From NCBI GenBank assembly GCA_002683825.1, contig NYUD01000061.1:1-64000 (forward strand): a stretch of 64,000 nt of DNA, read 5' to 3'. Position 1 is the first letter of the stretch. Every line of letters starts with the position of its first letter. This document shows, piece after piece, positions 1 to 64,000 of the stretch. The notes beneath the pieces were generated by a model, which made no database searches, was not told the DNA's origin, and was given only the letters and a program-made list of their open reading frames with translations. Made by a program: the position numbers and the translations under genes. Origin of the DNA: Planctomycetota bacterium (GTDB lineage Bacteria > Planctomycetota > UBA1135 > GCA-002686595).

Positions 1-368
1 ATCGCGGCGAGTGGCAGGGCATGCTGGTCGAAGAGCTTCACAGCCGGTACGCCGAGGAAGTCGAGTCTTTCTACGCCGATCCGTGGAACTACCGCGGGCA
101 CGGGGGGGAGAGTGACTCGATGCTGTCCGCCCGCGCCTGGCCGGTCGTGGAGGACGGTCTGCAACGAAGCGCCGGGCGTCCGGTCTTCGTGGCCACCCAC
201 TACAACGTCATTCGCGTCCTGGTCGCCGATGCCCTGGGTATCCCGGCCGAGCGATCCTTCAGCCTGCGCATCGACGTCGGCTGCGCTGCGCTCCTGATCG
301 ATGGAGAGCGGGGCTGGCAACTGCGGAGTTCAAACGTCTCCGGTCCGCCGTGTGAGACCCTGGGATGA
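1..368 (+). CDS. histidine phosphatase (phosphoglycerate mutase-like) family protein, 5' partial
   Basis: C-terminal part of a histidine-phosphatase-superfamily enzyme; the start lies upstream of the window, and the frame is open from base 3. The first visible residues (RGEWQG) match the Glu-x-x-G segment after the first catalytic loop of the family. GGES near residue 35 and ATHYNVIRVL with the second catalytic His match the conserved core of cobC/phosphoglycerate-mutase-like phosphatases. The substrate cannot be told from this fragment; broad phosphatases and alpha-ribazole phosphatase are both possible. Its TGA overlaps the ATG of the next gene (ATGA), so the two are probably translationally coupled. 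Confidence 0.8.
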   Translation, partial: RGEWQGMLVEELHSRYAEEVESFYADPWNYRGHGGESDSMLSARAWPVVEDGLQRSAGRPVFVATHYNVIRVLVADALGIPAERSFSLRIDVGCAALLIDGERGWQLRSSNVSGPPCETLG

Positions 369-1540
369 AGGTCCTTTACGTTTGCCCTTTCGTCCCATGG
401 CCCCTCGAAACCGGCGGGAAGATCCGCACCTATAACCTGATCCGTGAAGCCGCCAAACACGCGGAGATCCACCTGCGCGTGATCCAGGAGCCCACCGAAG
501 TGCCCGGATCTCGGGCAGCGCTCGGGGAGGTTTGCGCATCGGTGCAGTTCTTCGAACGCAGCCGCCCCGGCCCTTTTGGACGGGTGCGCCTCGCCAAACT
601 GGAACGCTGGTTTCACTCCAAGACACTCCAGAGAGCAATTCAGACCGATCTGGCCCGGGGCGGTTTTCTTCTGGTTCACCTCGACGAGCTCCTGCTCACC
701 CGCATCGTCAAGGGGTCCCGGATTCCTGTCGTGCAACACCACCACAAGCTCGACACGGTGCTGTACGACACCCTATCCGCCAATTCCGGGCCGACGCGCC
801 ACTTCGATCGCTGGAAGCTTCACCGTTTGGAAGCGGAATCTGCGCGACGCTACCGCCACCACATCCTTTGCAGCCACGAGGATGCGAAACTCTTGAGCGG
901 GCGCCACGGCGCCCTGGATTTCGCCGTCGTGCCCAGCGGCTTCGATCCGCACCACTTCCGTCCTTCGGACCCACCTGTGTCCAGAGATCCCTCGCGCATC
1001 CTCTTCGTCGGCAGTATGGACTACGGTCCCAATGTGGATGCGGTCGGCTATTTTTGCCGCAGCGTGCTGCCCGGGCTTGTCGAGCGGCGCCCGGAAACCG
1101 TATTCGAGATCGTCGGAGCCAACCCGACGCCCGAGGTTCGTGCACTCGCATCCGAAAACGTCAACGTCACCGGGCGCGTCGACGCGGTGCCCCCCTACCT
1201 CGAGCGGGCCGCATGCGTTGTGGTCCCGTTACGCATTGGCGGCGGCACCCGGTTGAAGATCGTGGAGGCCCTGGCGCTCGAGACACCGGTCGTTTCAACC
1301 ACGATCGGTGCGGAGGGGCTGGGACTGGAAGACGAAAAGCACCTCGTCCTGGCGGACACGCCCGAGGATATGGTCCAGGCCGTCGAGCGCCTGGTCACGC
1401 AACCCCGCGCCGCAGGGCACATGGCTCGGCGCGGCGCCGGCTATGTGCACGAACGCTTTCGCTGGGAGGCCCTGGGCCAGGACCTGGTCGACTACTGGGA
1501 ACGCGTGGCCTTCTCCGGTACACGCTCACCGTCTCGCTGA
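365..1540 (+). CDS. GT4-family glycosyltransferase (sugar transferase, Stp1-like)
   Basis: 391-residue GT-B fold glycosyltransferase. The N-terminus (MKVLYVCPFVPWPLETGGK, then IRTYNL) resembles the sugar transferases associated with PEP-CTERM/EpsH exopolysaccharide systems. The C-terminal nucleotide-sugar domain has the typical ILFVGSMDYGPN start, GRV near residue 270, and the Glu-x7-Glu-like segment IVEALALETPVVST. It probably transfers a sugar from a nucleotide donor during cell-surface polysaccharide synthesis; donor and acceptor are unknown. The start is fixed by the ATGA overlap with the preceding phosphatase. Its 3' end overlaps the convergent YcaQ-family gene by 15 nt. Confidence 0.85.
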   Translation: MKVLYVCPFVPWPLETGGKIRTYNLIREAAKHAEIHLRVIQEPTEVPGSRAALGEVCASVQFFERSRPGPFGRVRLAKLERWFHSKTLQRAIQTDLARGGFLLVHLDELLLTRIVKGSRIPVVQHHHKLDTVLYDTLSANSGPTRHFDRWKLHRLEAESARRYRHHILCSHEDAKLLSGRHGALDFAVVPSGFDPHHFRPSDPPVSRDPSRILFVGSMDYGPNVDAVGYFCRSVLPGLVERRPETVFEIVGANPTPEVRALASENVNVTGRVDAVPPYLERAACVVVPLRIGGGTRLKIVEALALETPVVSTTIGAEGLGLEDEKHLVLADTPEDMVQAVERLVTQPRAAGHMARRGAGYVHERFRWEALGQDLVDYWERVAFSGTRSPSR

Positions 1541-2782
1541 AGCGACCGCGGGGCCTGAAAGCCCTCGGGGCTCGAGTTCGACGGCCCGAGCAAAGCGCTC
1601 CAGGGCGCTACGCACGGCTTGGCTGTCCTCCGGGTGCGCAGCGCGTGCGGTGCCGGTGCCCTCATACCGGACAGACAGAACCTCGAGCACGCCCTTCTTG
1701 CGCTCGGCCTTCAGGTCCAGCCGGGCCACGAGCCGCTCCCCCGCCAGGACCGGTAGACAGTAGTAGCCGTAGGTTCGCTGCAACGCCGGTTTAAAAACCT
1801 CCAGCTTCTGATCGAAATCAAAGAGTTCGGCGACGCGCGTCCGATCCCACAAGAGCGGATCGAAGGGAGACAGAAGCACGCCGCTCTCTTTGACCGGCCG
1901 AACGCGGCGCAGGCGTTCGGCCAGCTCGAGATCCGCCGGACGGATCCAACCGCCGCGCGGACGCTCCTTTCCGCGTTGAAAGCGGCAGGCCACGATCTCT
2001 CTGCGTTCCTCCAGCCGCGCGAGAGCGCGCTTCAACGCGGGTTGCATGTTACGCAGACGCCAGGTGGAAGCCAGCGTGCCCGTCGTCGCCCAGCCGTGGC
2101 CATCGAGGGCCCGCAGAAGCAATACCCCGAGGGCCTGCTGGAGCTTCAAGGGCCTCTCCAGCACATCCGCAGGGATCACCCGCTCCCGCAAATCGAAGGT
2201 GCGCTGGAAGTTCCTGCGCTCTCGGATCGCGAACTCGCCGCTGGACCAGAGCGCCGAGGCCACCCGCCTGGCGGGTTTCAGGTTCCACCAACCGCGACTG
2301 CCCCGTCCTTCCATGTCCAGCGCACGCAGCGGTCCGTCCCGCCGGACACGGCGCCGGAGTTGTTTGACGATGGCCGGGTATTGAGCGATGAGATCCCCCC
2401 ACCAGGGATGCTCACGATAGGCACGGCGTCGAAACTGAAACGCAGGGTAGAGCTCGATCGGGATCCATGAGACCTCGTGGCCCCAGTACTCGAAGAGCCC
2501 GGCCCCGGGCCCGAGCAACTCCTCGCCCAGGGTGCGCTCGAATCCCTCCAGGCGGGATAGCAAGACGATCGTGTGGCTGCGCGCCCCGGCGATCGAAACC
2601 GTATCCAGCTGCAGATACCCGAAGCGCTCGATAACCTCCAGCGCCGCCTTGCGCGCGCGTTGGCCCCCTCCGTACTTCAAAGCTCGACTTGGAAAACCGC
2701 TCCATTGGGGCTTCAAGAGTCCCGCCCGCGCCAGGGCAAGACGGCGCACGGCCTTGACATCGAGGGATTCCACGGGGTGCAT
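1526..2782 (-). CDS. YcaQ/AlkX-family DNA glycosylase (winged-helix, HTH_42)
   Basis: 418-residue member of the HTH_42/YcaQ family, whose characterised members are monofunctional glycosylases acting on interstrand crosslinks and bulky N7 alkyl adducts. The family is built from tandem winged helices. The catalytic Q-phi-D signature is visible as GYLQLDTV (Gln58, Asp60), which fits the YcaQ-like rather than the AlkZ-like (Q-phi-Q) branch. FEYWGHE near residue 100 and LLSPFDPLLWDR near 305 are further family landmarks. Length matches the family. It is the last gene of a minus-strand run, 43 nt after a glycosyltransferase, and shows no functional link to it. The ATG start directly precedes a good N-terminal helix. 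Confidence 0.88.
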   Translation of the reverse strand: MHPVESLDVKAVRRLALARAGLLKPQWSGFPSRALKYGGGQRARKAALEVIERFGYLQLDTVSIAGARSHTIVLLSRLEGFERTLGEELLGPGAGLFEYWGHEVSWIPIELYPAFQFRRRAYREHPWWGDLIAQYPAIVKQLRRRVRRDGPLRALDMEGRGSRGWWNLKPARRVASALWSSGEFAIRERRNFQRTFDLRERVIPADVLERPLKLQQALGVLLLRALDGHGWATTGTLASTWRLRNMQPALKRALARLEERREIVACRFQRGKERPRGGWIRPADLELAERLRRVRPVKESGVLLSPFDPLLWDRTRVAELFDFDQKLEVFKPALQRTYGYYCLPVLAGERLVARLDLKAERKKGVLEVLSVRYEGTGTARAAHPEDSQAVRSALERFARAVELEPRGLSGPAVASARR

Positions 2783-2825
2783 TCTGCCGCCCGAGCTCTA
2801 CGCGTACCCTTCTTCCTGGCCCCGG

Positions 2826-4289
2826 TCAGCGATTCCTGTCAAAGAACCGCGACAGAAGCCCCTGGGCCTTCGCCTCCCGCCGCGCGCGCCCTGCGGATTC
2901 GGGGTCGTCCTCGCCGGCGGCGTGCTCGAGGACGGGGACCTCGCCACGGACCTCCTGGATGAGCTCAACATAGGCGCGTTCGAGTTGCAGCATCATGTCG
3001 CGCGAGGTGCGCGGCATGGTCTTGTGCTTGCGCCAGGAGGCACGTGAACGATAGTCGGTGAAACGCTTGAGCGCATCGATCCAGCCCTGATGATCCTCGG
3101 CGGCGACGACGACGCCGGCGCGACCTTCGTCGGCAACGGCGGCCAGGGCACCCGCATCGCTCACGAGCACGGGCAGACCCGCCGCACGCGCCTCGCGCAC
3201 GGTGAGTCCAAAGACCTCGCACCAACGCGACGGAGCGGCGACGCCGTCGAGGCCGGCAAGGATCTCCGGCAGGCGGTCGTGGGTGTAGGGACCGTGAATG
3301 CGAATACGCGGGTCCTGCTCCGCGATGCGTTCGAGCTCGTCGAGGTAAGCGGTATCGCCGTGATAGCTCGGCATGTCGCCGTGGATCTCCAGCGTCAGGT
3401 CGGGAACGCGCGCGGCCTGGAAGGCGTGCACGAGCTCCAGGGCTCCCTTGCTGGGAAGCACGGTGCCGAGAATGCCCAGCCGAACCTCGTCTACCGGTTG
3501 CTCGCCTTCGCGCACCGCACGCAGACGGCGTACAGCCATGGCCAGCTCATCGACATCGATGCCGTTTTCGACGACGTCGATGTGCTCCAAGGAAATTCCC
3601 GCCTGCACATAGACCGCGCGGGAAGCAGCTGAGGGGGTGAACAGACGGTGGGCTGTCTTCAACGCGCGCAGGGCGTACTCCGTCCGCAGCCGCGCGGCTT
3701 CGACATCGCTTCGGACCTCTTGACGCTCCGGGCCCAAACAACGCTCGGAATCACGGGCAACGGACGGCATCAGGTGCGGCCAGGTTTGCACCAGACACTC
3801 CGCACATGTCTCCGGATCGGCGACCTCACTGACCTTGCCGTCGGGCTGCAGCATCTGGCCGCGCGGGCACAGGGGCCAGTAGTCGTGCAGGGTCATTGCG
3901 ACCGGCAACTCCTTCTTGCGCAGCGCGCCGAGGACCGACAGGCCGAAGCCCGTCAGGTGATGAACGTGCACGACGTCGAGCGGGGTCGCGTCCACCCAAT
4001 CCATGGCTGCACGCTCCATGGAGTCGTTACGCACCAGGTCGGCCAGGCTGCGATGGTCGTGATAACGATAGGCGACGCGTCGCAGCTCGACCCCCTCAAT
4101 CATCTCGCTGCGCGAGCTGAAGGGCTCGAACCCCTCCTTGGTATCCAGGCACAACGCGTGCAAACGGTGCCCGCGCGAGCGCAACTCGCGGGCGAGGTCG
4201 CGCATGTGGCTCTGAACTCCGCCTACGTCGGGGAACCAGCCGTGGGCGATGAATCCAATATCCAGCCCGGTCCGGTGCTGCCTATCCAT
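2826..4289 (-). CDS. GT4-family glycosyltransferase
   Basis: 487-residue GT-B glycosyltransferase. The N-terminal acceptor domain starts IGFIAHGWFPDVGGVQSHM, with the glycine-rich loop typical of GT4. A Cys-containing segment, HDYWPLCPRGQML then CAECL (about 155-190), is shared with a subset of GT4 enzymes and with the next gene upstream, so the two are probably related. The donor-binding domain includes LGTVLPSKGALELVHAF and VFGLTVREARAAGLPVLVS. The C-terminal 50 residues are charged and lysine/arginine-rich. It starts 11 nt after the stop of the next GT4 gene, so the two are co-transcribed. Likely role: extracellular polysaccharide or glycan assembly; the sugar is unknown. Confidence 0.85.
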   Translation of the reverse strand: MDRQHRTGLDIGFIAHGWFPDVGGVQSHMRDLARELRSRGHRLHALCLDTKEGFEPFSSRSEMIEGVELRRVAYRYHDHRSLADLVRNDSMERAAMDWVDATPLDVVHVHHLTGFGLSVLGALRKKELPVAMTLHDYWPLCPRGQMLQPDGKVSEVADPETCAECLVQTWPHLMPSVARDSERCLGPERQEVRSDVEAARLRTEYALRALKTAHRLFTPSAASRAVYVQAGISLEHIDVVENGIDVDELAMAVRRLRAVREGEQPVDEVRLGILGTVLPSKGALELVHAFQAARVPDLTLEIHGDMPSYHGDTAYLDELERIAEQDPRIRIHGPYTHDRLPEILAGLDGVAAPSRWCEVFGLTVREARAAGLPVLVSDAGALAAVADEGRAGVVVAAEDHQGWIDALKRFTDYRSRASWRKHKTMPRTSRDMMLQLERAYVELIQEVRGEVPVLEHAAGEDDPESAGRARREAKAQGLLSRFFDRNR

Positions 4290-4300
4290 AACAGTGGGTA

Positions 4301-5641
4301 TTAATCGGTACGGGGGCGCGCTGGTGTGGAGACCGATCCCAGTAGTTCTTCGATCCGTTTGAGGTGCTCGTCATAGGAGAGCGGCAAGCCCGGGTCCAGT
4401 GCTCGCTCGGGTTCGCCGCAAATCACGGCGAAAAGTGCATCCGAGAGGGCCAGGACATCCCCCGGAGGGAAGAGCCGCCCGTGGACCCCGTGGGTCACGA
4501 TTTCCGCGATTCCGGGCACGTCGCTGGCGACGATCGGCACCCCCGCCGCCCGGGCCTGCAGGATCGCCAGGGGGGCGTTCTCGTCCCACTCCGACGGTGC
4601 GACCAGGGCCGTCAGCCGCGAGAGGATCTCGGGCGCCTCATCCGGCTCGAAGGCCTCCCCCACCTTGATCTTGGTGGATCTCACCTTGGAGAGGACCCGC
4701 TCGGCGTACATCCGGTGACGCCCTGCCGAAGATGATCCGTAGAGCACCAGCTCCACCCCGGGGTCGTCGGGCCCCCTGGCCGCCTCCACGCGCTCGAAGG
4801 CCCGGACGAGCGTCTCGCACCCCTTGTGGGGAGCGAACTGCCCGAAGAACCCGATCCGCGCCGGGTGGGGTTTCCCGGCCCGGCGCACGGCTTCGTACGG
4901 CAGCTCGTCGAAGGCATAGACCAGGGTCGAGAGCTTCGCCCTCGGAACACCGCAGCGCTCGAAGACCGCACGCAGGTTTTCCGTGGGGGCGATGATGCTC
5001 GAGACCTTGCCGAACATCTTCGCGACCGCTTTCTCACGGGCCAGGAGATCCGGAGTCGTCACCACCCTGCCCAGCCCTCCGACCGCGGCGATTCCGTGGG
5101 CCAGGACGCGCACCAGGGCCCGCTTGAGGGGAGGATGGTCGAACGGCCCCGGCTCGCGGATGCAGTCCGCACAGATCTCCGGCGGCTGGGGCCCGCCGCA
5201 GCGGGCCAGACCGGAGTCGAACATCTGTCCGCGGTGACAGAGCAGCGTGTAGTCGGTCAGCGTCAAGACGGAGGGAATACCGGCTGCTTGCGCGACCTCC
5301 GGCAATCCGACCGAGAGCCCCCACACGAGGTAGAGAAAGTGCACGCAATCGGGGCGCACCCGTTCGAGAACTTCAGCAAAGGCGCGCTCGACAGGGGCGT
5401 CGCGATAGCTCGCTTCAAAAGCCTTCCTGGGATCGCCCTCGTTGTAGAGAAGGAAAACGGGCACCCCTTCTTCCTCGATCTCTTCCACGGTGTAGCGCGG
5501 GCGCGAACCGTCGCGCACCGGATGAAAGACGAAGAGTTCGTGGCCGCGGTTGGAGAGCCCCCGCACGAGTTCCTTGGTATAGAACTCGGTTCCGAAACGA
5601 CCGCGCGGCGGATAACCGTTCGAAACGACGAGTACGCGCAT
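4301..5641 (-). CDS. GT4-family glycosyltransferase
   Basis: 446-residue GT-B glycosyltransferase. The acceptor domain begins MRVLVVSNGYPPRGRFGTEF and continues with LTDYTLLCHRGQMF and CADCI (about 130-160), the same Cys-containing insertion seen in the neighbouring GT4 enzyme. The donor domain has IGFFGQFAPHKGCETLVRAF, APSEWDENAPLAILQARAAG and ASDVPGIAEIV. It lies between two other GT4 genes with 5-nt and 11-nt gaps, so the three form one glycan-synthesis cluster. ATG start at the first plausible codon, immediately followed by a Rossmann-type beta strand. Substrate unknown. Confidence 0.86.
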   Translation of the reverse strand: MRVLVVSNGYPPRGRFGTEFYTKELVRGLSNRGHELFVFHPVRDGSRPRYTVEEIEEEGVPVFLLYNEGDPRKAFEASYRDAPVERAFAEVLERVRPDCVHFLYLVWGLSVGLPEVAQAAGIPSVLTLTDYTLLCHRGQMFDSGLARCGGPQPPEICADCIREPGPFDHPPLKRALVRVLAHGIAAVGGLGRVVTTPDLLAREKAVAKMFGKVSSIIAPTENLRAVFERCGVPRAKLSTLVYAFDELPYEAVRRAGKPHPARIGFFGQFAPHKGCETLVRAFERVEAARGPDDPGVELVLYGSSSAGRHRMYAERVLSKVRSTKIKVGEAFEPDEAPEILSRLTALVAPSEWDENAPLAILQARAAGVPIVASDVPGIAEIVTHGVHGRLFPPGDVLALSDALFAVICGEPERALDPGLPLSYDEHLKRIEELLGSVSTPARPRTD

Positions 5642-5646
5642 CGGTT

Positions 5647-6903
5647 TCAGATCTCCAGGACGCCGGAGCTCCGCTGTATAGCACGCTCCAGACCATCGAC
5701 GAATCCCGAGTGGGAAAACTCGGTGCGCACCTTCTTACGCCCCGCTACACCCATTCTCAAGCGTTGCTCTTCGTCGCCTTCCCAATCGAGGAGCACCCGG
5801 GCCAAGGCGTCGACATCCCCCGCCTCGAAGACGCGCCCATCGACGCCGTCCACGATCGCTTCAGGCGAACCGCCGGCGTCGCTGACTCCGACGGCCAACC
5901 CGTGAGCCATGCCTTCCAACGTCGAGAGCGGAAAAGGCTCCTCCCAGACGCTCGGCACGATGAGAGCGTGGGATTTTTCCAACTCGCGGGACAATTCGGC
6001 GCGTGTCCGATCGTCCAGAAACTCGATTTCGTCCTCGAGCTCTTCCCGGCGCACGAGCGCCTCCAACTCCTCACGATAGGCCGACGATTGGCTCGCAGCC
6101 GCAAGCCAAAGCTCGACCGACTTCCCCTGCCTCTTCACTTTGCCCATAGCCTTCACCAACACGTCCTGCCCCTTTCCCGCCCAGAGCGCGGAGATACAAG
6201 CGACGCGCAGCGGCGCGCCTGCACTTCTCTTGGGTTCTTCAATTTCGGCCGTGCGTGATTCGACGTCGAGAGGGATGCCCAGGTGCAGAACCTCGCCCGA
6301 ACCGTGGGCGATCCGATCCGCTTCCAGGCGCGAAAGCAGATGCCGACTACAGCACAGAAACGGCCCCAATCGAACGTAGCTTCGAAAGCACCTCCAAAGA
6401 AAGGAAAGCAGCGCAAGTCGCAGCGGTTTGCGCCCCGCAGCTCGACGCCAATCGAGGACCCAGTGGTTCGCAGCCCAGGAATCCGAAAGATAGCCCAGGG
6501 TCGCAACCCCGGCGCGACGGGCAGCCAAGATCGGTGCCAGGGAAACGAGTCCGAGGTTGAAGAAAAAGACCAGGTCGGGTTTTTCTTCGGCTATCGCACG
6601 GGCGCTGGCCTCGAGGTTCGACTTCCGCAGGAAGTGCAGCCGCAACCGCTCGCGATTTGACGCATGAACGGCGCTCCGGAAAGGGTCTCCGGCGTCGAGA
6701 TCCGGCTCCAACCAGGGCATGACGTCGGATTCACTCGCAAAGCGTTCCCCCTTGCCGGCCAGGACGCGAATCTTGTATCCCCGTTTCCGTAACGCCACCA
6801 CCGCGTCCCGGGTCAGGAGTTCATACCCACCGGCCACATAGGGTGGGTAGTACAAGGTCACGACCAGGAGCTTGAACTCGCGGCGCCCGGGCGACCCGGT
6901 CAA
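5647..6903 (-). CDS. GT4-family glycosyltransferase (TTG start)
   Basis: 418-residue GT4 enzyme. The open frame extends much further upstream, but that extension is antisense-like low-information sequence lying over the sulfatase gene. I place the start at a TTG whose last two bases overlap the sulfatase TGA (TTGA), giving an N-terminus MTGSPGRREFKLLVVTLYYP that leads straight into the first beta strand and the GGYE loop. The donor domain shows ISALWAGKGQDVLVKAM, VPSVWEEPFPLSTLEGMAHG and SDAGGSPEAIVDG. First of three consecutive GT4 genes; tight coupling with the sulfatase-fold gene suggests that gene also works on the glycan or envelope. Confidence 0.82.
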   Translation of the reverse strand: MTGSPGRREFKLLVVTLYYPPYVAGGYELLTRDAVVALRKRGYKIRVLAGKGERFASESDVMPWLEPDLDAGDPFRSAVHASNRERLRLHFLRKSNLEASARAIAEEKPDLVFFFNLGLVSLAPILAARRAGVATLGYLSDSWAANHWVLDWRRAAGRKPLRLALLSFLWRCFRSYVRLGPFLCCSRHLLSRLEADRIAHGSGEVLHLGIPLDVESRTAEIEEPKRSAGAPLRVACISALWAGKGQDVLVKAMGKVKRQGKSVELWLAAASQSSAYREELEALVRREELEDEIEFLDDRTRAELSRELEKSHALIVPSVWEEPFPLSTLEGMAHGLAVGVSDAGGSPEAIVDGVDGRVFEAGDVDALARVLLDWEGDEEQRLRMGVAGRKKVRTEFSHSGFVDGLERAIQRSSGVLEI

Positions 6904-8408
6904 CGCAACCTCCCGACGTACCCGAGTTCGATCAAGCGTTCGATCTCCGCGGGGTCGACCCCATCGCGCGAACGCGAGTTCGGTTGCAACACTTTCTGAG
7001 TCTTGCTCATATTGTCCAGCCAGGTGTGCAACGCCTTTCGATAGCGCGCGAGCTCCAAACGCGGCGGCCCCTCGGTGGATGCCGCAAGCGCAGGGAACGG
7101 ATCGGCAAGGCGGTCGTAGAAGCGCACCATCGGGATGGCTGGCTCGTCGGAGCGCTCGCCCAGCCACGAACGCCGCAACTCTGCGTCGCCCAGACTCTCG
7201 GGAGCCAGATATTCCAGGCAGTACCGCTCCCCGATGACGGCACACCCCTCCTGAATTCCTCCGGAGGCGAACACGAAATCGGCGCCCTGCCCGTCCAGGC
7301 CGAGGATCAGATCGGCGCGCGAATGGCCGTGCATTCCCCTCGGAACCGCAAGTCCCTCCATGGCCAGGAGGGTCGGCGGAACGTCGACGAGGCTGACCAG
7401 CGCGTCGATTTTGCGGCCCCGGGGAGTACTGTCGGCCGTACGCACGATCCAGGGGACACCGAGATCCGCCTGGGAGTAGCGGCCACTGCTGACGTACAGT
7501 CCCGCCTCGCCCAGCTGCATGCCGTGCGTGCCGACGACGTAAATGCTCGTATTCTCGTAACGTCCCGAGCGTCGCAAGTGTCCCAGCAGGCGCTCGATCT
7601 CCGCGTCGAGCTTCCGCAGATGGCCGTCGTAGGCAGCCTCGTAGTCCCCCAGCGTGCGAGCTCCTCCCTTCCAGCGCGAACGCGGTACGGCGAAGAAGGT
7701 CGCATCGATATTCCCGACCGGCGGCACCTGCGACAGTTCGGCACGGGGTTCGAAGAAACGCTCCCATTCCCGATCCGGCCGTGCCCAGGAATCCTCGAGG
7801 GCGTGCAGGTGGAGATAGGCGAACCAGGACTTGTCACCCTGGTTCCGCATCCAGGTGACGAAGCGATCGATTGAGAGTCGCGTACGCGACACGCGCTGCC
7901 CGGGGGCCTTCTTGAGCACCTCGTAGACCTGAAAGCCCGGCCCGAAGCCGTAGACCGGATCGAGCAGCGGGCTGTCCAGAAACGCCGCAGTCGCATAGCG
8001 GGAAGCGAGGAATTCGACCGCCAGATGGGAGACGCGACCGGGAATACGCCAGCGCCGCTCGCCCAGCCCTTCGAGTTCGCCCGGCAGAAAGCGCCGCGCG
8101 ACCCCGGGGTGGATTCCGGTGAACAGGCTGATGTGCGCGGGAATCACCACCGGCGAGGAGGTGAACATCTGCGTGAAAGCCACGCCGTCCTCGGCCAGTG
8201 CATCCAGCGTCGGTGTCGTTACGCGATCGTAGCCGTAGCAGGAGAGATGATCCGCTCGCAGCCCGTCGATGCCGATGAGAAGCACACCCCGGCTGTTCAT
8301 CTCCTCGCTCTGAGCGTTACAAGACAGTCCCGAGAGAAGGACCGCCCACGCGACTGCGCCGCGGAGCGGGCGTTGGATGGAACCGACGCTGGAACTCGCC
8401 CACGCCAC
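6900..8408 (-). CDS. sulfatase-fold (alkaline phosphatase superfamily) exported hydrolase
   Basis: 502 residues. An N-terminal hydrophobic segment (about 17-30, ending LLSGLSC) is a signal peptide, possibly of lipoprotein type though the lipobox is weak. The domain starts VLLIGIDGLRADHLSCYGY with metal-ligand Asp48. The segment aligning with the sulfatase CxPxR motif is VIPAH (88-92): Val replaces the formylglycine Cys and His replaces Arg. It is therefore unlikely to be a classical FGly sulfatase. THGMQLGEAG near residue 295 supplies metal ligands. Start is GTG, overlapping the amidohydrolase stop (TAGTG); choosing it retains the signal peptide. Its end overlaps the next glycosyltransferase. 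Substrate unknown; another hydrolase or transferase activity is possible. Confidence 0.8.
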   Translation of the reverse strand: MAWASSSVGSIQRPLRGAVAWAVLLSGLSCNAQSEEMNSRGVLLIGIDGLRADHLSCYGYDRVTTPTLDALAEDGVAFTQMFTSSPVVIPAHISLFTGIHPGVARRFLPGELEGLGERRWRIPGRVSHLAVEFLASRYATAAFLDSPLLDPVYGFGPGFQVYEVLKKAPGQRVSRTRLSIDRFVTWMRNQGDKSWFAYLHLHALEDSWARPDREWERFFEPRAELSQVPPVGNIDATFFAVPRSRWKGGARTLGDYEAAYDGHLRKLDAEIERLLGHLRRSGRYENTSIYVVGTHGMQLGEAGLYVSSGRYSQADLGVPWIVRTADSTPRGRKIDALVSLVDVPPTLLAMEGLAVPRGMHGHSRADLILGLDGQGADFVFASGGIQEGCAVIGERYCLEYLAPESLGDAELRRSWLGERSDEPAIPMVRFYDRLADPFPALAASTEGPPRLELARYRKALHTWLDNMSKTQKVLQPNSRSRDGVDPAEIERLIELGYVGRLR

Positions 8409-9643
8409 TAGGTGAACATCCGCTCGGTCTCGAAGACAATCGGTGCGAAGCGCGATTCCTCACCGTCCTCGATCCAGCGCACACACCGCTTCAAGACGAA
8501 ATCGAACAACAGCGGGTTGGCCTCGAAGATTTCGTTCAGAACGCGGCGCTCCTGTGACGGAAGGTAGCCGCGCTGAGCCAGGATGCGCGTACTGATCAGT
8601 GGGTTCACGGCAGGCAACGGGTAGTCCGAACCGTTGACCAGACGGGGGTGCAGCTCGGTTGCGCTCAGCATCTCGCGCAGCGGTCGTTTGCTGCGATTGA
8701 CCTGGGTCATGGCCGAGATCTCACCGAAAAGGTTCTCCTCATACTGCTTCTCCCCCATCAGGCGCAGAAACAGGTCGAAGCTCTCCAGCTCGTCGGGTTC
8801 TTCAGCATCGTCAAGGTCGCTCGAATCACCGAGGCTGGCGCAATGCGCGGCCATCACCTTGACACCGACATCCAAGGCACGGCGGATACGCAAGGGATTG
8901 CCCAGCATCTGCGACTCGTGTGCGCGCACCGCCCTCTCGAGACCGGTGTGCGTCAACAAGGGAATTCCATGGTCAGCAAGAACGCGGTAGAAGGGATCGC
9001 ACTGTTTCGACAAGAGGTCGATCCCCATCGCGTTCGGAAGCCACTTGACGGCCACCGCCCCCATCTCAAGTCCCTTTTCCAGGCGCGCGATCGCGTCCTT
9101 GCGATAGGGATGGACCGAAATGCAGGGCTGCAGATCGTCGGCCGTCCGGGCCAACCTCAGAACGTAATCGTTGGGCGTATAGAACGGTGTGCTCTTCGGG
9201 TTCTCTTCCCCGTTGGGGGCAACGTTCTTGTCGAAAGCCAGGAGCAAGAGCTTGCCCTTGGGATTGGCCGCGCGGTGCAACGCGAAGAGCCGTTGAAGAT
9301 ACTCGTCGTCGGCAGTCTCTTCGTGCTTCACCCCCGCGGCGGAGAAATAGATCTCGAACCGCAGCCGTTCGATCGGATGGAAGTGGCTACGCATGCGCGG
9401 GTTCACCCAGCAGCCTGTCCCTCCCTTGCCGAGGCCGACAACGTGTGTGTGCACATCCCAGAGTTTCGTCGCATCGACATCCTGAAACGCGCGTGCGATC
9501 AGCTGCTGGGCTTCTGCTGAAAGGTTCTCGACTTGCTCGAGCGGGCGCGCCCGCAGGAACCAGGGAAAAGCGCAACGGAGCCCCAACAATCCGGCTCCAC
9601 CGGCGGTCGCGACGGACAGAAAAGCGCGGCGGTTTAGCTTCAC
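8408..9643 (-). CDS. Tat-exported amidohydrolase family protein (TIM-barrel metal-dependent hydrolase)
   Basis: 411 residues. The N-terminus NRRAFLSVATAGGAGLLGL is a twin-arginine signal (RR at 5-6), implying folded export with metal bound. The mature part begins the metal-dependent TIM-barrel fold at LWDVHTHVVGLG, with His65-x-His67 as the first metal ligands. Later candidate ligands lie in VAVKWLPNAMGID, LLTHTG, VMAAHCAS and NGSDYPLPAVNP (the last Asp). This is the layout of amidohydrolase family 2. The reaction is unknown. It lies 34 nt downstream of batE and its stop is shared with the GTG start of the sulfatase-fold gene, so it is probably in the same transcript. Confidence 0.82.
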   Translation of the reverse strand: MKLNRRAFLSVATAGGAGLLGLRCAFPWFLRARPLEQVENLSAEAQQLIARAFQDVDATKLWDVHTHVVGLGKGGTGCWVNPRMRSHFHPIERLRFEIYFSAAGVKHEETADDEYLQRLFALHRAANPKGKLLLLAFDKNVAPNGEENPKSTPFYTPNDYVLRLARTADDLQPCISVHPYRKDAIARLEKGLEMGAVAVKWLPNAMGIDLLSKQCDPFYRVLADHGIPLLTHTGLERAVRAHESQMLGNPLRIRRALDVGVKVMAAHCASLGDSSDLDDAEEPDELESFDLFLRLMGEKQYEENLFGEISAMTQVNRSKRPLREMLSATELHPRLVNGSDYPLPAVNPLISTRILAQRGYLPSQERRVLNEIFEANPLLFDFVLKRCVRWIEDGEESRFAPIVFETERMFT

Positions 9644-9677
9644 GGCACCTCGAGTGGACCAACGCTCCGCGATTAGC

Positions 9678-10421
9678 TCAAGGGCGGAGAGGGAAAAGCG
9701 CCTCTTCCTGCACCCAACCGAGCACCCCGTCCGCGCGGGTCACGCGCACCCAACCGGGCAGGGAATCCACACGCTCGACCTCTTCCCCGGCGTCCAGCCT
9801 GCCGATCGGCTGGCGCGAAGGGTGCGGTTCGGAGCGCATCGAGACCGAGGGGGCCCGAACCACCAGCATGGGGTCCTGCGCAGCGTCCCCCAGGCGAAAG
9901 AAGAAGGGCAGGCAACAGCTGATCGTGAAAAGGGCGCCCAGGAAGGCAAGCCGGCGCCAGACGCGCCCGCCCCCGAAGGCCTCCCCGGCCAGGAGCAGGG
10001 CCAGGAGCCCCAGGGAAACGAAAGCGGCCAGGCGCGCCTCCTCGGGTCGCAACGCCAGCAGGGCCCGCTTGAGCGTCGAGCGCAGATCGCCCCGGTCCGC
10101 CGGCTCGAGACCGGATTCGGCGCGGACGAATTCGAGATTTCTCCAAGTGTCCGAATCACGCGGTGAAATCCGCAGACACGCTGAATACCAGCCGACCGCC
10201 TCCATGGGATGGTCCTGACGCCAGGCGGCATTGCCCAGGTTGTAGTAGAGGCGCGCACGGGCCCCATGGGCCAATTCTTCCTCCAGGGTCTCGCGCCAGA
10301 GGGTTTCCGCTTCGGCGTATTCGCCATGTCGGTACGCATCGATGCCGCGCTCGAACCCGGCCTGGGCCTGCGCAAAGCACGGACTCATCGAGAGGAGCAG
10401 GATGACGATGAGGCGCATCAC
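9678..10421 (-). CDS. batE: BatE-like protein: signal peptide, TPR, two membrane helices, SH3 domain
   Basis: 247 residues. A signal peptide at 1-20 is followed by two TPR-like helices pairs (about 22-95: FERGIDAYRHGEYAEAETLW; LYYNLGNAAWRQDHPMEAV). Two membrane helices (about 130-150 and 155-175) lead to a C-terminal bacterial SH3 domain (VVRAPSVSMRSEPHPS to the end). This TPR-TM-TM-SH3 layout is that of BatE, the last protein of the Bacteroides aerotolerance operon. It probably anchors a periplasmic complex with the VWA proteins BatA and BatB. Its ATG overlaps the batD stop by 4 nt. Confidence 0.8.
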   Translation of the reverse strand: MMRLIVILLLSMSPCFAQAQAGFERGIDAYRHGEYAEAETLWRETLEEELAHGARARLYYNLGNAAWRQDHPMEAVGWYSACLRISPRDSDTWRNLEFVRAESGLEPADRGDLRSTLKRALLALRPEEARLAAFVSLGLLALLLAGEAFGGGRVWRRLAFLGALFTISCCLPFFFRLGDAAQDPMLVVRAPSVSMRSEPHPSRQPIGRLDAGEEVERVDSLPGWVRVTRADGVLGWVQEEALFPLRP

Positions 10422-12235
10422 AGGCCCACCTCCATGAGCTCGTCCGCAGTGGCAAGGATTTCCTGGCCGCTCGGCGAATTCGACTCGCCCCCCCAGGCTG
10501 CGCGGTCGAGGGTCGCCATCAACGCGCCGACCTTGGCGAAGTCCTGTGGTTTGAGTCTCCCGAAGCGAGGATCGGAAGGGGAGATCTCTCGCGCCCAGAG
10601 CTCTGGATCGCGCCCGATCCAGGCCTCGTTGGTCTCATCCGTGCGCGCGGCGAGAAAGGACTGGAAGGCAACCAGCTTCTGTTCCGTGCCCTGGGCCCCG
10701 CGCAGATCGCGGGCGAGCTTCTTGCGCGCCCTGCGCCGTCGACGTTCACGCGGCGCAGAAGGATCGCCCCGGCGTCTGCGCACACCCGTGCGAATCCCCA
10801 ACCACAAGAGGGGCACGCCCGCCATCGTCGCGAAAACCACGGAATCCCGTGGAACCGCCTTGAGGGCCTCGAAGTCCCGCGTCAAGGGTCGCGTGTCGAT
10901 GTCCTGAATGTCGCGTTCGAAGCGATCGCCCCCCTCTCCTTCGAGCTGCGTGGCCCGCTGGAGCGGACGCACCCGGATGGCGATCGGATCGCTCGCCACG
11001 GTGGTGTAGAGCTCTTCTATGGGATCGAAAACGCTCATGCTGATCGGTGGAATCTCGGTCACCTCTTCCGAAAGCGGAGCGATGTCGTAGGTCGCGGTAC
11101 GGCGTTCGAAGCTCTTCTCCTCGGTGCGACCGTACACCCGGAAACCATCGAATGCCTCGATGCGCGAGAGGTCCGGCGTCTCGAAGAATTCGAGGTTGCC
11201 GGACCCGCTCCATTCGACGACCAGCTTGATCGAATCCCCCACGACGGCATCGCGCGTGTCGGTGCTGGCGCGCACGTTGAACGAACCCACGGCACCGGAA
11301 AAATCAAAGGGCTGGCCTTCGGTGGGAAGCGGAATGACCTCGATCGTGAACGGCTCGGCCTGGACGATGTAACGCTGGCGCTTGGGGCGATCGAAGAGAG
11401 AGAAGGTGCGGGACTCGCGTCCGAACTCGAGGTTGCTCGTGGGAACCTCCAGCGTACCGGAGCGGGTTGGAATGAAGCTTTGCCTCAGGCGCATCTGCCG
11501 AAAGCGGCGTCCGTTACGTTCAAAGAGTTCGAGTTCCTCTACGACCGTCTCGGTCGTGCGGTTGATGGTGACTCCCTCGACCCTCTTGACTCTCGACGAC
11601 AGCGGCGGCTGTTCAAGGTCGAGGGTCCCGGGCAGATCGTCCCACCAGGGCAGGTAGAGGTTGACGTAGTTGATCTCCGTAAGAGCATCCCAGCCGAAAC
11701 TGAGCTCAAGCGTGAAGGGCTGACCTTCGACGACGCGTTTCGAAGACGGACGAATCTCCAGGAAACCCAAGTCTTCGCCGCGCATGTCCTTGACCGCCCG
11801 GATGGCGATGGGCCGGGTGGCTACGCGTCGGCCCTGAATTTCCAGGATGAAGGAGGGGATGTCGTACTCACCCTCGGAATCGACGCGAAACAAGACGTCC
11901 CAGGTCATACGGAAAGTGCGCGAAACCCTGCCGTTGACCCACTGGGTGGAGGAATTCGTCGAAGGGCCACGGGGTTTATCGAACCGCAGTCCGGAAACCT
12001 CGGGGACCTGGAGGATCCGGGCGTCGTCGGTGTTCTCGACGATGATGCGGATGGAGCTGCGCTCACCCACCTTGAGGATGCCCTTGGAAGCCTGGGCGTG
12101 AACGCGCGTACCGCGTTGTTGCCCGCTCCGTTGCTGACCGCCGCGGTAGGTCGCGCCCTGACCGAGCGCCGAGGGAGGGCCGGCCGCCAGGGCCAGCGAG
12201 GAAAACAGAAAGAGACAAATGCTATGGATTCTCAC
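10418..12235 (-). CDS. batD: BatD-like protein (oxygen-tolerance family)
   Basis: 605 residues with a signal peptide (1-25, LFLFSSLALAAGPPSALGQG). Repeated beta-sandwich domains follow, typical of BatD (for example KGILKVGERSSIRIIVENTD near 50, VVEGQPFTLELSFGWD near 165, GDSIKLVVEWSGSGNLEFF near 330). One membrane helix lies at about 470-490, after which comes an Arg-rich cytoplasmic tail. Most of the protein is predicted to be outside the cytoplasmic membrane. Family members accompany BatA/B; the molecular role is not established. Four-nt overlaps with batC upstream and batE downstream indicate a tightly coupled operon. Confidence 0.85.
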   Translation of the reverse strand: MRIHSICLFLFSSLALAAGPPSALGQGATYRGGQQRSGQQRGTRVHAQASKGILKVGERSSIRIIVENTDDARILQVPEVSGLRFDKPRGPSTNSSTQWVNGRVSRTFRMTWDVLFRVDSEGEYDIPSFILEIQGRRVATRPIAIRAVKDMRGEDLGFLEIRPSSKRVVEGQPFTLELSFGWDALTEINYVNLYLPWWDDLPGTLDLEQPPLSSRVKRVEGVTINRTTETVVEELELFERNGRRFRQMRLRQSFIPTRSGTLEVPTSNLEFGRESRTFSLFDRPKRQRYIVQAEPFTIEVIPLPTEGQPFDFSGAVGSFNVRASTDTRDAVVGDSIKLVVEWSGSGNLEFFETPDLSRIEAFDGFRVYGRTEEKSFERRTATYDIAPLSEEVTEIPPISMSVFDPIEELYTTVASDPIAIRVRPLQRATQLEGEGGDRFERDIQDIDTRPLTRDFEALKAVPRDSVVFATMAGVPLLWLGIRTGVRRRRGDPSAPRERRRRRARKKLARDLRGAQGTEQKLVAFQSFLAARTDETNEAWIGRDPELWAREISPSDPRFGRLKPQDFAKVGALMATLDRAAWGGESNSPSGQEILATADELMEVGL

Positions 12236-13392
12236 CAGTCACGCTCCACGGGAATTCGTCGGGCCGCACGCATCGCTTCCTGAAACGCGCGGTATTGTTC
12301 TTCCATCTCAGAGAGTTTGTCCAGGAGGCGCATGACCTCTTCGCGCGTCAGATGACGCTCGGCTTTTTCGGGGTTGCCTTCGTGGGGCTTCGGGGTTTCC
12401 TGTTCTTCGCCCTGCTCCCCTTCCTGCTGCTCTTCCTGCTTCTGTTCCTCCCCGGGCTCAGGCTCTTCCTTCTTTGAGTCCTGGTTCTCGCCTTCCTGAT
12501 CTCCCCCTTGGGGCTCGTCGTTCTCCTGCTGCTCGCCGTCTTCACCTTCCTGCTGCTCGCCGTCTTCACCTTCCTGCTGCTCGCCGTCTTCACCTTCCTG
12601 CTGCTCGCCGTCTTCCTCCTCTTCCTGCTCCTCCTGGCGCTGCTTTTCGATGTCGTCGAGCTCGCCTAGACGACGTTGAATCAACTCCAGGTTGGCGCGG
12701 GTATCGACGTGGCGCCAGTCGGCCTGGAGGCGCTCGATGAGCCAGGCCATCGACCGCCCGTAGGCCTTGCGCGCCTCCTCCAGGGGATCGGGAGGTTCCT
12801 CTTCGCTGTTGGACTCCTGTCCTGCCCCACCCATACCGGACGACCCGAGAGCCGGCGATCCGGGAGCGGCCATTCCAGGCAAACTCTGGGCGGCGCCGCC
12901 GTTTTCGGCGATTTCGGGAATCCGGGAACGCCAGTCTTCACCGTCGAAGAGGTGCAGGCAACCGAGGTTATAGATCGCCCGCAGGCGCAGCTCCACAGGT
13001 CCAGCCAGGGTCCGCGTCTGAGCGAAGTCCCCGAGGGGCACGTGGTAGGGACGCATCTGTGCCGGTTGGGAATTTCCATCGACATCGGCGCCGGCGTCGG
13101 GCTGGTTTCGCAGCGCCTCCAGTGCGGCGAAGACAGGGGGTTGGGAAAGCAGCCAACCGCGCGCGTAATGCACTTCGGCCACCTGCAGCTCATCGAGAAA
13201 CTCCTCGTTATCGAGCGAACGCTCGACCGCCATCAAGGCGCTGTTCCAGTCTCCCGAGGCCGCCGATTGGACGGCCAGGCTCATCAGGTCGGCGTGGGAA
13301 AGGCCTGCGAGGGTGTCGGCGCCCGACGCCTCTTCCTGGGCTACGGAGATCGGAAACAAAAGCCAGGGGAGTGCGAGAAGAATGGCTCTCAT
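12232..13392 (-). CDS. batC: BatC-like TPR protein with Glu/Gln-rich low-complexity repeats
   Basis: 386 residues. A signal peptide (1-18) precedes a region with TPR-like helices (ADLMSLAVQSAASGDWNSAL; NEEFLDELQVAEVHYARGWL). A conserved aromatic/Arg segment (ARKAYGRSMAWLIERLQADW) precedes a very acidic, Gln-rich tract of about 100 residues, built in part from four near-identical 8-residue units (GEQQEGED type). The end is a Lys/Arg/Glu helix. BatC proteins characteristically combine TPRs with a charged low-complexity tail. The acidic tract is probably disordered and extracytoplasmic. Four-nt overlap with batB upstream and batD downstream. Confidence 0.75.
   Translation of the reverse strand: MRAILLALPWLLFPISVAQEEASGADTLAGLSHADLMSLAVQSAASGDWNSALMAVERSLDNEEFLDELQVAEVHYARGWLLSQPPVFAALEALRNQPDAGADVDGNSQPAQMRPYHVPLGDFAQTRTLAGPVELRLRAIYNLGCLHLFDGEDWRSRIPEIAENGGAAQSLPGMAAPGSPALGSSGMGGAGQESNSEEEPPDPLEEARKAYGRSMAWLIERLQADWRHVDTRANLELIQRRLGELDDIEKQRQEEQEEEEDGEQQEGEDGEQQEGEDGEQQEGEDGEQQENDEPQGGDQEGENQDSKKEEPEPGEEQKQEEQQEGEQGEEQETPKPHEGNPEKAERHLTREEVMRLLDKLSEMEEQYRAFQEAMRAARRIPVERDW
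12526..12621 (-). repeat. 24-bp tandem repeat inside batC, four copies
   Basis: Four head-to-tail 24-bp units start at 12526, 12550, 12574 and 12598. The first three are identical on the plus strand (ctgctgctcgccgtcttcac plus cttc); the fourth diverges at its end. Each encodes one Glu/Gln/Gly/Asp-rich 8-residue unit of BatC, and the unit length preserves frame, so copy-number change would only lengthen or shorten the acidic linker. Confidence 0.95.
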
Positions 13393-14426
13393 GCAAGCCT
13401 CCTGCGGAAGAGTCGTCGATCCGAAAAGCGTCGCTCACGCAGGCCCGCCTCGGCCAGCATGCAGACGACGCCCAGCACCAAGGCCCATTGATAGCGGTCG
13501 TGGGGAACCCGACGCTTGCCTCCCTGCAGGTTGCGCCCCTCGAGCTTGGAAATCCGCGCACCATAGAGATCCTCGAGGGGAGTCGGCGATCCCTCGGCCG
13601 ACAGGTAGGCACCGCCGGTGCTCTCGGCCAGGGTGCGCAGGGAGGCGTCTTCGAGCTTCGAAACGACCTCTGCTCCTCCGGGATCCCGCAAGAACTCGGC
13701 CTTGCCGTCGCGCAGGATCGGAATCTTGCCGCCGCCCTGGGTCCCGACACCGACGACAAAAATGCGGATACCGCGCGAAGCCGCCTCCCGGGCGAGCTCC
13801 AATCCTCGCCCCTCGAGATCCTCGCCGTCGGTCAGAAGACAGATCGCTTCGTGCGCACCGCTGCGTCCGTCGAAGAGCGCCAGCGCCTGCGAGAGCGCCG
13901 CCGCGAGGTTCGTACCGCCCATCCGATTATCGCGCGGCGAAACGTGGGACAAGAGCCCCGCCAGGGTGACGCGATCGTGGGTCAAAGGAGCGATCTCGCG
14001 CGCGTCCCCGGAAAAGGCAATCACGGCGACCCGGTCCCCCTTCAGACGATCCAGGAGCCCGCGCACCTCACGTTTGGCCCGTTCCAGGCGCGAGGGGCGC
14101 AGGTCCTCGGTCAGCATGCTGCGAGAGGTGTCGATGCAGCACACGATGTCCAGTCCGCGGCTCTGCACTTCGCGCCAGGTGTAGCCCCGCACCGGCCCGA
14201 GGGCAGCGATGGCGAGCAGCAGGATGCCCAGAGTTGCGAGCAACACGCGCAGGAGCACGCCCGTCCTTGAAAAACCCGGGGCAAAACGGTGCAGGTGCCG
14301 CACATCCACCAGCCTTGCCAGGCTCTGTTGCCGACGCCGCAGCCCGTAGATCCCGAGGAACAGGGTCGGAAGAGCCCAGACCGCCAGCCACAAGAGCTGG
14401 GGTCGCAGGAAGTCGAAACCGATCAC
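13389..14426 (-). CDS. batB: BatB-like von Willebrand factor A domain protein
   Basis: 345 residues. Two N-terminal membrane helices (about 8-28 and 57-78) flank a short Arg-rich segment, followed by a VWA domain with an intact MIDAS motif DTSRS (99-103). The later MIDAS positions are GGTN (Thr) and LLTDGED (Asp). The VWA domain is predicted to face the periplasm, as in BatA/BatB of the aerotolerance operon, and to bind partner proteins through a divalent metal. Overlaps batA and batC by 4 nt each. Confidence 0.85.
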   Translation of the reverse strand: MIGFDFLRPQLLWLAVWALPTLFLGIYGLRRRQQSLARLVDVRHLHRFAPGFSRTGVLLRVLLATLGILLLAIAALGPVRGYTWREVQSRGLDIVCCIDTSRSMLTEDLRPSRLERAKREVRGLLDRLKGDRVAVIAFSGDAREIAPLTHDRVTLAGLLSHVSPRDNRMGGTNLAAALSQALALFDGRSGAHEAICLLTDGEDLEGRGLELAREAASRGIRIFVVGVGTQGGGKIPILRDGKAEFLRDPGGAEVVSKLEDASLRTLAESTGGAYLSAEGSPTPLEDLYGARISKLEGRNLQGGKRRVPHDRYQWALVLGVVCMLAEAGLRERRFSDRRLFRRRLA

Positions 14427-15478
14427 AGGATCCTCCGCGCCCAGGTCGTGGCGGAGATCCAGCCCAGCCCGTAGGCCAGGATCGCCGGGATCAGGAGATA
14501 GAGATAGAGATCGAAGGTCTCCTCGTAGCGACGTTCCGTGCGCTCCGTGCGTTCGAGAGCCTCGATTTCGCCGTAGATGTCCTGCAGACGTTTCTTGTCG
14601 CTGGCGTGATAGAAGCGGCCGCCGGTGAGATCCGCCATGCGCTCGAGCGCGCTGGTGTCCACCTTGCCTTCGGTCGGCACCCAGCCGCGGAATGGATCGT
14701 GCCGGAAAATGTAGCGTGCCGCGTAGATCGTGTAGACGCGAATCCCCTCTTCGGCAGCGAGTTCGGCCGCCTGGTCGGGACGAATGTCATCGACGTTGTT
14801 TTCGCCGTCTGTGAGCAGAACGCAAACCTTGGCCTTCGCATCGCTCTCGCGCAGTACCGAAACCGCCTTGGCCAGAGCGACTCCAATGGCCGTACCATCC
14901 TCCTCGCGGTGCTCGACGAGCTCGACGTCTTCGAGGAACCCCTCCAGGGCTCCAACGTCCAGCGTGAACGGACAAAGCAGGTGCGGATAGCGGGCAAAAG
15001 TGATCAAGGAACAATTGTCCGCCGCTCCCTCGCGGTCGCTCATACGCCGCTCAGCGAATTCGCCGACCACCTCCTTGACGACATCGAGCCGCGTACGCCC
15101 ACGCTCGAGATCGTTGAAACGCATCGAACTCGAGCGGTCGACCACCAAGCAGATGTCGACACCCTCGGAAACAACGTCGTTCTGGATGTTCTCGCGCAAA
15201 GGTCGCGACAGGGCTCCGACCGCCAGAACCAGGGCAGTGAGCTGGAGTGCCGTTGGAACCCAGGCCAGATTCTGGCGCGCGGAGCGCGGCACCTTCACGA
15301 TCAGCGGAACGCGCGCGTAGGCTCGACCACGCCGACCACGCCCCCACCAGGTGAGTAGAAGCCCCACGGGCAAGAGCAGGAGAAACCAGGGGTCGGCCAG
15401 CGAGAGATCGCCGTACAGATCGAGCTGGCCGCGCGCCGCGCTCTGCACCCCTTGACCGCCTTGCATCAGGCCGATCAT
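14423..15478 (-). CDS. batA: BatA-like von Willebrand factor A domain protein
   Basis: 351 residues. N-terminal hydrophobic helices (about 30-45 and 74-91) precede a VWA domain with MIDAS motif DRSSS (114-118), the Thr in GTAIGVALAKAV and Asp in LLTDGENN. A C-terminal hydrophobic segment (YLYLLIPAILAYGLGW) closes the protein, as usual for BatA/BatB. It is paralogous to the downstream batB. Expected to be membrane-anchored with a metal-dependent protein-binding face. Coupled by 4-nt overlaps on both sides. Confidence 0.85.
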   Translation of the reverse strand: MIGLMQGGQGVQSAARGQLDLYGDLSLADPWFLLLLPVGLLLTWWGRGRRGRAYARVPLIVKVPRSARQNLAWVPTALQLTALVLAVGALSRPLRENIQNDVVSEGVDICLVVDRSSSMRFNDLERGRTRLDVVKEVVGEFAERRMSDREGAADNCSLITFARYPHLLCPFTLDVGALEGFLEDVELVEHREEDGTAIGVALAKAVSVLRESDAKAKVCVLLTDGENNVDDIRPDQAAELAAEEGIRVYTIYAARYIFRHDPFRGWVPTEGKVDTSALERMADLTGGRFYHASDKKRLQDIYGEIEALERTERTERRYEETFDLYLYLLIPAILAYGLGWISATTWARRIL

Positions 15479-16431
15479 GAATCACCCCCCGACGCCGTCG
15501 CCGGTGTGACCGACAGACCTTCCAGTGCCAGCTGTGCGGAGGCCAGGGTGTCCTGCAGAGCCCAGTCACTGGGCACGACGCCGGCGTACTTGATCCGTTC
15601 AGCGCCGTCGATGAGTTTGGCCACCTCTTCGACGCTGGCCGCCGATACGCGCGACGACCCCCTGACCGCGGCGAGCCACTCACGGTCGGTCAAACCCGCA
15701 TGGGATTCGCCCAGCACCTTTGAGAACGAGCGGCGCAAGAGCCGGGTGAGGGCGTAGTGTTTCTCGCGCATGGCAGCGGGCTCCCGCCCCACATCCAACC
15801 TCAGCCGGGCCAGGGCCTCCAGGGGCACAAGCTCCGGAACGGTCGCGCCCTTCGGACGCCTACGCGCGCGGATCAGAAGATAGAGGAAGATCGACCAGAA
15901 AAGCGCCACGGCGCCACCGACCACGGCCACGAGCGGCGAGCGCTCGAGTAAGGGAACTTCGCGACCGAACTCCTCCGGAAAGGCGGCCAAGGCACGGGGG
16001 ACATCCTCCTCCCCCAGAAGGCTCATCACCTGGATCCGTGCCAGCGACGTTTCGATGCTCTTGACGTCCTCGCGAAAAGCGAGTCTGGAGAGCTCCGGGG
16101 ACAGGACGCGCGGCGCAATGTCACTGGGTTGCAACGAAGCGATGCGCCAGCGGCGCCGGGTGCGTTTGCGCTCCGCGTCATCAAGATCGGGCTGTGCGGG
16201 GAAGCGCTCCTCGTCCAGGATGACCCACGATGAATCGAGCTCCAGCTCGCCCGCGATCGCATTGAAGACGCTCACGTCAGCGGGGTGGGAATATTCGAGG
16301 ACGAGCTCGAAGGGCTCACCGACCTCGACCGCGTCGGGCGTGCAATAAAAACGGGCCACGATCTCTTCGTTCCGAGCCCAACCGTCCTGTGGGACGGCGG
16401 CGAAAGCCGGTAGGAGAAGGGCTATCAACAT
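15475..16431 (-). CDS. DUF4381-like single-pass membrane protein of the MoxR-Bat operon
   Basis: 318 residues from the chosen ATG. The open frame extends 26 codons further into the DUF58 gene, but the ATG at 16431 gives a clean signal peptide (MLIALLLPAFAAVPQDG) and begins 4 nt after the DUF58 stop. A beta-rich domain follows (VEVGEPFELVLEYSHPADVS), then one membrane helix (about 171-190, VAVVGGAVALFWSIFLYLLI) and a cytoplasmic helical tail with RLLRRSFSKVLG and LTDREWLAAV. Position and architecture match the DUF4381-type protein often encoded between DUF58 and BatA. No enzymatic motif; its role in the complex is unknown. Confidence 0.72.
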   Translation of the reverse strand: MLIALLLPAFAAVPQDGWARNEEIVARFYCTPDAVEVGEPFELVLEYSHPADVSVFNAIAGELELDSSWVILDEERFPAQPDLDDAERKRTRRRWRIASLQPSDIAPRVLSPELSRLAFREDVKSIETSLARIQVMSLLGEEDVPRALAAFPEEFGREVPLLERSPLVAVVGGAVALFWSIFLYLLIRARRRPKGATVPELVPLEALARLRLDVGREPAAMREKHYALTRLLRRSFSKVLGESHAGLTDREWLAAVRGSSRVSAASVEEVAKLIDGAERIKYAGVVPSDWALQDTLASAQLALEGLSVTPATASGGDS

Positions 16432-16435
16432 GAAG

Positions 16436-17344
16436 CTAGCGTCTGCCTGCTGTCGCAGCTCCCCCGCGCGATCGTCTTTGGAAGCAGGCGATGATGGGCG
16501 TGGCGACATCGCCGTCGGTCGCGATCTCGATCAGATCACAGCGCGAGCGCCGCAGTGCATCGCGCAGCTTGTCCTTGCGCTCCATCGCCTTTCGTCGCCA
16601 GGTCTCGCGCACGCGGCGCGAACCGGTGTCGATCTCGACCATCTCGCCGCTCTCGAGATCGCAGAACGGCAGGATTCCGGCCCTTGGCAACTCTTCTTCG
16701 AAGGGATCGAAGACACGCACGCAAATCACGTCGTGGCGGCGCGCAAGCCTGGCCATGGGATCCTCCCATTCGTCCCCATCCAGGCCCAGGAAGTCCGACA
16801 CAACCAGGACGAAGGAACCCCGCTTCAAGCGCTTCAGCTGATCCTCCAGAACCGCTCCGAGCGAACTGCCCACACCGCCCGAACGCGTCGCCATCACCTC
16901 GCGCACGACCCGTTGAACGTGGTGGCTTTCCTTCTTCGGAGGCAGGTAGAGTCCAGGCCGATCGGAAAAAAGGCAGAGACCTACCTGATCCTGCTGGCTC
17001 TCCGCCACCAGGGCGAAGAGCGCCGCCACTTCGGCCGCGACCTCGCGCTTGGTCTTGGCCTTACTTGCAAAGTCGAGCGAAAGGCTGGTGTCGCAGACGA
17101 GCTGCAGAATCAGCTGGCGTTCCTCGACGTAGGTCTTGATGTGGGGTGCGCCGGTGCGAGCGGTGACATTCCAGTCGATCGAACGCACCTCGTCGCCGGG
17201 CTGGTAGGGACGCACCTCTTCGAACTCGATCCCCGTGCCTCGGAAGTTCGACCGATAGGAGCCCTGCAACGTACCCGAGACCAGCCTTTGAACGCGGATC
17301 TGAATCTGGCGCACCCGAGCCATCAGCTCGGGCGGTAGCGCCAT
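16436..17344 (-). CDS. DUF58 domain protein (MoxR-associated)
   Basis: 302 residues. The start at ATG 17344 avoids a 54-nt overlap with moxR and leads into the standard DUF58 opening (VRQIQIRVQRLVSGTLQGSY). The hallmark segment GIEFEEVRPYQPGDEVRSID followed by WNVTAR at about 40-65 is fully conserved, and the rest is a VWA-like fold (LQLVCDTSLSLDF; FVLVVSDFLG). DUF58 proteins work with MoxR AAA+ ATPases and VWA proteins, possibly as chaperone substrates or adaptors. Located 29 nt after moxR and 4 nt before the DUF4381-like gene. Confidence 0.88.
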   Translation of the reverse strand: MALPPELMARVRQIQIRVQRLVSGTLQGSYRSNFRGTGIEFEEVRPYQPGDEVRSIDWNVTARTGAPHIKTYVEERQLILQLVCDTSLSLDFASKAKTKREVAAEVAALFALVAESQQDQVGLCLFSDRPGLYLPPKKESHHVQRVVREVMATRSGGVGSSLGAVLEDQLKRLKRGSFVLVVSDFLGLDGDEWEDPMARLARRHDVICVRVFDPFEEELPRAGILPFCDLESGEMVEIDTGSRRVRETWRRKAMERKDKLRDALRRSRCDLIEIATDGDVATPIIACFQRRSRGGAATAGRR

Positions 17345-17373
17345 CTCGTTCGCGGGATCCCCCTTCAATGGAT

Positions 17374-18378
17374 CTAGGGAACGGAGATCGTTTCGAGCAC
17401 ACGGGCGACGATGTCGTCCGAAGTGCACCCACGGGCTTCCGCTTCGTAGCTCGCGACAACGCGGTGGCGCAGCACCGGGTGCGCAATTTTCTTGATGTCG
17501 GCCGGAGTCACGTAACCCCGATGTTCCAGGAATGCACAGGCGCGCGCGCAGAGCGACATGACGATTGACGCCCGCGGACTCGCGCCGAACTGAATCTGGT
17601 CTTCGAGCTCGGCCAAGCCGTGCTCGCGCGGATTGCGAGTCGATTGGACGATCCGCACGATGTACTGCATCAGGCGCGGATCGATGTGGATCTGGTCGAC
17701 CCGGGCACGGGCCTGCAGGATCGTCTCGAGATCGATGATGGGGCTCACCGACGGCGGCTCAGCCGTCCTGGCCATGCGCTCCATGATCGTGAGTTCTTCC
17801 TCCTCACCGGGATAGCCCACCAGCAACTTGAGGAAGAAGCGGTCGATCTGCGCCTCGGGCAGGCGGTAGGTTCCGTCCTGCTCGATCGGGTTCTGGGTCG
17901 CCAGGACCAGAAACGGGTTCGGCAGAGGGAAGGTCTCGCCGCCGATCGAAACCTGGCGTTCCTGCATCGCCTCGAGGAGCGCCGATTGCACCTTGGCGGG
18001 CGCCCGGTTGATCTCGTCTGCGAGGCAGAAGTTCACAAAAATCGGTCCCTTGCGCGCCGAGAACGTCCCGTCCTTGACGTTGAATATCTCCGTGCCGACC
18101 AGGTCCGAGGGCAGCAGATCGGGGGTGAACTGGACCCGCGCAAAGCTCGCGTGGACGGCGCCCGCGAGACTGGAAACGGCCAGGGTCTTGGCCAGCCCGG
18201 GGAGGCCCTCCAGCAGCACGTGTCCGTTGGTCAAGAGGGCCACCTGGAGCCCCTGGATGAGATCCTCCTGTCCCACGATCACCTCGTGAAGCGCATCGTT
18301 CAGCTGGCCTACCCAGGCGCTTTCGCGGGCGATGATCTCACCGAGGTCGGAGGTGGTCGCGGTCTCTGTACTGGTCAT
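17374..18378 (-). CDS. moxR: MoxR-family AAA+ ATPase
   Basis: 334 residues from the ATG at 18378; a GTG 17 codons upstream is also open but the added residues look non-coding. Walker A is GLPGLAKT (58-65), Walker B LADEINRAP (about 120), sensor 1 ATQNPIEQDG, and the arginine-finger region QIDRFFLKL is present. MoxR ATPases are chaperones that insert cofactors or assemble partners, here presumably the VWA proteins encoded downstream. First gene of the moxR-DUF58-DUF4381-batABCDE operon. No Shine-Dalgarno sequence is seen, in line with other starts in this window. Confidence 0.9.
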   Translation of the reverse strand: MTSTETATTSDLGEIIARESAWVGQLNDALHEVIVGQEDLIQGLQVALLTNGHVLLEGLPGLAKTLAVSSLAGAVHASFARVQFTPDLLPSDLVGTEIFNVKDGTFSARKGPIFVNFCLADEINRAPAKVQSALLEAMQERQVSIGGETFPLPNPFLVLATQNPIEQDGTYRLPEAQIDRFFLKLLVGYPGEEEELTIMERMARTAEPPSVSPIIDLETILQARARVDQIHIDPRLMQYIVRIVQSTRNPREHGLAELEDQIQFGASPRASIVMSLCARACAFLEHRGYVTPADIKKIAHPVLRHRVVASYEAEARGCTSDDIVARVLETISVP

Positions 18379-18536
18379 GGGTGAAGGAAGAAGGGTCCAA
18401 GGCGAGATCTCGCGGTTACGGCCACCCACCTCCGAGTGTTGGGAATTCTATTCACCGAGGGGCCCGAAGGCGGACTGAGGTCCGGAGGAAGCACCAAAAT
18501 AATGCCGACTCTTGGGAAAATCCGCCCCAATGGCCC

Positions 18537-18580
18537 GCGTGCGCCCCCACCTCACCGGAAGGTGAGGTGGGAGCGCACGC
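18537..18580. terminator. 44-nt near-perfect palindrome between nhaA-like gene and moxR
   Basis: Plus strand: 8-nt arm gcgtgcgc (18537-18544), one mismatch, 11-nt arm cccacctcacc, loop GGAA, then the exact complements (18561-18571 and 18573-18580). A 19-of-20 paired stem with a tetraloop is very stable. It lies 62 nt downstream of the nhaA-like stop on the minus strand. It has no strong U-tract, so it may act as a Rho-associated or pausing element, a transcript stabiliser, or a REP-like repeat rather than a classical intrinsic terminator. Confidence 0.6.
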
Positions 18581-18641
18581 TGGAGAGCCACGCCTTTTCG
18601 CCGACGCCGCGGCGGCAGGGCGCGGGAAGATGCGGGCCCGC

Positions 18642-19967
18642 CTAGGCGGCCTCGCGCTCCCGTACCTCGTCGGCGTGGGGCAAGGCGCCGGACACCTCTT
18701 CGACGTCCTGCGAAGCGCCGGTGTCGACCGAGGACATGACCGTGGACGCGACGGAGGACGACCCGCGCCCCACGCCAAGATTGCGCCCCAGGACGATGGC
18801 GACGATTCCGACGCCCCCTGAGAGGAGCGCTCCCATCTGCGCCTGCACCAGCACCGGGCTGGCGGGATAGGCTGCGCTCGCAGCGACTAGCGCCACCGAG
18901 ACCGCCACGAAGCCGACCGTGAAGAGTTCGCGAACACCCACGCGATCGGGGAGGGGGTATCCGATCTTGTTACCCAGGTAGGAGAAGAGGCTGACGCCGA
19001 CCGGATTGCCGACGACCAGCGCGGCCACGACGACCCAGGTCATCGGCCCGATCTGCCCGAACTGCACCCCGGCGTTGGCGAGGGCGAAGAAGAACAGGCC
19101 GTAGTCGACAAACCCCGCGAATCGATGCTCGAAGGCGTGCTGGGGTGAATGGCTTGCGTGGGCTCCGTGACCCACGTGGGTTCCCGCATCCCGGTTTTGA
19201 CCCGGAAGGAAGGGCACCACGAAGACCAGGGCGAGGGCGGGATGCAAGTTGGCCAGAACGAGGCCGGACCAGGCCATCGGCCCGGCGATCGCGACGTAGG
19301 GCACCCAGGAGGAAACCCGCGCCTTGCGCATCCCGTAGGCGACCACCATCGCTGCGGCGACCATCAAGAGCCACTGGGGCTGGACGGGATTGGCGACATT
19401 TCCATGGAACATGGTGACGGCAACGCCCGCGACGGCAAACAGCAGCAGGAAATCGATGGCGGCGTGCCTCCGTCCGAAGACGACGCGAGCCACTACCCAG
19501 GCGAGAGCGATGTTCGTACCCGACGGGATCGCCCAACCACTTTGCAGTTGATTCAACTCCGTCTCTCCGGGGAACGCCCCGGTGTTGTGCGCAACGGCCA
19601 GTGCAGCGAAGAAGACCGCGATAGGACCGACCACACCACCCGCCGTCGCAAAGAGCGGATTAACCACTCTTTTGATCGGATGCAGGTTTCCGCCGGGCGA
19701 ACAAGCTTGAACGATCTGCTTGGCCGCAATCCCGAAGAAGAACACCATGAAGATGTCGTTGATCAGGTAGTTCAGCGTGAGGTGATGACCGAACAGGGCG
19801 AGGCCTCCGGGGAATTCCCAGACAGCCGCGCCATGCCCGACGCCCATGAGGTAGTGGTAGGTGTCCGGCGCTACATTGGCGAAGACCAGCGCAGCGATGA
19901 CGCCGAAGACAAGCGGAATGGAATATTCGCGCAATGAATGGAGGAGATTCTTGTCAGGAGTGTTCAT
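18642..19967 (-). CDS. NhaA-fold transporter lacking the NhaA antiport residues
   Basis: 441 residues, about 12 membrane helices. The NhaA fold is recognisable throughout: YLINDIFMVFFFGIAAKQI, GWAIPSGTNIALAW, SGLVLANLHPALA, FFFALANAGVQFG, VVGNPVGVSLF. Aligned by eye to E. coli NhaA, Asp133 becomes Asn152, Asp163/Asp164 become Ala180/Gly181 and Lys300 becomes Asn321. These are the residues for ion binding and charge balance, so proton-sodium exchange by the known mechanism is unlikely. The loop before helix 9 has six His within 18 residues (264-281), and a 45-residue Ser/Val-rich tail follows the last helix. Single gene, ATG start; transcribed toward moxR but separated by a stable hairpin. Annotation as a working sodium-proton antiporter would be unsafe. 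Confidence 0.82.
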   Translation of the reverse strand: MNTPDKNLLHSLREYSIPLVFGVIAALVFANVAPDTYHYLMGVGHGAAVWEFPGGLALFGHHLTLNYLINDIFMVFFFGIAAKQIVQACSPGGNLHPIKRVVNPLFATAGGVVGPIAVFFAALAVAHNTGAFPGETELNQLQSGWAIPSGTNIALAWVVARVVFGRRHAAIDFLLLFAVAGVAVTMFHGNVANPVQPQWLLMVAAAMVVAYGMRKARVSSWVPYVAIAGPMAWSGLVLANLHPALALVFVVPFLPGQNRDAGTHVGHGAHASHSPQHAFEHRFAGFVDYGLFFFALANAGVQFGQIGPMTWVVVAALVVGNPVGVSLFSYLGNKIGYPLPDRVGVRELFTVGFVAVSVALVAASAAYPASPVLVQAQMGALLSGGVGIVAIVLGRNLGVGRGSSSVASTVMSSVDTGASQDVEEVSGALPHADEVREREAA

Positions 19968-20173
19968 GTATTAGGACCCTGAATGAGATAAGGGTGTGAG
20001 CACCGGGTTTCGGCAGGAAAGCCCTTTCCCCTTGACCCTTCGGAGAAATCTTTCATGGCGCACAGGGAGCGCCGGGGCGACGCGAGGGAAAAGTCTTCCT
20101 CTGCAGCTCAAGTTCCGATGGAGCTCGCGACGAAGAGTTGTGGCCTCCTGAGAACCCGATCCTCACCGACGCC

Positions 20174-20404
20174 GTGCGTATCCTCCTCCTCATAGCCTTC
20201 CTGTTCTCGGGCGACCCCACCTCCGTGAAAAGCGCGGAATCACGGGCGCCCGGGGCCCCAGCGGTCAAGGAGGCACGGCTTGAACTGAAGCGCTCCCTGA
20301 GAGGCCAGGCCCTTGTCCGGGCCGAACGCACGGCCCACATGTTGGCCCACTTCGAAGAGTTGGCTCCCCGGCCGGCTGCCAAGAGCCGTGGAGGTCGCCC
20401 GTGA
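20174..20404 (+). CDS. small exported protein, unknown function
   Basis: 76 residues from a GTG start, chosen because it gives a compact signal peptide (MRILLLIAFLFSGDP); an ATG 12 codons upstream is also open. The rest is Arg/Ala/Glu-rich and mostly helical, with no known motif. Its TGA overlaps the GTG of the next gene (GTGA), which is the main support for it being real, since this coupling recurs throughout the window. Function not recognised. Confidence 0.5.
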   Translation: MRILLLIAFLFSGDPTSVKSAESRAPGAPAVKEARLELKRSLRGQALVRAERTAHMLAHFEELAPRPAAKSRGGRP

Positions 20405-21567
20405 GCGAGATCCCGACCCGCCACGAATCCGACCCCCCACCCAGGAGGGGAATGAGCCTGACCAAGGCCGCGCTGGTCATGCTGGGCGTCAGCGCGATCG
20501 CCCTTTCGGGCGTTCCCGGCATCGGCAAGGACCCCGGTCCCGATGGCTCGCTCACGGGACTATGCGTGGATTACCGCGGCTTCGCAGTCCCTGATGCCCG
20601 GATCGCCCTCTTCGATGCCCAGTCGCTCGAGCTGGTGGAGACGACCCGCTCGAACGCTGACGGACGCTTCGCCTTTCAGACCGCGCCGCCCACCTACAGC
20701 GCATTCGCCGAGCCTCCCCCCTCGAGCACGCTGTCGGGTACCTGGACCCTCGACCGGACCCAGGAGAACACCGCGATCGAGCTCGTCCTTCGCCCGGGCT
20801 TCGAGGTCGGTGTCCGGGTCGTCGACCAGGAGGGCCGCGCGATCGAAGGCGCCGAAGTCCGCGTCTTCGAGGTTCGCAGGGATCCCGCCCTGGTGGCCCA
20901 CACGCTGACCGACGCCGAGGGTCGGGCAACCCTTCTCGCCCCCCCCGCCGCACATATCGCCGCTCGCTCCAAGGGTCGGCCCGACCGCTGGCTCTACGAA
21001 CTCGAGATTCCGCCCGAAGGCGCCCACTTCAACTTCCACATGCCTCAGGGCCGGCTTCTCACGGGCAGAGTCATCGGACCCTATGGACCGGTGCCAGGCT
21101 CCGTACTGAGCAGTCGGCAAACCGCCGAACCCGAAGAATGGAACGGCTACGCTGTCTCCGACGAAAAAGGTCGCTTCGAACTGGTGGTCAGCGAAGCGCC
21201 GACGGAGATCGAGATCCTGGATCCGAGCGGTTATCACCTACCCACGGTGCGGACGATCCCATCCGTGACGAAGGAGCTGGGCGATATCCAGCTCGACAAG
21301 GGCGAACGCATTTCCATTCGAACACTGGACGCGGACGGCTACGGTCTACCGACCCGGGTTTGGTTGTGGTCCGAGCAAACCCAGTGCTGGAGCTACGGGA
21401 GGGAAACAGACAAGGTGGGCCGGATCGACCTCGCAGCGATGGGTCGCTACTCCGTCGTGGCGAGACCTATTTTCGGGGGGCAGCGGGTGCTGGAGCTCTG
21501 GAACAAAGAACCGGGAACGAATCCTGTCGAACTCTCCGCTCGGAGGGGGATCGCAGCCGATAGGTGA
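20401..21567 (+). CDS. carboxypeptidase regulatory-like domain protein, membrane anchored
   Basis: 388 residues. A cytoplasmic stub of about 20 residues precedes one hydrophobic helix (about 20-37, LTKAALVMLGVSAIALSG), then repeated beta-sandwich units of the carboxypeptidase-regulatory (CarboxypepD_reg) type: GLCVDYRGFAVPDARIALFD, VGVRVVDQEGRAIEGAEVRV and LTGRVIGPYGPVPGSVL. Each has the G-x-V-x-D/G ... A/V pattern and a following NADGRF or DEKGRF turn. No catalytic domain is present. Such proteins are usually extracytoplasmic scaffold or adhesion proteins. Start is GTG in a 4-nt overlap with the small gene before it; a strong terminator follows. Confidence 0.75.
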   Translation: MSEIPTRHESDPPPRRGMSLTKAALVMLGVSAIALSGVPGIGKDPGPDGSLTGLCVDYRGFAVPDARIALFDAQSLELVETTRSNADGRFAFQTAPPTYSAFAEPPPSSTLSGTWTLDRTQENTAIELVLRPGFEVGVRVVDQEGRAIEGAEVRVFEVRRDPALVAHTLTDAEGRATLLAPPAAHIAARSKGRPDRWLYELEIPPEGAHFNFHMPQGRLLTGRVIGPYGPVPGSVLSSRQTAEPEEWNGYAVSDEKGRFELVVSEAPTEIEILDPSGYHLPTVRTIPSVTKELGDIQLDKGERISIRTLDADGYGLPTRVWLWSEQTQCWSYGRETDKVGRIDLAAMGRYSVVARPIFGGQRVLELWNKEPGTNPVELSARRGIAADR

Positions 21568-21633
21568 GAGGCTAGCAAGGCGTGCCCGTCAGCCGCGGAG
21601 GGCCCGTGGGATGCCTCCCGGCGGTATGTCAAG

Positions 21634-21671
21634 AAGAGATCTGGTGCCCCTGGCACCAGATCTTTTTTCTT
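21634..21671 (+). terminator. intrinsic terminator
   Basis: Perfect 12-bp stem: agatctggtgcc (21637-21648), loop cct, ggcaccagatct (21652-21663), then a run of six T (21663-21668) followed by ctt. The stem can be extended by A-U and G-U pairs at its foot. It ends transcription of the carboxypeptidase-regulatory-domain gene and insulates the acyl-CoA ligase gene. The remaining sequence between 21568 and 21936 shows no other feature. Confidence 0.92.
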
Positions 21672-21936
21672 GTGCGAAAACGGCCCCGACGTAACGTCCG
21701 GTGAAAGCAGGGCTTGTTCCAGAAGCCCTGGGGTCCCGTGCCATGGAACAACCACCGCGATGCCCGTCGAAAAGGGGGTCTACCCCTAGCAGGAGTGTGG
21801 GAGGCGAGCACGTCGGCCGGACACCTCCCGCGCGAAGGGGAATTCGAAGTCGCGCGAGCCGAGGACCGTATCGCTAAACACTCCTCGGCCGGCGAGCGTG
21901 AACCACTATGCTAGCCAATCTCCACCCTCCACCACC

Positions 21937-23622
21937 ATGGATCATCACCCCTGGCACTCCCACTACGACGACGGCGTCGCACACACGATCGCCTACGAAG
22001 AGATCGCCTTGCCCGCCATCCTTCGACGGACCGCGGAGAACTCGCCCGAGCTACCAGCGCTCTACTGGCTGAACGCCCGCATGAACTATCGCGAGCTCGC
22101 CCGTCAGGTCGCGCGCTGCACGGCAGCGCTCACCAGGCTGGGCGTGGGGCCCGGCAAGAGCGTTGCCATCCAGCTCCCCAACATGCCCCAGGCGGTGATT
22201 GCGTACTACGGTGCTCTCTCCGCCGGCGCGCGGGTCGTGTTGACCAATCCGCTTTATACACCGCGCGAGATCAAGCACCAGTGGAACGATGCGGAGTGCC
22301 AGGTTGCGATCACAACGGACTTCCTCTTCGCTCAAAATATCAGGGACAATCGCGGCGCCTTGGACGTCGAGCAGTTCGTGATCGCTTCGATCCCGGAGTA
22401 CCTACGCTTCCCACTCAACTGGCTGGCCCCCTTCAAGCTACGCAACCAGGACCCACCGAAGATCGCCAAGATCGCACCCGAGAAGGGTGTGCACTTCTTC
22501 CGCAAACTCATCCAGGAAGCGTCTCCGATCCCGCCTCGCCCCATCGAGGATCTCGACGAGATCGCCGTACTCCAGTACACGGGCGGCACCACCGGGGTTT
22601 CGAAGGGAGCGATGCTGTCCCACAGAAACCTCTCGGTGAATGCCCAGCAGTGCGACGCCTGGTTCCCCCGCGGCAAGGCGGAGCGGCAGGTGCTGATGAC
22701 GGCGTTGCCCCTGTTTCACGTCTTTGGAATGACCGTTTGCATGAACTGGTCCGTGACCGCCGGCGGCGCCATGGTTCTCGTTCCCGATCCGCGCGACGCT
22801 GCCAGTATCGCCAAGGAGATCGTCAAACACCGAGTCACGATCTTTCCCGGTGTGCCGGCCATGTACAACGCACTGAACAACCTCCCGGGTATCGAGGCGA
22901 TGGACGTCTCCAGTATCAAGGGCTGCCTATCCGGCTCCGCACCGATCGCGCGCGAGGTACAGGAGCGATTCGAGTCACTGACCGGTGCGATTATCGTCGA
23001 GGGCTTCGGAATGAGCGAGACCTCTCCCATCACCCACGCAAATCCCTTCGGCCGCCGCAAGTTGGGCTCGATCGGCGTCCCGGTCTCCGACACCGAAGCG
23101 CGCATCGTGGACGTGGATGACCCCAGCAAGGCACTGGCCCCGGGCGAGGAGGGCGAGCTGTGCGTCCGCGGCCCGCAGATCATGCTCGGTTACTGGAAAC
23201 GCCCGGATGAAACGGCGAAGACCATCGTCGACGGCTGGCTCCTCACGGGGGACCTGGGCACGATGGACGAGGAAGGCTACTTCCGCATCGTCGGGCGCAA
23301 GAAGGACATGATCAACGTCTCGGGTTTCAAAGTGTTCCCGGACGAGGTCGACGAGGTTCTGATGGCCTACGAGGGTGTCCTGGAAGCCGCAACGATCGGC
23401 TTGCCGGATAAAGAGCGCGGCGAGATCGTGAAGTCCTTCGTGGTGCTGCAGAACGAGAACGTGACGGTTGAAGCTCTGCAGGCCCATTGCCGCGAGCAGT
23501 TGGCGGCGTACAAGGTTCCGCGTGAATTCGAGTTCATCGCCGAATTGCCGAAGAGCACGGTCCTGAAGGTGCTCCGCAGAGAACTGAGGGATCGGGAGCT
23601 GGCGAAGCGGGCCTTCGCCTAG
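21937..23622 (+). CDS. long-chain fatty-acid--CoA ligase (FadD-like, AMP-forming)
   Basis: 561 residues from ATG 21937; a GTG 13 codons upstream is possible but the family normally begins near the HPWHSHYDDGV segment. AMP-binding motif YTGGTTGVSKGA (214-225), substrate/adenylate motif GFGMSETSP, GELCVRGPQIMLGYW, the hinge TGDLG...GRKKDMINVSGFKVFP, and the C-terminal catalytic Lys region PKSTVLKVLRREL are all intact. Activates fatty acids to acyl-CoA via acyl-adenylate for beta-oxidation or lipid synthesis. Preceded by a terminator, so it has its own promoter. It ends 7 nt before the convergent DUF819 gene. Confidence 0.92.
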   Translation: MDHHPWHSHYDDGVAHTIAYEEIALPAILRRTAENSPELPALYWLNARMNYRELARQVARCTAALTRLGVGPGKSVAIQLPNMPQAVIAYYGALSAGARVVLTNPLYTPREIKHQWNDAECQVAITTDFLFAQNIRDNRGALDVEQFVIASIPEYLRFPLNWLAPFKLRNQDPPKIAKIAPEKGVHFFRKLIQEASPIPPRPIEDLDEIAVLQYTGGTTGVSKGAMLSHRNLSVNAQQCDAWFPRGKAERQVLMTALPLFHVFGMTVCMNWSVTAGGAMVLVPDPRDAASIAKEIVKHRVTIFPGVPAMYNALNNLPGIEAMDVSSIKGCLSGSAPIAREVQERFESLTGAIIVEGFGMSETSPITHANPFGRRKLGSIGVPVSDTEARIVDVDDPSKALAPGEEGELCVRGPQIMLGYWKRPDETAKTIVDGWLLTGDLGTMDEEGYFRIVGRKKDMINVSGFKVFPDEVDEVLMAYEGVLEAATIGLPDKERGEIVKSFVVLQNENVTVEALQAHCREQLAAYKVPREFEFIAELPKSTVLKVLRRELRDRELAKRAFA

Positions 23623-23629
23623 ACACGCC

Positions 23630-24784
23630 CTACCTCAAGAGACTCGCGGTCAGGAAACCCAGGTACGTTCCCAGCGCACTGCCAAGCGCTCCGATCAGAA
23701 TGGCCGGCAGGACCAGGTCCCCCCTACCGAGACTCCGAGCCAGGGCCAGGGCTGAAGTTCCCCCCCCGATGTTCGCCTGCGACGCCACGGCCGCAAGGAC
23801 GGGGTCCAGCCGCAACCAGCGCGCCACACCGAACACGATCGTCCCGTGCACACAGACCACCACCGCACAGAACAGGATGAGTCTCCCGCCGATCTCCCCC
23901 ATGCCGAGAAGCGCCCCGACGTCGCAGAGGGCTCCGATCACCGACAGGAAGAGCATCACAAAGGCCATCCCCAGGAGCCGCGCGCCCCGCAGCCGCTGCA
24001 CCAAGGGCACCTGGGCCAGCCCCAAGGCGAGCGTCGAGAGAATCAGGATGGAAGGGATTTCGAAACCGAGGGCCGTCCGGCCCCATTCAGCGATCTCTCG
24101 CGCCGCCCACACCGAGAGGGCGCCGAGCGCTCCGACCAGGGCCAGATCCAGGTGGTGCGTCGTCTCGGTGTCTTCCTCCTCGCCGGTATCGGGGGTACCG
24201 ATCGCAAGAACCTCCCCTCCGCCGGGCTGCCAACGCTGCAACAGCCTGGGAATCGCCACCGTGGCAGCCATCCAGACCGTCGTCATGGCGCTGTCCACCA
24301 CGCTCGCTGCGAGGTAGAGCCCCCCTTCCTTGACGACCCCGTACTCCAGGGCGACGGCATTGAAGTTCACGCTCCCGCCGGTGTAGGTCGCGACGAACAT
24401 CCCGGCCACGGCAAAGGTCAGCTCTCCGAAGGCCTCGAAGCCACCCGCCGCCAGAAGACCGCAGAACACTCCACAGACCGTCCCCAGGGATCCCAGGAGA
24501 AAGAGCAAGACAAGCGGCGCCCCGGCACGTTTGAGATCCGCCAGGTTGACCCGCAGCAACAGGAAAAAGATCGCCAGCGGCGCCACATGAGCGAAGATCC
24601 CGTCATAGATGGGGTGACCCGTACCGTACGTGGGCACGAGCCCCAGGTTCGCCGAGATCGCTGTCAGAACGATCACGAGCAAAGCAGACCCCAGATGCCT
24701 CAACCAGGTGTGGCGCGCCAACCACTCCGAAAGCGCCACGAGAAGCCCCAGGACTCCGAGGACGTACAAGGGGTCTTGCAACAC
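23630..24784 (-). CDS. DUF819 family integral membrane protein
   Basis: 384 residues with about 10 to 11 membrane helices. The landmarks LGLVPTYGTGHPIYDGIFAH, AGMFVATYTGGSVNF (about 135) and VASQANIGGGTSALALARSL (about 345) identify the DUF819 (YjcL-like) family, whose two glycine-rich re-entrant regions resemble those of secondary transporters. Substrate unknown. It has a cytoplasmic acidic loop (DTGEEEDTETTHH). Convergent with the acyl-CoA ligase gene; nothing else is in its transcript within the window. Confidence 0.85.
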   Translation of the reverse strand: MLQDPLYVLGVLGLLVALSEWLARHTWLRHLGSALLVIVLTAISANLGLVPTYGTGHPIYDGIFAHVAPLAIFFLLLRVNLADLKRAGAPLVLLFLLGSLGTVCGVFCGLLAAGGFEAFGELTFAVAGMFVATYTGGSVNFNAVALEYGVVKEGGLYLAASVVDSAMTTVWMAATVAIPRLLQRWQPGGGEVLAIGTPDTGEEEDTETTHHLDLALVGALGALSVWAAREIAEWGRTALGFEIPSILILSTLALGLAQVPLVQRLRGARLLGMAFVMLFLSVIGALCDVGALLGMGEIGGRLILFCAVVVCVHGTIVFGVARWLRLDPVLAAVASQANIGGGTSALALARSLGRGDLVLPAILIGALGSALGTYLGFLTASLLR

Positions 24785-25506
24785 GCCCTAGAGCGTAAGA
24801 AAAGGTGGGGGCCGAGTCAGGCCTACCTCCACCCGTGTCCGCCCTGTCTTCGGTTCCGCAGGTCGGTCGCCGGCCGTGACGTTCTACGCACGAATCTCTT
24901 TTCCGGTAACGAGTGGCCGGAACTCAGCGCAAGCTCCGGCCATTCATAGGATCCTGGATGGGACCCAGGGGCAAAAACAGAGGTTGTCGTAGGCTCCCGC
25001 CCCCTCGAACGAGAAAACGATCCGCACGACGCTGTTGCCGTCGTATTCCGGATCCGTAACCGCCGTGGCCGTAGAGAGGTAGCCCGTCTGCGGTGTATCA
25101 ACCGTCAAGTCGAGGGTCGAGAATCCGGGAACCGTAGCTGGAACCTCGCTGGTGAAGGCCTCAAGGCAAGCGTACTTCCGCGTGTTGCCGGTCACATCCG
25201 CCAAGGTGATGCTGCACGTCTGGCCGGGACTGTTCTCAAGGTCGATGAGATCGACCCGCAACGGAGTCACTGGCGAGAGGAAATCCCACGGCGTGACCAA
25301 GACTCAAGTTCGTCACAGTTCTTTCCCCCAAGAACGACGGATGGATTTGGAACCCTAGCTCACCAGGAACTTCCATTCGGTAAGAGGCTCCTCCGACCGA
25401 ACCGAACCCGCCACAAAAGGATTCCCTAAAACCCCGTTCTCTCTGGAAAGGGACCGCCGGGGACCCTTCTCCCAGCCCCAGGCACGTGTTGGAATCCCCT
25501 GAGCCC
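24785..25506. other. 722-nt intergenic region without a convincing intact gene
   Basis: No intact gene is supported between the DUF819 gene and the DUF255 gene. The minus strand has an open stretch at 24944-25300 that reads like the end of a secreted beta-rich protein (see separate entry). It is preceded in frame by two stop codons close together. The rest is of lower coding character and contains no clear hairpin with a U-tract. It may hold the promoters of both flanking genes. Confidence 0.5.
24944..25300 (-). pseudogene. possible remnant of a secreted beta-rich protein
   Basis: 118 codons open from a TTG. The translation has a protein-like character: LRVDLIDLENSPGQTCSIT, then LTVDTPQTGYLSTATAV and a terminal YDNLCFC segment, similar to tails of secreted planctomycete-type proteins. 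It has no signal peptide, and in-frame TGA codons lie immediately upstream, so it looks like the surviving 3' part of a broken gene. It could also be a chance open frame. Family not recognised. Confidence 0.3.
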
Positions 25507-27741
25507 ATGGAATACGCCCGACCCGTCCACGTGACATCCTCCCTCCTCGCCCTGGTCAGCACCATGCTCGGATCCTCCACCGACCCCCAGGATGGGGTCC
25601 GCAAGCCCCTACCGCCTCCCGAGGTGATCGCCGAGCTGCCCCCCGATGGAGGGGAAGAGTTCAACCGGTTGGTCTTCTCGAAGAGCCCCTACCTGCTCCA
25701 GCACGCTCGCAATCCGGTCGACTGGTATCCCTGGGGAGAGGAGGCCTTTCGGCGTGCGCGCGAGGAGGACAAACCGATCTTCCTTTCGATCGGATACTCG
25801 ACGTGCCACTGGTGTCACGTGATGGAGCATGAGTCCTTCGAGGACGACGAGGTCGCCAAGCTCATGAACGAGAGCTTCGTGTGCATCAAAGTCGACAGGG
25901 AAGAACGCCCCGACATAGATCACATCTACATGAGCGTCACCCAGCGGGTGACCGGTTCGGGGGGGTGGCCGATGACCGTGGTGATGACCCCCGAGCGCGA
26001 GCCGTTCTTTTGCGGCACGTACTTCCCCAAGGAATCCCGCTTTCAGCGTCCGGGCATGATGGAGCTCGTTCCTCGGATTTCTGAGTTCTGGAAGACGCGC
26101 CGAAAGGACGCCCTCGAACTTTCCAAGAACTACACGGACGTGCTCCGCAAGAGCATCGAGACGAAAGCCCCGCTGAAGGACATAAATACCGGGCTGCTCG
26201 ATCTCGCCTACCAGCAGCTGGCGCGCCGTTTCGATTCCCAGTACGGAGGCTTCGGAGAACGCCCGAAATTCCCCGTCCCCCACAACCACACCTTTCTGCT
26301 GCAGGTCTATGAACGCACGGGCGACGCGAAGGCCTTGCACATGGTGGAAAAAACGCTGGTCGAGATGCGCAAGGGCGGCGTCTTCGATCAGGTCGGCTTC
26401 GGGTTTCACCGCTACTCGACAGACCGTGAGTGGCTCGTGCCGCACTTCGAGAAGATGCTGTACGACCAGGCGCTCTTGACCCTGGCCTACATCGGCGCCT
26501 ACCAGATCACCAAGAAGCAGGAGTACCAGACCACCGCGCGTGAGATTTTGACCTATGTCGAACGCGACATGACGGCTCCCGAGGGTGGCTTCTATTCAGC
26601 CGAGGATGCGGACAGCGAAGGCTACGAGGGTCTCTTCTACCTGTGGACCAACGCGGAGCTCACCGAGGTACTGGGTGAACAGGAAGCCGAGCTGTACGCC
26701 CAGGTCTACGAGATCACCGAAGAGGGCAACTTCCACGAGGAATCGGGCGGCCGCACGACCGGCCGCAACATCCCGCACCTCAAGAAGTCCCTGGAACTGT
26801 GGGCCAGCGCCCTGAACCTCGAGCTGGAAGAGCTCGAGAAACGGCTGGAAGCATCCCGCAAGAAGCTCTTCGCCGTGCGCGAGAGGCGCATCCACCCGCT
26901 CAAGGACGACAAGATCCTCACGGACTGGAACGGCCTGATGATCGCCGCCTTCGCCCAGGCGTCCATGGCATTCGATGACCCCCACTACCTTGAGATCGCC
27001 CGTCGCGCCGCCGACTTTGCTCTGTCGACGCTACGGGACGACAAGGGACGTCTGTTCAAGCGCTACAACAGGGGCGAGGCGGGGCTACCGGCCATGCTCG
27101 AGGATTACGCCTTCCTCGTCTGGGGTCTCCTGGATCTATACGAAGCGTGTTTCGACACACGCTACCTGGAGTCAGCCATCACCTTGACCGACAAGATGAT
27201 CGGCCACTACGAAGACGAGGAGAACGGCGGCTTCTTCCTCAACAGCGACGATTCCGAAAAGCTCCTCGTCCGCCCCAAGGAGATCTACGACGGCGCCATC
27301 CCATCCGGCAACTCCGTCGCCGCACGCAATTTGCTACGCCTCGGGCGCATGACGGGACAGATTTCTTATGAAGAAAAGGCCGATCGCACCCTGCGTGCCT
27401 TCCCGGAAATCCAGCGTAGCCCGTCTGCCTATTCGATGCTGATGGCCGCAGTGGACTTCGCCATCGGCCCCTCCTTCGAGATCGTCATCGCAGGCGACAT
27501 CGAAGCCGAGGACACGGGTGAGATGCTACGCGCATTCCAGAGTCGCTACCTACCGCACAAGGTGCTCTTGCACCGGCCCAGCTCGAATCCGGCCCTCACG
27601 AAGCTGGCGCCGTTTGCGGCCTCTCAGGAGCCCCTTGACGGCCAGGCCACGGCCTACGTCTGCCGTGACTTCGCCTGCAAGGCCCCTACCCACGACATCG
27701 AAGAAGCTCTGGACTACCTCGACCCGGCGAACTGGGACTAG
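25507..27741 (+). CDS. DUF255 / thioredoxin-domain protein (YyaL/SSP411-like)
   Basis: 744 residues from ATG 25507; a GTG 7 codons upstream is also open. The N-terminal thioredoxin-like domain has the diagnostic [19 protein letters not shown] and the Cys pair in [14 protein letters not shown] (Cys100, Cys103). The rest is an (alpha/alpha)6-barrel like that of N-acylglucosamine 2-epimerases ([49 protein letters not shown]). The family is widespread from bacteria to man (spermatogenesis-associated protein 20); the bacterial reaction is not established. The N-terminal 25 residues are mildly hydrophobic and may be an export signal. Monocistronic. Confidence 0.9.
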
Positions 27742-27777
27742 AGTTGATCCGGCTCGGAGGCGTGCGAAAAGAACCTC

Positions 27778-28758
27778 TCAGCCCCCCGGTGCCGGGGAAC
27801 TCGTTTCGCAGGACAGCATCTTCCCTCCGACGAAGATCGTCCGTCGGTAGCGACCCGCCACGACCCTTTCATCTTCGAAGACGAGGCATTCCTCGAGCTG
27901 CGCACCGGACTCGACCTTTGCGCCGGAAAGGACCACGCAACGATCCAGCTGGACGGGGTCTCCGGTCTCGGCGGTGGGCGCGACGTAGCATGCTTGACCC
28001 TGGCTCCGAAGCACGAAGAGGTTGAGTTCCAAGAGGTCTCGTGCCTCGGACAGGTTGAAGTCGGGCGCTTTGCTCTCCGAAGTCCGCACACAAGACCCCA
28101 TGTCGATGTAGACCTGGATCGCATCGGTGAGCTCGAATTCGTTCCGCAGAGCGCTCCTGCCGGTCCGGCGAATGGCATCGAAAATATCCGGAGAGAAGGC
28201 ATAGAGTCCCGTCCCCTTCCACGAGCTTCGTGGGTCCTCGGGCTTCTCGACGACGCGCCGGACGGTGTCGCCGGAGGGGCTCATCTCAACACAGTAGTTC
28301 TTGCGGATCTTGTCGATGTCGTCCTCTTTCTTGACCGCGAGGACGCCGTCGGTGCCGGGCTTGAGAAAGCGGCGTAGGAGCTCTTCCAGATCTCCCTTGG
28401 CGAAGAAGATGTCCCCTAGCAAGAGCAAGAAGGGACGCTCGACCTTTCCCTCAACGCAAGCGAGAGCGTGGCTGATTCCGTCGCGGCTCACTTGCTCGGC
28501 GTAGGTGACCTGCATCCCGAACTTCGAGCCGTCGCCGATGGTGTCGGCGATCCGATCGCCGAGATGCCCGATGACGACAACCACCTCCACGATGCCCTGC
28601 TCCCGCAGCGCCTCGAGCTGCCAGGCGATCAACGGCTGGCCCATGACGGGCAGGAGCGCTTTGGGTAACACCCCCCCCAAGGGCTGGATCCTGCGCCCTG
28701 CCCCCGCAGCAAGAATCACCGACGAGATCCCGTCGGGCTTCGGCTCGCCAACTCGCAA
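27778..28758 (-). CDS. sugar-phosphate nucleotidyltransferase (glucose-1-phosphate thymidylyl/uridylyltransferase-like)
   Basis: 326 residues. The nucleotide-binding signature VILAAGAGRRIQPLGGVLPK (14-33) is followed by LLPVMGQPLIAWQLEAL. LLLLGDIFF carries the metal-binding Asp and VVEKPEDP the conserved Lys-Pro of sugar nucleotidyltransferases. The C-terminal 60 residues (CVVLSGAKVESGAQLEECLVF) form short left-handed beta-helix turns, as in GlmU/RmlA-long type enzymes. It probably makes an NDP-sugar for the envelope glycans whose transferases are encoded in the window. ATG start; the gene is 202 nt downstream of the sulfatase gene and may have its own promoter. Confidence 0.85.
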   Translation of the reverse strand: MRVGEPKPDGISSVILAAGAGRRIQPLGGVLPKALLPVMGQPLIAWQLEALREQGIVEVVVVIGHLGDRIADTIGDGSKFGMQVTYAEQVSRDGISHALACVEGKVERPFLLLLGDIFFAKGDLEELLRRFLKPGTDGVLAVKKEDDIDKIRKNYCVEMSPSGDTVRRVVEKPEDPRSSWKGTGLYAFSPDIFDAIRRTGRSALRNEFELTDAIQVYIDMGSCVRTSESKAPDFNLSEARDLLELNLFVLRSQGQACYVAPTAETGDPVQLDRCVVLSGAKVESGAQLEECLVFEDERVVAGRYRRTIFVGGKMLSCETSSPAPGG

Positions 28759-28960
28759 GCTCGGACTCTACCTGGTGTACGTGTAACGGGCAACGCCGCA
28801 CACGAGGCACGGACGGTGTTGGCCGTCCCCGAAGCTCAGCCAGAGCGGAATGTCGCGCCGCCCTCCCCCGGAAGGGCCATGACCCGGCTCCCACGCGAAC
28901 CGTGCGCGGCCCGCTCGGCTGCGTCGCCCAGAAGGGCTCGGGCGGACGGCATTCGCGGGA

Positions 28961-30421
28961 TCAACCACCCCGGCCCTCCCCCGACGACTCGTCGTCCCCC
29001 GTGTAGCCCAGATCCTTCAAGGCCTTCGTTCCCTCCTCTCCCGCCACGGCACCGCGCTTGCGGCGAGCGCCCATCAACTGCACTCGCGCGTCCAGCAGTT
29101 CGCGTAGCTGTTTTCCGCGCTCCGGTTCTCGGGCGAGCAGGTCCTCCACCTCACCGGGATCCTCTCCCAGGTGGAAGAGCAGATCGCGTTCGGAATCGTG
29201 CATCGCTCGAATCAGCTTGTAGCCATCGGCATCCACGACCGACTTCAGTTCATGGCCGCGCGTGATGCTCTCGCTGAGAAACCGCTCGACCTTCGGCCGG
29301 CCTCCGCGCATCACGGACACGAGGCTCACGGACTCGCCCAGTCCGGCCCGCCGGGGTCCCCGCGGCCCCTCCATCAATTCGAAGAGCGTGGCTCCGATGT
29401 CGAGCACCCGTACGCGCTCCTCGACCCGAAATCCGGCCTTCACATTAGGGCCGGCAAGGATCAGTGGCACACGAAGCAACTCCTGGAACATCGTATGCCC
29501 ATGGGAGCAACCGACATATTCCTTGATCGATGTGTCGTAGCACTCACGTTGGATTTCGGCGTGATCCCAGAACTCCTCGCCGTGGTCCGCGGTGACCACG
29601 ATGAGCGTGTCGTCCAGCATGCCGCGGCTTTCGAGCTCCCCGAACAACCGGCCTATCTCACGGTCGAGGTAGGCGAGCGACGCGTCGTAGAAGTCTCTCT
29701 TCCAGGCACGAAAGTCGCGGAAACTCCCCGACTCGAGGTCCTCAGCTTTCTTGTACTCGCTCCAGGTGCTCGCTTCCGCGCCGGCATCCGGATTCGTGCC
29801 GTCAGGCAAGAAGATCTCCAGGCACTCGTCGGGTGGTTCCAGCGGCACGTGCGTATCCATGAAGTGCAAGTAGAAGAAGAACGGATCGTCCCCGACCTCG
29901 TCCAGCCGCTCCACGGCCCAATCGACGACACGCGCGGCGTTCGCGTCGCCCACCACGACCCTGTCGAAGCCAGCGCGAAAGCAATCGAGTCCCATCAGAA
30001 TGTTCGCGATTCTCCCGAAAGTGCGATAGCCCGAAGCCCGCATCTGTCGGGGAAGACTGGGTAGGTCCTCGTGGAACCCGAAGTACGTCGGGGAGGGGAA
30101 ATCATGATCCGGTCCGCCACCTTCAATGATGGCGCCGTGTTCCGAGGGGAGCAGGCCGGTGAAGACCGAAGCCACTGCCGGAACCGTCCACGAAGAGGCC
30201 GACTGCGGCTGCTCGAATAGCGTCCCCCGCCGGGCCAGCGCCTCCAGATTTGGCGTGGTCGGGCGATCGTATCCGTAGGCGGAGAGCCGGTCCGCCCGCA
30301 CTGTATCGAGCATCAAGAAGACCACCCCGTGCGGCTTCTCGCGCGCCTGACTACAGGCCGCAAAGAGGGCCGCTGCCGCCAGCGTAAGGAACGGGCGAAT
30401 GGCCCCGCCGGTACGTCTCAC
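28961..30421 (-). CDS. sulfatase-fold exported hydrolase, putative lipoprotein
   Basis: 486 residues. Signal peptide LTLAAAALFAACS with Cys23 as a possible lipidation site (Phe at -3 is a weak lipobox). The domain starts VVFLMLDTVRADRLSAYGYD with metal-ligand Asp39. The motif aligned with CxPxR is TVPAV (79-83), so a Thr stands where sulfatases have the formylglycine Cys. Thr nucleophiles occur in related phosphoethanolamine transferases and alkaline-phosphatase-like enzymes. VVTADHGEEFWDH supplies the other metal ligands. GTG start overlapping the mscS stop (TAGTG), so translationally coupled. Substrate unknown. Confidence 0.82.
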   Translation of the reverse strand: MRRTGGAIRPFLTLAAAALFAACSQAREKPHGVVFLMLDTVRADRLSAYGYDRPTTPNLEALARRGTLFEQPQSASSWTVPAVASVFTGLLPSEHGAIIEGGGPDHDFPSPTYFGFHEDLPSLPRQMRASGYRTFGRIANILMGLDCFRAGFDRVVVGDANAARVVDWAVERLDEVGDDPFFFYLHFMDTHVPLEPPDECLEIFLPDGTNPDAGAEASTWSEYKKAEDLESGSFRDFRAWKRDFYDASLAYLDREIGRLFGELESRGMLDDTLIVVTADHGEEFWDHAEIQRECYDTSIKEYVGCSHGHTMFQELLRVPLILAGPNVKAGFRVEERVRVLDIGATLFELMEGPRGPRRAGLGESVSLVSVMRGGRPKVERFLSESITRGHELKSVVDADGYKLIRAMHDSERDLLFHLGEDPGEVEDLLAREPERGKQLRELLDARVQLMGARRKRGAVAGEEGTKALKDLGYTGDDESSGEGRGG

Positions 30422-31869
30422 TAACCCTCGCCCCCGTCGCCGCCGATGGGCCCGGGCTGAATCGTCACGGGGGGAGGCTTCTCCCCCACGCCTCCGAAGG
30501 GTTTCAACGTTTTCTCGACGATCTCGTCCGCGATCTTCCTGCCCTTGTGCGCCCCCGCGCTATCGCTCTCGGGCGGGTTCTCGTGCACGAGATCCTCCGG
30601 CTTGGCCACGTGGAGCGTCTGCGTCGGGAAGGCGAACGAGACTTCCAGGCGCTCGGCGAGACGCAAGATGTCCGCAAAGAGGCGGTGCTTTTCGCGTAGC
30701 TCCGTCCCCCAGTCGGGAGCCTGGAGAAAGCAGTACAAGAGCACGTCGAGCGAACTGGCTCCCAGCCCGTTGAGGTAGACGTGATAGTAGTCCTTGCGCG
30801 TATAGGGGTGGGATCGAATGAGCTGTCGTACGCCCTCACAAAGGGCTTCGATCTTCTCGGGCGGCGTGTCGTAGGTCAGGGAAAGCAGGGTCTTGATGCG
30901 CCGGTAGTGGCGCTCGCCCATGTTGTCGACATTCGACGAGATGAACGTGCGGTTGGGAACCGTTATGAGCGAGTTGTAGAACGTGCGGATGCGTGTGGAG
31001 CGAAACCCCACCACCTCCACCGTCCCTTCCATGTCCCCGACGAGAATCCAGTCTCCTATTTGAAAGGGCTTGTCGAGCAGGACGGTGAAGGTTCCGAAGA
31101 GGTTCTCCATCGAATCGCGCGCGGCAAAACCGACCGCGATGGAACCCAGCCCGAGTCCGGCCACGATGCCCCACAAGTCGTCTGAAAGACGCGAGGCGAC
31201 GAACACGATGCCGACGACGAGTACGAAGAGCTTGAACGTGCGCCGGGCGAGCGGCACCAGCATGTTGTCGAAGCGATTGGCCGTTCGGGATGCTTTCTCG
31301 GCCAGATAGTCGCAGATGACATCGACGAGACTGTAGGCAGCCCAGACCCCGGCGACGGTGGCGACAAAGCTGGTGGCAAGCAGAAAAATCCTGAGCACGG
31401 GTTCGCTGAGCCCGAGCGCCGGCACCAGCAACTCGAAGGCGAGCACCGCGCCGAGGAGTCCCATCGGCCGCTCGAAACTCAAGAGCACGTCGCTGTCGAG
31501 GTGGATCCGCTGGGAATTGGCTGCGCGACGGGCGACTCGACCTGCGACCGCGCGAAAGAGGCGATCGACGATGCACGCCACGAAGATGAGCAGGAGCACG
31601 CCCGCCCATTTCCAGTTCTCCATGAAGAACGCCCGCTGCTTGAGCACTTTGGGCATCCCCTTCTCGATCCGGTCGTGCAACCGCTGGAGCACCGTCGGCG
31701 AACCGCTCTCGGCTTCTTCCGACGCAAGATTCCCCTCCTGCGTCTGAGCCGCCGCGGCACGGGCTTCCCGTGAAGGTCCGTCTCGGCCGGCCCATGCGGG
31801 TGAAGCGAACACCAGAAATGCCGTGAGTCCGATGACGAACGTACGGCGGCCTGCTGCAAACAAACTCAT
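30421..31869 (-). CDS. MscS-family mechanosensitive channel with signal-peptide N-terminus
   Basis: 482 residues. A signal peptide (1-27, FVIGLTAFLVFASPAWA) and a periplasmic segment precede four membrane helices. The pore helix and beta-domain entry are typical of MscS: LGLGSIAVGFAARDSMENLF followed by KPFQIGDWILVGDMEGTV and VGFRSTRIRTFYNSLITVPN. The cytoplasmic vestibule domain follows and a Pro/Gly-rich tail of about 60 residues ends the protein. It releases osmolytes on hypo-osmotic shock. It is 6 nt downstream of the lytic transglycosylase gene and overlaps the sulfatase gene, placing it in an envelope operon. Different in length and tail from the second MscS at 37564. Confidence 0.88.
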   Translation of the reverse strand: MSLFAAGRRTFVIGLTAFLVFASPAWAGRDGPSREARAAAAQTQEGNLASEEAESGSPTVLQRLHDRIEKGMPKVLKQRAFFMENWKWAGVLLLIFVACIVDRLFRAVAGRVARRAANSQRIHLDSDVLLSFERPMGLLGAVLAFELLVPALGLSEPVLRIFLLATSFVATVAGVWAAYSLVDVICDYLAEKASRTANRFDNMLVPLARRTFKLFVLVVGIVFVASRLSDDLWGIVAGLGLGSIAVGFAARDSMENLFGTFTVLLDKPFQIGDWILVGDMEGTVEVVGFRSTRIRTFYNSLITVPNRTFISSNVDNMGERHYRRIKTLLSLTYDTPPEKIEALCEGVRQLIRSHPYTRKDYYHVYLNGLGASSLDVLLYCFLQAPDWGTELREKHRLFADILRLAERLEVSFAFPTQTLHVAKPEDLVHENPPESDSAGAHKGRKIADEIVEKTLKPFGGVGEKPPPVTIQPGPIGGDGGEG

Positions 31870-31875
31870 CGTGCC

Positions 31876-32535
31876 CTACTCGGTTATTGGTTCCAGGAGA
31901 TCTCGCTCGCGAAACCCATCGCGATAGCGCAGCACCTTCTGCGCATAGGCGAGCAGTTGCGATTTTCCGGTTCGTTCCCGCTGGTCGCGCCACTCTTCCC
32001 ATCCACCGGCCGCCTCACTGAGGCGCCTGAGCTTGCGCGCGCCGCAGTTGTAGGCGCACAAAGCACGGACGACATCACCGTCGTAGGTGTCCAGGAGCCA
32101 GGCCATGTTGTCCGCTCCCAGGCGCGCGTTCAGCAAGGCGTCCGAGAGAAGCTCTTCCCGCGATGGCTTTTCGAGCCCCAGCTTCTCCGCCCGCCAGCTG
32201 GCCGTGACCGGAGCCAGCTGAAACAGCCCTAGGGCACCGGCGGAGCTCACCGCGTCCACATCTCCGCTGGACTCGGCGATCATGATTCCCGCAAGCAGGT
32301 AGGGGTCGAGATCGGACTCCTGCGCCGCAACCCGAAGAACCTCCGCGTGGTCCCGAACGCGGATTTCATACTTGAAGTCGCGCAGGGCTGCCATGACGGG
32401 AGCGGAGTAGTCCCGCTTCCAGACCATCCACGTCAGACCGGCAAGCACCGTGGTCAACAGGAGCACCCTCCATGCTGTTATTCCTCCACGCCGCCAACTC
32501 GCCGCTCCTCGTTGGTGAATGTGCAAGCACTTCAT
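31876..32535 (-). CDS. membrane-anchored lytic transglycosylase (Slt domain)
   Basis: 219 residues. The start is fixed by the ATGA overlap with the HEAT-repeat gene; the longer open frame upstream is antisense noise. An N-terminal membrane helix (about 22-37, AWRVLLLTTVLAGLTWMVW) is followed by a GH23-type Slt domain: catalytic Glu in LLAGIMIAESSGD, GALGLFQLAPVT and the AYNCGARKL motif near the C-terminus. It cleaves peptidoglycan to 1,6-anhydro-muropeptides at the outer face of the membrane. Its presence argues that this organism has peptidoglycan. Followed by mscS after 6 nt. Confidence 0.88.
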   Translation of the reverse strand: MKCLHIHQRGAASWRRGGITAWRVLLLTTVLAGLTWMVWKRDYSAPVMAALRDFKYEIRVRDHAEVLRVAAQESDLDPYLLAGIMIAESSGDVDAVSSAGALGLFQLAPVTASWRAEKLGLEKPSREELLSDALLNARLGADNMAWLLDTYDGDVVRALCAYNCGARKLRRLSEAAGGWEEWRDQRERTGKSQLLAYAQKVLRYRDGFRERDLLEPITE

Positions 32536-35500
32536 CGGCCGTACACCTCTGCGATCTCCTGCCTCAGCTCCTCGCTGAAGAGGGTCGACGAGGCCCCGTC
32601 GCGCGGTATCTCGAGATCCCTGCCCAGAAGACGCGAGAGTTCCCGCTCGGCCCGCAGGGCCAGGGGGAAACCGCTGCGTTGAATCAGCCCGACGAGGAAG
32701 TGCGCCCCCAGAAGAGTCCCCTTTCCCTGCAACTCGACACCTTCGGGAGCGCTGAAGCCCTCGCGTGCTGCCGCTGCAAGCAGCCAGACCAACGAGTCGT
32801 CGTGTACGACCTGATCCCACCAATTCCAGTACTCGTGAACGGGGTCCTCGGCCCCGCTGAAGTCGACGCAGGTCAGGGTGGCGAGTTCCTCCCGAACGCG
32901 CGGGTCGTCGGGTCTTTCCGTGAGCATGGTCATGAGAATGGAAGCGGCCTCCGGTACACCCTGCCGCGCAAGCAACAAGGCCGCCGGTCGGCGCGCGACG
33001 TCGTTTCGCGAACGGGTCAGCCGCAGGAGATCCGGCCAGGCCCTGGGGCCGAGACGCCGAAGGCCGCGGTGAGCCGGCTCGAAGAGTATGGATTCGGGGC
33101 CGCGTGAAAAGAGGGCGGCCAAGAGCGAGGCGTAGGCCGGGTCGGAAAGCTCCGCCAGGGCCTCTACAGCCGCGATTTTGAGCACCGGATCGTGCTCCGC
33201 CAGGGTCTCGAGCGCCAGCTCATCGACGCCGTCCCCTCCCAGCCGGGCCAGGGCCACGAGGGCCGCGGCCCGCACCGACGGGGCGCCCCGGGTGGCCCGG
33301 GCTTCCAGGAATCCGCGTGCCTCTTCGACCCGGTGCACGCCGAGGGAGCGGATCGCGGCTTCGGCGACCCGCACCTGCGGGTCGTCACACAATTCCAGGG
33401 CGAGTTCGCGTTCACCCTTGGTCCCATAGGACGCCAGCAACTGCGCGGCGAGTCGGCGCAGCTCGATATCTCCGGTCCCGGTGGCTTCTGCAGCGGCTCG
33501 CACACGGGCCACTCCCAGCTCTTCGAGCAGCGAGTATGTCACCGGATAGGCCGAGTCACCGAAGCATCTCACGGTCAGCGCCAGGAGTTCTCCACCTCGT
33601 TCCGGCTCGATGCTGGCGCCTTCACTCCTGGCTTCCATTGACAAAGCAACAACCGCTGACGTACGCGCTAGCTCGAACAACGAGCGCGCACGTGCATTCC
33701 AGAACGATTCGCGTTGAAGCAGTTCGAGAAAGGCTGGAAAGTCCGCGGCTTCGGGTACCCCCAGGTCGGAGTACAGCCCGACCACGTGCTCGAAGGTGCC
33801 CGGCTGCTCGCGTTCCGGTGCAAGCATCTCAGCCAGCATCAAGTCCTTCAATCGTCGCCCACGCTCGCGCGGGGTCGCTTGATCCCACCATTCGTGATGG
33901 CGATCCCAGAACTCGCGCCGACTACCATATTCCTCGACATCGCCATAGCGCTGCCAGAGGTTGTGCTCGCGCAAACGCGCAAGCCGACCCTCGATTTCCT
34001 CGAACCACGGGACGTCGTGATCGGCGCCAAAGGAAAGCACCTTCTCCCGTTCATCCACACGCAGGGCCAGGCGCCTATGCAGCCCCAAGACATCCCCATC
34101 GCCCAGGCGTTCCGCACTCAGGACTCCCTTCGCTCGAAGCAGGCCCACGAGCTCGTTCGACTCAGCCGCATTCAGATAGACCACCCCCTCTTCGGATACG
34201 GGCGTCGTCACGGCCGGGCCGATGAAGCGAAGGGGCATCCCGCTCTGGAAATCGCCGGCTGTTACCGAGTAGTCGAGTTCGAGGAGGGAGGTTTCGGCCT
34301 TCGGGACGGAGATCGCCCCGCGGCGGGCCTTGAAACCTGTGGCGTGGCTCGACCACCAGCTCTGCCATGCGTTGCCATTCAAACCGAAACTCTCACCGCT
34401 CAAGAGTGACAGCCGCTCACTGGCGGGTTGAACGAGTGAACTCAGATCGTTGTGAAACTCCACCCCCATACACAGACGTACCAGCAGATGGGGAACCTCG
34501 CGGTCCAACCAGCCCGTGGCCCGTGGCAGGGGGCTGCGAAAACCGATTCCGGCCAGGGCAACGGCCGCAGCGCCCGCCACGAGGGGTCGTCGGGATTCCA
34601 GGGCATCGAGAAGCAGAGGCACATCCTCGTCCCGGAAGAGACGCTCTCCGAACTGTTCCTCCCGACGAACGAGGGCCAGCAAGGCGTAGGCGCCATCACG
34701 TTCGACGCCCCAGCGCCCGTTGAAGGCCTGGGCCCGTAGCAACTCGGTGGTTTGCTCACCACCGCGAAAAGCGAGCTGTGCGGCCGCCTCGGCGGCGACC
34801 TTCGCACTGGCGTCACCCAACGCGGAGAGGAGGAGGTTGGTTGCCGCGCGCTCGGGAATCAGGGACAAGAGCCGCACGGCTGCCAAACGCGTCGTGGAAC
34901 GCTTCGAATCCAGCAAGGGAACCAGGCTGGCAAACGGCAGCCTTTCAGGACGGGAACTCAACAGCTGCGCCGCCGATTGGCGCAGTGCTCCCGTGGGATG
35001 GTCGAGAAGACCGCACACATAGCTCGGACTGACCAGAACGGGGTCCTTCTTCACCAGCCCCTGGAAAAGACCGGCGGCGATGCTCGCGGGCACCCTGTCA
35101 TTCATGCGATCGGCAAGGAGGCGGCGATCCTCAGGCGCTCCATGATCCAGCAGGAACATCCCACAAACCCAGAGAGTCGGCGGATGGCTGGAGGCCAGGC
35201 CGACCCGCGCAGCCGCCAGCCCTGCCGGTCCGAGATCCACCAGGGTGAGGGCGGCGCTTTTCGCAACCGCGCTATCCCTGTCGTGGGTCCCGGCCAGGGT
35301 CTCGAGGACGAACCGGCCCGCCGCATGTCCCCCCAGGGACGACGCCTCGGGCACGGGCAGGGGAGCATCCTCCGGCATGGAAAGCCCGGCGGTGCGCTCG
35401 CTCCCCGGCGCCAGATCGCCCCGGATGCGGGGGGGCAGTTCCAGCCCCCCGCGCTCTTTTTTCTCGGGCCGGCCCCCCGGTGCCGGGGGCCGATTCCCAG

Positions 35501-35603
35501 CCTGCCCCTCCTCGGGGGGCAGCTCGAGCTGGGGCCCGGCGGACGCATGGGGTCCCAAACAAGGGATCCAGGCCAGGAGAAGAGCCATTTTCAGGTCAGA
35601 CAT
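32532..35603 (-). CDS. large exported HEAT-repeat protein
   Basis: 1023 residues. A signal peptide (about 1-22) and a Pro/Glu/Gly-rich linker precede HEAT/PBS-lyase-type repeats at about 95-330. These include AKSAALTLVDLGPAGLAAAR, LDSKRSTTRLAAVRLLSLIP and LLDALESRRPLVAGAAAVAL. A central non-repeat domain of about 300 residues (430-680, with LDYSVTAGDFQSGMPLRFIG and WDRHHEWWDQATPRERG) is not recognised. A second HEAT block follows (700-900) and a Trp-rich end (EYWNWWDQVVHDD). Probably a periplasmic or outer-surface scaffold. First gene of the operon HEAT-slt-mscS-sulfatase. Divergent from the HDOD-GGDEF gene with 193 nt between. Confidence 0.8.
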   Translation of the reverse strand: MSDLKMALLLAWIPCLGPHASAGPQLELPPEEGQAGNRPPAPGGRPEKKERGGLELPPRIRGDLAPGSERTAGLSMPEDAPLPVPEASSLGGHAAGRFVLETLAGTHDRDSAVAKSAALTLVDLGPAGLAAARVGLASSHPPTLWVCGMFLLDHGAPEDRRLLADRMNDRVPASIAAGLFQGLVKKDPVLVSPSYVCGLLDHPTGALRQSAAQLLSSRPERLPFASLVPLLDSKRSTTRLAAVRLLSLIPERAATNLLLSALGDASAKVAAEAAAQLAFRGGEQTTELLRAQAFNGRWGVERDGAYALLALVRREEQFGERLFRDEDVPLLLDALESRRPLVAGAAAVALAGIGFRSPLPRATGWLDREVPHLLVRLCMGVEFHNDLSSLVQPASERLSLLSGESFGLNGNAWQSWWSSHATGFKARRGAISVPKAETSLLELDYSVTAGDFQSGMPLRFIGPAVTTPVSEEGVVYLNAAESNELVGLLRAKGVLSAERLGDGDVLGLHRRLALRVDEREKVLSFGADHDVPWFEEIEGRLARLREHNLWQRYGDVEEYGSRREFWDRHHEWWDQATPRERGRRLKDLMLAEMLAPEREQPGTFEHVVGLYSDLGVPEAADFPAFLELLQRESFWNARARSLFELARTSAVVALSMEARSEGASIEPERGGELLALTVRCFGDSAYPVTYSLLEELGVARVRAAAEATGTGDIELRRLAAQLLASYGTKGERELALELCDDPQVRVAEAAIRSLGVHRVEEARGFLEARATRGAPSVRAAALVALARLGGDGVDELALETLAEHDPVLKIAAVEALAELSDPAYASLLAALFSRGPESILFEPAHRGLRRLGPRAWPDLLRLTRSRNDVARRPAALLLARQGVPEAASILMTMLTERPDDPRVREELATLTCVDFSGAEDPVHEYWNWWDQVVHDDSLVWLLAAAAREGFSAPEGVELQGKGTLLGAHFLVGLIQRSGFPLALRAERELSRLLGRDLEIPRDGASSTLFSEELRQEIAEVYGR

Positions 35604-35796
35604 GGGCGGGTCGATCGGGGGCGGTCGGGTGCAGCGGGGGGTGGGCGATCCGGTTCGAACCCGGGATCAGGATACCGCCGGCCGGGCAATCGGTTTCCTA
35701 ATGGTCCCATAGCTCTCAAGACGTGGCCTCGGTGAGCCGATTTCTCCAGGGCTCCATCCCCCGTGGACCCCGCCGCGGCGGGGCAAGAACGCACAC

Positions 35797-37347
35797 ATGA
35801 GTGGCCTCGCCTTCGAATGGGAGATCCCTGAGATCCTGACCCGGGCCGAGCACCTGCCCAGCCCTCCCGCGGTGGCCGCCGAGATCCTGCGTCTGAGCCG
35901 GGACGAGGAATCGAGCATCGCGGATCTGGCCGAGTGCATCTCCCGTGACCCCGCCCTGGCCGCGAAGATGCTGAAGCTGGCGAACTCCTCGCGCTTCCCG
36001 ATGGGACGGGAGATCACCACGCTCGAGCGCGCGACGAGGGTGCTCGGGCTCAAGACCGTCAAGCTGATGTCGCTGGGCTTCTCGCTCGTGGGCGCGGTGC
36101 CCGTGGTCCTGGGATTCGACTACAAACGGTTCTGGCATCGCAGCCTCGTACGCGCCGTTTCTTCCCGCGCCCTGGCCGAATTGTTCTCCAAGAGATGCGG
36201 CGACGAGGCCTTCCTGTGTGGTTTGCTTAGTCACTTCGGCAAGTTGGTGCTGGCTCGAGTTCTACCCGACGAATACGAGGCCCTGCTCGAAGAGTATGGC
36301 GGCATGCCGTCGATAGCGATCGAAACATCGCGCCTCGGATTCTCCAGCACGGATCTTTGCGCAACTCTACTGAAGGCATGGGACATGCCGGAGCTGATCT
36401 ACATGGCAGTCGGCTACGCAAATCGGACCGACGAACTCGAGAACAACGCCTCCGAAGATATCCAAAACGACCTGCACGATCTGGTCGAAATTTTCTCCGC
36501 AGCCACATGCGTCGAAGAGCTCCTGTGCGACGCCACAAAAGCTCCCGCCCTACAAGAACTCCACCAGCTCGCCGAGGATCGCCTCGGGGTCCCGACGAAG
36601 GACATGGACGCTTTCCTGGTGAGTCTCCAGGACGGCATCTCGGAGACAGCCGAACTCTTGTCGGTCAGCCTTCCGGAAGACCTCTCCCACGAAAACATGG
36701 TCGAACAGGCGCGCATGCAGATCTTCAATGTCAGCCTCGGCACGGCGATGGACCTTCAGAATGCCGGGCATGAGCACGAAAAGGTGGCCGCGACGACGAT
36801 GCACTCTACCGATCATCTGACAAGACTCCCCAACCGCGCCGCCTTCGACGACTTCTTCCACAGGCAGGCTCAGTCGCGCTTGAACGGCAAGTCTCCCCGG
36901 GCCCTGGGCTTGATCCTGATCGAAGTCGACGGGTTCAAATCCTTCAATGACACGCACTGCCACCAGGCCGGTGACAAAGTCTTGCGGATGTTGGGTAGCG
37001 TACTGCTGCGGGAAGTGCGCAAGGGGGACCTGGTGGCTCGCTTTGGCGGTGAGCAATTCGTTTTGGTCGCCCCCCACACGAACGCCTTCGGCCTCAAGAC
37101 CATGGCCGAGCGCCTCAGAAAGGCGATCGCAGCGGAGTCCATCGCATTCGAAGGCACCACGCTGTCGGTAACGGCCAGCTTCGGAGCAGCCTGCATCGCG
37201 TGCTTTCATCAACGCACCGATGCGGACCAGCTGATCAAGCTGGCGGAGCGCTTCCTCCACAAAGCCAAGGAAAACGGCCGCAACCGCTGCGAGGTCTTCA
37301 ACAAGGTCCAGTTCCCTCCCTGCCAGGGGAACCCCTTCAGTCGGTAG
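35797..37347 (+). CDS. HDOD-GGDEF signalling protein (putative diguanylate cyclase)
   Basis: 516 residues. An HDOD domain (about 15-215; LPSPPAVAAEILRLSRDEES, ISRDPALAAKMLKLANSS) is followed by a helical linker and a C-terminal GGDEF domain (about 340-505) starting DHLTRLPNRAAFDDFF. The catalytic loop is GGEQF, with Gln in place of the second acidic residue, while the product-inhibition RxxD motif (RKGD) sits five residues before it. It may make or merely bind cyclic di-GMP. HDOD domains usually serve as signal or protein-interaction modules. Monocistronic, divergent from the HEAT operon. Confidence 0.88.
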   Translation: MSGLAFEWEIPEILTRAEHLPSPPAVAAEILRLSRDEESSIADLAECISRDPALAAKMLKLANSSRFPMGREITTLERATRVLGLKTVKLMSLGFSLVGAVPVVLGFDYKRFWHRSLVRAVSSRALAELFSKRCGDEAFLCGLLSHFGKLVLARVLPDEYEALLEEYGGMPSIAIETSRLGFSSTDLCATLLKAWDMPELIYMAVGYANRTDELENNASEDIQNDLHDLVEIFSAATCVEELLCDATKAPALQELHQLAEDRLGVPTKDMDAFLVSLQDGISETAELLSVSLPEDLSHENMVEQARMQIFNVSLGTAMDLQNAGHEHEKVAATTMHSTDHLTRLPNRAAFDDFFHRQAQSRLNGKSPRALGLILIEVDGFKSFNDTHCHQAGDKVLRMLGSVLLREVRKGDLVARFGGEQFVLVAPHTNAFGLKTMAERLRKAIAAESIAFEGTTLSVTASFGAACIACFHQRTDADQLIKLAERFLHKAKENGRNRCEVFNKVQFPPCQGNPFSR

Positions 37348-37395
37348 AGGGTCGCGAGGCTGACGCCGATGACGGCGTGTGCGAGCCGCAGGCGT

Positions 37396-37412
37396 CGCCT
37401 CATAAAGAGGCG
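37396..37412 (+). terminator. weak hairpin downstream of the HDOD-GGDEF gene
   Basis: A 6-bp stem cgcctc/gaggcg with loop ataaa, followed by only two T residues. It lies 49 nt after the stop of the HDOD-GGDEF gene. It may help termination but lacks a U-tract. Confidence 0.3.
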
Positions 37413-37563
37413 TTCTGCGAATAACTCCACGGTGCCGGCCCACCGAAACGAGGGCACGCAGTGGAGATCTCCCGAGCGGTCCCACGAAATAGCAATGCAG
37501 CTTCGAATCGAATCACCCACTCCGGGTTGGACTCGAACCCGCCTCGGAGCACATGATTAGGTC

Positions 37564-38667
37564 ATGTTGTCAGCCGCCCTCTCCAGCAGCTCTTCCGCGC
37601 AGATCGAGCTCTTTACGAACTACAAGGACTACTTCCAGAGATGGGACGGATGGGCGGTCGTCATCGTGCTGGCTTCCTTCTTCCTGGCGAAGGTCGTCGA
37701 TCGTGTGGTCACGCGCACGCTGCGCGTGCTCGCCAAGCGCACACTCACCGAGATCGACGATCGCCTGTTCGAATCGCTGCACGGTCCGATCGCGAAATCC
37801 GTCGTCCTGGCCGGGCTGTGGCTCGCCTGCTACGTCACCGAATCGAGCGAAGAGCCGATGCACTGGGCATACCAGGTGATCTACTCCCTGGGCGTTTTGG
37901 TGTGGCTGGTTGCTTCGTTGCGAATCTCGGGCTTGCTCTTGCACGCCATGTCGGCCCAGGACACACGCTTCCATGTGGTCGAGCAACGCACACTGCCGCT
38001 GTTCGACAACCTGGCCAAGCTGGCGCTCGTGCTTCTATCAGGCTATCTCATGATCGAAGTCTGGAAGCTCAACGCGGCCGGCTGGTTGGCCTCTGCAGGA
38101 GTCGTAGGCATCGCCCTGGGATTCGCGGCCAAGGACACCCTGGCCAATCTCTTCGCGGGCGTGTCTATCATCGCCGACACGCCCTATCAAATCGGTGACT
38201 ACATCGTGCTCGATTCCGGCCACCGCGGCCGAGTCCAGCACATCGGCCTGCGTTCGACACGGATCCTGACCCGCGACGACGTGCAAATCACGATCCCGAA
38301 TTCGATCATCGGCAACTGTGCGATCATCAACGAGACGTCCGGCACGCCCCAGTATCGCCTGCGGATCAAGGTGGGCGTGGCGTACGGCAGCGACCTGGAG
38401 CAGGTGCGCAAGGCGCTCCTGGAGGTGGCTGAACGCACCCCCGGCCCCCTCGCCGTCCCTGAACCGCGCGTCCGTTTCCGGCGTTTCGCGGACTCGGCCC
38501 TCGATTTCGAATTGCTGGTATGGATCCGCGCTCCCGAGGATCGCGGGGCCACCCTGGATGCGCTCAACACCGCGGTCTACGAGAACTTCGCCGCCGCTGG
38601 AATCGAGATTGCCTTTCCCCAGCAAGACCTCCACGTGCGCTCCATGCCGGCGGGTTCCGGCCAGTAG
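37564..38667 (+). CDS. MscS-family mechanosensitive channel
   Basis: 367 residues with four predicted membrane helices (about 28-48, 75-95, 103-122, 148-168). The pore-lining helix is AGVVGIALGFAAKDTLANLF, followed by the beta domain (YQIGDYIVLDSGHRGRVQHI; RSTRILTRDDVQITIPNSII) and an alpha/beta vestibule domain ending in QQDLHVRSMP. It lacks the signal peptide and Pro/Gly tail of the other MscS protein in the window. Likely osmotic safety valve. ATG start; no clear ribosome binding site. Convergent with the large cytochrome fusion gene, 12 nt apart. Confidence 0.88.
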   Translation: MLSAALSSSSSAQIELFTNYKDYFQRWDGWAVVIVLASFFLAKVVDRVVTRTLRVLAKRTLTEIDDRLFESLHGPIAKSVVLAGLWLACYVTESSEEPMHWAYQVIYSLGVLVWLVASLRISGLLLHAMSAQDTRFHVVEQRTLPLFDNLAKLALVLLSGYLMIEVWKLNAAGWLASAGVVGIALGFAAKDTLANLFAGVSIIADTPYQIGDYIVLDSGHRGRVQHIGLRSTRILTRDDVQITIPNSIIGNCAIINETSGTPQYRLRIKVGVAYGSDLEQVRKALLEVAERTPGPLAVPEPRVRFRRFADSALDFELLVWIRAPEDRGATLDALNTAVYENFAAAGIEIAFPQQDLHVRSMPAGSGQ

Positions 38668-38679
38668 GCCCCTTCCCCA

Positions 38680-41600
38680 TCAGGGGGTCGCCAAGAGGTA
38701 GGCCAGCAGATCGAGGATCTCCTCGACGGAATGCGTGTTCAAGAGGCCGCTGGGCATTCCGGACAGGGGATCCTGGTAGCGCTCCGCGATCTCTTCCGCA
38801 GGAATGAAGATCCCCTCGAAGGGAGGTGTGTCCGGGCGCAGCATGACCCCTTCGGTTCCCTCGCGCACGACACGCCCGACGTGCACCGCTCCGTCGACCG
38901 TATGAAAGATCGTCATGCGATAGGGTTCGGCGATCGCGCGCGAGGGCTCGACGATCGACTCGAGCAGATCCTCGGTAGAGAACCGCGCACCGGCACCGGT
39001 GAGTTCGGGTGCTCGCGCCGAGCCGACGCCGCGATAGACATGACACGCTGCACAGCTCGCCTCGCGATAGACACGAGCGCCGCGTTCGAGGTCGCGAGGT
39101 TCACGCAGGCGCAACAGCTCGTCGCGCAGCTCGGTCAGCGTCCACTCGCAAACGAAATCACGGGGGACGAGCGTGTCCTCGCTCCCCGGAGCGGGAAGGG
39201 TGAGGAGCGGCCCGAGCCGCTGACGCTCCGAAGGGGACAGGCCTGCCAGGGCCGCACTTCTGACCTTCGCCAGGAGAATGGGAACGTCGTAGCCGCCCTC
39301 GAGTTCGAGCATCGCCTTGTTTTGAAACTCGAAGTACTTGGCTCTCAACTCGGGCGTCCAACCAACCCGCATATCGCGCAGCAGAAAGGCCCAGTAGAAG
39401 GCCTCCGTCAGGTCCTCGTCCGCAAGCCGCTGGACGGCCAGGGGCACGACCGCTGCGGCTTCGAGATGAACCAAGAGGGCTGCGAGTTCTCGATCGAAGC
39501 TCGGATAAGGGCTCGGCAGTAGCGGCAGAAAGCGTTCCGTCAAGGCGTCGCCGCGCTCGACGCCGAGCGCAGGGTTGCGCTGCAGCACGATGGAGGTGGC
39601 GCGCAGGAGGATCGCCTGTGCATCGTGTGGGAGTCCTCCCAGCTGGACCTCTCCCAGCTCGTCGAGCAGGGCTCCCAGCCGATCGGGGGGCAGCGTTCGC
39701 GCCTGGGCCAACCACACCTCCCGCTGAACGCCCTCATCGTCCCCCACCTCGAAGCCTCGAAGACCCCGCTGCTCGAGCCCAAAGCGGGCTGTGTTGCGCA
39801 GGAAGCGGTCCTCGGATGCCAGGGCGGCGCGCACTTCTTCGGAGCCGGGAGCGGTCCCATCCCTTTCCAGTTGACGGCGACGTTGACGATCCACATTCGA
39901 CGGCACGGCGACGCTCGGACCGGGCACGTCGGCGCTGATTCGGTACAGACCGGACTGGGTCGAGCGCCCGCCCGTCGTGAAGTAGAGCCCCCCGTCGGGT
40001 CCCGCAGCGAGGTCGGTGATCTGCAGCGGTTGCCCTTCGGCAAACACCTCGAACTCCGCGCGGTAGCTGGAACCGACCGGCTCGGGAAAGAACGCCAAGA
40101 TACGCCCATTCAACCAATCACCCGCGAAGAGCGCGCGGCTCCAACGGCCGCCGAAACCCAGCTCGTGGCCGGAAACCATGCCCGTAGGGGAAGTGCGTCC
40201 GACCTCGACCGCCGGGGGCAGCGTGTCGGCGAAGGAGTAGGGCCACTTGCCGGTTCCATAGCGCGCCCCGTAGTCCGCTCCACGCACGAGATGGTAGAGC
40301 CGCGAGGACCGATACCAGGGCAAGCCCAGGTCCCATTCCATATCCGAGTCAAAACAGAACAGGTCGCCCTCGGCATCGAAGGCGCCGTCGTAGGGGTTAC
40401 GCAGTCCGTACGCGAAGAGCTCGAAGCGACGTCCATCGCGATCTGTACGCGCAACCCAACCTGCACGGCCGGCACGTACCAGTTCTCCGGAGCGGCCGGC
40501 AGGAACGAGCACGCGCGGTGGAAGCAACCCCGTCGGCAGCAGGGACGCGCCCCAACTCGCGCGCGCATCCTCCGGGAGCGCCACCGCATTCCCCGCAAAC
40601 AGGTACAGCTTCTCGTCCGGCCCCAGAAGAACGGCGTGCATGCCGTGTTCGCCCTCGCCCTCCAAGGCCCGCAACAGTTCCGTCTCATCGAAGCGATCGT
40701 CACCGTCGGTGTCCCGCAAACGGTAGAGCCCGCTGGCGAATCGCTTCGAGTGGCTGACACAGACGTACAGCGCATCGAACGCGTAGAGAAGACCCTGCGC
40801 CTCGCCGATCTCGCCTCCATCGATCGGCAACCGCTCGACCCGCGGTCCGCGGGATCCCTCCGGCAGCTCGATCCGAAACAGAGGTCCGTTCTCATCGGAC
40901 GTGATCGCCCTCCCCGCATCATCGAAGGTCAGGGCGACCCATGACCCCTGTCGCGCGCGCGGCACGGAGTAGACCAGCTCGGCTCGAAATCCCTCGGGCA
41001 CTCCCACGGCGTCGCCCGCGAGGGCGCTGACCTGCGGATTGATCGAGCGTCGCGGCGGCACCCCCCAGGGTTCGGTTCCCAGGGGGCCGACACTCTTCGA
41101 CGCCGACCAAAGGTCCGCGTCCGTGACCCGGTCCGGGAGATTCCAGCCGGGAAGCTCCACCTCCGCGCACAGAAAGTCCGGGTCGGTCCCGATGTGCGTC
41201 AAGCGCCCGTCAACATGCCTGGCGCGCAGCGACAGGAAGAGCCCTCCATGTTCCTCCGCGTTGCGAACCCAGGCCGCCAGAACATTCTTGCCCGCTCGAA
41301 GGGGCAACGGCTGCACGATCAACATGCGGTCGAAGCCTTCGGCGGTCGCGATCAAGTCGCCATTGAGGTAGACCTCGAGGGCGTCGTCGGCCATACCCCA
41401 CAGTAGCGCGCGCTTTAGCTCACCCTCCACCTCGAACTCGCGGCGAAACCAGGCTTCCTCCCCCGGCTCTGCGTCGTAGCTCGTCCAGATCCACTGGGGT
41501 TCGACACGCTCGCGCTCGTCTCGAACACCACCTAGATCGTGCAGTCGAAGGTGACGGAAGCGGACCTCCATGGGCGAGCCGGAGTGCAACTGCAGCGCCA

Positions 41601-42285
41601 GGAGCCCCGAAGTGCTGCTGAAGAAGCGGTGGCGATCGAAGGCCCGCGACGTGACGAGACCGTCGAGCGTCAGTTCGATTTCGCTACCCTTGGCGTAAAT
41701 CCTGAGGGAGTGCCAAGCGGGACTCTCGAGCAGACCGGGGTAGCTATTGTTGCCGGCAAGCCTCGTCGTGCGTTTCTTCCCATCGGAGGAGAAATGCACT
41801 TCCTCACCCAGACGCGCCATCAGCTGGCGAGCCCCGAATTGCTCGTAGAGGGTGCCGCTCAAGCCCTCTTCGAGGGACAGATCCGCCTGATACCCGGCCA
41901 CGGCAAAGCGCCCCACTTCGCGGCTGCGAAACTGAACACCGGAGTTTGCGGTCCGCCCCGACGTCAGGAGCTGAAACTCCAGCTCGAGTTCGAAGTCGCG
42001 CACATCCCCCCCCCGCCACAGGAGGTAGGTCGTACGTTCCAGCGGAGTTTCCGCACTCGTGCGTCCGACGATCGCTCCGTCCTCCACCGACCAGTAACGC
42101 GGATCCCCGTCCCAACCGGCCAGACTCTCACCATCGAAGATCTCGATCGCTCCACCCGCTTGCCCTGTGGAGTTCCCGGAGCCTGCCCCGGAACCTGCAT
42201 CGGAATTCGCCGGCGCACAGGCCCAGGGAAGGGCCGCGAGGATCGTCCAGGGAACCGACCGGGTTCGGGGGCAAGGGGCGGACAT
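38680..42285 (-). CDS. DUF1080 / galactose-binding / beta-propeller / HEAT / cytochrome c fusion protein
   Basis: 1201 residues, exported. An N-terminal hydrophobic segment precedes a DUF1080 (3-keto-disaccharide hydrolase-like) domain at about 45-250 (IEIFDGESLAGWDGD; FELELEFQLLTSGRTANSGV). Next come a galactose-binding-like beta-sandwich (260-370), a PVC-type beta-propeller dehydrogenase-like domain (about 425-800; GLLYAFDALYVCVSHSKRF, FELFAYGLRNPYDGAFD), HEAT-like helices (830-1050) and a cytochrome c domain with heme motif CAACH (1078-1082). This architecture is characteristic of Planctomycetes and Verrucomicrobia and is thought to serve sugar or polysaccharide oxidation. Follows the GT-C gene after 6 nt. 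The actual substrate is unknown. Confidence 0.85.
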   Translation of the reverse strand: MSAPCPRTRSVPWTILAALPWACAPANSDAGSGAGSGNSTGQAGGAIEIFDGESLAGWDGDPRYWSVEDGAIVGRTSAETPLERTTYLLWRGGDVRDFELELEFQLLTSGRTANSGVQFRSREVGRFAVAGYQADLSLEEGLSGTLYEQFGARQLMARLGEEVHFSSDGKKRTTRLAGNNSYPGLLESPAWHSLRIYAKGSEIELTLDGLVTSRAFDRHRFFSSTSGLLALQLHSGSPMEVRFRHLRLHDLGGVRDERERVEPQWIWTSYDAEPGEEAWFRREFEVEGELKRALLWGMADDALEVYLNGDLIATAEGFDRMLIVQPLPLRAGKNVLAAWVRNAEEHGGLFLSLRARHVDGRLTHIGTDPDFLCAEVELPGWNLPDRVTDADLWSASKSVGPLGTEPWGVPPRRSINPQVSALAGDAVGVPEGFRAELVYSVPRARQGSWVALTFDDAGRAITSDENGPLFRIELPEGSRGPRVERLPIDGGEIGEAQGLLYAFDALYVCVSHSKRFASGLYRLRDTDGDDRFDETELLRALEGEGEHGMHAVLLGPDEKLYLFAGNAVALPEDARASWGASLLPTGLLPPRVLVPAGRSGELVRAGRAGWVARTDRDGRRFELFAYGLRNPYDGAFDAEGDLFCFDSDMEWDLGLPWYRSSRLYHLVRGADYGARYGTGKWPYSFADTLPPAVEVGRTSPTGMVSGHELGFGGRWSRALFAGDWLNGRILAFFPEPVGSSYRAEFEVFAEGQPLQITDLAAGPDGGLYFTTGGRSTQSGLYRISADVPGPSVAVPSNVDRQRRRQLERDGTAPGSEEVRAALASEDRFLRNTARFGLEQRGLRGFEVGDDEGVQREVWLAQARTLPPDRLGALLDELGEVQLGGLPHDAQAILLRATSIVLQRNPALGVERGDALTERFLPLLPSPYPSFDRELAALLVHLEAAAVVPLAVQRLADEDLTEAFYWAFLLRDMRVGWTPELRAKYFEFQNKAMLELEGGYDVPILLAKVRSAALAGLSPSERQRLGPLLTLPAPGSEDTLVPRDFVCEWTLTELRDELLRLREPRDLERGARVYREASCAACHVYRGVGSARAPELTGAGARFSTEDLLESIVEPSRAIAEPYRMTIFHTVDGAVHVGRVVREGTEGVMLRPDTPPFEGIFIPAEEIAERYQDPLSGMPSGLLNTHSVEEILDLLAYLLATP

Positions 42286-42291
42286 GGACCG

Positions 42292-43908
42292 TCAGTCTAT
42301 CGCCAGCTTCCAGGCGATCACCGTGGGGCTTTGGTAGATCGGCCGGCCGAGTGAGCTCTGGATGTGGGTGACGACCGAGGGACGCCCCGTCTCTTCGGCC
42401 TTACCAAAGCGCCGGTGCCTCTCCATGTAGGCATTCACTGACGGATCGAAGGGTTCCTCTGAATAGACGAAACTCCAATACTTCTCGACCTCCGCCAGGA
42501 CGTCGAGGTGCAGGATGACGTAGTCCGCATCCACCCGCTCGAGCCAGTCATCCTGTGCGAGGGAAACATAACCCTCCGGCAAGTTCTTCTGGAGACGCGT
42601 CATGAAGCCTGTCTGCACGCGCTTCCCGTGCACCAGGGCGGCGTTGCGGTAATAGAAAATCCCGCGGCTGACGAGGTGGGGAATCTCGAGCACTCCGCGC
42701 GCCCCTTCATCGGCAGCGATCACCCTGTAGACCTCTTCCAGCTCCGGCGCGGAACGGTCGAACGCGTCGAGCGGGAACAGGCTGATGTAGGAATTGCTGA
42801 AGACGCCGTCGTCCGTGCTCTTCCACCCGTAGCCGCCACAGAGAAAAAGCGCGAACGAAACGCCAGCCCCCACGACAGGCAGGGCCACCTCGCGCCGGCG
42901 CGCATCGCGCGAGAACCGCAGGACCAGATGCCAGGTGCCCCAGCCCAGAAAGATCGCCGCCATCGGAAGAGATGCCATGGTGTAGCGCGCATACGCATAG
43001 GCATCTCCGAAGGGACGCGTGACCAGCACGGCCAGGGGAGGTGCGAGCAGGGCCCCGAGGAGCGGCAGCGCGGCCGTACCGCGCCGCGCAACGCAGTGGA
43101 TGACGCTTGCGAGAAGGGCGGCGCCTACCACCCACGCGAGCGTGCGGTTGCCCAGGAAAAGGGCGGCGATGTCCAGGGCGCCGAACTCGCCGTAGTAGCC
43201 GTTGTGCGTCTTGCGCCCGACAAAATCCTGGAGACCACCCCAGGCCGGTGCGTGGAGCGCCACCGCCAACAAGCCACCGAGCGCAAAAGCCCCTGTAAGC
43301 GACAGCGCTTTGCGTGCATTCCGTCTCAGGCAGGCGCACGCGATTGCCCCCACCCCCACGCCGACCGACGAACTCGCGGCCGTGAGGTGCAAGTAGGGAA
43401 GCAGCGCGCCGGCGAGCGCAACCGTCGGGAGGCACCAGCGCGGCGCTTCCCGCACGGCCAGGTAGGTATCGCTCGCAAAGAGCAAAACCAAAGCGAGTGC
43501 GCACACCAGGCTGTAGCTGCGCGCAAAGCCTGAGTAGAAGATCGCCACCGAATTCAGGGCCAGCACGAGCAACGCAATCCACGCCACCTCACGACCCAGG
43601 GTTCGACGCGCTGCGACGAAGACCATCCTCAACAGAAGCACACCCCCGACCAGCGCAGGCAGACGCAGGGCCAGATGGCTCATCCCCAGGAGCCCGGCGC
43701 ACAGCCGTGCCAGGGCCGGGTAGGCAATGCCCGTCCCGTACCGGTCGAAGGTCAGAAGGATCTCTCCGAGCGGCGATCCGGCGACCTTCAGCGTGTGCCA
43801 TTCGTCTCCGAACAGGAGCGCCTGTCCGAGGCCGTGACAACGGAGCGCAAGCCCAAAGAAAAGCGTCCCGCCAAAGACGATCAGAGAGAGAATGGCAGGC
43901 CGGCGCAC
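42292..43908 (-). CDS. GT-C fold membrane glycosyltransferase (GT39/GT83-like)
   Basis: 538 residues from a GTG start; the longer open frame overlaps modC and its extension looks non-coding. About 11 membrane helices. The first periplasmic loop holds LLFGDEWHTLK, whose Asp-Glu fits the catalytic acidic pair of GT-C enzymes using polyprenyl-phosphate sugars. A soluble C-terminal domain of about 150 residues (YRVIAADEGARGVLEIPHLV; GYVSLAQDDWLERVDADYVI) faces outward. It probably glycosylates a lipid or protein at the outer face of the membrane. It lies 47 nt after modC and 6 nt before the large cytochrome fusion, within one minus-strand run. Confidence 0.78.
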   Translation of the reverse strand: MRRPAILSLIVFGGTLFFGLALRCHGLGQALLFGDEWHTLKVAGSPLGEILLTFDRYGTGIAYPALARLCAGLLGMSHLALRLPALVGGVLLLRMVFVAARRTLGREVAWIALLVLALNSVAIFYSGFARSYSLVCALALVLLFASDTYLAVREAPRWCLPTVALAGALLPYLHLTAASSSVGVGVGAIACACLRRNARKALSLTGAFALGGLLAVALHAPAWGGLQDFVGRKTHNGYYGEFGALDIAALFLGNRTLAWVVGAALLASVIHCVARRGTAALPLLGALLAPPLAVLVTRPFGDAYAYARYTMASLPMAAIFLGWGTWHLVLRFSRDARRREVALPVVGAGVSFALFLCGGYGWKSTDDGVFSNSYISLFPLDAFDRSAPELEEVYRVIAADEGARGVLEIPHLVSRGIFYYRNAALVHGKRVQTGFMTRLQKNLPEGYVSLAQDDWLERVDADYVILHLDVLAEVEKYWSFVYSEEPFDPSVNAYMERHRRFGKAEETGRPSVVTHIQSSLGRPIYQSPTVIAWKLAID

Positions 43909-43955
43909 GCCCGCAAAGGATAGCGCTCCTGCCTCGAAAATCCTCGGGTTGGCTT

Positions 43956-45002
43956 CTACATCGCGTGGACGGAGTGGGCCTTGATCAAGAGTACCACTTG
44001 CCGCCCCGGGGCCAGTTCGAGGGAACCCACCGCGGCGAGCGTGACCTTCACGCGCCAGGTCTCGTCCCCTGCGGCGGAGCGAGCGAGGCTCACCAACACC
44101 TGTGCACCGATCGGTTCCAGGGATTGAACCGTGGCGGAGAAGACGTTTTGAGCGGAAACCCCCTCGGGGTGCGAACTCATCAGGATCACGTCTTCGGACC
44201 GAATCGCAACCTCCTTGGGTTCGGGGAAACCCTTGACTCTCACCATGGACAGGCGCTGACCGCCGCTGGTCTCGACGATCCATGTCCCGCTGCCACGGCC
44301 TTTGACCTTCACGGCAAAGCGGTTCTCCGCCCCCAGGGCCGAAAGCGATCCGAAGCTTGCCGCCGAAGCGAAGACCTCCTGCGGATCACCCGCCTGAACG
44401 ATCTGCCCGCGCTCGAGAACGAACACGACCTCGGCGAGACTCAGGACCTCGATCGGGTCGTGGGTCACGATCAGCTGCGGCACAGCCTTCTCCCGGGCCA
44501 GACGGCTCAGGAAGGGAACGACCCGCGAACGCAGGGGGCGATCGATCGAAGCCAGGGGCTCGTCCATGAGCAGCATGCGCGGCTCGGACGCCAGGGCACG
44601 CGCAATGGCGACTCGACTGCACTCCCCACCGGACAGCTCGCGCGTGGAACGTCCCAGCAGGGGTTCGATCTCCAGGGCCTCGATCGCCTCCGTTGCCGCC
44701 CTCCGACCGGCCTCCGATGCGGCCGTGAAGAAGATGTTGTCGCGCACACTCAGGTGTTCGAAGAGCGCCGCCTCCTGGGGCACCCAACCCAGGCGCCGCT
44801 CGCTCGGTGCGAGCCCATCCATGGAAACACCGGCGAGCCGCACCGGTCCCTGTACCTCCGGCCGCAAGCCGATGAGCGCTTCGACGATGCTCGACTTCCC
44901 CGCCCCGCTCGCACCGAAGAGAGCCGCGCACGAAACCTCCCAGCTCGCCGTAGCCGACAGGGTGAAACCGGGGTAGCTAGCCTTGAGATCAAAACGATTC
45001 AC
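43956..45002 (-). CDS. modC: molybdate-type ABC transporter ATP-binding protein
   Basis: 348 residues from a GTG that overlaps the modB stop (GTGA). Walker A GASGAGKSS (about 30-38), Q-loop VPQEAALF, signature LSGGECSR, Walker B MLLMDEPLASID and the switch His in IVTHDP are intact. A C-terminal TOBE/Mop-like domain (about 270-348, NVFSATVQSLEPIGAQVLV; VVLLIKAHSVHAM) is typical of ModC and related oxyanion importers. Powers uptake of molybdate, or possibly tungstate. Third gene of modABC. Confidence 0.86.
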   Translation of the reverse strand: MNRFDLKASYPGFTLSATASWEVSCAALFGASGAGKSSIVEALIGLRPEVQGPVRLAGVSMDGLAPSERRLGWVPQEAALFEHLSVRDNIFFTAASEAGRRAATEAIEALEIEPLLGRSTRELSGGECSRVAIARALASEPRMLLMDEPLASIDRPLRSRVVPFLSRLAREKAVPQLIVTHDPIEVLSLAEVVFVLERGQIVQAGDPQEVFASAASFGSLSALGAENRFAVKVKGRGSGTWIVETSGGQRLSMVRVKGFPEPKEVAIRSEDVILMSSHPEGVSAQNVFSATVQSLEPIGAQVLVSLARSAAGDETWRVKVTLAAVGSLELAPGRQVVLLIKAHSVHAM

Positions 45003-45676
45003 GCGCTCCTCCCGGGCCTGCGGAGAACCCACTCGGCTGCACCGGTGACGGCCAGAGCGAAGACGATGGCGAGCAGCGAAAGCACCATGGCTTCGCGATC
45101 CCGAAAGTCCTCTATGCGCGTGAAGATGGCCATCGAAAGCGTCTGGGTGCGACCGGGGACGTTGCCCGCGACGAGAACCGTCGCCCCGAATTCTCCAAGG
45201 GCGCGTACAAAGGCGAACGCCAATCCGTGCAGAATCCCGCCGCGCGCGAGGGGCAGCGTGATCTCACGAAACACCCGCACCGGCGTCGCGCCCAGGCTGG
45301 CGGCCACCTGTTCCTGACGGAGCGGAACCACGTCGAATCCCCGCTCCGCCCCGAGCACAGCCAACGGGAACGCCATGACAGAGGCAGCGATGACGGCGGC
45401 CTTCCAGGTCAGCAAGAACGAGCCGCCCAGCAACACCGCCAGCCCTTCGCCCAGCGCCGTGTTCTTCGAAAACAGGGTGAGCAGAAGAAAGCCCACCGCC
45501 ACCGGGGGTAGCACCATCGGAAGGGAAACGAATGTGCGTAGCAGGGTGCGTCCTCGAAAACGAACGCGCGAAAGCACATACCCGACTGCGATGGCGGGCA
45601 CGGCGATCAGCACCGTTGCCAGCAGGCTGACCTGAAGGCTCAGTCCTGCGATGCTCGCGATCTCGCTGAGCTTCAT
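44999..45676 (-). CDS. modB: molybdate-type ABC transporter permease
   Basis: 225 residues, five to six membrane helices, the usual ModB length. The ATG at 45676 lies 10 nt after modA and is preferred over the 78-codon upstream extension, which has no coding character. The cytoplasmic EAA coupling loop is seen in VAASLGATPVRVFREITLP. LPPVAVGFLL and RALGEFGATVLVAG are family landmarks. Forms the channel for molybdate with ModC. Overlaps modC by 4 nt. Confidence 0.88.
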   Translation of the reverse strand: MKLSEIASIAGLSLQVSLLATVLIAVPAIAVGYVLSRVRFRGRTLLRTFVSLPMVLPPVAVGFLLLTLFSKNTALGEGLAVLLGGSFLLTWKAAVIAASVMAFPLAVLGAERGFDVVPLRQEQVAASLGATPVRVFREITLPLARGGILHGLAFAFVRALGEFGATVLVAGNVPGRTQTLSMAIFTRIEDFRDREAMVLSLLAIVFALAVTGAAEWVLRRPGRSA

Positions 45677-45686
45677 GGGGCGAGGT

Positions 45687-46484
45687 TCAGCCCTCGAGCG
45701 TGCTGAAGCCCAGGGCGAGACCCGTGCGATCCGCACCGCCGGCCACCAACCAATCGGCAAAACTCCAAGCCGCCTCGTTCCGTGCCGATCGAGCGACACC
45801 CACTCGATAGCGGATTCTAGGCTCTTCCAAGGGGCCGGCCGTCCAAACGCACCGCACACGGGCGGCACGATTTGCTTCCGAGCGATACACGAAGGCATAT
45901 TCGGCCGCACCGGCCTCGACCAGCCCCAGTACGGCGCGCGCGTTGCGTCCGTAAACGAAACGCGATGCGAGCGCGTCCAGCCCGTTCCCGGTCAGCCATG
46001 CCCGGGCATAACGGCCGGCGGGAACCTCCGGAGCTCCCAGGGCGATCGCACCTTCGCGGTTCAAGGGCTCGCCAAGAAGATCGCGTGGATGGGAGATGCC
46101 GGCCGCCTTGTCAGCTCGCGCCACCAGCGCGAGTCGATTGCCCAGGAAGGCCCGGTACTCGCCTCGGCCCCACCCCTCGACGCGAAGAAGCGAGCGCTCG
46201 TCCGCCGAGACGAACACGTCGAACTCGGCGCCGGCCCGGATCTGCCGCGCCAGGGTCGACGAAGCGTCGAAAGAAAAATCCAGGGCCGTGGGATCAAAAC
46301 CGGGAGCGCAAGTCTCGAAGAGTTCGCGCGTGGAGGATGCGGCGGCCACCAACACTCGAGCGTCGGCGCGGGATGCACGGCATCCCGCAAGGCCCGTTGT
46401 GATCAGGGCTCCTCCGCAAAGAAGCCATTCACGACGGCTCCTCTCGCGCAGAGATCCGAAGGCACAACTCATGGAGGGAACCAT
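45687..46484 (-). CDS. modA: molybdate-type ABC transporter substrate-binding lipoprotein
   Basis: 265 residues. A Tat-like signal (SRREWLL, Arg17-Arg18) runs into a lipobox LAGC with Cys35, so it is probably a Tat-exported lipoprotein. The mature protein has the ModA fold: VLVAAASSTRELFETCAP (first oxyanion-binding Ser residues), DFSFDASSTLARQIRAGAEF, DVFVSADERSL and YGRNARAVLGLVEAGAAEYA. Binds molybdate or tungstate and hands it to ModB. A Met four codons in could also be the start. It is 46 nt downstream of the FecR gene, so probably co-transcribed with the sigma factor. Confidence 0.85.
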   Translation of the reverse strand: MVPSMSCAFGSLRERSRREWLLCGGALITTGLAGCRASRADARVLVAAASSTRELFETCAPGFDPTALDFSFDASSTLARQIRAGAEFDVFVSADERSLLRVEGWGRGEYRAFLGNRLALVARADKAAGISHPRDLLGEPLNREGAIALGAPEVPAGRYARAWLTGNGLDALASRFVYGRNARAVLGLVEAGAAEYAFVYRSEANRAARVRCVWTAGPLEEPRIRYRVGVARSARNEAAWSFADWLVAGGADRTGLALGFSTLEG

Positions 46485-46530
46485 AGCTCAAACGAGCTCA
46501 AGGCGCATCGCTGGGATCCAAGCGAAGAAA

Positions 46531-47538
46531 CTAAAGCTCCGAGGTTCCGTCGGCATAGCGACGTAGTCCGTCGCTGTGTGCATCGTCCGGTTCCTGCGCA
46601 ACGATCGCAGCCGCGGCCCTGGGATTCTCCGGTATGTAGAAGCGCTTGCCCTGTTCCACCTGCAGCCACCGGGATTGGTCGTCCCGCTCATTGCGTACTC
46701 CGACGGTGCCCTCCGATACGCAGACACAGAAGCCCTCCTCACCGCGCTTGACGCCGAGGGTGGTACCGCGGACCTCGACGTCCCCCAGATCCGTCACGAT
46801 GCGAATTTGATTGCCGGGATAGCCGGGCGTCGTTCTCAGGTAGAACTCGCCCGAATGGAGGCTCAGGAAGATCGGCTGGGTTCCATCGAGGGGCGGCAGG
46901 TCCGCCAGCGCGACCTGGGTGCCGGGCAACACCCGAACCTCCAGACCGGCGTCCAGACGCAGGGTCAGGGTGTTTCCGCCGGAGTTGAGGGTTCCGGAAC
47001 GCGACAGGGCGGCGCCGAGCCGCCGGTTCTCCGAGGGACGGAAAGAGGCCCCATCCAGGGTGACCGGCCCATCCCCCCGGAACTCGACGTTCCAGGTTGG
47101 ATCCCTGGGTAGAAACGCGATGAACAGAATGGCCGCCGCAGCCGCAAAGGGCAGGAGCAACCTCAACAGACGCCCTTCTCGCCAGGCCGTTCCTTGCCCT
47201 TCTTTTCGCGCCTCGGATGGGGATGGGTCGAGCACATCCTCCACGCCCGGGCCCGCCGGGAGCTCGTCCCGGGTCCCCTCGACGAACCGCTCGCGCAATG
47301 CAGCGCGAAACCTCTCGTCGGCCGGAGGTGCGAGCGGTTCGGTCGCTATTTTCTGTTCGAGTCTGAACTTCAACCGCCCGCAAGTACGAGCCTCTTCGGG
47401 GTCCTGTGACGTCGTTTTTTTCTCTTGCTCGAAGAGGGTTTGGCGCACGCGCCGTCGCAGAGCTCGCGAAGCTCGGGGGAGAGGCACCCGGCGCCGCAGA
47501 AGCTCCTCGAGTTGGGGGTGGGGGTCTTCAGGATCCAC
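46531..47538 (-). CDS. FecR-domain membrane protein, putative anti-sigma partner
   Basis: 335 residues. A cytoplasmic N-terminal region of about 120 residues, rich in Arg/Glu helices (LPRASRALRRRVRQTLFEQE; PADERFRAALRERFVEG), is the likely sigma-binding part. One membrane helix follows (124-143), then an extracytoplasmic FecR domain (LDAGLEVRVLPGTQVALADL; IVTDLGDVEVRGTTLGVK; CVCVSEGTVGVRN). Starts 16 nt after the ECF sigma gene, the usual arrangement for a membrane-bound regulator. What signal it senses is unknown. Confidence 0.85.
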   Translation of the reverse strand: MDPEDPHPQLEELLRRRVPLPRASRALRRRVRQTLFEQEKKTTSQDPEEARTCGRLKFRLEQKIATEPLAPPADERFRAALRERFVEGTRDELPAGPGVEDVLDPSPSEARKEGQGTAWREGRLLRLLLPFAAAAAILFIAFLPRDPTWNVEFRGDGPVTLDGASFRPSENRRLGAALSRSGTLNSGGNTLTLRLDAGLEVRVLPGTQVALADLPPLDGTQPIFLSLHSGEFYLRTTPGYPGNQIRIVTDLGDVEVRGTTLGVKRGEEGFCVCVSEGTVGVRNERDDQSRWLQVEQGKRFYIPENPRAAAAIVAQEPDDAHSDGLRRYADGTSEL

Positions 47539-47554
47539 GGTGATCTACGGGCCG

Positions 47555-48172
47555 CTAGGACCCGCCCTCGGTATGAACGCGCCAGGCGGGTCCGAGGGCG
47601 GCTCTCAAGGCCTCCAGAGCCCGAGAATAGCGCTTGCGAACCGCCACTTCGCTCCGGCCCAGCACCTCGCCGATCGCTTCGAAGGAAAGCCCCTCATAGA
47701 CGCGCAGGAGCACCGCCATGCGCATCCCCTCGGGCAACTCGTCCACCGCATCCCGGAGGATAGCGCTCAGCTCGTTCTCGGCGAGGTCGCTATCAGGTCG
47801 ATGTTCCCCGGCCGAAAGTCCGAGCAGGGCAGCGTCGCGCTCGACGCTCACATCCTTGCGGCCCTCGCGATGCCGGTGCGAGCGCCAGTGGTCGCGCACC
47901 CTGTTCGTGGCGATGGTAAAGACCCACGGCCGCAGTTCGCGCTCGGGATCGTAGGTGGAGAACGCGAGCTGGATGTGCAGAAAGACATCTTGGGTCAGGT
48001 CCTCCGCCAGTTGCTCGTCGTTCACCAGGCGCCGAACGTAGCCGTAGACCCGATCGAAGTAGGCATCGAAGAAGGACTCCAGGGCCACGGGATCAAGCCG
48101 GGGCAGCCGCTCGCGCAACTGTGGCGGAAACGGGGCCGGCGTGGGATCGGCGTCGGTCATCGCGGAGTTCAC
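47555..48172 (-). CDS. ECF-type RNA polymerase sigma factor
   Basis: 205 residues. Region 2 (about 27-95: LESFFDAYFDRVYGYVRRLV, LAEDLTQDVFLHI, RPWVFTIATNRVRDHWR) and region 4 (about 140-200: LPEGMRMAVLLRVYEGLSFE, AIGEVLGRSEVAVRKRYSRA) are complete. It directs RNA polymerase to a specific promoter set, probably under control of the FecR-domain protein encoded next. The ATG overlaps the stop of the upstream GT-C gene (ATGA). No autoregulatory promoter is evident, since transcription must start upstream of the glycosyltransferase gene or inside it. Confidence 0.9.
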   Translation of the reverse strand: MNSAMTDADPTPAPFPPQLRERLPRLDPVALESFFDAYFDRVYGYVRRLVNDEQLAEDLTQDVFLHIQLAFSTYDPERELRPWVFTIATNRVRDHWRSHRHREGRKDVSVERDAALLGLSAGEHRPDSDLAENELSAILRDAVDELPEGMRMAVLLRVYEGLSFEAIGEVLGRSEVAVRKRYSRALEALRAALGPAWRVHTEGGS

Positions 48173-49584
48173 CGTAAACTCTTCCCAAGCACGGTGTCAG
48201 ACACTTTCCTGCCTCCCAGGGCGGAAAATAGCCTTTCGACACCCGCCCCGGCAAACAAACACAGCACGGGAACGATCGGCAGGAGGAAGCGAAACTTCAC
48301 CGAGACCAGGAACAAGCCCGCCAGAAAGGACAGGCCGAACAGGGAAAGCAGCCGCCAACCCGGGCGACTCCAGGCTCGATGAAGGCCGTAAAGGGCCATG
48401 GCCAGCATGAGAAACCAAAGCCCGCGTCCAAACGTAGCGAGGGCGTTCATCCACGCGGGCGGAGTCGCGCCCCAGCGGCCGCGAAACGAGAGCGATTGCT
48501 CGAGAGAGGACTCCGAGAAGAAGAAGAGCTGGAGCGTTTGCTCGAGCTGATCCCACAGCACCGAGGGAAGGTGTTCGCGAACGTAGCGCAGTGTGCGTTC
48601 GCGAGCCAAACGCTCGCGCTCGGCGGGTTGATCCGCGGCGGCGAAGTACGCAAGACTCTTCTCGACGAGCGGCTCGAAACGCGCAGCGCCCTCGCCCTTG
48701 AAGTCCTCGGTGTTCAGCGTGAGTCCCAGCTCCAGATTCCACCAGCGGTTGGCGGACAGGCGTGCACCGTGGCCGGCTCGGGCGTTGGCCAGAATCTGCG
48801 GAACCAACACCAGTGCCAGAGGCGCCAGGAAAACGAGGGCGGGGATTGCCGAGCGAGCGCCCCTCCTTGCCCGAGAGGCCAGGGAGGCGTCGGGCGCGAC
48901 GAACTTTTCGTCCCTCCAGGCCGAGAGAAAGAGGGCCGGCGGTATCAGCGGCAAGAAGACCTGCAAACTGCCCTTGGAGAAAAGCGCAAGACCAAGAGCC
49001 AAGCCAGCGAGGGCGAGGGCGTAGAGGCGCTTGGCTTGCAGATAGAAGATCAGACCAAGAAGCCCGAGGGAGGCGAGGCAAAGGTGCAGGAGCTCGGGCC
49101 AGAGGGAATGAACGTGAAAACCTACCTGGGGTAGGAGCCCGAGAAACAATACGGACGCCAGGCCTCCGCGTGACGACAGCCCCAGGGTCCGGGCCGTGGC
49201 ATAGACGGCGGTCAATGCCAGCAGAAGGAGGGGAATCTGAAAGAGGCCGACCCGCAGCACGAGTTTCGCCGCCGACGCCACCATCTCCTGTGGTTGGGCA
49301 GGGATCCCCCGGCTGTCCGCGAATTGGGCGAAGACCCGCGTTGCCAGCTGGGGGCGGTGGTCAAATCCGAACGTGCCGGGCAAGAAACCCGTTCGCCCCT
49401 CGAAGGCTTCCTGCGTCGCAAAGGCCCAGTAGTGCGTCTCGTCCCCCCAAACCCTCGGCTCGGGCTGCAGTCCCCGGAAGACCAGGTGGAGCAGGCCCAG
49501 GCACGCGAGCAGTACGCCCAGTCCGAAGAGCTCGCGTCTGGTCGGGCGGCAGCACGAAACCGAGGCCGAGGGCGGGACGGACAT
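48169..49584 (-). CDS. GT-C fold membrane glycosyltransferase (GT39-like)
   Basis: 471 residues, about 10 membrane helices. The first outer loop carries RVWGDETHYWAFA, with the Asp-Glu pair expected of dolichyl-phosphate-mannose-type mannosyltransferases. SLWPELLHLCLASLG and ALGLALFSKGSLQVFLPLIP match the GT39/PMT_2 pattern. It probably adds a sugar from a polyprenyl carrier to a lipid or protein outside the membrane. First gene of a minus-strand run; its end overlaps the sigma factor start by 4 nt. Divergent from the sulfatase gene, 38 nt apart, so the promoters must overlap. Confidence 0.8.
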   Translation of the reverse strand: MSVPPSASVSCCRPTRRELFGLGVLLACLGLLHLVFRGLQPEPRVWGDETHYWAFATQEAFEGRTGFLPGTFGFDHRPQLATRVFAQFADSRGIPAQPQEMVASAAKLVLRVGLFQIPLLLLALTAVYATARTLGLSSRGGLASVLFLGLLPQVGFHVHSLWPELLHLCLASLGLLGLIFYLQAKRLYALALAGLALGLALFSKGSLQVFLPLIPPALFLSAWRDEKFVAPDASLASRARRGARSAIPALVFLAPLALVLVPQILANARAGHGARLSANRWWNLELGLTLNTEDFKGEGAARFEPLVEKSLAYFAAADQPAERERLARERTLRYVREHLPSVLWDQLEQTLQLFFFSESSLEQSLSFRGRWGATPPAWMNALATFGRGLWFLMLAMALYGLHRAWSRPGWRLLSLFGLSFLAGLFLVSVKFRFLLPIVPVLCLFAGAGVERLFSALGGRKVSDTVLGKSLR

Positions 49585-49622
49585 CGGCGGTACGATACGG
49601 TATCGTCGAGGACCCGGTGAGA

Positions 49623-50933
49623 ATGCTACGCCACGTTTCCCCGATCCTCCTCCTTGTCACGTTCGGCGCGTGTGCTCCGGAGCAGCGCGCGGATGCGGCA
49701 CGACCCAACATCGTGCTCCTGATTTCCGACGACCAGGACAACGCGCACCTGGGGTTTCAGGGGCATCCGCTCGCCCATTCGCCGAACATCGATCGTCTGG
49801 CGGAGGCCGGCATGATCTTTTCGACGATGCACACCCCCCCGCGTTGTCGCCCCTCCTTGGCCGTGCTTCTTTCCGGTCGCTGGCCCCACCAGTCGGGCAT
49901 CTATGCGAACCGGCACGGGGGCGCTCTCGACCCACAGGGGTCCCTTCCCAACCGGCTACGCAACGCGGGCTACGCAACCTTCGCCGGCGGCAAGTACTGG
50001 GAGCAAGCCGCAGGCGCGATGGGTTTCGACGCACCCGCACAACCCGACCGGATGTTCGGTCGCGCGGGCCAGGACGAGCTTTTCGCCTTCATCGACGAAC
50101 ACGCCGGCAAGCAGCCGCTGTTCATCTGGTGGGCTCCCGCGCTACCGCATACGCCGCACGATCCGCCCATGCGATATCAGGACCTGATCGATCCTGAGAA
50201 GATCGACGTTCCCTCCTGGTTGCCGCAGGCGACACTGGATGTGTTCCGCCAGTACGAACACATGAGCCTGGCCATGGGTGCATGGCTGGACGACGAAATC
50301 GGCAAGCTCGTCCAAAAATTCAGGAGTGCCGGTCTCTATGAAAACACGCTCTTGCTCTTCCTGATCGACAACGGCTGGAGCAACGGTCTGGTTGCCAAAG
50401 GCTCCCCGTTCGAAAAGGGGATCAGCACACCGCTCGTCGCCACATGGCCCGCGCGCATCGCCCCGGGGAAACGAAACTCCGCCATGATCGAATCGATCGA
50501 TCTGTTTCCCACGATCCTGGAAGCAGCCGGTCTCGAGGTTCCGGAGAGCTATCCGGGAACGAGCCTGCTGGGTGCCCTGGAGGGCGAGCCCTTTCAGGGC
50601 CGTCGGACGATCTGCGGCGCCATCTACGGCCGCGGCGCGACGCCCGGCGAGCAACCCGAGCTCGACGTCTATGCCCTGTATGCGCGCACGACCCGCTGGA
50701 AGTACATCTACTACCTGGGGCCGGTCGACGAAGGGGTCTGGTCGATCATGAAGATCACGCCGCTGGCGGACATGATCCGCCAGCGAGGGGACGAGGATCT
50801 CTTCGATCTGGCAGCGGACCCGCTGGAGCTCGACGATCTGGCCGACGATGCTTCAAGACGCGCGCTCATGGATGGCCTTCGGGCGCAAGCGCTCACATGG
50901 TGGCGGCAATCGGGTGGAGTTCCCCTGGAGTGA
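49623..50933 (+). CDS. sulfatase, putative lipoprotein
   Basis: 436 residues from ATG 49623, which has GAGGA 9 nt upstream; a GTG two codons earlier is also possible. The much longer open frame upstream is antisense to the GT-C gene and rejected. Signal peptide ISPILLLVTFGAC-like, with Cys17. Metal ligands Asp36-Asp37 in LLISDDQDN. The active-site motif CRPSL (75-79) has the formylglycine Cys and Pro-Ser, but Leu replaces the last Arg of CxPxR. FLIDNGWSNG gives the other metal ligands. It is the only one of the three sulfatase-fold proteins here with the catalytic Cys, so most likely a true sulfatase on sulfated glycans. Ends 5 nt before the convergent CRTAC1-type gene. Confidence 0.86.
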   Translation: MLRHVSPILLLVTFGACAPEQRADAARPNIVLLISDDQDNAHLGFQGHPLAHSPNIDRLAEAGMIFSTMHTPPRCRPSLAVLLSGRWPHQSGIYANRHGGALDPQGSLPNRLRNAGYATFAGGKYWEQAAGAMGFDAPAQPDRMFGRAGQDELFAFIDEHAGKQPLFIWWAPALPHTPHDPPMRYQDLIDPEKIDVPSWLPQATLDVFRQYEHMSLAMGAWLDDEIGKLVQKFRSAGLYENTLLLFLIDNGWSNGLVAKGSPFEKGISTPLVATWPARIAPGKRNSAMIESIDLFPTILEAAGLEVPESYPGTSLLGALEGEPFQGRRTICGAIYGRGATPGEQPELDVYALYARTTRWKYIYYLGPVDEGVWSIMKITPLADMIRQRGDEDLFDLAADPLELDDLADDASRRALMDGLRAQALTWWRQSGGVPLE

Positions 50934-50938
50934 TGCTC

Positions 50939-53900
50939 CTAGCGAATCCCCTCCAGGAGAGCCCGCGCCTCGCTGTGGTCGGGCTTCAGAGCCAGGGCCC
51001 GGCGCAAAGGCGCCTTCGCCTCCTCCGGGCGGCCCAGTTTCACGAGCGTCGAACCCAGGAGATAGTTGGCGCGCCAGTGATCGCTGCGCACCTTCACCGC
51101 ACGCTGAAGTAGCGCAAGCGCTTCGGTCAGTTTCTCCTGGCGGAGCAAGAGTGTGGAGAGCCGCAACAACGTCGTCGCGTGAGCCGGCCGGAGGCGCAAG
51201 ATTTCACGATAGACCTCGGCCGCATCCTCCTCGCGTCCGCTGCGTTCCAGGTTTTCCCCGCGGCTTTGCCGCCAACGCATGGCCATCGGCTCGATCTCGT
51301 ACATGAGGGCGTAGAGTTCCGCAGCCGCAGCATGGCGCTCCTCCTTCTCCAGTTGCCTGCTGAGATCCTCCGCAAGCTGCAAGTACTTCCGCCGTCCACC
51401 CGCGTCTTCAACGAGTTCACCGGGAACCTCGAGGGTTCTAAAGACCGCAGCCGCGGCCTCCGTCAAGCCGTGGTCGCGCAGTTCCCGCACCAGCCGAATC
51501 GTGACCCCGAGCATTTCGAAGGAGGTGAAGAGCCAGCGCCCTTCCAGGGGGGAGGCTGCATATCGCAGCTCCAGCGGGGAGGCATCTTCCAGCTCGAGGT
51601 CGGAAAACAGCTGGTCGACATCGAGCGGCCCCTTGTAGATCACGGAGATCCCGCCAGAGGCGGTGATGAGGAAGCTCGCCGGCAACGGCAGCGGCCTCCT
51701 GCGGATCAGCATCGAGCGCTGGATCAGGTCCAGAGCATCGAGCAATTCATTCGTTGTAAAACCGGCTTCGAAGGGCCAATCGATACGTTCAAGGAGCGCC
51801 CGCGCAGCATCGTGATCCTCCTCGAGGTCAACGCTGAGGGCGAGCACGGAGAGACCGCGCTCTTCGAATTCGTCGGCGCGGCGCGTGAACTCCGTCATCT
51901 CGACCAGGCACGGTGCGCAACTGCTGGCCCACAGGTTGAGAAGGAGCGAGCGCCCCGGTTCCCGCCGGGTCCGGACGCGCTGCAGCTCTTCCGACAGCGT
52001 CCGATAGTCCAGCGGCGGCATGGACGGGCGCGCGGCCAAAACGATGCGCGCCTTTCCCGTTGCAACGGGAGCCTTCAGATTCTCTCCCTTGAGCGACAGC
52101 GTTCTCTCGGGCGGCTGCCAGAGTTGTGGTGCCTCACCGCCTTGGACGAGCAGGTACTGGCGGTTCTTCTCCAGGCCGGAAAATTCCTCCTTCTCTCCGC
52201 CCGACCAGTGCACCACGACGCGTTCGATTTGCCGAGCCCGGCCGAGGCCGAAGTGGAGCCACTTCGTGGATTGGGAGAGGTAGCCGTCGCCGGCGTGCAA
52301 CGTGCGCACAAGGCGGTCGCTGGACTCCCCGCTCAGGTAGACCTCGACGCGCGCCCCGATCCCGTCGCGATTGGTGGACGTACCGCGCAGGCGCAGAGAC
52401 AGGAATCCGTTGTCGCCAGCCAGGCGGTTGTGCAGGAAGCGCACCTGTGGCGCTGAACGGTTCTTGAACCAGATATCGACCGCGCCATCGAAATCCCAGT
52501 CGACCAGGGCGAGTCCGCGCGCATCGTCCTTGAAGTTCGCTCCGCTGATCCCGGACACGTCCGAGAAGCGCCGGCCGTCCAGATTGAGAAAGACGCAGTT
52601 GGCCTCTCTGCCGCTCCAGCTCATCCCCTCGCGCATCAGGCGGTAAGTGGCCTTCCAGCCGCTGCGATAGTCTTTCTGATCACCCTCGGCTTCCGCCGTG
52701 GTCGGCGATTGCGCCACGACCTGGCGCCAGAAGAAGCTTCACAAGTCCGCTGGATCGTCGCTGGTTACCAGGCCGTTGGCCACCAAGATGTCCTGGCGCG
52801 TGTCGTTGTTCAAATCACACAACTTGGACGACCAGGCCCAACGCCCCATCGTGATTCCCGCTTCGAGACTGACGTCGCGAAACGTGCCGTCCGCGGAGTT
52901 GGAGAAAAGAGAGTTCCCTCGGGCGTGACGCCGGAACTGCGAGAGCGTCGATTCGTCCGCAGCAGACTTGAAGTTTCTCTGGTAGGCGATGCGGTTGCCC
53001 GCACTCGAGAACATGTTGCTGACGTGCAGGTCCATCCAGCCGTCGTTGTCGACGTCCCCCCAGGAAACTCCCATACCGGCAGAAATGTCCTCAACACCCG
53101 CCTTTCCGGCAATGTCGCGAAAACGCCCGTTCTCGAATTCGTAGAGGTTGTTGCGGCCGAAATCGTTGGCGACGTACAGATCTAGGTCGCCGTCGTTATC
53201 GAAGTCCTCCCAGGAAACTGCGAAGCTGAAACGCCGGTTGTTTTCATCCAGGCCACTCTCGAGGGTGACATCCGTGAACACCCAGTGGGAGCCCCGACTG
53301 TCGTTACGCAGGAGCACGTTGGGCTCGCCGTTGTTGGCATCGTGATACGGCAACGGAGCGACGCCGCTACCATCGGGAATCTTGTAAGCGCAACCGTAGA
53401 TGTCCAGGTCGCCATCGCCGTCGTAGTCGGCCGCTGCAAGGGAGTGCAGCTGTGCATAGGGCTGCAGCCAGCGCCTCTCGAACTTGGCGCGTCCGTTGTT
53501 TTCAAACAGGATCAAGATCGCCGAGGTGGCCAGCAGGAGATCCTGATCCCCGTCGTTGTCGATGTCGATGAGCAGAGCCCCGCGGCTGGGGTCGAGAAAA
53601 TCGACACCCGCACTCGCTGAAGCATCCCGCACGGTGCCATCCAGGTTCTGGATGAACAGCCGGTTGGGAAGGCCTCCCGCCTGGCAGACATAGACGTCCT
53701 CCAGGCCGTCTCCATCGACGTCGCCGATGGCGATCCCCTGGTGTCCGAGGAGCGACCCAAAAACCATTCCCTGGATGCCCCCCAGCCAATTCTCGACGTG
53801 GACCCCGAGGTGCTTGGAGTAGACCTCGGAACCCGCAAAGACCGATTCCGTGCAATCCTCGAAGAAAAGCCCTCTGTGCGAACGGTTCTCGGTGTACCGA

Positions 53901-54655
53901 GAGATCGAGATCTCCTTCAGCTTGGGTCGCTCGCGATCGGAGGCGTCAAAGAGAAGGCTCCAGGTGGAGCTTTGCTGGATCGCCGAGGTGTCGGATGGGC
54001 CGTCCCCCTGAAAGAGCGCCTGCGCGCGCAGGTCCACGCCCTCGGATGAGACCTCGAACACCTTGAACTTCACGTGCAGCTCCGCCCCACTGGAATAGGG
54101 CGCGCGCAGGTCCCGCAATGCCCCGGCCAGGCCTGGAACGCCGCGGTAGATTCGTTCCGCCTGTTCGGCGCTCGTTTCCGGAGTCGAAGCACCGGAATGG
54201 ACGACGATCCCCTCGTCCTCGTAGACAAGAGTCGCATCGACCTCGCGCAAACGGGAGCATTCGAAATCCTTCGAGCACAGTTTCTCGAGCTCGGTGAAAG
54301 CGGAGCTGGTTGTCAGGGAATGTTCGCCCACCTGCTCGCGGCCCCAGATCTCGCCGAGCTCGTGTAGACGAGCGGAGATCAGCCCGTTTTGAACCTCGCT
54401 GTTCCAGCCGTCGACCGCGGGATCGACACTCGCGTACTTCTCCGCGAGTACGAGATCGCGTAGCGCCTCGCGATCGCCCCGGGGCATGGGCACCGCGTCC
54501 AGGGACCGCCCCCGATCCGACGCGCTCCGTGAAGCTGCATCGCCCCCACTCACGGCCGGAGCAGAAACATCTTCGCCGGTTTTGGAACAACCGCAGAAAC
54601 ACCCGGCAAGCACCAGGCCAAGGCAGGGGACCAGACTCGGTTGGGCTCTCAGCAT
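50939..54655 (-). CDS. CRTAC1-type FG-GAP/ASPIC-UnbV/thioredoxin/TPR lipoprotein, candidate selenoprotein (in-frame TGA = Sec639)
   Basis: 1238 residues if the single in-frame TGA at 52739-52741 is decoded. Conventional calling would split it into 52739-54655 and 50939-52717. Start ATG 54655 gives a lipoprotein signal (LVLAGC). FG-GAP/VCBS repeats with Asp-rich calcium-type loops (AIGDVDGDGLEDVYVC, AAADYDGDGDLDIYGCAYK, SWEDFDNDGDLDLYVANDF) run to DDPADL, then TGA, then SFFWRQVVAQSP, with no frame change. After it come a further repeat (ALVDWDFDGAVDIWF), an ASPIC/UnbV domain (about 764-841, IGARVEVYLSG), a thioredoxin-like domain with CAPC (913-916) and TPRs (1086-end). Homologous to 60531-63803 across the TGA. 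Probably an outer redox protein. A twin nonsense mutation is unlikely. Confidence 0.8.
52694..52741 (-). promoter_or_regulatory. candidate selenocysteine codon with bacterial SECIS-like hairpin (minus strand gene)
   Basis: TGA codon at 52739-52741, followed on the minus strand by a stem-loop. Positions 13-16 after TGA pair with 42-45, 18-21 with 36-39, and 24-27 with 32-35, with small bulges and a CAAU loop at positions 28-31. In total 12 pairs, all G-C except one A-U. The apical loop lies 27 nt after the TGA, within the roughly 16-37 nt spacing described for bacterial SECIS elements. The loop lacks a leading G unless the closing G-C pair opens. Folding was done by eye. Confidence 0.6.
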
Positions 54656-55056
54656 CGTTTCGAGGGGGCCGGCCCGCTTGGACCGCGCTCCTATGTTGCC
54701 CCATGCTCGGCCGCCGTCGGCTACCCGGGCTATGATTTTCTGTCCATTTCGCAAGCTGGCTCGAACTATCGATGGACATGCACCCCAATCGTCCCGGTCG
54801 ACCGGACTGGACCGCGGTCGACTGAGATCGAAAACGACGGGCGTTCGATCCGGACATCGTTCCTTCGATCAACGCACTTCACGCCCGTCGGACCGCAGGC
54901 TCGAGCGGCGGCGCGTATGGACGGCGAACCCGTCGCCGTCGAGGCCCAGGCCTCCCGTTCACGACCTTTCGTCCGGAACTCGCAAACGAGCCCTCCTTCG
55001 ACGAGCACTCCCTACGCCGATACATCTGAATGACCGGGGGAGAATCGCAGGGAAGG
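54656..55056. other. 401-nt intergenic region, nothing recognised
   Basis: Between the start of the CRTAC1-type gene and the end of hutU, both on the minus strand. Short open frames here have no signal peptide, conserved motif or coupling to neighbours. A gtcgac-containing 8-nt direct repeat (cggtcgac) occurs twice near 54800-54825. The region presumably holds the promoter of the CRTAC1-type gene, but no clear promoter boxes are seen. Confidence 0.5.
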
Positions 55057-56736
55057 CTATTTCAGAAACGGCAGGTCGATGCCCTCTTCGCGGGCGCAGT
55101 CCAGGGCCTTTTCGTAGCCGGCATCGGCATGCCGCATCACCCCCGTGCCCGGATCATTCGTCAACACGCGCTGACAGGCTTCCCGCGCCGCGGCAGTGCC
55201 GTCGACCACGGTGACCTGTCCGGCGTGGAGACTGTAGCCCATCCCGACGCCGCCACCGTGGTGAAAGGAGACCCAGCTGGCTCCGCTGGCCACGTTCAAC
55301 ATGCAGTTGAGCAACGGCCAATCGGCCACCGCATCGGTTCCGTCGCGCATGTTTTCGGTTTCCCGATTGGGCGAAGCGACCGAACCGCAATCGAGATGGT
55401 CGCGACCGATAGCGATCGGTGCGGAAAGGCGGCCGTCAGCAACCGCGTCGTTGAACGCCACGCCCGCCTTCGCACGCTCGCCGTAGCCCAGCCAGCAGAT
55501 ACGCGCCGGGAGCCCCTGGAAGGCGATGCGTTCCCCGGCCAGCCGGATCCAGCGCACGAGGGCCTCGTCCCCGGGAAAGAGTTCGCGGATGATCTCGTCG
55601 GTCACGGCGATGTCCTTCGGGTCGCCCGACAGCGCAACCCAGCGGAAGGGGCCTTTCCCTTCGCAAAAAAGCGGTCGCACGTACTTGGGCACAAAGCCCT
55701 CGAAGCCAAAGGCGCCCTCGAACCCAGCTTGCCTGGCGTGGCCACGCAGGTTGTTGCCGTAGTCGAAGGTATCCGAACCGCGCTCCTGCAGCTCGAGCAT
55801 CGCACGGACATGATCGGTCATCGTGCGGAAGGACTCCTCTTCGTAGCGTTTCGGATCGTCGCGGCGCAAGCGCAGTGCTTGCTCGAAACTCATGCCGTTC
55901 GGAACGTAGCCGTTGAGCGGATCGTGCGCACTCGTTTGATCGGTCGTCACGTCGGGCGTAACCCCCCGTTCCAGCAAGCGCTCGAGCAGGTCGCACGCGT
56001 TGGCGACCACGCCGATCGACTTGGCGACTCCGGCTTCCTTCCACTCGAGGGCGCGGTCGATGGCCTCGTCGAGATCCTCGATGAGCTCGTCACAATATCG
56101 CGTCTGCAGGCGCTTTTCGATTCGAGAGCGATCGACATCGGCTCCCAGGTAGGTGCCTTCGTTCATGACCGCGGCCAGCGGTTGGGCACCGCCCATGCCT
56201 CCCATTCCGCCCGAAACGACGAGGCGGCCCTCGAGAGTTCCCCCGAAGTTGCGTTTGGCCGAAGCCGCAAAGGTCTCGTAGGTGCCCTGGAGGATTCCCT
56301 GACTGCCGATGTAGATCCACGAGCCCGCGGTCATCTGCCCGAACATGATCTTCCCTTCCGCCTCGAGGTGGCGGAAGTGCTCCCAGTTCGCCCAGCGTCC
56401 GACGAGGTTGGAGTTCGCGATCAGAACGCGGGGCGCGGCGGAATGCGTGCGAAAGACGCCCACCGGCTTGCCCGATTGAACGAGCAGCGTTTCATCGGAC
56501 TCGAGGCGTTGCAGCGTCCGGGCGATCGAGCGCAACGAATCCCAATCGCGAGCGGCCTTGCCGCTGCCCCCGTAGACGATGAGCCGGTCCGGATCTTCGG
56601 CCACCTCGGGATCGAGGTTGTTCAACAGGAGGCGCAGAGCTGCCTCCGCCGCCCAGGTCTTGCAGGAAAGCTCCGCTCCTCGGGGTGCTTTGAGGGGCGG
56701 TTGGAGAAGGGAATCGGTCAGGGCGGGGGATGACAT
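55057..56736 (-). CDS. hutU: urocanate hydratase
   Basis: 559 residues from ATG 56736, matching the usual length of about 557; the 75-codon upstream extension is low-complexity and rejected. Converts urocanate to 4-imidazolone-5-propionate with tightly bound [23 protein letters not shown], the glycine-rich NAD loop [14 protein letters not shown], the active-site region [15 protein letters not shown], and the Cys in [20 protein letters not shown] are conserved. Second enzyme of histidine degradation, 275 nt downstream of hutH on the same strand. The gap contains a 7-bp hairpin (56768-56790, cctcccc/ggggagg). hutI and hutG are not in the window. Confidence 0.95.
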
Positions 56737-57011
56737 CCGGGTGACTTTCGACGGACTCCTCCCTCCACCTCCCCCACCCACCTGGGGAGGGACGGATGGT
56801 GGGGGCGCGGGTTGCGAAAAAACCGGCGGATTTCGCGGACCGCGGCGGGGAGTATAGCAAGCGGGTGAGACTTCTCCTCGGACCGACGGTGCAGCTCGGG
56901 ATTCACCTCGAACGCCGTGAGGAAGAATCCTTCGGGTTCGCGGCTCGCCTCGGTCGGCCAAAGCGAGCCCAAGACTTGGCTCCCTTGCCGGCTTCCTTCC
57001 AAATCCGCAAG

Positions 57012-58547
57012 TTACGACTTCAACTCACCGACGGCCTTCTCCACGCCCGCCAGAAGCAACCCCGAGCCCAGGAGTTCGAAAGCCGTATCCAGATCGTCCT
57101 TCAAGTAGCGATCGCGCTCCAGCGAAGGAACGTGGGCCCGAATCAGATCGTAAACCGCCTGAGCGCCTTGTCCCGCTTTGAGTTCGGAATGAAAGTCGCG
57201 CGCCTGCGTAGCGCAGAGAGCCTCGATCGCGAGGACCCATTCGACATTGGTACAAACCGCCCGCGCCTTGCGTGCGGCGGTCACCCCCATGGAAACGTGG
57301 TCCTCCTGGTTGGCACTCGTGGGAATCGTGTCGATCGAGGCGGGGTGGGCCAGGGACTTGTTCTCGCTGGCCAACGAGGCGGCGGCCACCTGCGCGATCA
57401 TCATTCCCGAATTGAGCCCCGGTCTGGCCGTCAGAAAGCCGGGTAGGGCCGAAAGGTCCGGGTTGACCAGCTGTTCAGTGCGACGCTCCGAAATGTTCGA
57501 GAGGGTGCAAAGGGCCAGGTTCAGGTAGTCCATGGCCATCGAGATCGGTTGGCCGTGAAACTGGCCGGCACTGATGACTTCCTCGGTCTCGGAAAAGATG
57601 ATGGGGTTGTCCGTGACGCTGTTCAGCTCGGGGCGAAGTACGCCGTGTACATGGTCCAGAGCCTCCTTGAACGCGCCGTGAACCTGGGGTACGCAGCGCA
57701 GGGAATACGGATCCTGCACACGACCGCAATCGGCGTGGCTCTTCATGATCTGGGAATCGGCCAGGCACCGACGAACATTCTCCGCGGTTCGTACGTGGCC
57801 GGGTTGGCCCTTCAGGTCGGCCAAACGGGCATCGAAGGGCTTCACGCTCCCGAAGAGAGCCTCGATGGTCAGGGCTGCGATCGCATCGGCACTTCTCGAC
57901 AGGTCCAGCGCCCGCAAGACGACTCCGGCTCCGATCGCCCCCATGACCTCGGTGCCGTTGATCAGTGCCAAGCCTTCCTTGGCCATAAGATGCAGGGGCT
58001 CTTCCCCCGCCTCTCTCAGCGCCTTGTCCGCTGCCATGCGCTCGCCGCGCAGAAAGACCTCACCGTACCCCATGTAGGCTGCCGCCATGTGCGCCAACGG
58101 TGCGAGATCACCGCTGGCTCCGACGGAACCTTTCTGCGGAACGACCGGAACGAACTCGGCTCGATAGAACCCGCAAAGTCGCTCGATCAATCCGCTTCGC
58201 ACACCGGAATATCCACGCACCAAGGCGTTCAAGCGCAGGACCTGAACGGCGCGAACCTCTTCGATCGGCATGGGCTCACCCACGCCGCAGCAATGGGACA
58301 GAATCAGGTTCTCCTGCAACTCACCGAGATTGCGGCGATCGATGCCGACGGTCTTGAGCTTGCCGAACCCGGTCGTCAGGCCATACACCGCGGCCCTGGA
58401 AGCGACGGACTTGTCTACCACGGCGCGGCACCTCTCCACGCTTTGCATCGCCTCGGCCGCCACTTCGATCTCGGGTAAGATCCCCCGAAAGATGGGGGCC
58501 AGGTCCGCAAGGGTGAGAGAGTTACCGTCCAGTCGCAGTTTGGCCAC
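57012..58547 (-). CDS. hutH: histidine ammonia-lyase
   Basis: 511 residues, the standard length. Deaminates L-histidine to urocanate. The MIO electrophile forms from Ala144-Ser145-Gly146 in [16 protein letters not shown]. The active-site Tyr lies in [13 protein letters not shown], and further landmarks are [27 protein letters not shown] and the C-terminal [13 protein letters not shown]. Cytosolic homotetramer in characterised members. ATG start with the family-typical short N-terminus. Upstream of hutU on the same strand, so the first two steps of histidine use are encoded together. The upstream carboxypeptidase-regulatory-domain gene ends 42 nt before it. Confidence 0.95.
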
Positions 58548-58589
58548 GACGCGAATTCTATCCAGGGCAGGAAAGCGAGGGGAACCCTA

Positions 58590-60335
58590 TTAGGTCCCGG
58601 GAAACTCGCGCCCCGCTCGCCGCCAGGACTCCTCGTCCTGCCCCTCGATGCATTCCTCGGGCAGTTTGACGACACGCGAGTCCGAGCCCGAGATCTCGAG
58701 TTCTTCGTTCTTGTAAACCGGTTCGCCGTGCCAGGTGATACGGAGGCGCCAGACCCCGGAGGGAATGTCGTGGATTTCCAGGGATTCCGAGGGCTTCAGG
58801 ACGGCGAGATCCCTCGGCGCCCCGTTCAAGACCAGGTCGACCGGCAAGCCCTGGTAGCGACCGGGAAACGCCAATTTCAAGGCCGCGTCACCCGTATCGA
58901 CCTCGCTCAATTGCAAGTCACAAACCTCGGTGCCCGCACGAATGAACCTGCCGGCCCACGTCTTGCCGTCCTTGCCGCGCGCCTCGATATAGCGTACGGC
59001 ACTTTCGTCGGGCCAGGCGGAAAGGAAAAACCGCCCGTTCGCGCCGGTCTGGGTCTCCTGCACCGCCGGAGGAATGTCGGGAATGATCGCCGTCTCGAGG
59101 TAGTAGCTGGCTTCCCTGAAGAAGGAAAGCGTGGCCCGGGGTCGATCCGCAGCTTCGAGCCGGACATGCGCTCCCGAGACAGGTTCGCCGTCGAGAGTAA
59201 CCTGACCGACAATCTTGGGCGCGGGCTCGAGATCGATCTGAACCCTCTGTTCGCGCGCGCTCAGGTTGACCACCTTGAGCTTGGCTTCGGCGCCCTGGCG
59301 GAAGGTGTAGAGCTTGACGACCTGGTTAGGCGGCAAACCGTCGATGCGCACCGGTCTGCCGGGCCAGACCTCGATGGGATTCTTGGTATGAAAGGGGAAG
59401 CGCGAATTGCGATAGGCCGAGTCGGCGGTCGAGCGATAGCCGTGCTGGCCGGGAAGCACGATGAGCTGTGCCGGCCCGGGGCCACCTACGTTGCCTCGCA
59501 GCGCGACCTCGAGTGAGACCTCCTTGTCCAGGGTAAAGACCAGTCGCTCGCGATTCGCGTTTGTCACACCGGCTTGCACCCAGACGAGCTCTTGGTAGGA
59601 GGCGTAGCCCTCCTTCTCGATCTCGGCCAACACCTGCCCCCCTGCCACGCTGGGCACGTACAGCTCGCCCTCGGTGCCCGTGTGATAGACCTTGCCGTCG
59701 AAGGTCACGCGAACGCCTTCGATGCCATCGCCCTTGCGGTCCTGGACCCGCCCGTTGACGCTGGCCAGGCGGCCAAAACCGATGTTGAGAATGACGCCCT
59801 GGCCACGGCGCAGGCGAACTTCGCGACGGGCTCCAAGGATCCCCTCCCCGCTGATCTCGACCACTCCCAGGCCGGGATAGAGATCATTGGCCCCGAAGGA
59901 CCCGCCGCTGTCGCAGCGCAGAACGCGGCCCGCGTTCGTCCCTTTCAAAAAAATAACATCGGCCCGTACCGCCTCGCCTCGGGCTCCGGTCAGCCGCCCC
60001 GAGAATCGCGCGGTCCGCCCGGTCCCGATGGGAACCATGCCCTTTTCCACCGGCAGATAGGCGGGCTGGACCAGGTCAAGCTCGATCTTGAGGGGCCACA
60101 GAACGGTCGAGTCGGTCGTTTCGCTTGGAACCGGGTGATCCCTGAGCTTCAAGGCGACTTGTTCGAGATCGCCGGCCTCGCGGGTGGGCGCACCGGTGGC
60201 CGAGGGACCCACCGCGACCCGCCCGCGCCTCTCGACCGACCCCCCGGCCTGGAGCAGGCAATAGAGCCCTCCCACGCCCGCGAGACCCAGCAGGGCGAAA
60301 AGCAGAAAGGGAAAGATTTTCCGGGAGGAGCTCAT
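58590..60335 (-). CDS. carboxypeptidase regulatory-like domain protein, membrane anchored
   Basis: 581 residues from ATG 60335, which places a membrane helix (about 6-28, IFPFLLFALLGLAGVGGLYC) at the N-terminus; the 74-codon upstream extension is not supported. The rest is a chain of beta-sandwich modules of the CarboxypepD_reg type: ARFSGRLTGARGEAVRADVI, VNGRVQDRKGDGIEGVRVTF and IVGQVTLDGEPVSGAHVRLE. These end with NGRFFLSA and LRITWHGEPVYKNEELEI. No catalytic domain. Probably an extracytoplasmic structural or binding protein, similar in style to the protein at 20401. Divergent from the CRTAC1-type gene at 60531 (195 nt between). Confidence 0.75.
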   Translation of the reverse strand: MSSSRKIFPFLLFALLGLAGVGGLYCLLQAGGSVERRGRVAVGPSATGAPTREAGDLEQVALKLRDHPVPSETTDSTVLWPLKIELDLVQPAYLPVEKGMVPIGTGRTARFSGRLTGARGEAVRADVIFLKGTNAGRVLRCDSGGSFGANDLYPGLGVVEISGEGILGARREVRLRRGQGVILNIGFGRLASVNGRVQDRKGDGIEGVRVTFDGKVYHTGTEGELYVPSVAGGQVLAEIEKEGYASYQELVWVQAGVTNANRERLVFTLDKEVSLEVALRGNVGGPGPAQLIVLPGQHGYRSTADSAYRNSRFPFHTKNPIEVWPGRPVRIDGLPPNQVVKLYTFRQGAEAKLKVVNLSAREQRVQIDLEPAPKIVGQVTLDGEPVSGAHVRLEAADRPRATLSFFREASYYLETAIIPDIPPAVQETQTGANGRFFLSAWPDESAVRYIEARGKDGKTWAGRFIRAGTEVCDLQLSEVDTGDAALKLAFPGRYQGLPVDLVLNGAPRDLAVLKPSESLEIHDIPSGVWRLRITWHGEPVYKNEELEISGSDSRVVKLPEECIEGQDEESWRRAGREFPGT

Positions 60336-60530
60336 TGGAGGGGGAACCGGTAGCTGCGGAAGATAGCCCCGATCGGGGGACGGGTCACTCCTCGGATTGG
60401 CCTTGGAACGATCCGGCCCCGCTCCAGCGGTCCCCGCATGGGCGGTGGGAAGGGAATTCACCTCACGCTCCGTCGATGGATCTGCCGAGGTGAGAACCCG
60501 TCCCCTTCGCCCCGTCACCTCCACCTTTAT

Positions 60531-63500
60531 ATGAGCACTTCGGACCGCCCTGCTCACCTCCTAGGCTTTTCCCTGCTCCTCACCGCCCTGGTCGTCAACC
60601 AGTGGTCGTTGGCATGGCAATTCTCGGGCGATGAGCACATCGAAACAACCCTGAAACTCGCACGCATCTGGAGTTTCCAGGTCGTTCTCGGCCTCGCCGG
60701 AATGGCCATCACGTTGGGGTGGCGACCCTTTCGCATCGGAACGGTATCCGGCCGCGGACTGTCGCTCTTGCTCGTCCCCCTCTGGGCCTTCGGCGGCTTC
60801 GGCACGCTCAAGGCATGGGGCTTTCTGCAGACGGATGCGGAGAAGCTCCAAACGTCTCAGATCAGTCACATGACGGCTTCGGAGAGCGTGCATCTGAACC
60901 TCTCTGGAAAACGGCTGAAGCAACTCAGCACGGCGCTACGCAACCTTGAAATTCGAAGCGTTCTGACGAGCTCGCTCCTGGCCGATCAAATCCGCGTGCG
61001 AGACATCGCATCGGGACCGAGCCTCTACCGAGAACTTCCCACGGTCGACACCACCATCCTGAAGTGGAAAGTCGCCGCCGAAGAACGCTCGGTTGCGCGC
61101 GAGGATTTCACCTTCCTGACCCCATTTCTCGAGACGATTGGCTGGCTTGAAGAGGGCAGCAAGTTCTACTTCATCGGCGGTAACTTCAGCGACGAAAGCA
61201 TGCGCCGCTGGGAGGTCGAGGCCGGCTTCACGGCGTCAGGACGAACCAAGAACGGCGAGCGTATCAAGGCCAAGGGCAGGCTGGTCATCGGCTGGGTGCT
61301 GGCTTCCGACAAGAACCCCGAGGTCGTGGAGGAGTTCACGAACTGGGACGCATGGGCGATCGATCGCCTGGCCTGGTCGACCTTCAAGACCTATCTGGCA
61401 CCCGAGACCTTCTTCACCGAAGAGCTGGCGAGCGCCGTACCGGACAAAGAGGCGCTTGAGGAAGCGCGTCGCAACCGCGCCCAGGAGATGATCGTTCGCT
61501 TCCTCAAGCTGGAGGCAGCGGGAAACACATGGGATCCACCCCACGAGTTCTTCGGCCACATGGCGTCCTGGCGTCACCCTGCAATCAGCGTCGTGGACTG
61601 GGACCGGGATGGTTGGGACGACTTCTATTCCATGGCTCGCTACGGGAGAAACCTGTTCTTTCACAATCAGGGCGACGGCACCTTCCAGGAGATCGGACGC
61701 TCGATCGGACTGGACGTGGTCGATCACTCCGACATGGCGCTCTTCGCCGACTTCGACAACGACGGTGATGACGACCTCTTCCTGGGACGGACGCTCGCCG
61801 AGAGCATGTTCTTCACCAACGAAGGAGATTCGTACATCGATCGCTCTCAGGGCCTCATAGAAGGGGGCCTACCCTACTTTGCGACCACCGCAGCGGCGAC
61901 CGACTTCAACCTGGACGGAATGCTCGACTTCTACGTCGGCACCTATGCGGCCCAGCTGATCGAGAAGGACATCCGCAACAAACATGCGCAGGGGATGAAA
62001 CCGAACGGAAGAGTCCTGGAGGAGTATCTCCCAGAACGCTATTCCCGCGAGCTCCTCTCGCACTTCCAGCAGATGCAGAAGCACAAGGTCCGCGATCGGA
62101 TCGGTCCGCCCAATATCCTCGTGCAAAACGATGGCAACGGAGGGTTCTCGTGCGTGGAGAACACGCCCCTGGAGATCTATCGCAATACATTCCAGGCCAG
62201 CTTCGCGGACTTCGATGTCGACGGCGATCCTGACGTCTACGTCGCCAATGACTTCGCGCCGAACCACATGTTCCGGAACGACGGAGGCACCTTCGTCGAC
62301 ATCACCGCCGAGACAAATGCAGAGGACGTCGGCTTCGGCATGGGCATCTCCTGGGGTGACTACGACCGCGACGGCGATCAGGATGCCTACGTGTCAAACA
62401 TGTACAGCAAGGCCGGCAACCGCATCCTCAAGAGCATCAAGGGGCTCAATCAGACCTTCCTGAGAATGGCGGCAGGGAACTCGCTCCTCGAGCTGGAGAA
62501 CGGCTCGTTCGAACGCGTTTCCTCGCTGGAAGGGCCCGGCATGCACGTCGAAATGGCGGGCTGGTCCTGGGGAAGTCAGTTCGTCGATGTCGACAACGAT
62601 GGTTGGCTCGATTTGTACGCGCTTTCCGGCCACTACACCGCGCCCAGGGAAATACGGGCCGGGCATGACTTGTGAAGCGAGTTCTGGCGCACGGTCGTGC
62701 GCTCGGACGACAACATCAAGTTCCGCAAGCGCGATGAGGGGGATCTGAGCGACTTCGGAGAATCGAAGCCGACAAACTCCTTCAGCGGCGGCGAGACGGA
62801 CCACCTGTTTCTCAGCGATGTCGGAGAGCAGTTCTACGACCTCGACATGCTTTCCGGATTGGCCCACCCGGGCGACGGGCGTACCGCGTGTCAGCTGGAC
62901 TATGACAGGGACGGTTGGAACGACTTTGTCGTCGCAAGCGCCAACGCCCCTACCGTACAGCTGTATCGCAACCGAATCGGCGAACGCTTCCACCCGGATG
63001 CGAAGGGATCCCGCATGGTCGCCCTCCGTTTCGTCGGCGGCAACCGGACGACAGCCGCATCCACCGAATGGAGCCCACGCGCGGGCTACGGCGCCCTGGT
63101 GAACCTGAATATCGGCGGCAAGCCCCTGGTGCGAGAGGTTCGCTGCGGCGACGGCCGGGCTGCCGTCCACTCACGCACGATGCTGGTGGGCGTGGGCGAC
63201 AACAAACTCATCCGTGAAATCCACGTGCGCTGGCCCTCGGGCAAGGAGCACTCCTGGAAGAACGTTCCAGCGGGCAGGCTCGTGACCGTGTATGAAAATC
63301 CTGATGAATCGCCGAACAAGAAACCCTTCCACACCCAGCCGTACCTGAAGAACGTGTTGAAGGGCGCCAAGCTGGCACAGGCGGAGAAGAAGCACCTCCC
63401 GTTGACCCTCCCCCACGACGACTCGCCGGCGGCGTTGAACCTGGTGACGGCCATGTCGACACACTGCAAGGGTTGCCAGAGGCTACAGCCCCAGGTCGCC

Positions 63501-63803
63501 TTGCTACGTGAAACGTTCGACAGATCCCTCGTCGGCATCTGGGGCGTGGGCACGGACCTGGACGAATCGCCTGAAACACTGGAAGCCTACTCCGGAGCTC
63601 ATCAGCCGGCGTACTTGGTGCTGAGCGACCTGGCAATGGAAGAGCGACGCGCGTTGCGCGAACACGTGCGGGATACCTTCCAGGACGACCTGACACCGGC
63701 AACCGTGATCACGGATGCTTCGGGCGGGATCCTGCGAACCCTCACCGGAATTCCGACGGTGTCGGAGGTCCTGGAACTCCTGGACTCCGTGCAAGGACGC
63801 TGA
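60531..63803 (+). CDS. CRTAC1-type FG-GAP/ASPIC-UnbV/thioredoxin membrane protein, candidate selenoprotein (in-frame TGA = Sec715)
   Basis: 1090 residues if the single in-frame TGA at 62673-62675 is decoded. Conventional calling would give two genes, 60531-62675 and about 62697-63803. Three N-terminal membrane helices (10-26, 46-63, 76-93) precede a coil-rich region. FG-GAP repeats follow (VVDWDRDGWDDFYSMARY, LFADFDNDGDDDLFLGRTL, SFADFDVDGDPDVYVANDF), then GHDL, TGA, SEFWRTVVRSDD in the same frame. After it come another repeat (QLDYDRDGWNDFVVA), an ASPIC/UnbV domain (about 850-920, GYGALVNLNIG) and a thioredoxin-like domain with CKGC (979-982). Same TGA context as in the gene at 50939-54655. 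Start ATG 60531 opens the first membrane helix. Likely an envelope redox protein. Confidence 0.8.
62673..62711 (+). promoter_or_regulatory. candidate selenocysteine codon with bacterial SECIS-like hairpin (plus strand gene)
   Basis: TGA at 62673-62675. A stem gtcgt (62694-62698) pairs perfectly with acgac (62707-62711) around an 8-nt loop gcgctcgg that begins with G. The loop starts 24 nt after the TGA, so both the spacing and the G in the first loop position fit the published description of bacterial SECIS elements. The stem sits at the same distance from the TGA as the stem in the minus-strand gene. Folding was done by eye. Confidence 0.62.
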
Positions 63804-63834
63804 GCGAAGGCGCCGAGGCCTCAGCGCGCGGCGA

Positions 63835-64000
63835 TCATGCTCGCTTGGGTTTCTTCGCCCGCTCCTGGCGTTCGCGAGACTGTGCGATGATCATCTCGAA
63901 CAGGCGCTGCACAAAGGATACGTCCAGACCCCGCTGACGAGCGACACGCGCATACAACTCGCTCAGGAATGCCTCGCGCTCGGGATCTTCCACCGACATC
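63835..64000 (-). CDS. chorismate mutase (AroQ-type), C-terminal part
   Basis: Stop at 63835-63837; the gene enters from the right edge, so only 54 codons are visible. The sequence DPEREAFLSELYARVARQRG followed by LDVSFVQRLFEMIIAQSRER is the last two helices of an AroQ-fold chorismate mutase, where the Arg/Glu of the first segment and the Gln/Ser of the last lie near the active site. A Met three residues before DPER is probably internal, as the first long helix should lie beyond the window. Lys/Arg-rich tail. Would convert chorismate to prephenate for Phe/Tyr synthesis. Convergent with the CRTAC1-type gene, 31 nt apart. Confidence 0.65.
   Translation of the reverse strand, partial: MSVEDPEREAFLSELYARVARQRGLDVSFVQRLFEMIIAQSRERQERAKKPKRA

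Follow-up and report, generated by a model that had tools for sequence, protein, structure and literature searches.

A probable multi-copy selenoprotein family with a predicted CRTAC1-like propeller fold in Planctomycetota and other bacteria

The majority of characterised selenoproteins adopt a thioredoxin-like fold, according to the accessible part of a 2026 review (PMC13188914). The same part of the review gives limits for the bacterial SECIS element (bSECIS): a loop of 3-9 nt with a G in the first two loop positions, a stem of 4-16 bp, a distance of 16-37 nt from the TGA, and an energy of -7.5 or lower. Selenoproteins have been reported in Planctomycetes (PMC4807772, accessible part). As for CRTAC1, the accessible text of PMC12758564 describes some clades in which a gene annotated as an FG-GAP protein of the CRTAC1 family lies next to hydrazine-synthase-like genes.

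Here we describe two paralogous genes, each with an in-frame TGA, in a stretch of 64,000 nucleotides from a planctomycete genome (the window). We propose that this TGA is a selenocysteine (Sec) codon (probability about 0.96), and we are nearly as sure of the joint statement that Sec is decoded and that the product is a CRTAC1-like propeller kind of protein. SelB with Sec-tRNA(Sec) would decode the UGA, guided by a SECIS hairpin within the coding sequence, and the final TGA of the second gene would still terminate translation.

Two paralogous genes and their relatives

Gene 2 (60531-63803, + strand) encodes a putative CRTAC1-like selenoprotein of 1090 residues, including Sec715. Its start codon is uncertain, and the frame is open from 60438 (+). 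Counted from 60531, the only internal TGA is codon 715 (62673-62675, +); the terminator is also TGA (63801-63803). Gene 1 (50939-54754, - strand) is a putative paralogous selenoprotein with 1271 codons in the mechanical frame. A more likely start is the ATG at 54655 (reading down), which is followed by a lipobox-like LAGC that we identified by eye. The initial annotation had claimed that the two paralogues have TGA at the same position, and this is correct: codon 672 of gene 1 (Sec672; 52739-52741, -) is equivalent to codon 715 of gene 2. The 12 nucleotides that it saw shared around the TGA, GACTTGTGAAGC, have exactly two copies in the window (62667-62678 on the + strand and 52736-52747 on the - strand), with 0.01 expected by chance. 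Its exclusion of a recent duplication, on the grounds of divergence, is consistent with the 24% identity of the two genes in a full-length alignment. Between the two genes, on the - strand (55060-58547), are genes for urocanase and an aromatic amino acid lyase, probably for histidine degradation; gene 1 and a sulfatase gene (48762-50930, +) converge.

The window's genome (5.4 Mb in 118 contigs) contains more such genes than the two that were first noticed. The read-through protein has 89 matches in it, and the best eight each have one internal TGA. These eight paralogues all have TGA at the equivalent codon, all share the motif D-[LTI]-U-S-x-[FY]-W-R, and all retain the segment downstream of the TGA. 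Their matches have E values of 4.9e-37 or better, versus 4e-17 for the best match without a TGA. A weak match (C5; E = 6e-5 across 74 residues) also contains a TGA.

We sampled the family by protein similarity, independently of any DNA pattern, by running a profile of 31 members (alignment A2) on 149 genomes of the window's phylum. The family was found in 47 of these genomes (122 matches at E up to 1e-45), and 40 of the 149 carry the Sec form. At least one TGA is present in 103 of the 122 matches, a few of these being terminators. Because at most 12 candidates were scored per genome, copy numbers per genome are lower bounds. We took 60 regions for reading the codon at the Sec column. Since 20 of them were picked for having no TGA or other stops, non-TGA forms are over-represented among the 66 readable loci, of which 50 have TGA, six have TGC (Cys), ten have other sense codons, and none has TAA or TAG. 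(Another 19 domain matches were unreadable at this column and are not part of the 66.)

In a tree of 156 rows (FastTree; 140 U, 6 C, 10 other), the Cys rows form one divergent clade, and the states require five changes. Some close relatives have Ala, Arg, Asn, or Gln instead of Sec (L142, L143, L144, L145, L149, and L151), and their genomes carry Sec forms too (for L144, this is genome G074). Perhaps the relatives with neither Sec nor Cys are inactive paralogues. Family members can also be clustered: five TGA genes lie on 20 kb of genome G115 (L183, G115:C253:26525-46084), which has 10 family matches with TGA in total, and four lie on 17 kb of genome G146 (L184, G146:C204).

Scanning with a DNA pattern gave at least 106 stretches. 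Among these, we judged by inspection that 94 are members and 12 are chance matches. The 94 members are listed under Planctomycetota (43), Acidobacteriota (28), Verrucomicrobiota (15), Myxococcota (3), or no phylum (5). The pattern fixes AGC, TWC, TGG, and CG, so these are no evidence in the pattern-derived set; the covarying pairs described below lie outside them. The motif D-L-[UC]-S-x-F-W-R from the initial annotation, with the TGA read through, recurs as D-x-U-[ST]-x-x-W in many related genomes.

Alternatively, the TGA could be a nonsense mutation or a sequencing error in a decaying gene, and the in-frame stop as such fits this. However, all eight paralogues and 50 of the 66 protein-sampled loci have TGA at this codon, and TAA and TAG never occur there. 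Selection is also purifying on both sides: across 146 pairs, which are not independent, the median dN/dS is 0.19 in the 150 codons leading up to the TGA and 0.24 in the 150 codons beginning 15 codons after it (with saturated-synonymous pairs omitted from the downstream median). Among the least diverged pairs (pS of at most 0.35 upstream), dN/dS is 0.02-0.24 upstream and 0.03-0.16 downstream. We rejected the pseudogene or error reading, as it is contradicted by the conserved TGA and by dN/dS, and we consider its probability to be negligible.

The SECIS-like hairpin and the selenocysteine machinery

The TGA is followed by AGCNNNTWCTGGCG and then by a hairpin with a 6-bp stem and a loop of 4 or 5 nt that begins at the 18th nucleotide past the TGA. 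Counted from the TGA, the hairpin spans nucleotides 12 to 27 or 28 and lies inside the coding sequence. In gene 2, the SECIS-like hairpin is GCGCAC-GGTC-GTGCGC (62687-62702, +), and its loop begins 17 nt past the TGA. In gene 1, it is GCGCCA-GGTCG-TGGCGC (52711-52727, -), and the lowest-energy single-sequence fold differs. The loop of 4-5 nt, stem of 6 bp, spacing of 17 nt, and G at loop position 1 or 2 are all within the bSECIS limits. The 102 loci gave 77 distinct sequences. All six pairs form in 65 of these, with the qualification that 11 of the 77, gene 2 included, pair better in the register with the 4-nt loop. The energy of the 39-nt stretch is -7.5 kcal/mol or lower in 76 of the 77, and loop position 2 is G in all of them.

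As a control, we shuffled codons synonymously, between sequences with the same residue at that position. The observed mean of 5.75 pairs compares with 5.18 after shuffling (the highest of 200 shuffles was 5.34), and the mean energy goes from -13.6 to -11.9. For covariation, we used an ungapped alignment of 79 of 93 candidates; the 14 most divergent were omitted (from L179, L182, L183, L184, L185, L187, L190, L192, and L194). In these 79 selected sequences, 96.8% of pair cells are standard, versus 84.8% after shuffling and at most 70.0% in slid registers; the value of 96.8% leans upward because the 93 candidates include no repeats, no sequences that favor the 4-nt-loop register, and none lacking TGG at codon +4. 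Double changes are seen in four of the six pairs (65 cells versus 18.9 when shuffled; 79 rows). Of the five measures of covariation, one (further pair types) was not above the shuffles (145 of 500 were as high; 79 rows). RNAalifold recovers the same helix unaided.

The clearest covarying pair is between the wobble base of an Arg codon and the first base of the fourth codon downstream of it. Across the 79 rows, this pair is CG in 29, GU in 20, AU in 13, GC in 10, UA in 5, and something else in 2. The residue at the covarying codon is mostly Ala, Ser, Thr, or Pro, and it tracks the synonymous Arg base. In other words, an RNA constraint acts on the protein sequence, as the wobble base of Arg dictates the choice among Ala, Ser, Thr, and Pro. 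This is a clean teaching case of an RNA signal that dictates the residue at a protein position. The nucleotide identity between gene 1 and gene 2 is also partly due to the RNA hairpin, beyond the protein alone. Single-sequence folding gives weak support for the hairpin: gene 2 adopts it (z = -1.72), and the 39-nt stretch of gene 1 prefers another fold (z = -0.20). Rfam gave no match in the whole window at the gathering threshold and, with E up to 5 in 50000-64000, two chance-like matches and no SECIS family.

We compared TGA and TGC forms with a loose scan; because it picks the best hairpin from many positions, short stems mean little in it. The stem is at least 5 bp in 48 of the 50 TGA forms (49 of 50 reach an energy of -7.5), and the best stem is 1-2 bp in all six Cys forms, which lack the hairpin. 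Among the ten loci with other sense codons, L143 has a stem of 8 bp, L145 has one of 12 bp, and the rest have 4 bp or less. Divergent subfamilies (DYUTHFWRQV, DLUPPFWKSV, and DGUTCLWRAV) keep both the TGA and the hairpin.

If the TGA were a true stop, then there would be two proteins, with the second one restarted at, for example, GTG 62697. A mechanical open reading frame does begin at this GTG, and an in-frame ATG is present within 30 codons past the TGA in 39 of 152 loci (which include nine duplicate pairs, for 143 distinct loci). However, none of the 152 loci has such an ATG behind a Shine-Dalgarno-like site (ATG starts were scored). GTG 62697 sits inside the hairpin, and there is no AGGAG-like site in the 21 bases after the TGA. 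Also, protein conservation peaks directly around the TGA, and the frame of six relatives is open throughout, with TGC in its place. We consider a restart to be very unlikely.

Decoding as Sec agrees with the gene content of the window's genome, which includes SelA, SelB, a Sec-type SelD, and tRNA-Sec (73.4 bits; anticodon tca/UCA). The SelD of this genome (L202, G000:C109:30611-31552) is itself a Sec form, with TGA in GAGUAAK, and its gene is about 1.7 kb before the tRNA-Sec gene. SelB was found over the cut-off in 38 of 40 genomes with the TGA form, versus 62 of 102 genomes without the family (Fisher p = 2.6e-5). It was also found in all ten genomes behind the named pattern matches (six Acidobacteriota, three Verrucomicrobiota, and one Myxococcota). 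G146, which has the TGA form and no SelB over the cut-off, does have SelA and tRNA-Sec. The sole machinery exception among the 40 is G061, in which neither SelA nor SelB was found. The best tRNA-Sec match in G061 has 50.6 bits, which is over the Rfam cut-off of 47 and well below the 73-75 bits seen elsewhere; scores of 48 also arise beside the true gene in G066. The family gene in G061 (L161, G061:C36) is intact apart from the TGA, so either contigs are missing or the machinery was lost recently. Four genomes have the Cys form. G097 and G004 lack SelA, SelB, and an over-cut-off tRNA-Sec, but G076 and G066 do have Sec machinery, which counts against the Sec reading.

It could also be that UGA is recoded as some other amino acid, or through general readthrough or a changed genetic code, as the inserted residue cannot be told from sequence. 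Against this, the genome has the full Sec machinery, TGA also ends gene 2, and the six TGC relatives have Cys at this position and no hairpin. We view this reading as highly improbable. The main proposal of the initial annotation, that UGA is recoded as selenocysteine, is strongly supported by the paralogues, the Sec machinery, the covarying hairpin, and the hairpin-less Cys forms.

Predicted fold and possible role

The predicted product has the FG-GAP/UnbV architecture of a CRTAC1-like propeller and a single Sec, which lies in a D-x-U-[ST]-x-x-W segment. Gene 2 is above both Pfam cut-offs (FG-GAP repeats and UnbV_ASPIC). Among 41 full-length members that we chose by hand (alignment A3), Pfam finds FG-GAP_3 in 41, UnbV_ASPIC in 39, AhpC-TSA in 22, and TPR in 9. 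The AlphaFold2 model of gene 2, with Sec modelled as Cys, has a mean pLDDT of 87.9 and a pTM of 0.87. The best Foldseek match, and the nearest solved protein, is mouse CRTAC1 (PDB 9etn; E = 1.8e-22; TM = 0.69 by target length), and ResA (1st9) also matches the model of gene 2. In this model, residue 715 is at the start of a predicted helix (714-725). Near the Sec, D169, U171, S172, W175, R176, V178, S206, G209, and E211 (A2 numbering) are invariant in 31 members.

Gene 2 has a C-terminal thioredoxin/ResA-like domain (about 63430-63800, +) with a CxxC (C979-K-G-C982; 63465-63476, +). This domain was assigned by structure, and its NCBIfam sequence match to ResA is weak (E = 0.18). The domain order of gene 1 is propeller, UnbV, thioredoxin-like (AhpC-TSA, E = 3.3e-10; WASSCAPC, C946-A-P-C949), and then TPR. 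The 25 listed of the 62 NCBIfam families that match the 41 members are thioredoxin-like, TPR-type, or unrelated, and include no propeller family. NF041054 (ResA-like WAxxUGC, Sec-associated) matches 11 of the 41. Gene 1 has the lipobox-like LAGC after a hydrophobic stretch and gene 2 has predicted N-terminal helices; judging from these sequence features by eye, the family proteins are probably exported. Among 287 reading frames that neighbour 102 loci, no cluster is present in more than 7 loci, so the gene neighbourhood gives no functional hint.

Given the fused domain and the position of Sec at a predicted helix start, we lean towards redox catalysis with thioredoxin-like re-reduction. The protein would act in the cell envelope, with the selenol at the helix start as the redox nucleophile. 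The Sec would be re-reduced by the thioredoxin-like domain, which is fused in about half of the examined members, or by a separate one, and a peroxide or a disulfide would be our first guesses for the substrate. ResA/TlpA-like models match 23 of the 41 members, which is what one would expect of a thiol or selenol cycle. They do not match the other 18, and we therefore infer, rather than observe, the redox cycle.

Those 18 members would fit instead with a Sec that is decoded but serves in metal binding or structure, with no thiol-type catalysis. The FG-GAP core has many Asp-rich and presumably calcium-binding motifs, and no Cys besides the Sec position is invariant in the 31 members, which would also suit this role. 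The presence of Cys among the alternative residues counts against it, as do the members with ResA/TlpA matches. We regard a metal-binding or structural Sec as possible, with a probability of about one in three. We know of no bacterial function for the CRTAC1/UnbV superfamily, and the Sec offers a candidate catalytic residue for it.

Relation to known selenoproteins and CRTAC1 proteins

This appears to be an unlisted, large, multi-copy selenoprotein family in a propeller fold. Table 1 of PMC13188914, which has 119 prokaryotic selenoprotein families, includes no FG-GAP/UnbV/CRTAC1 family, and FG-GAP, ASPIC, CRTAC, VCBS, and propeller are all absent from the accessible text. The nine new families of deep-Sep, as given in the accessible part of PMC12013277, do not include CRTAC1-like propellers. 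In the open-licence literature, excluding preprints, we did not find UnbV, FG-GAP, or VCBS repeat linked with selenocysteine, and the open-licence articles on CRTAC1 and selenoprotein are, by title, all vertebrate or medical. The family may have been listed earlier among the supplementary candidates of PMC4807772. We suppose that it was overlooked because gene callers split the gene at the UGA and because Cys forms are rare. As 40 of the 149 genomes have the Sec form, many genes from environmental phyla may be annotated as two halves.

We think it somewhat favored that these are widespread Sec-dependent envelope enzymes built on a CRTAC1-type propeller, often with a fused thioredoxin-like reductant, with 8-10 copies in some Planctomycetota and members in at least four phyla.

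The family resembles bacterial selenoproteins in having an in-frame UGA, a downstream hairpin within the limits in the accessible part of PMC13188914, Sec machinery in the genome, and Cys homologues. It is unlike the known ones in that its Sec is in a propeller fold, not a thioredoxin-like one, and in its observed copy number of up to 8-10 per genome. Like the CRTAC1/ASPIC-UnbV proteins (mouse CRTAC1, 9etn), its members have FG-GAP repeats and a UnbV_ASPIC domain. However, the Sec segment is not covered by the sequence match to 9etn, and the bacterial members often carry an additional thioredoxin-like or TPR domain. Finally, the C-terminal domain of the 23 members that match ResA/TlpA is like that of the TlpA/ResA-like oxidoreductases, including NF041054. 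In contrast to the NF041054 type, the thioredoxin-like domain of both window genes has an ordinary CxxC, and the Sec is in the propeller part.
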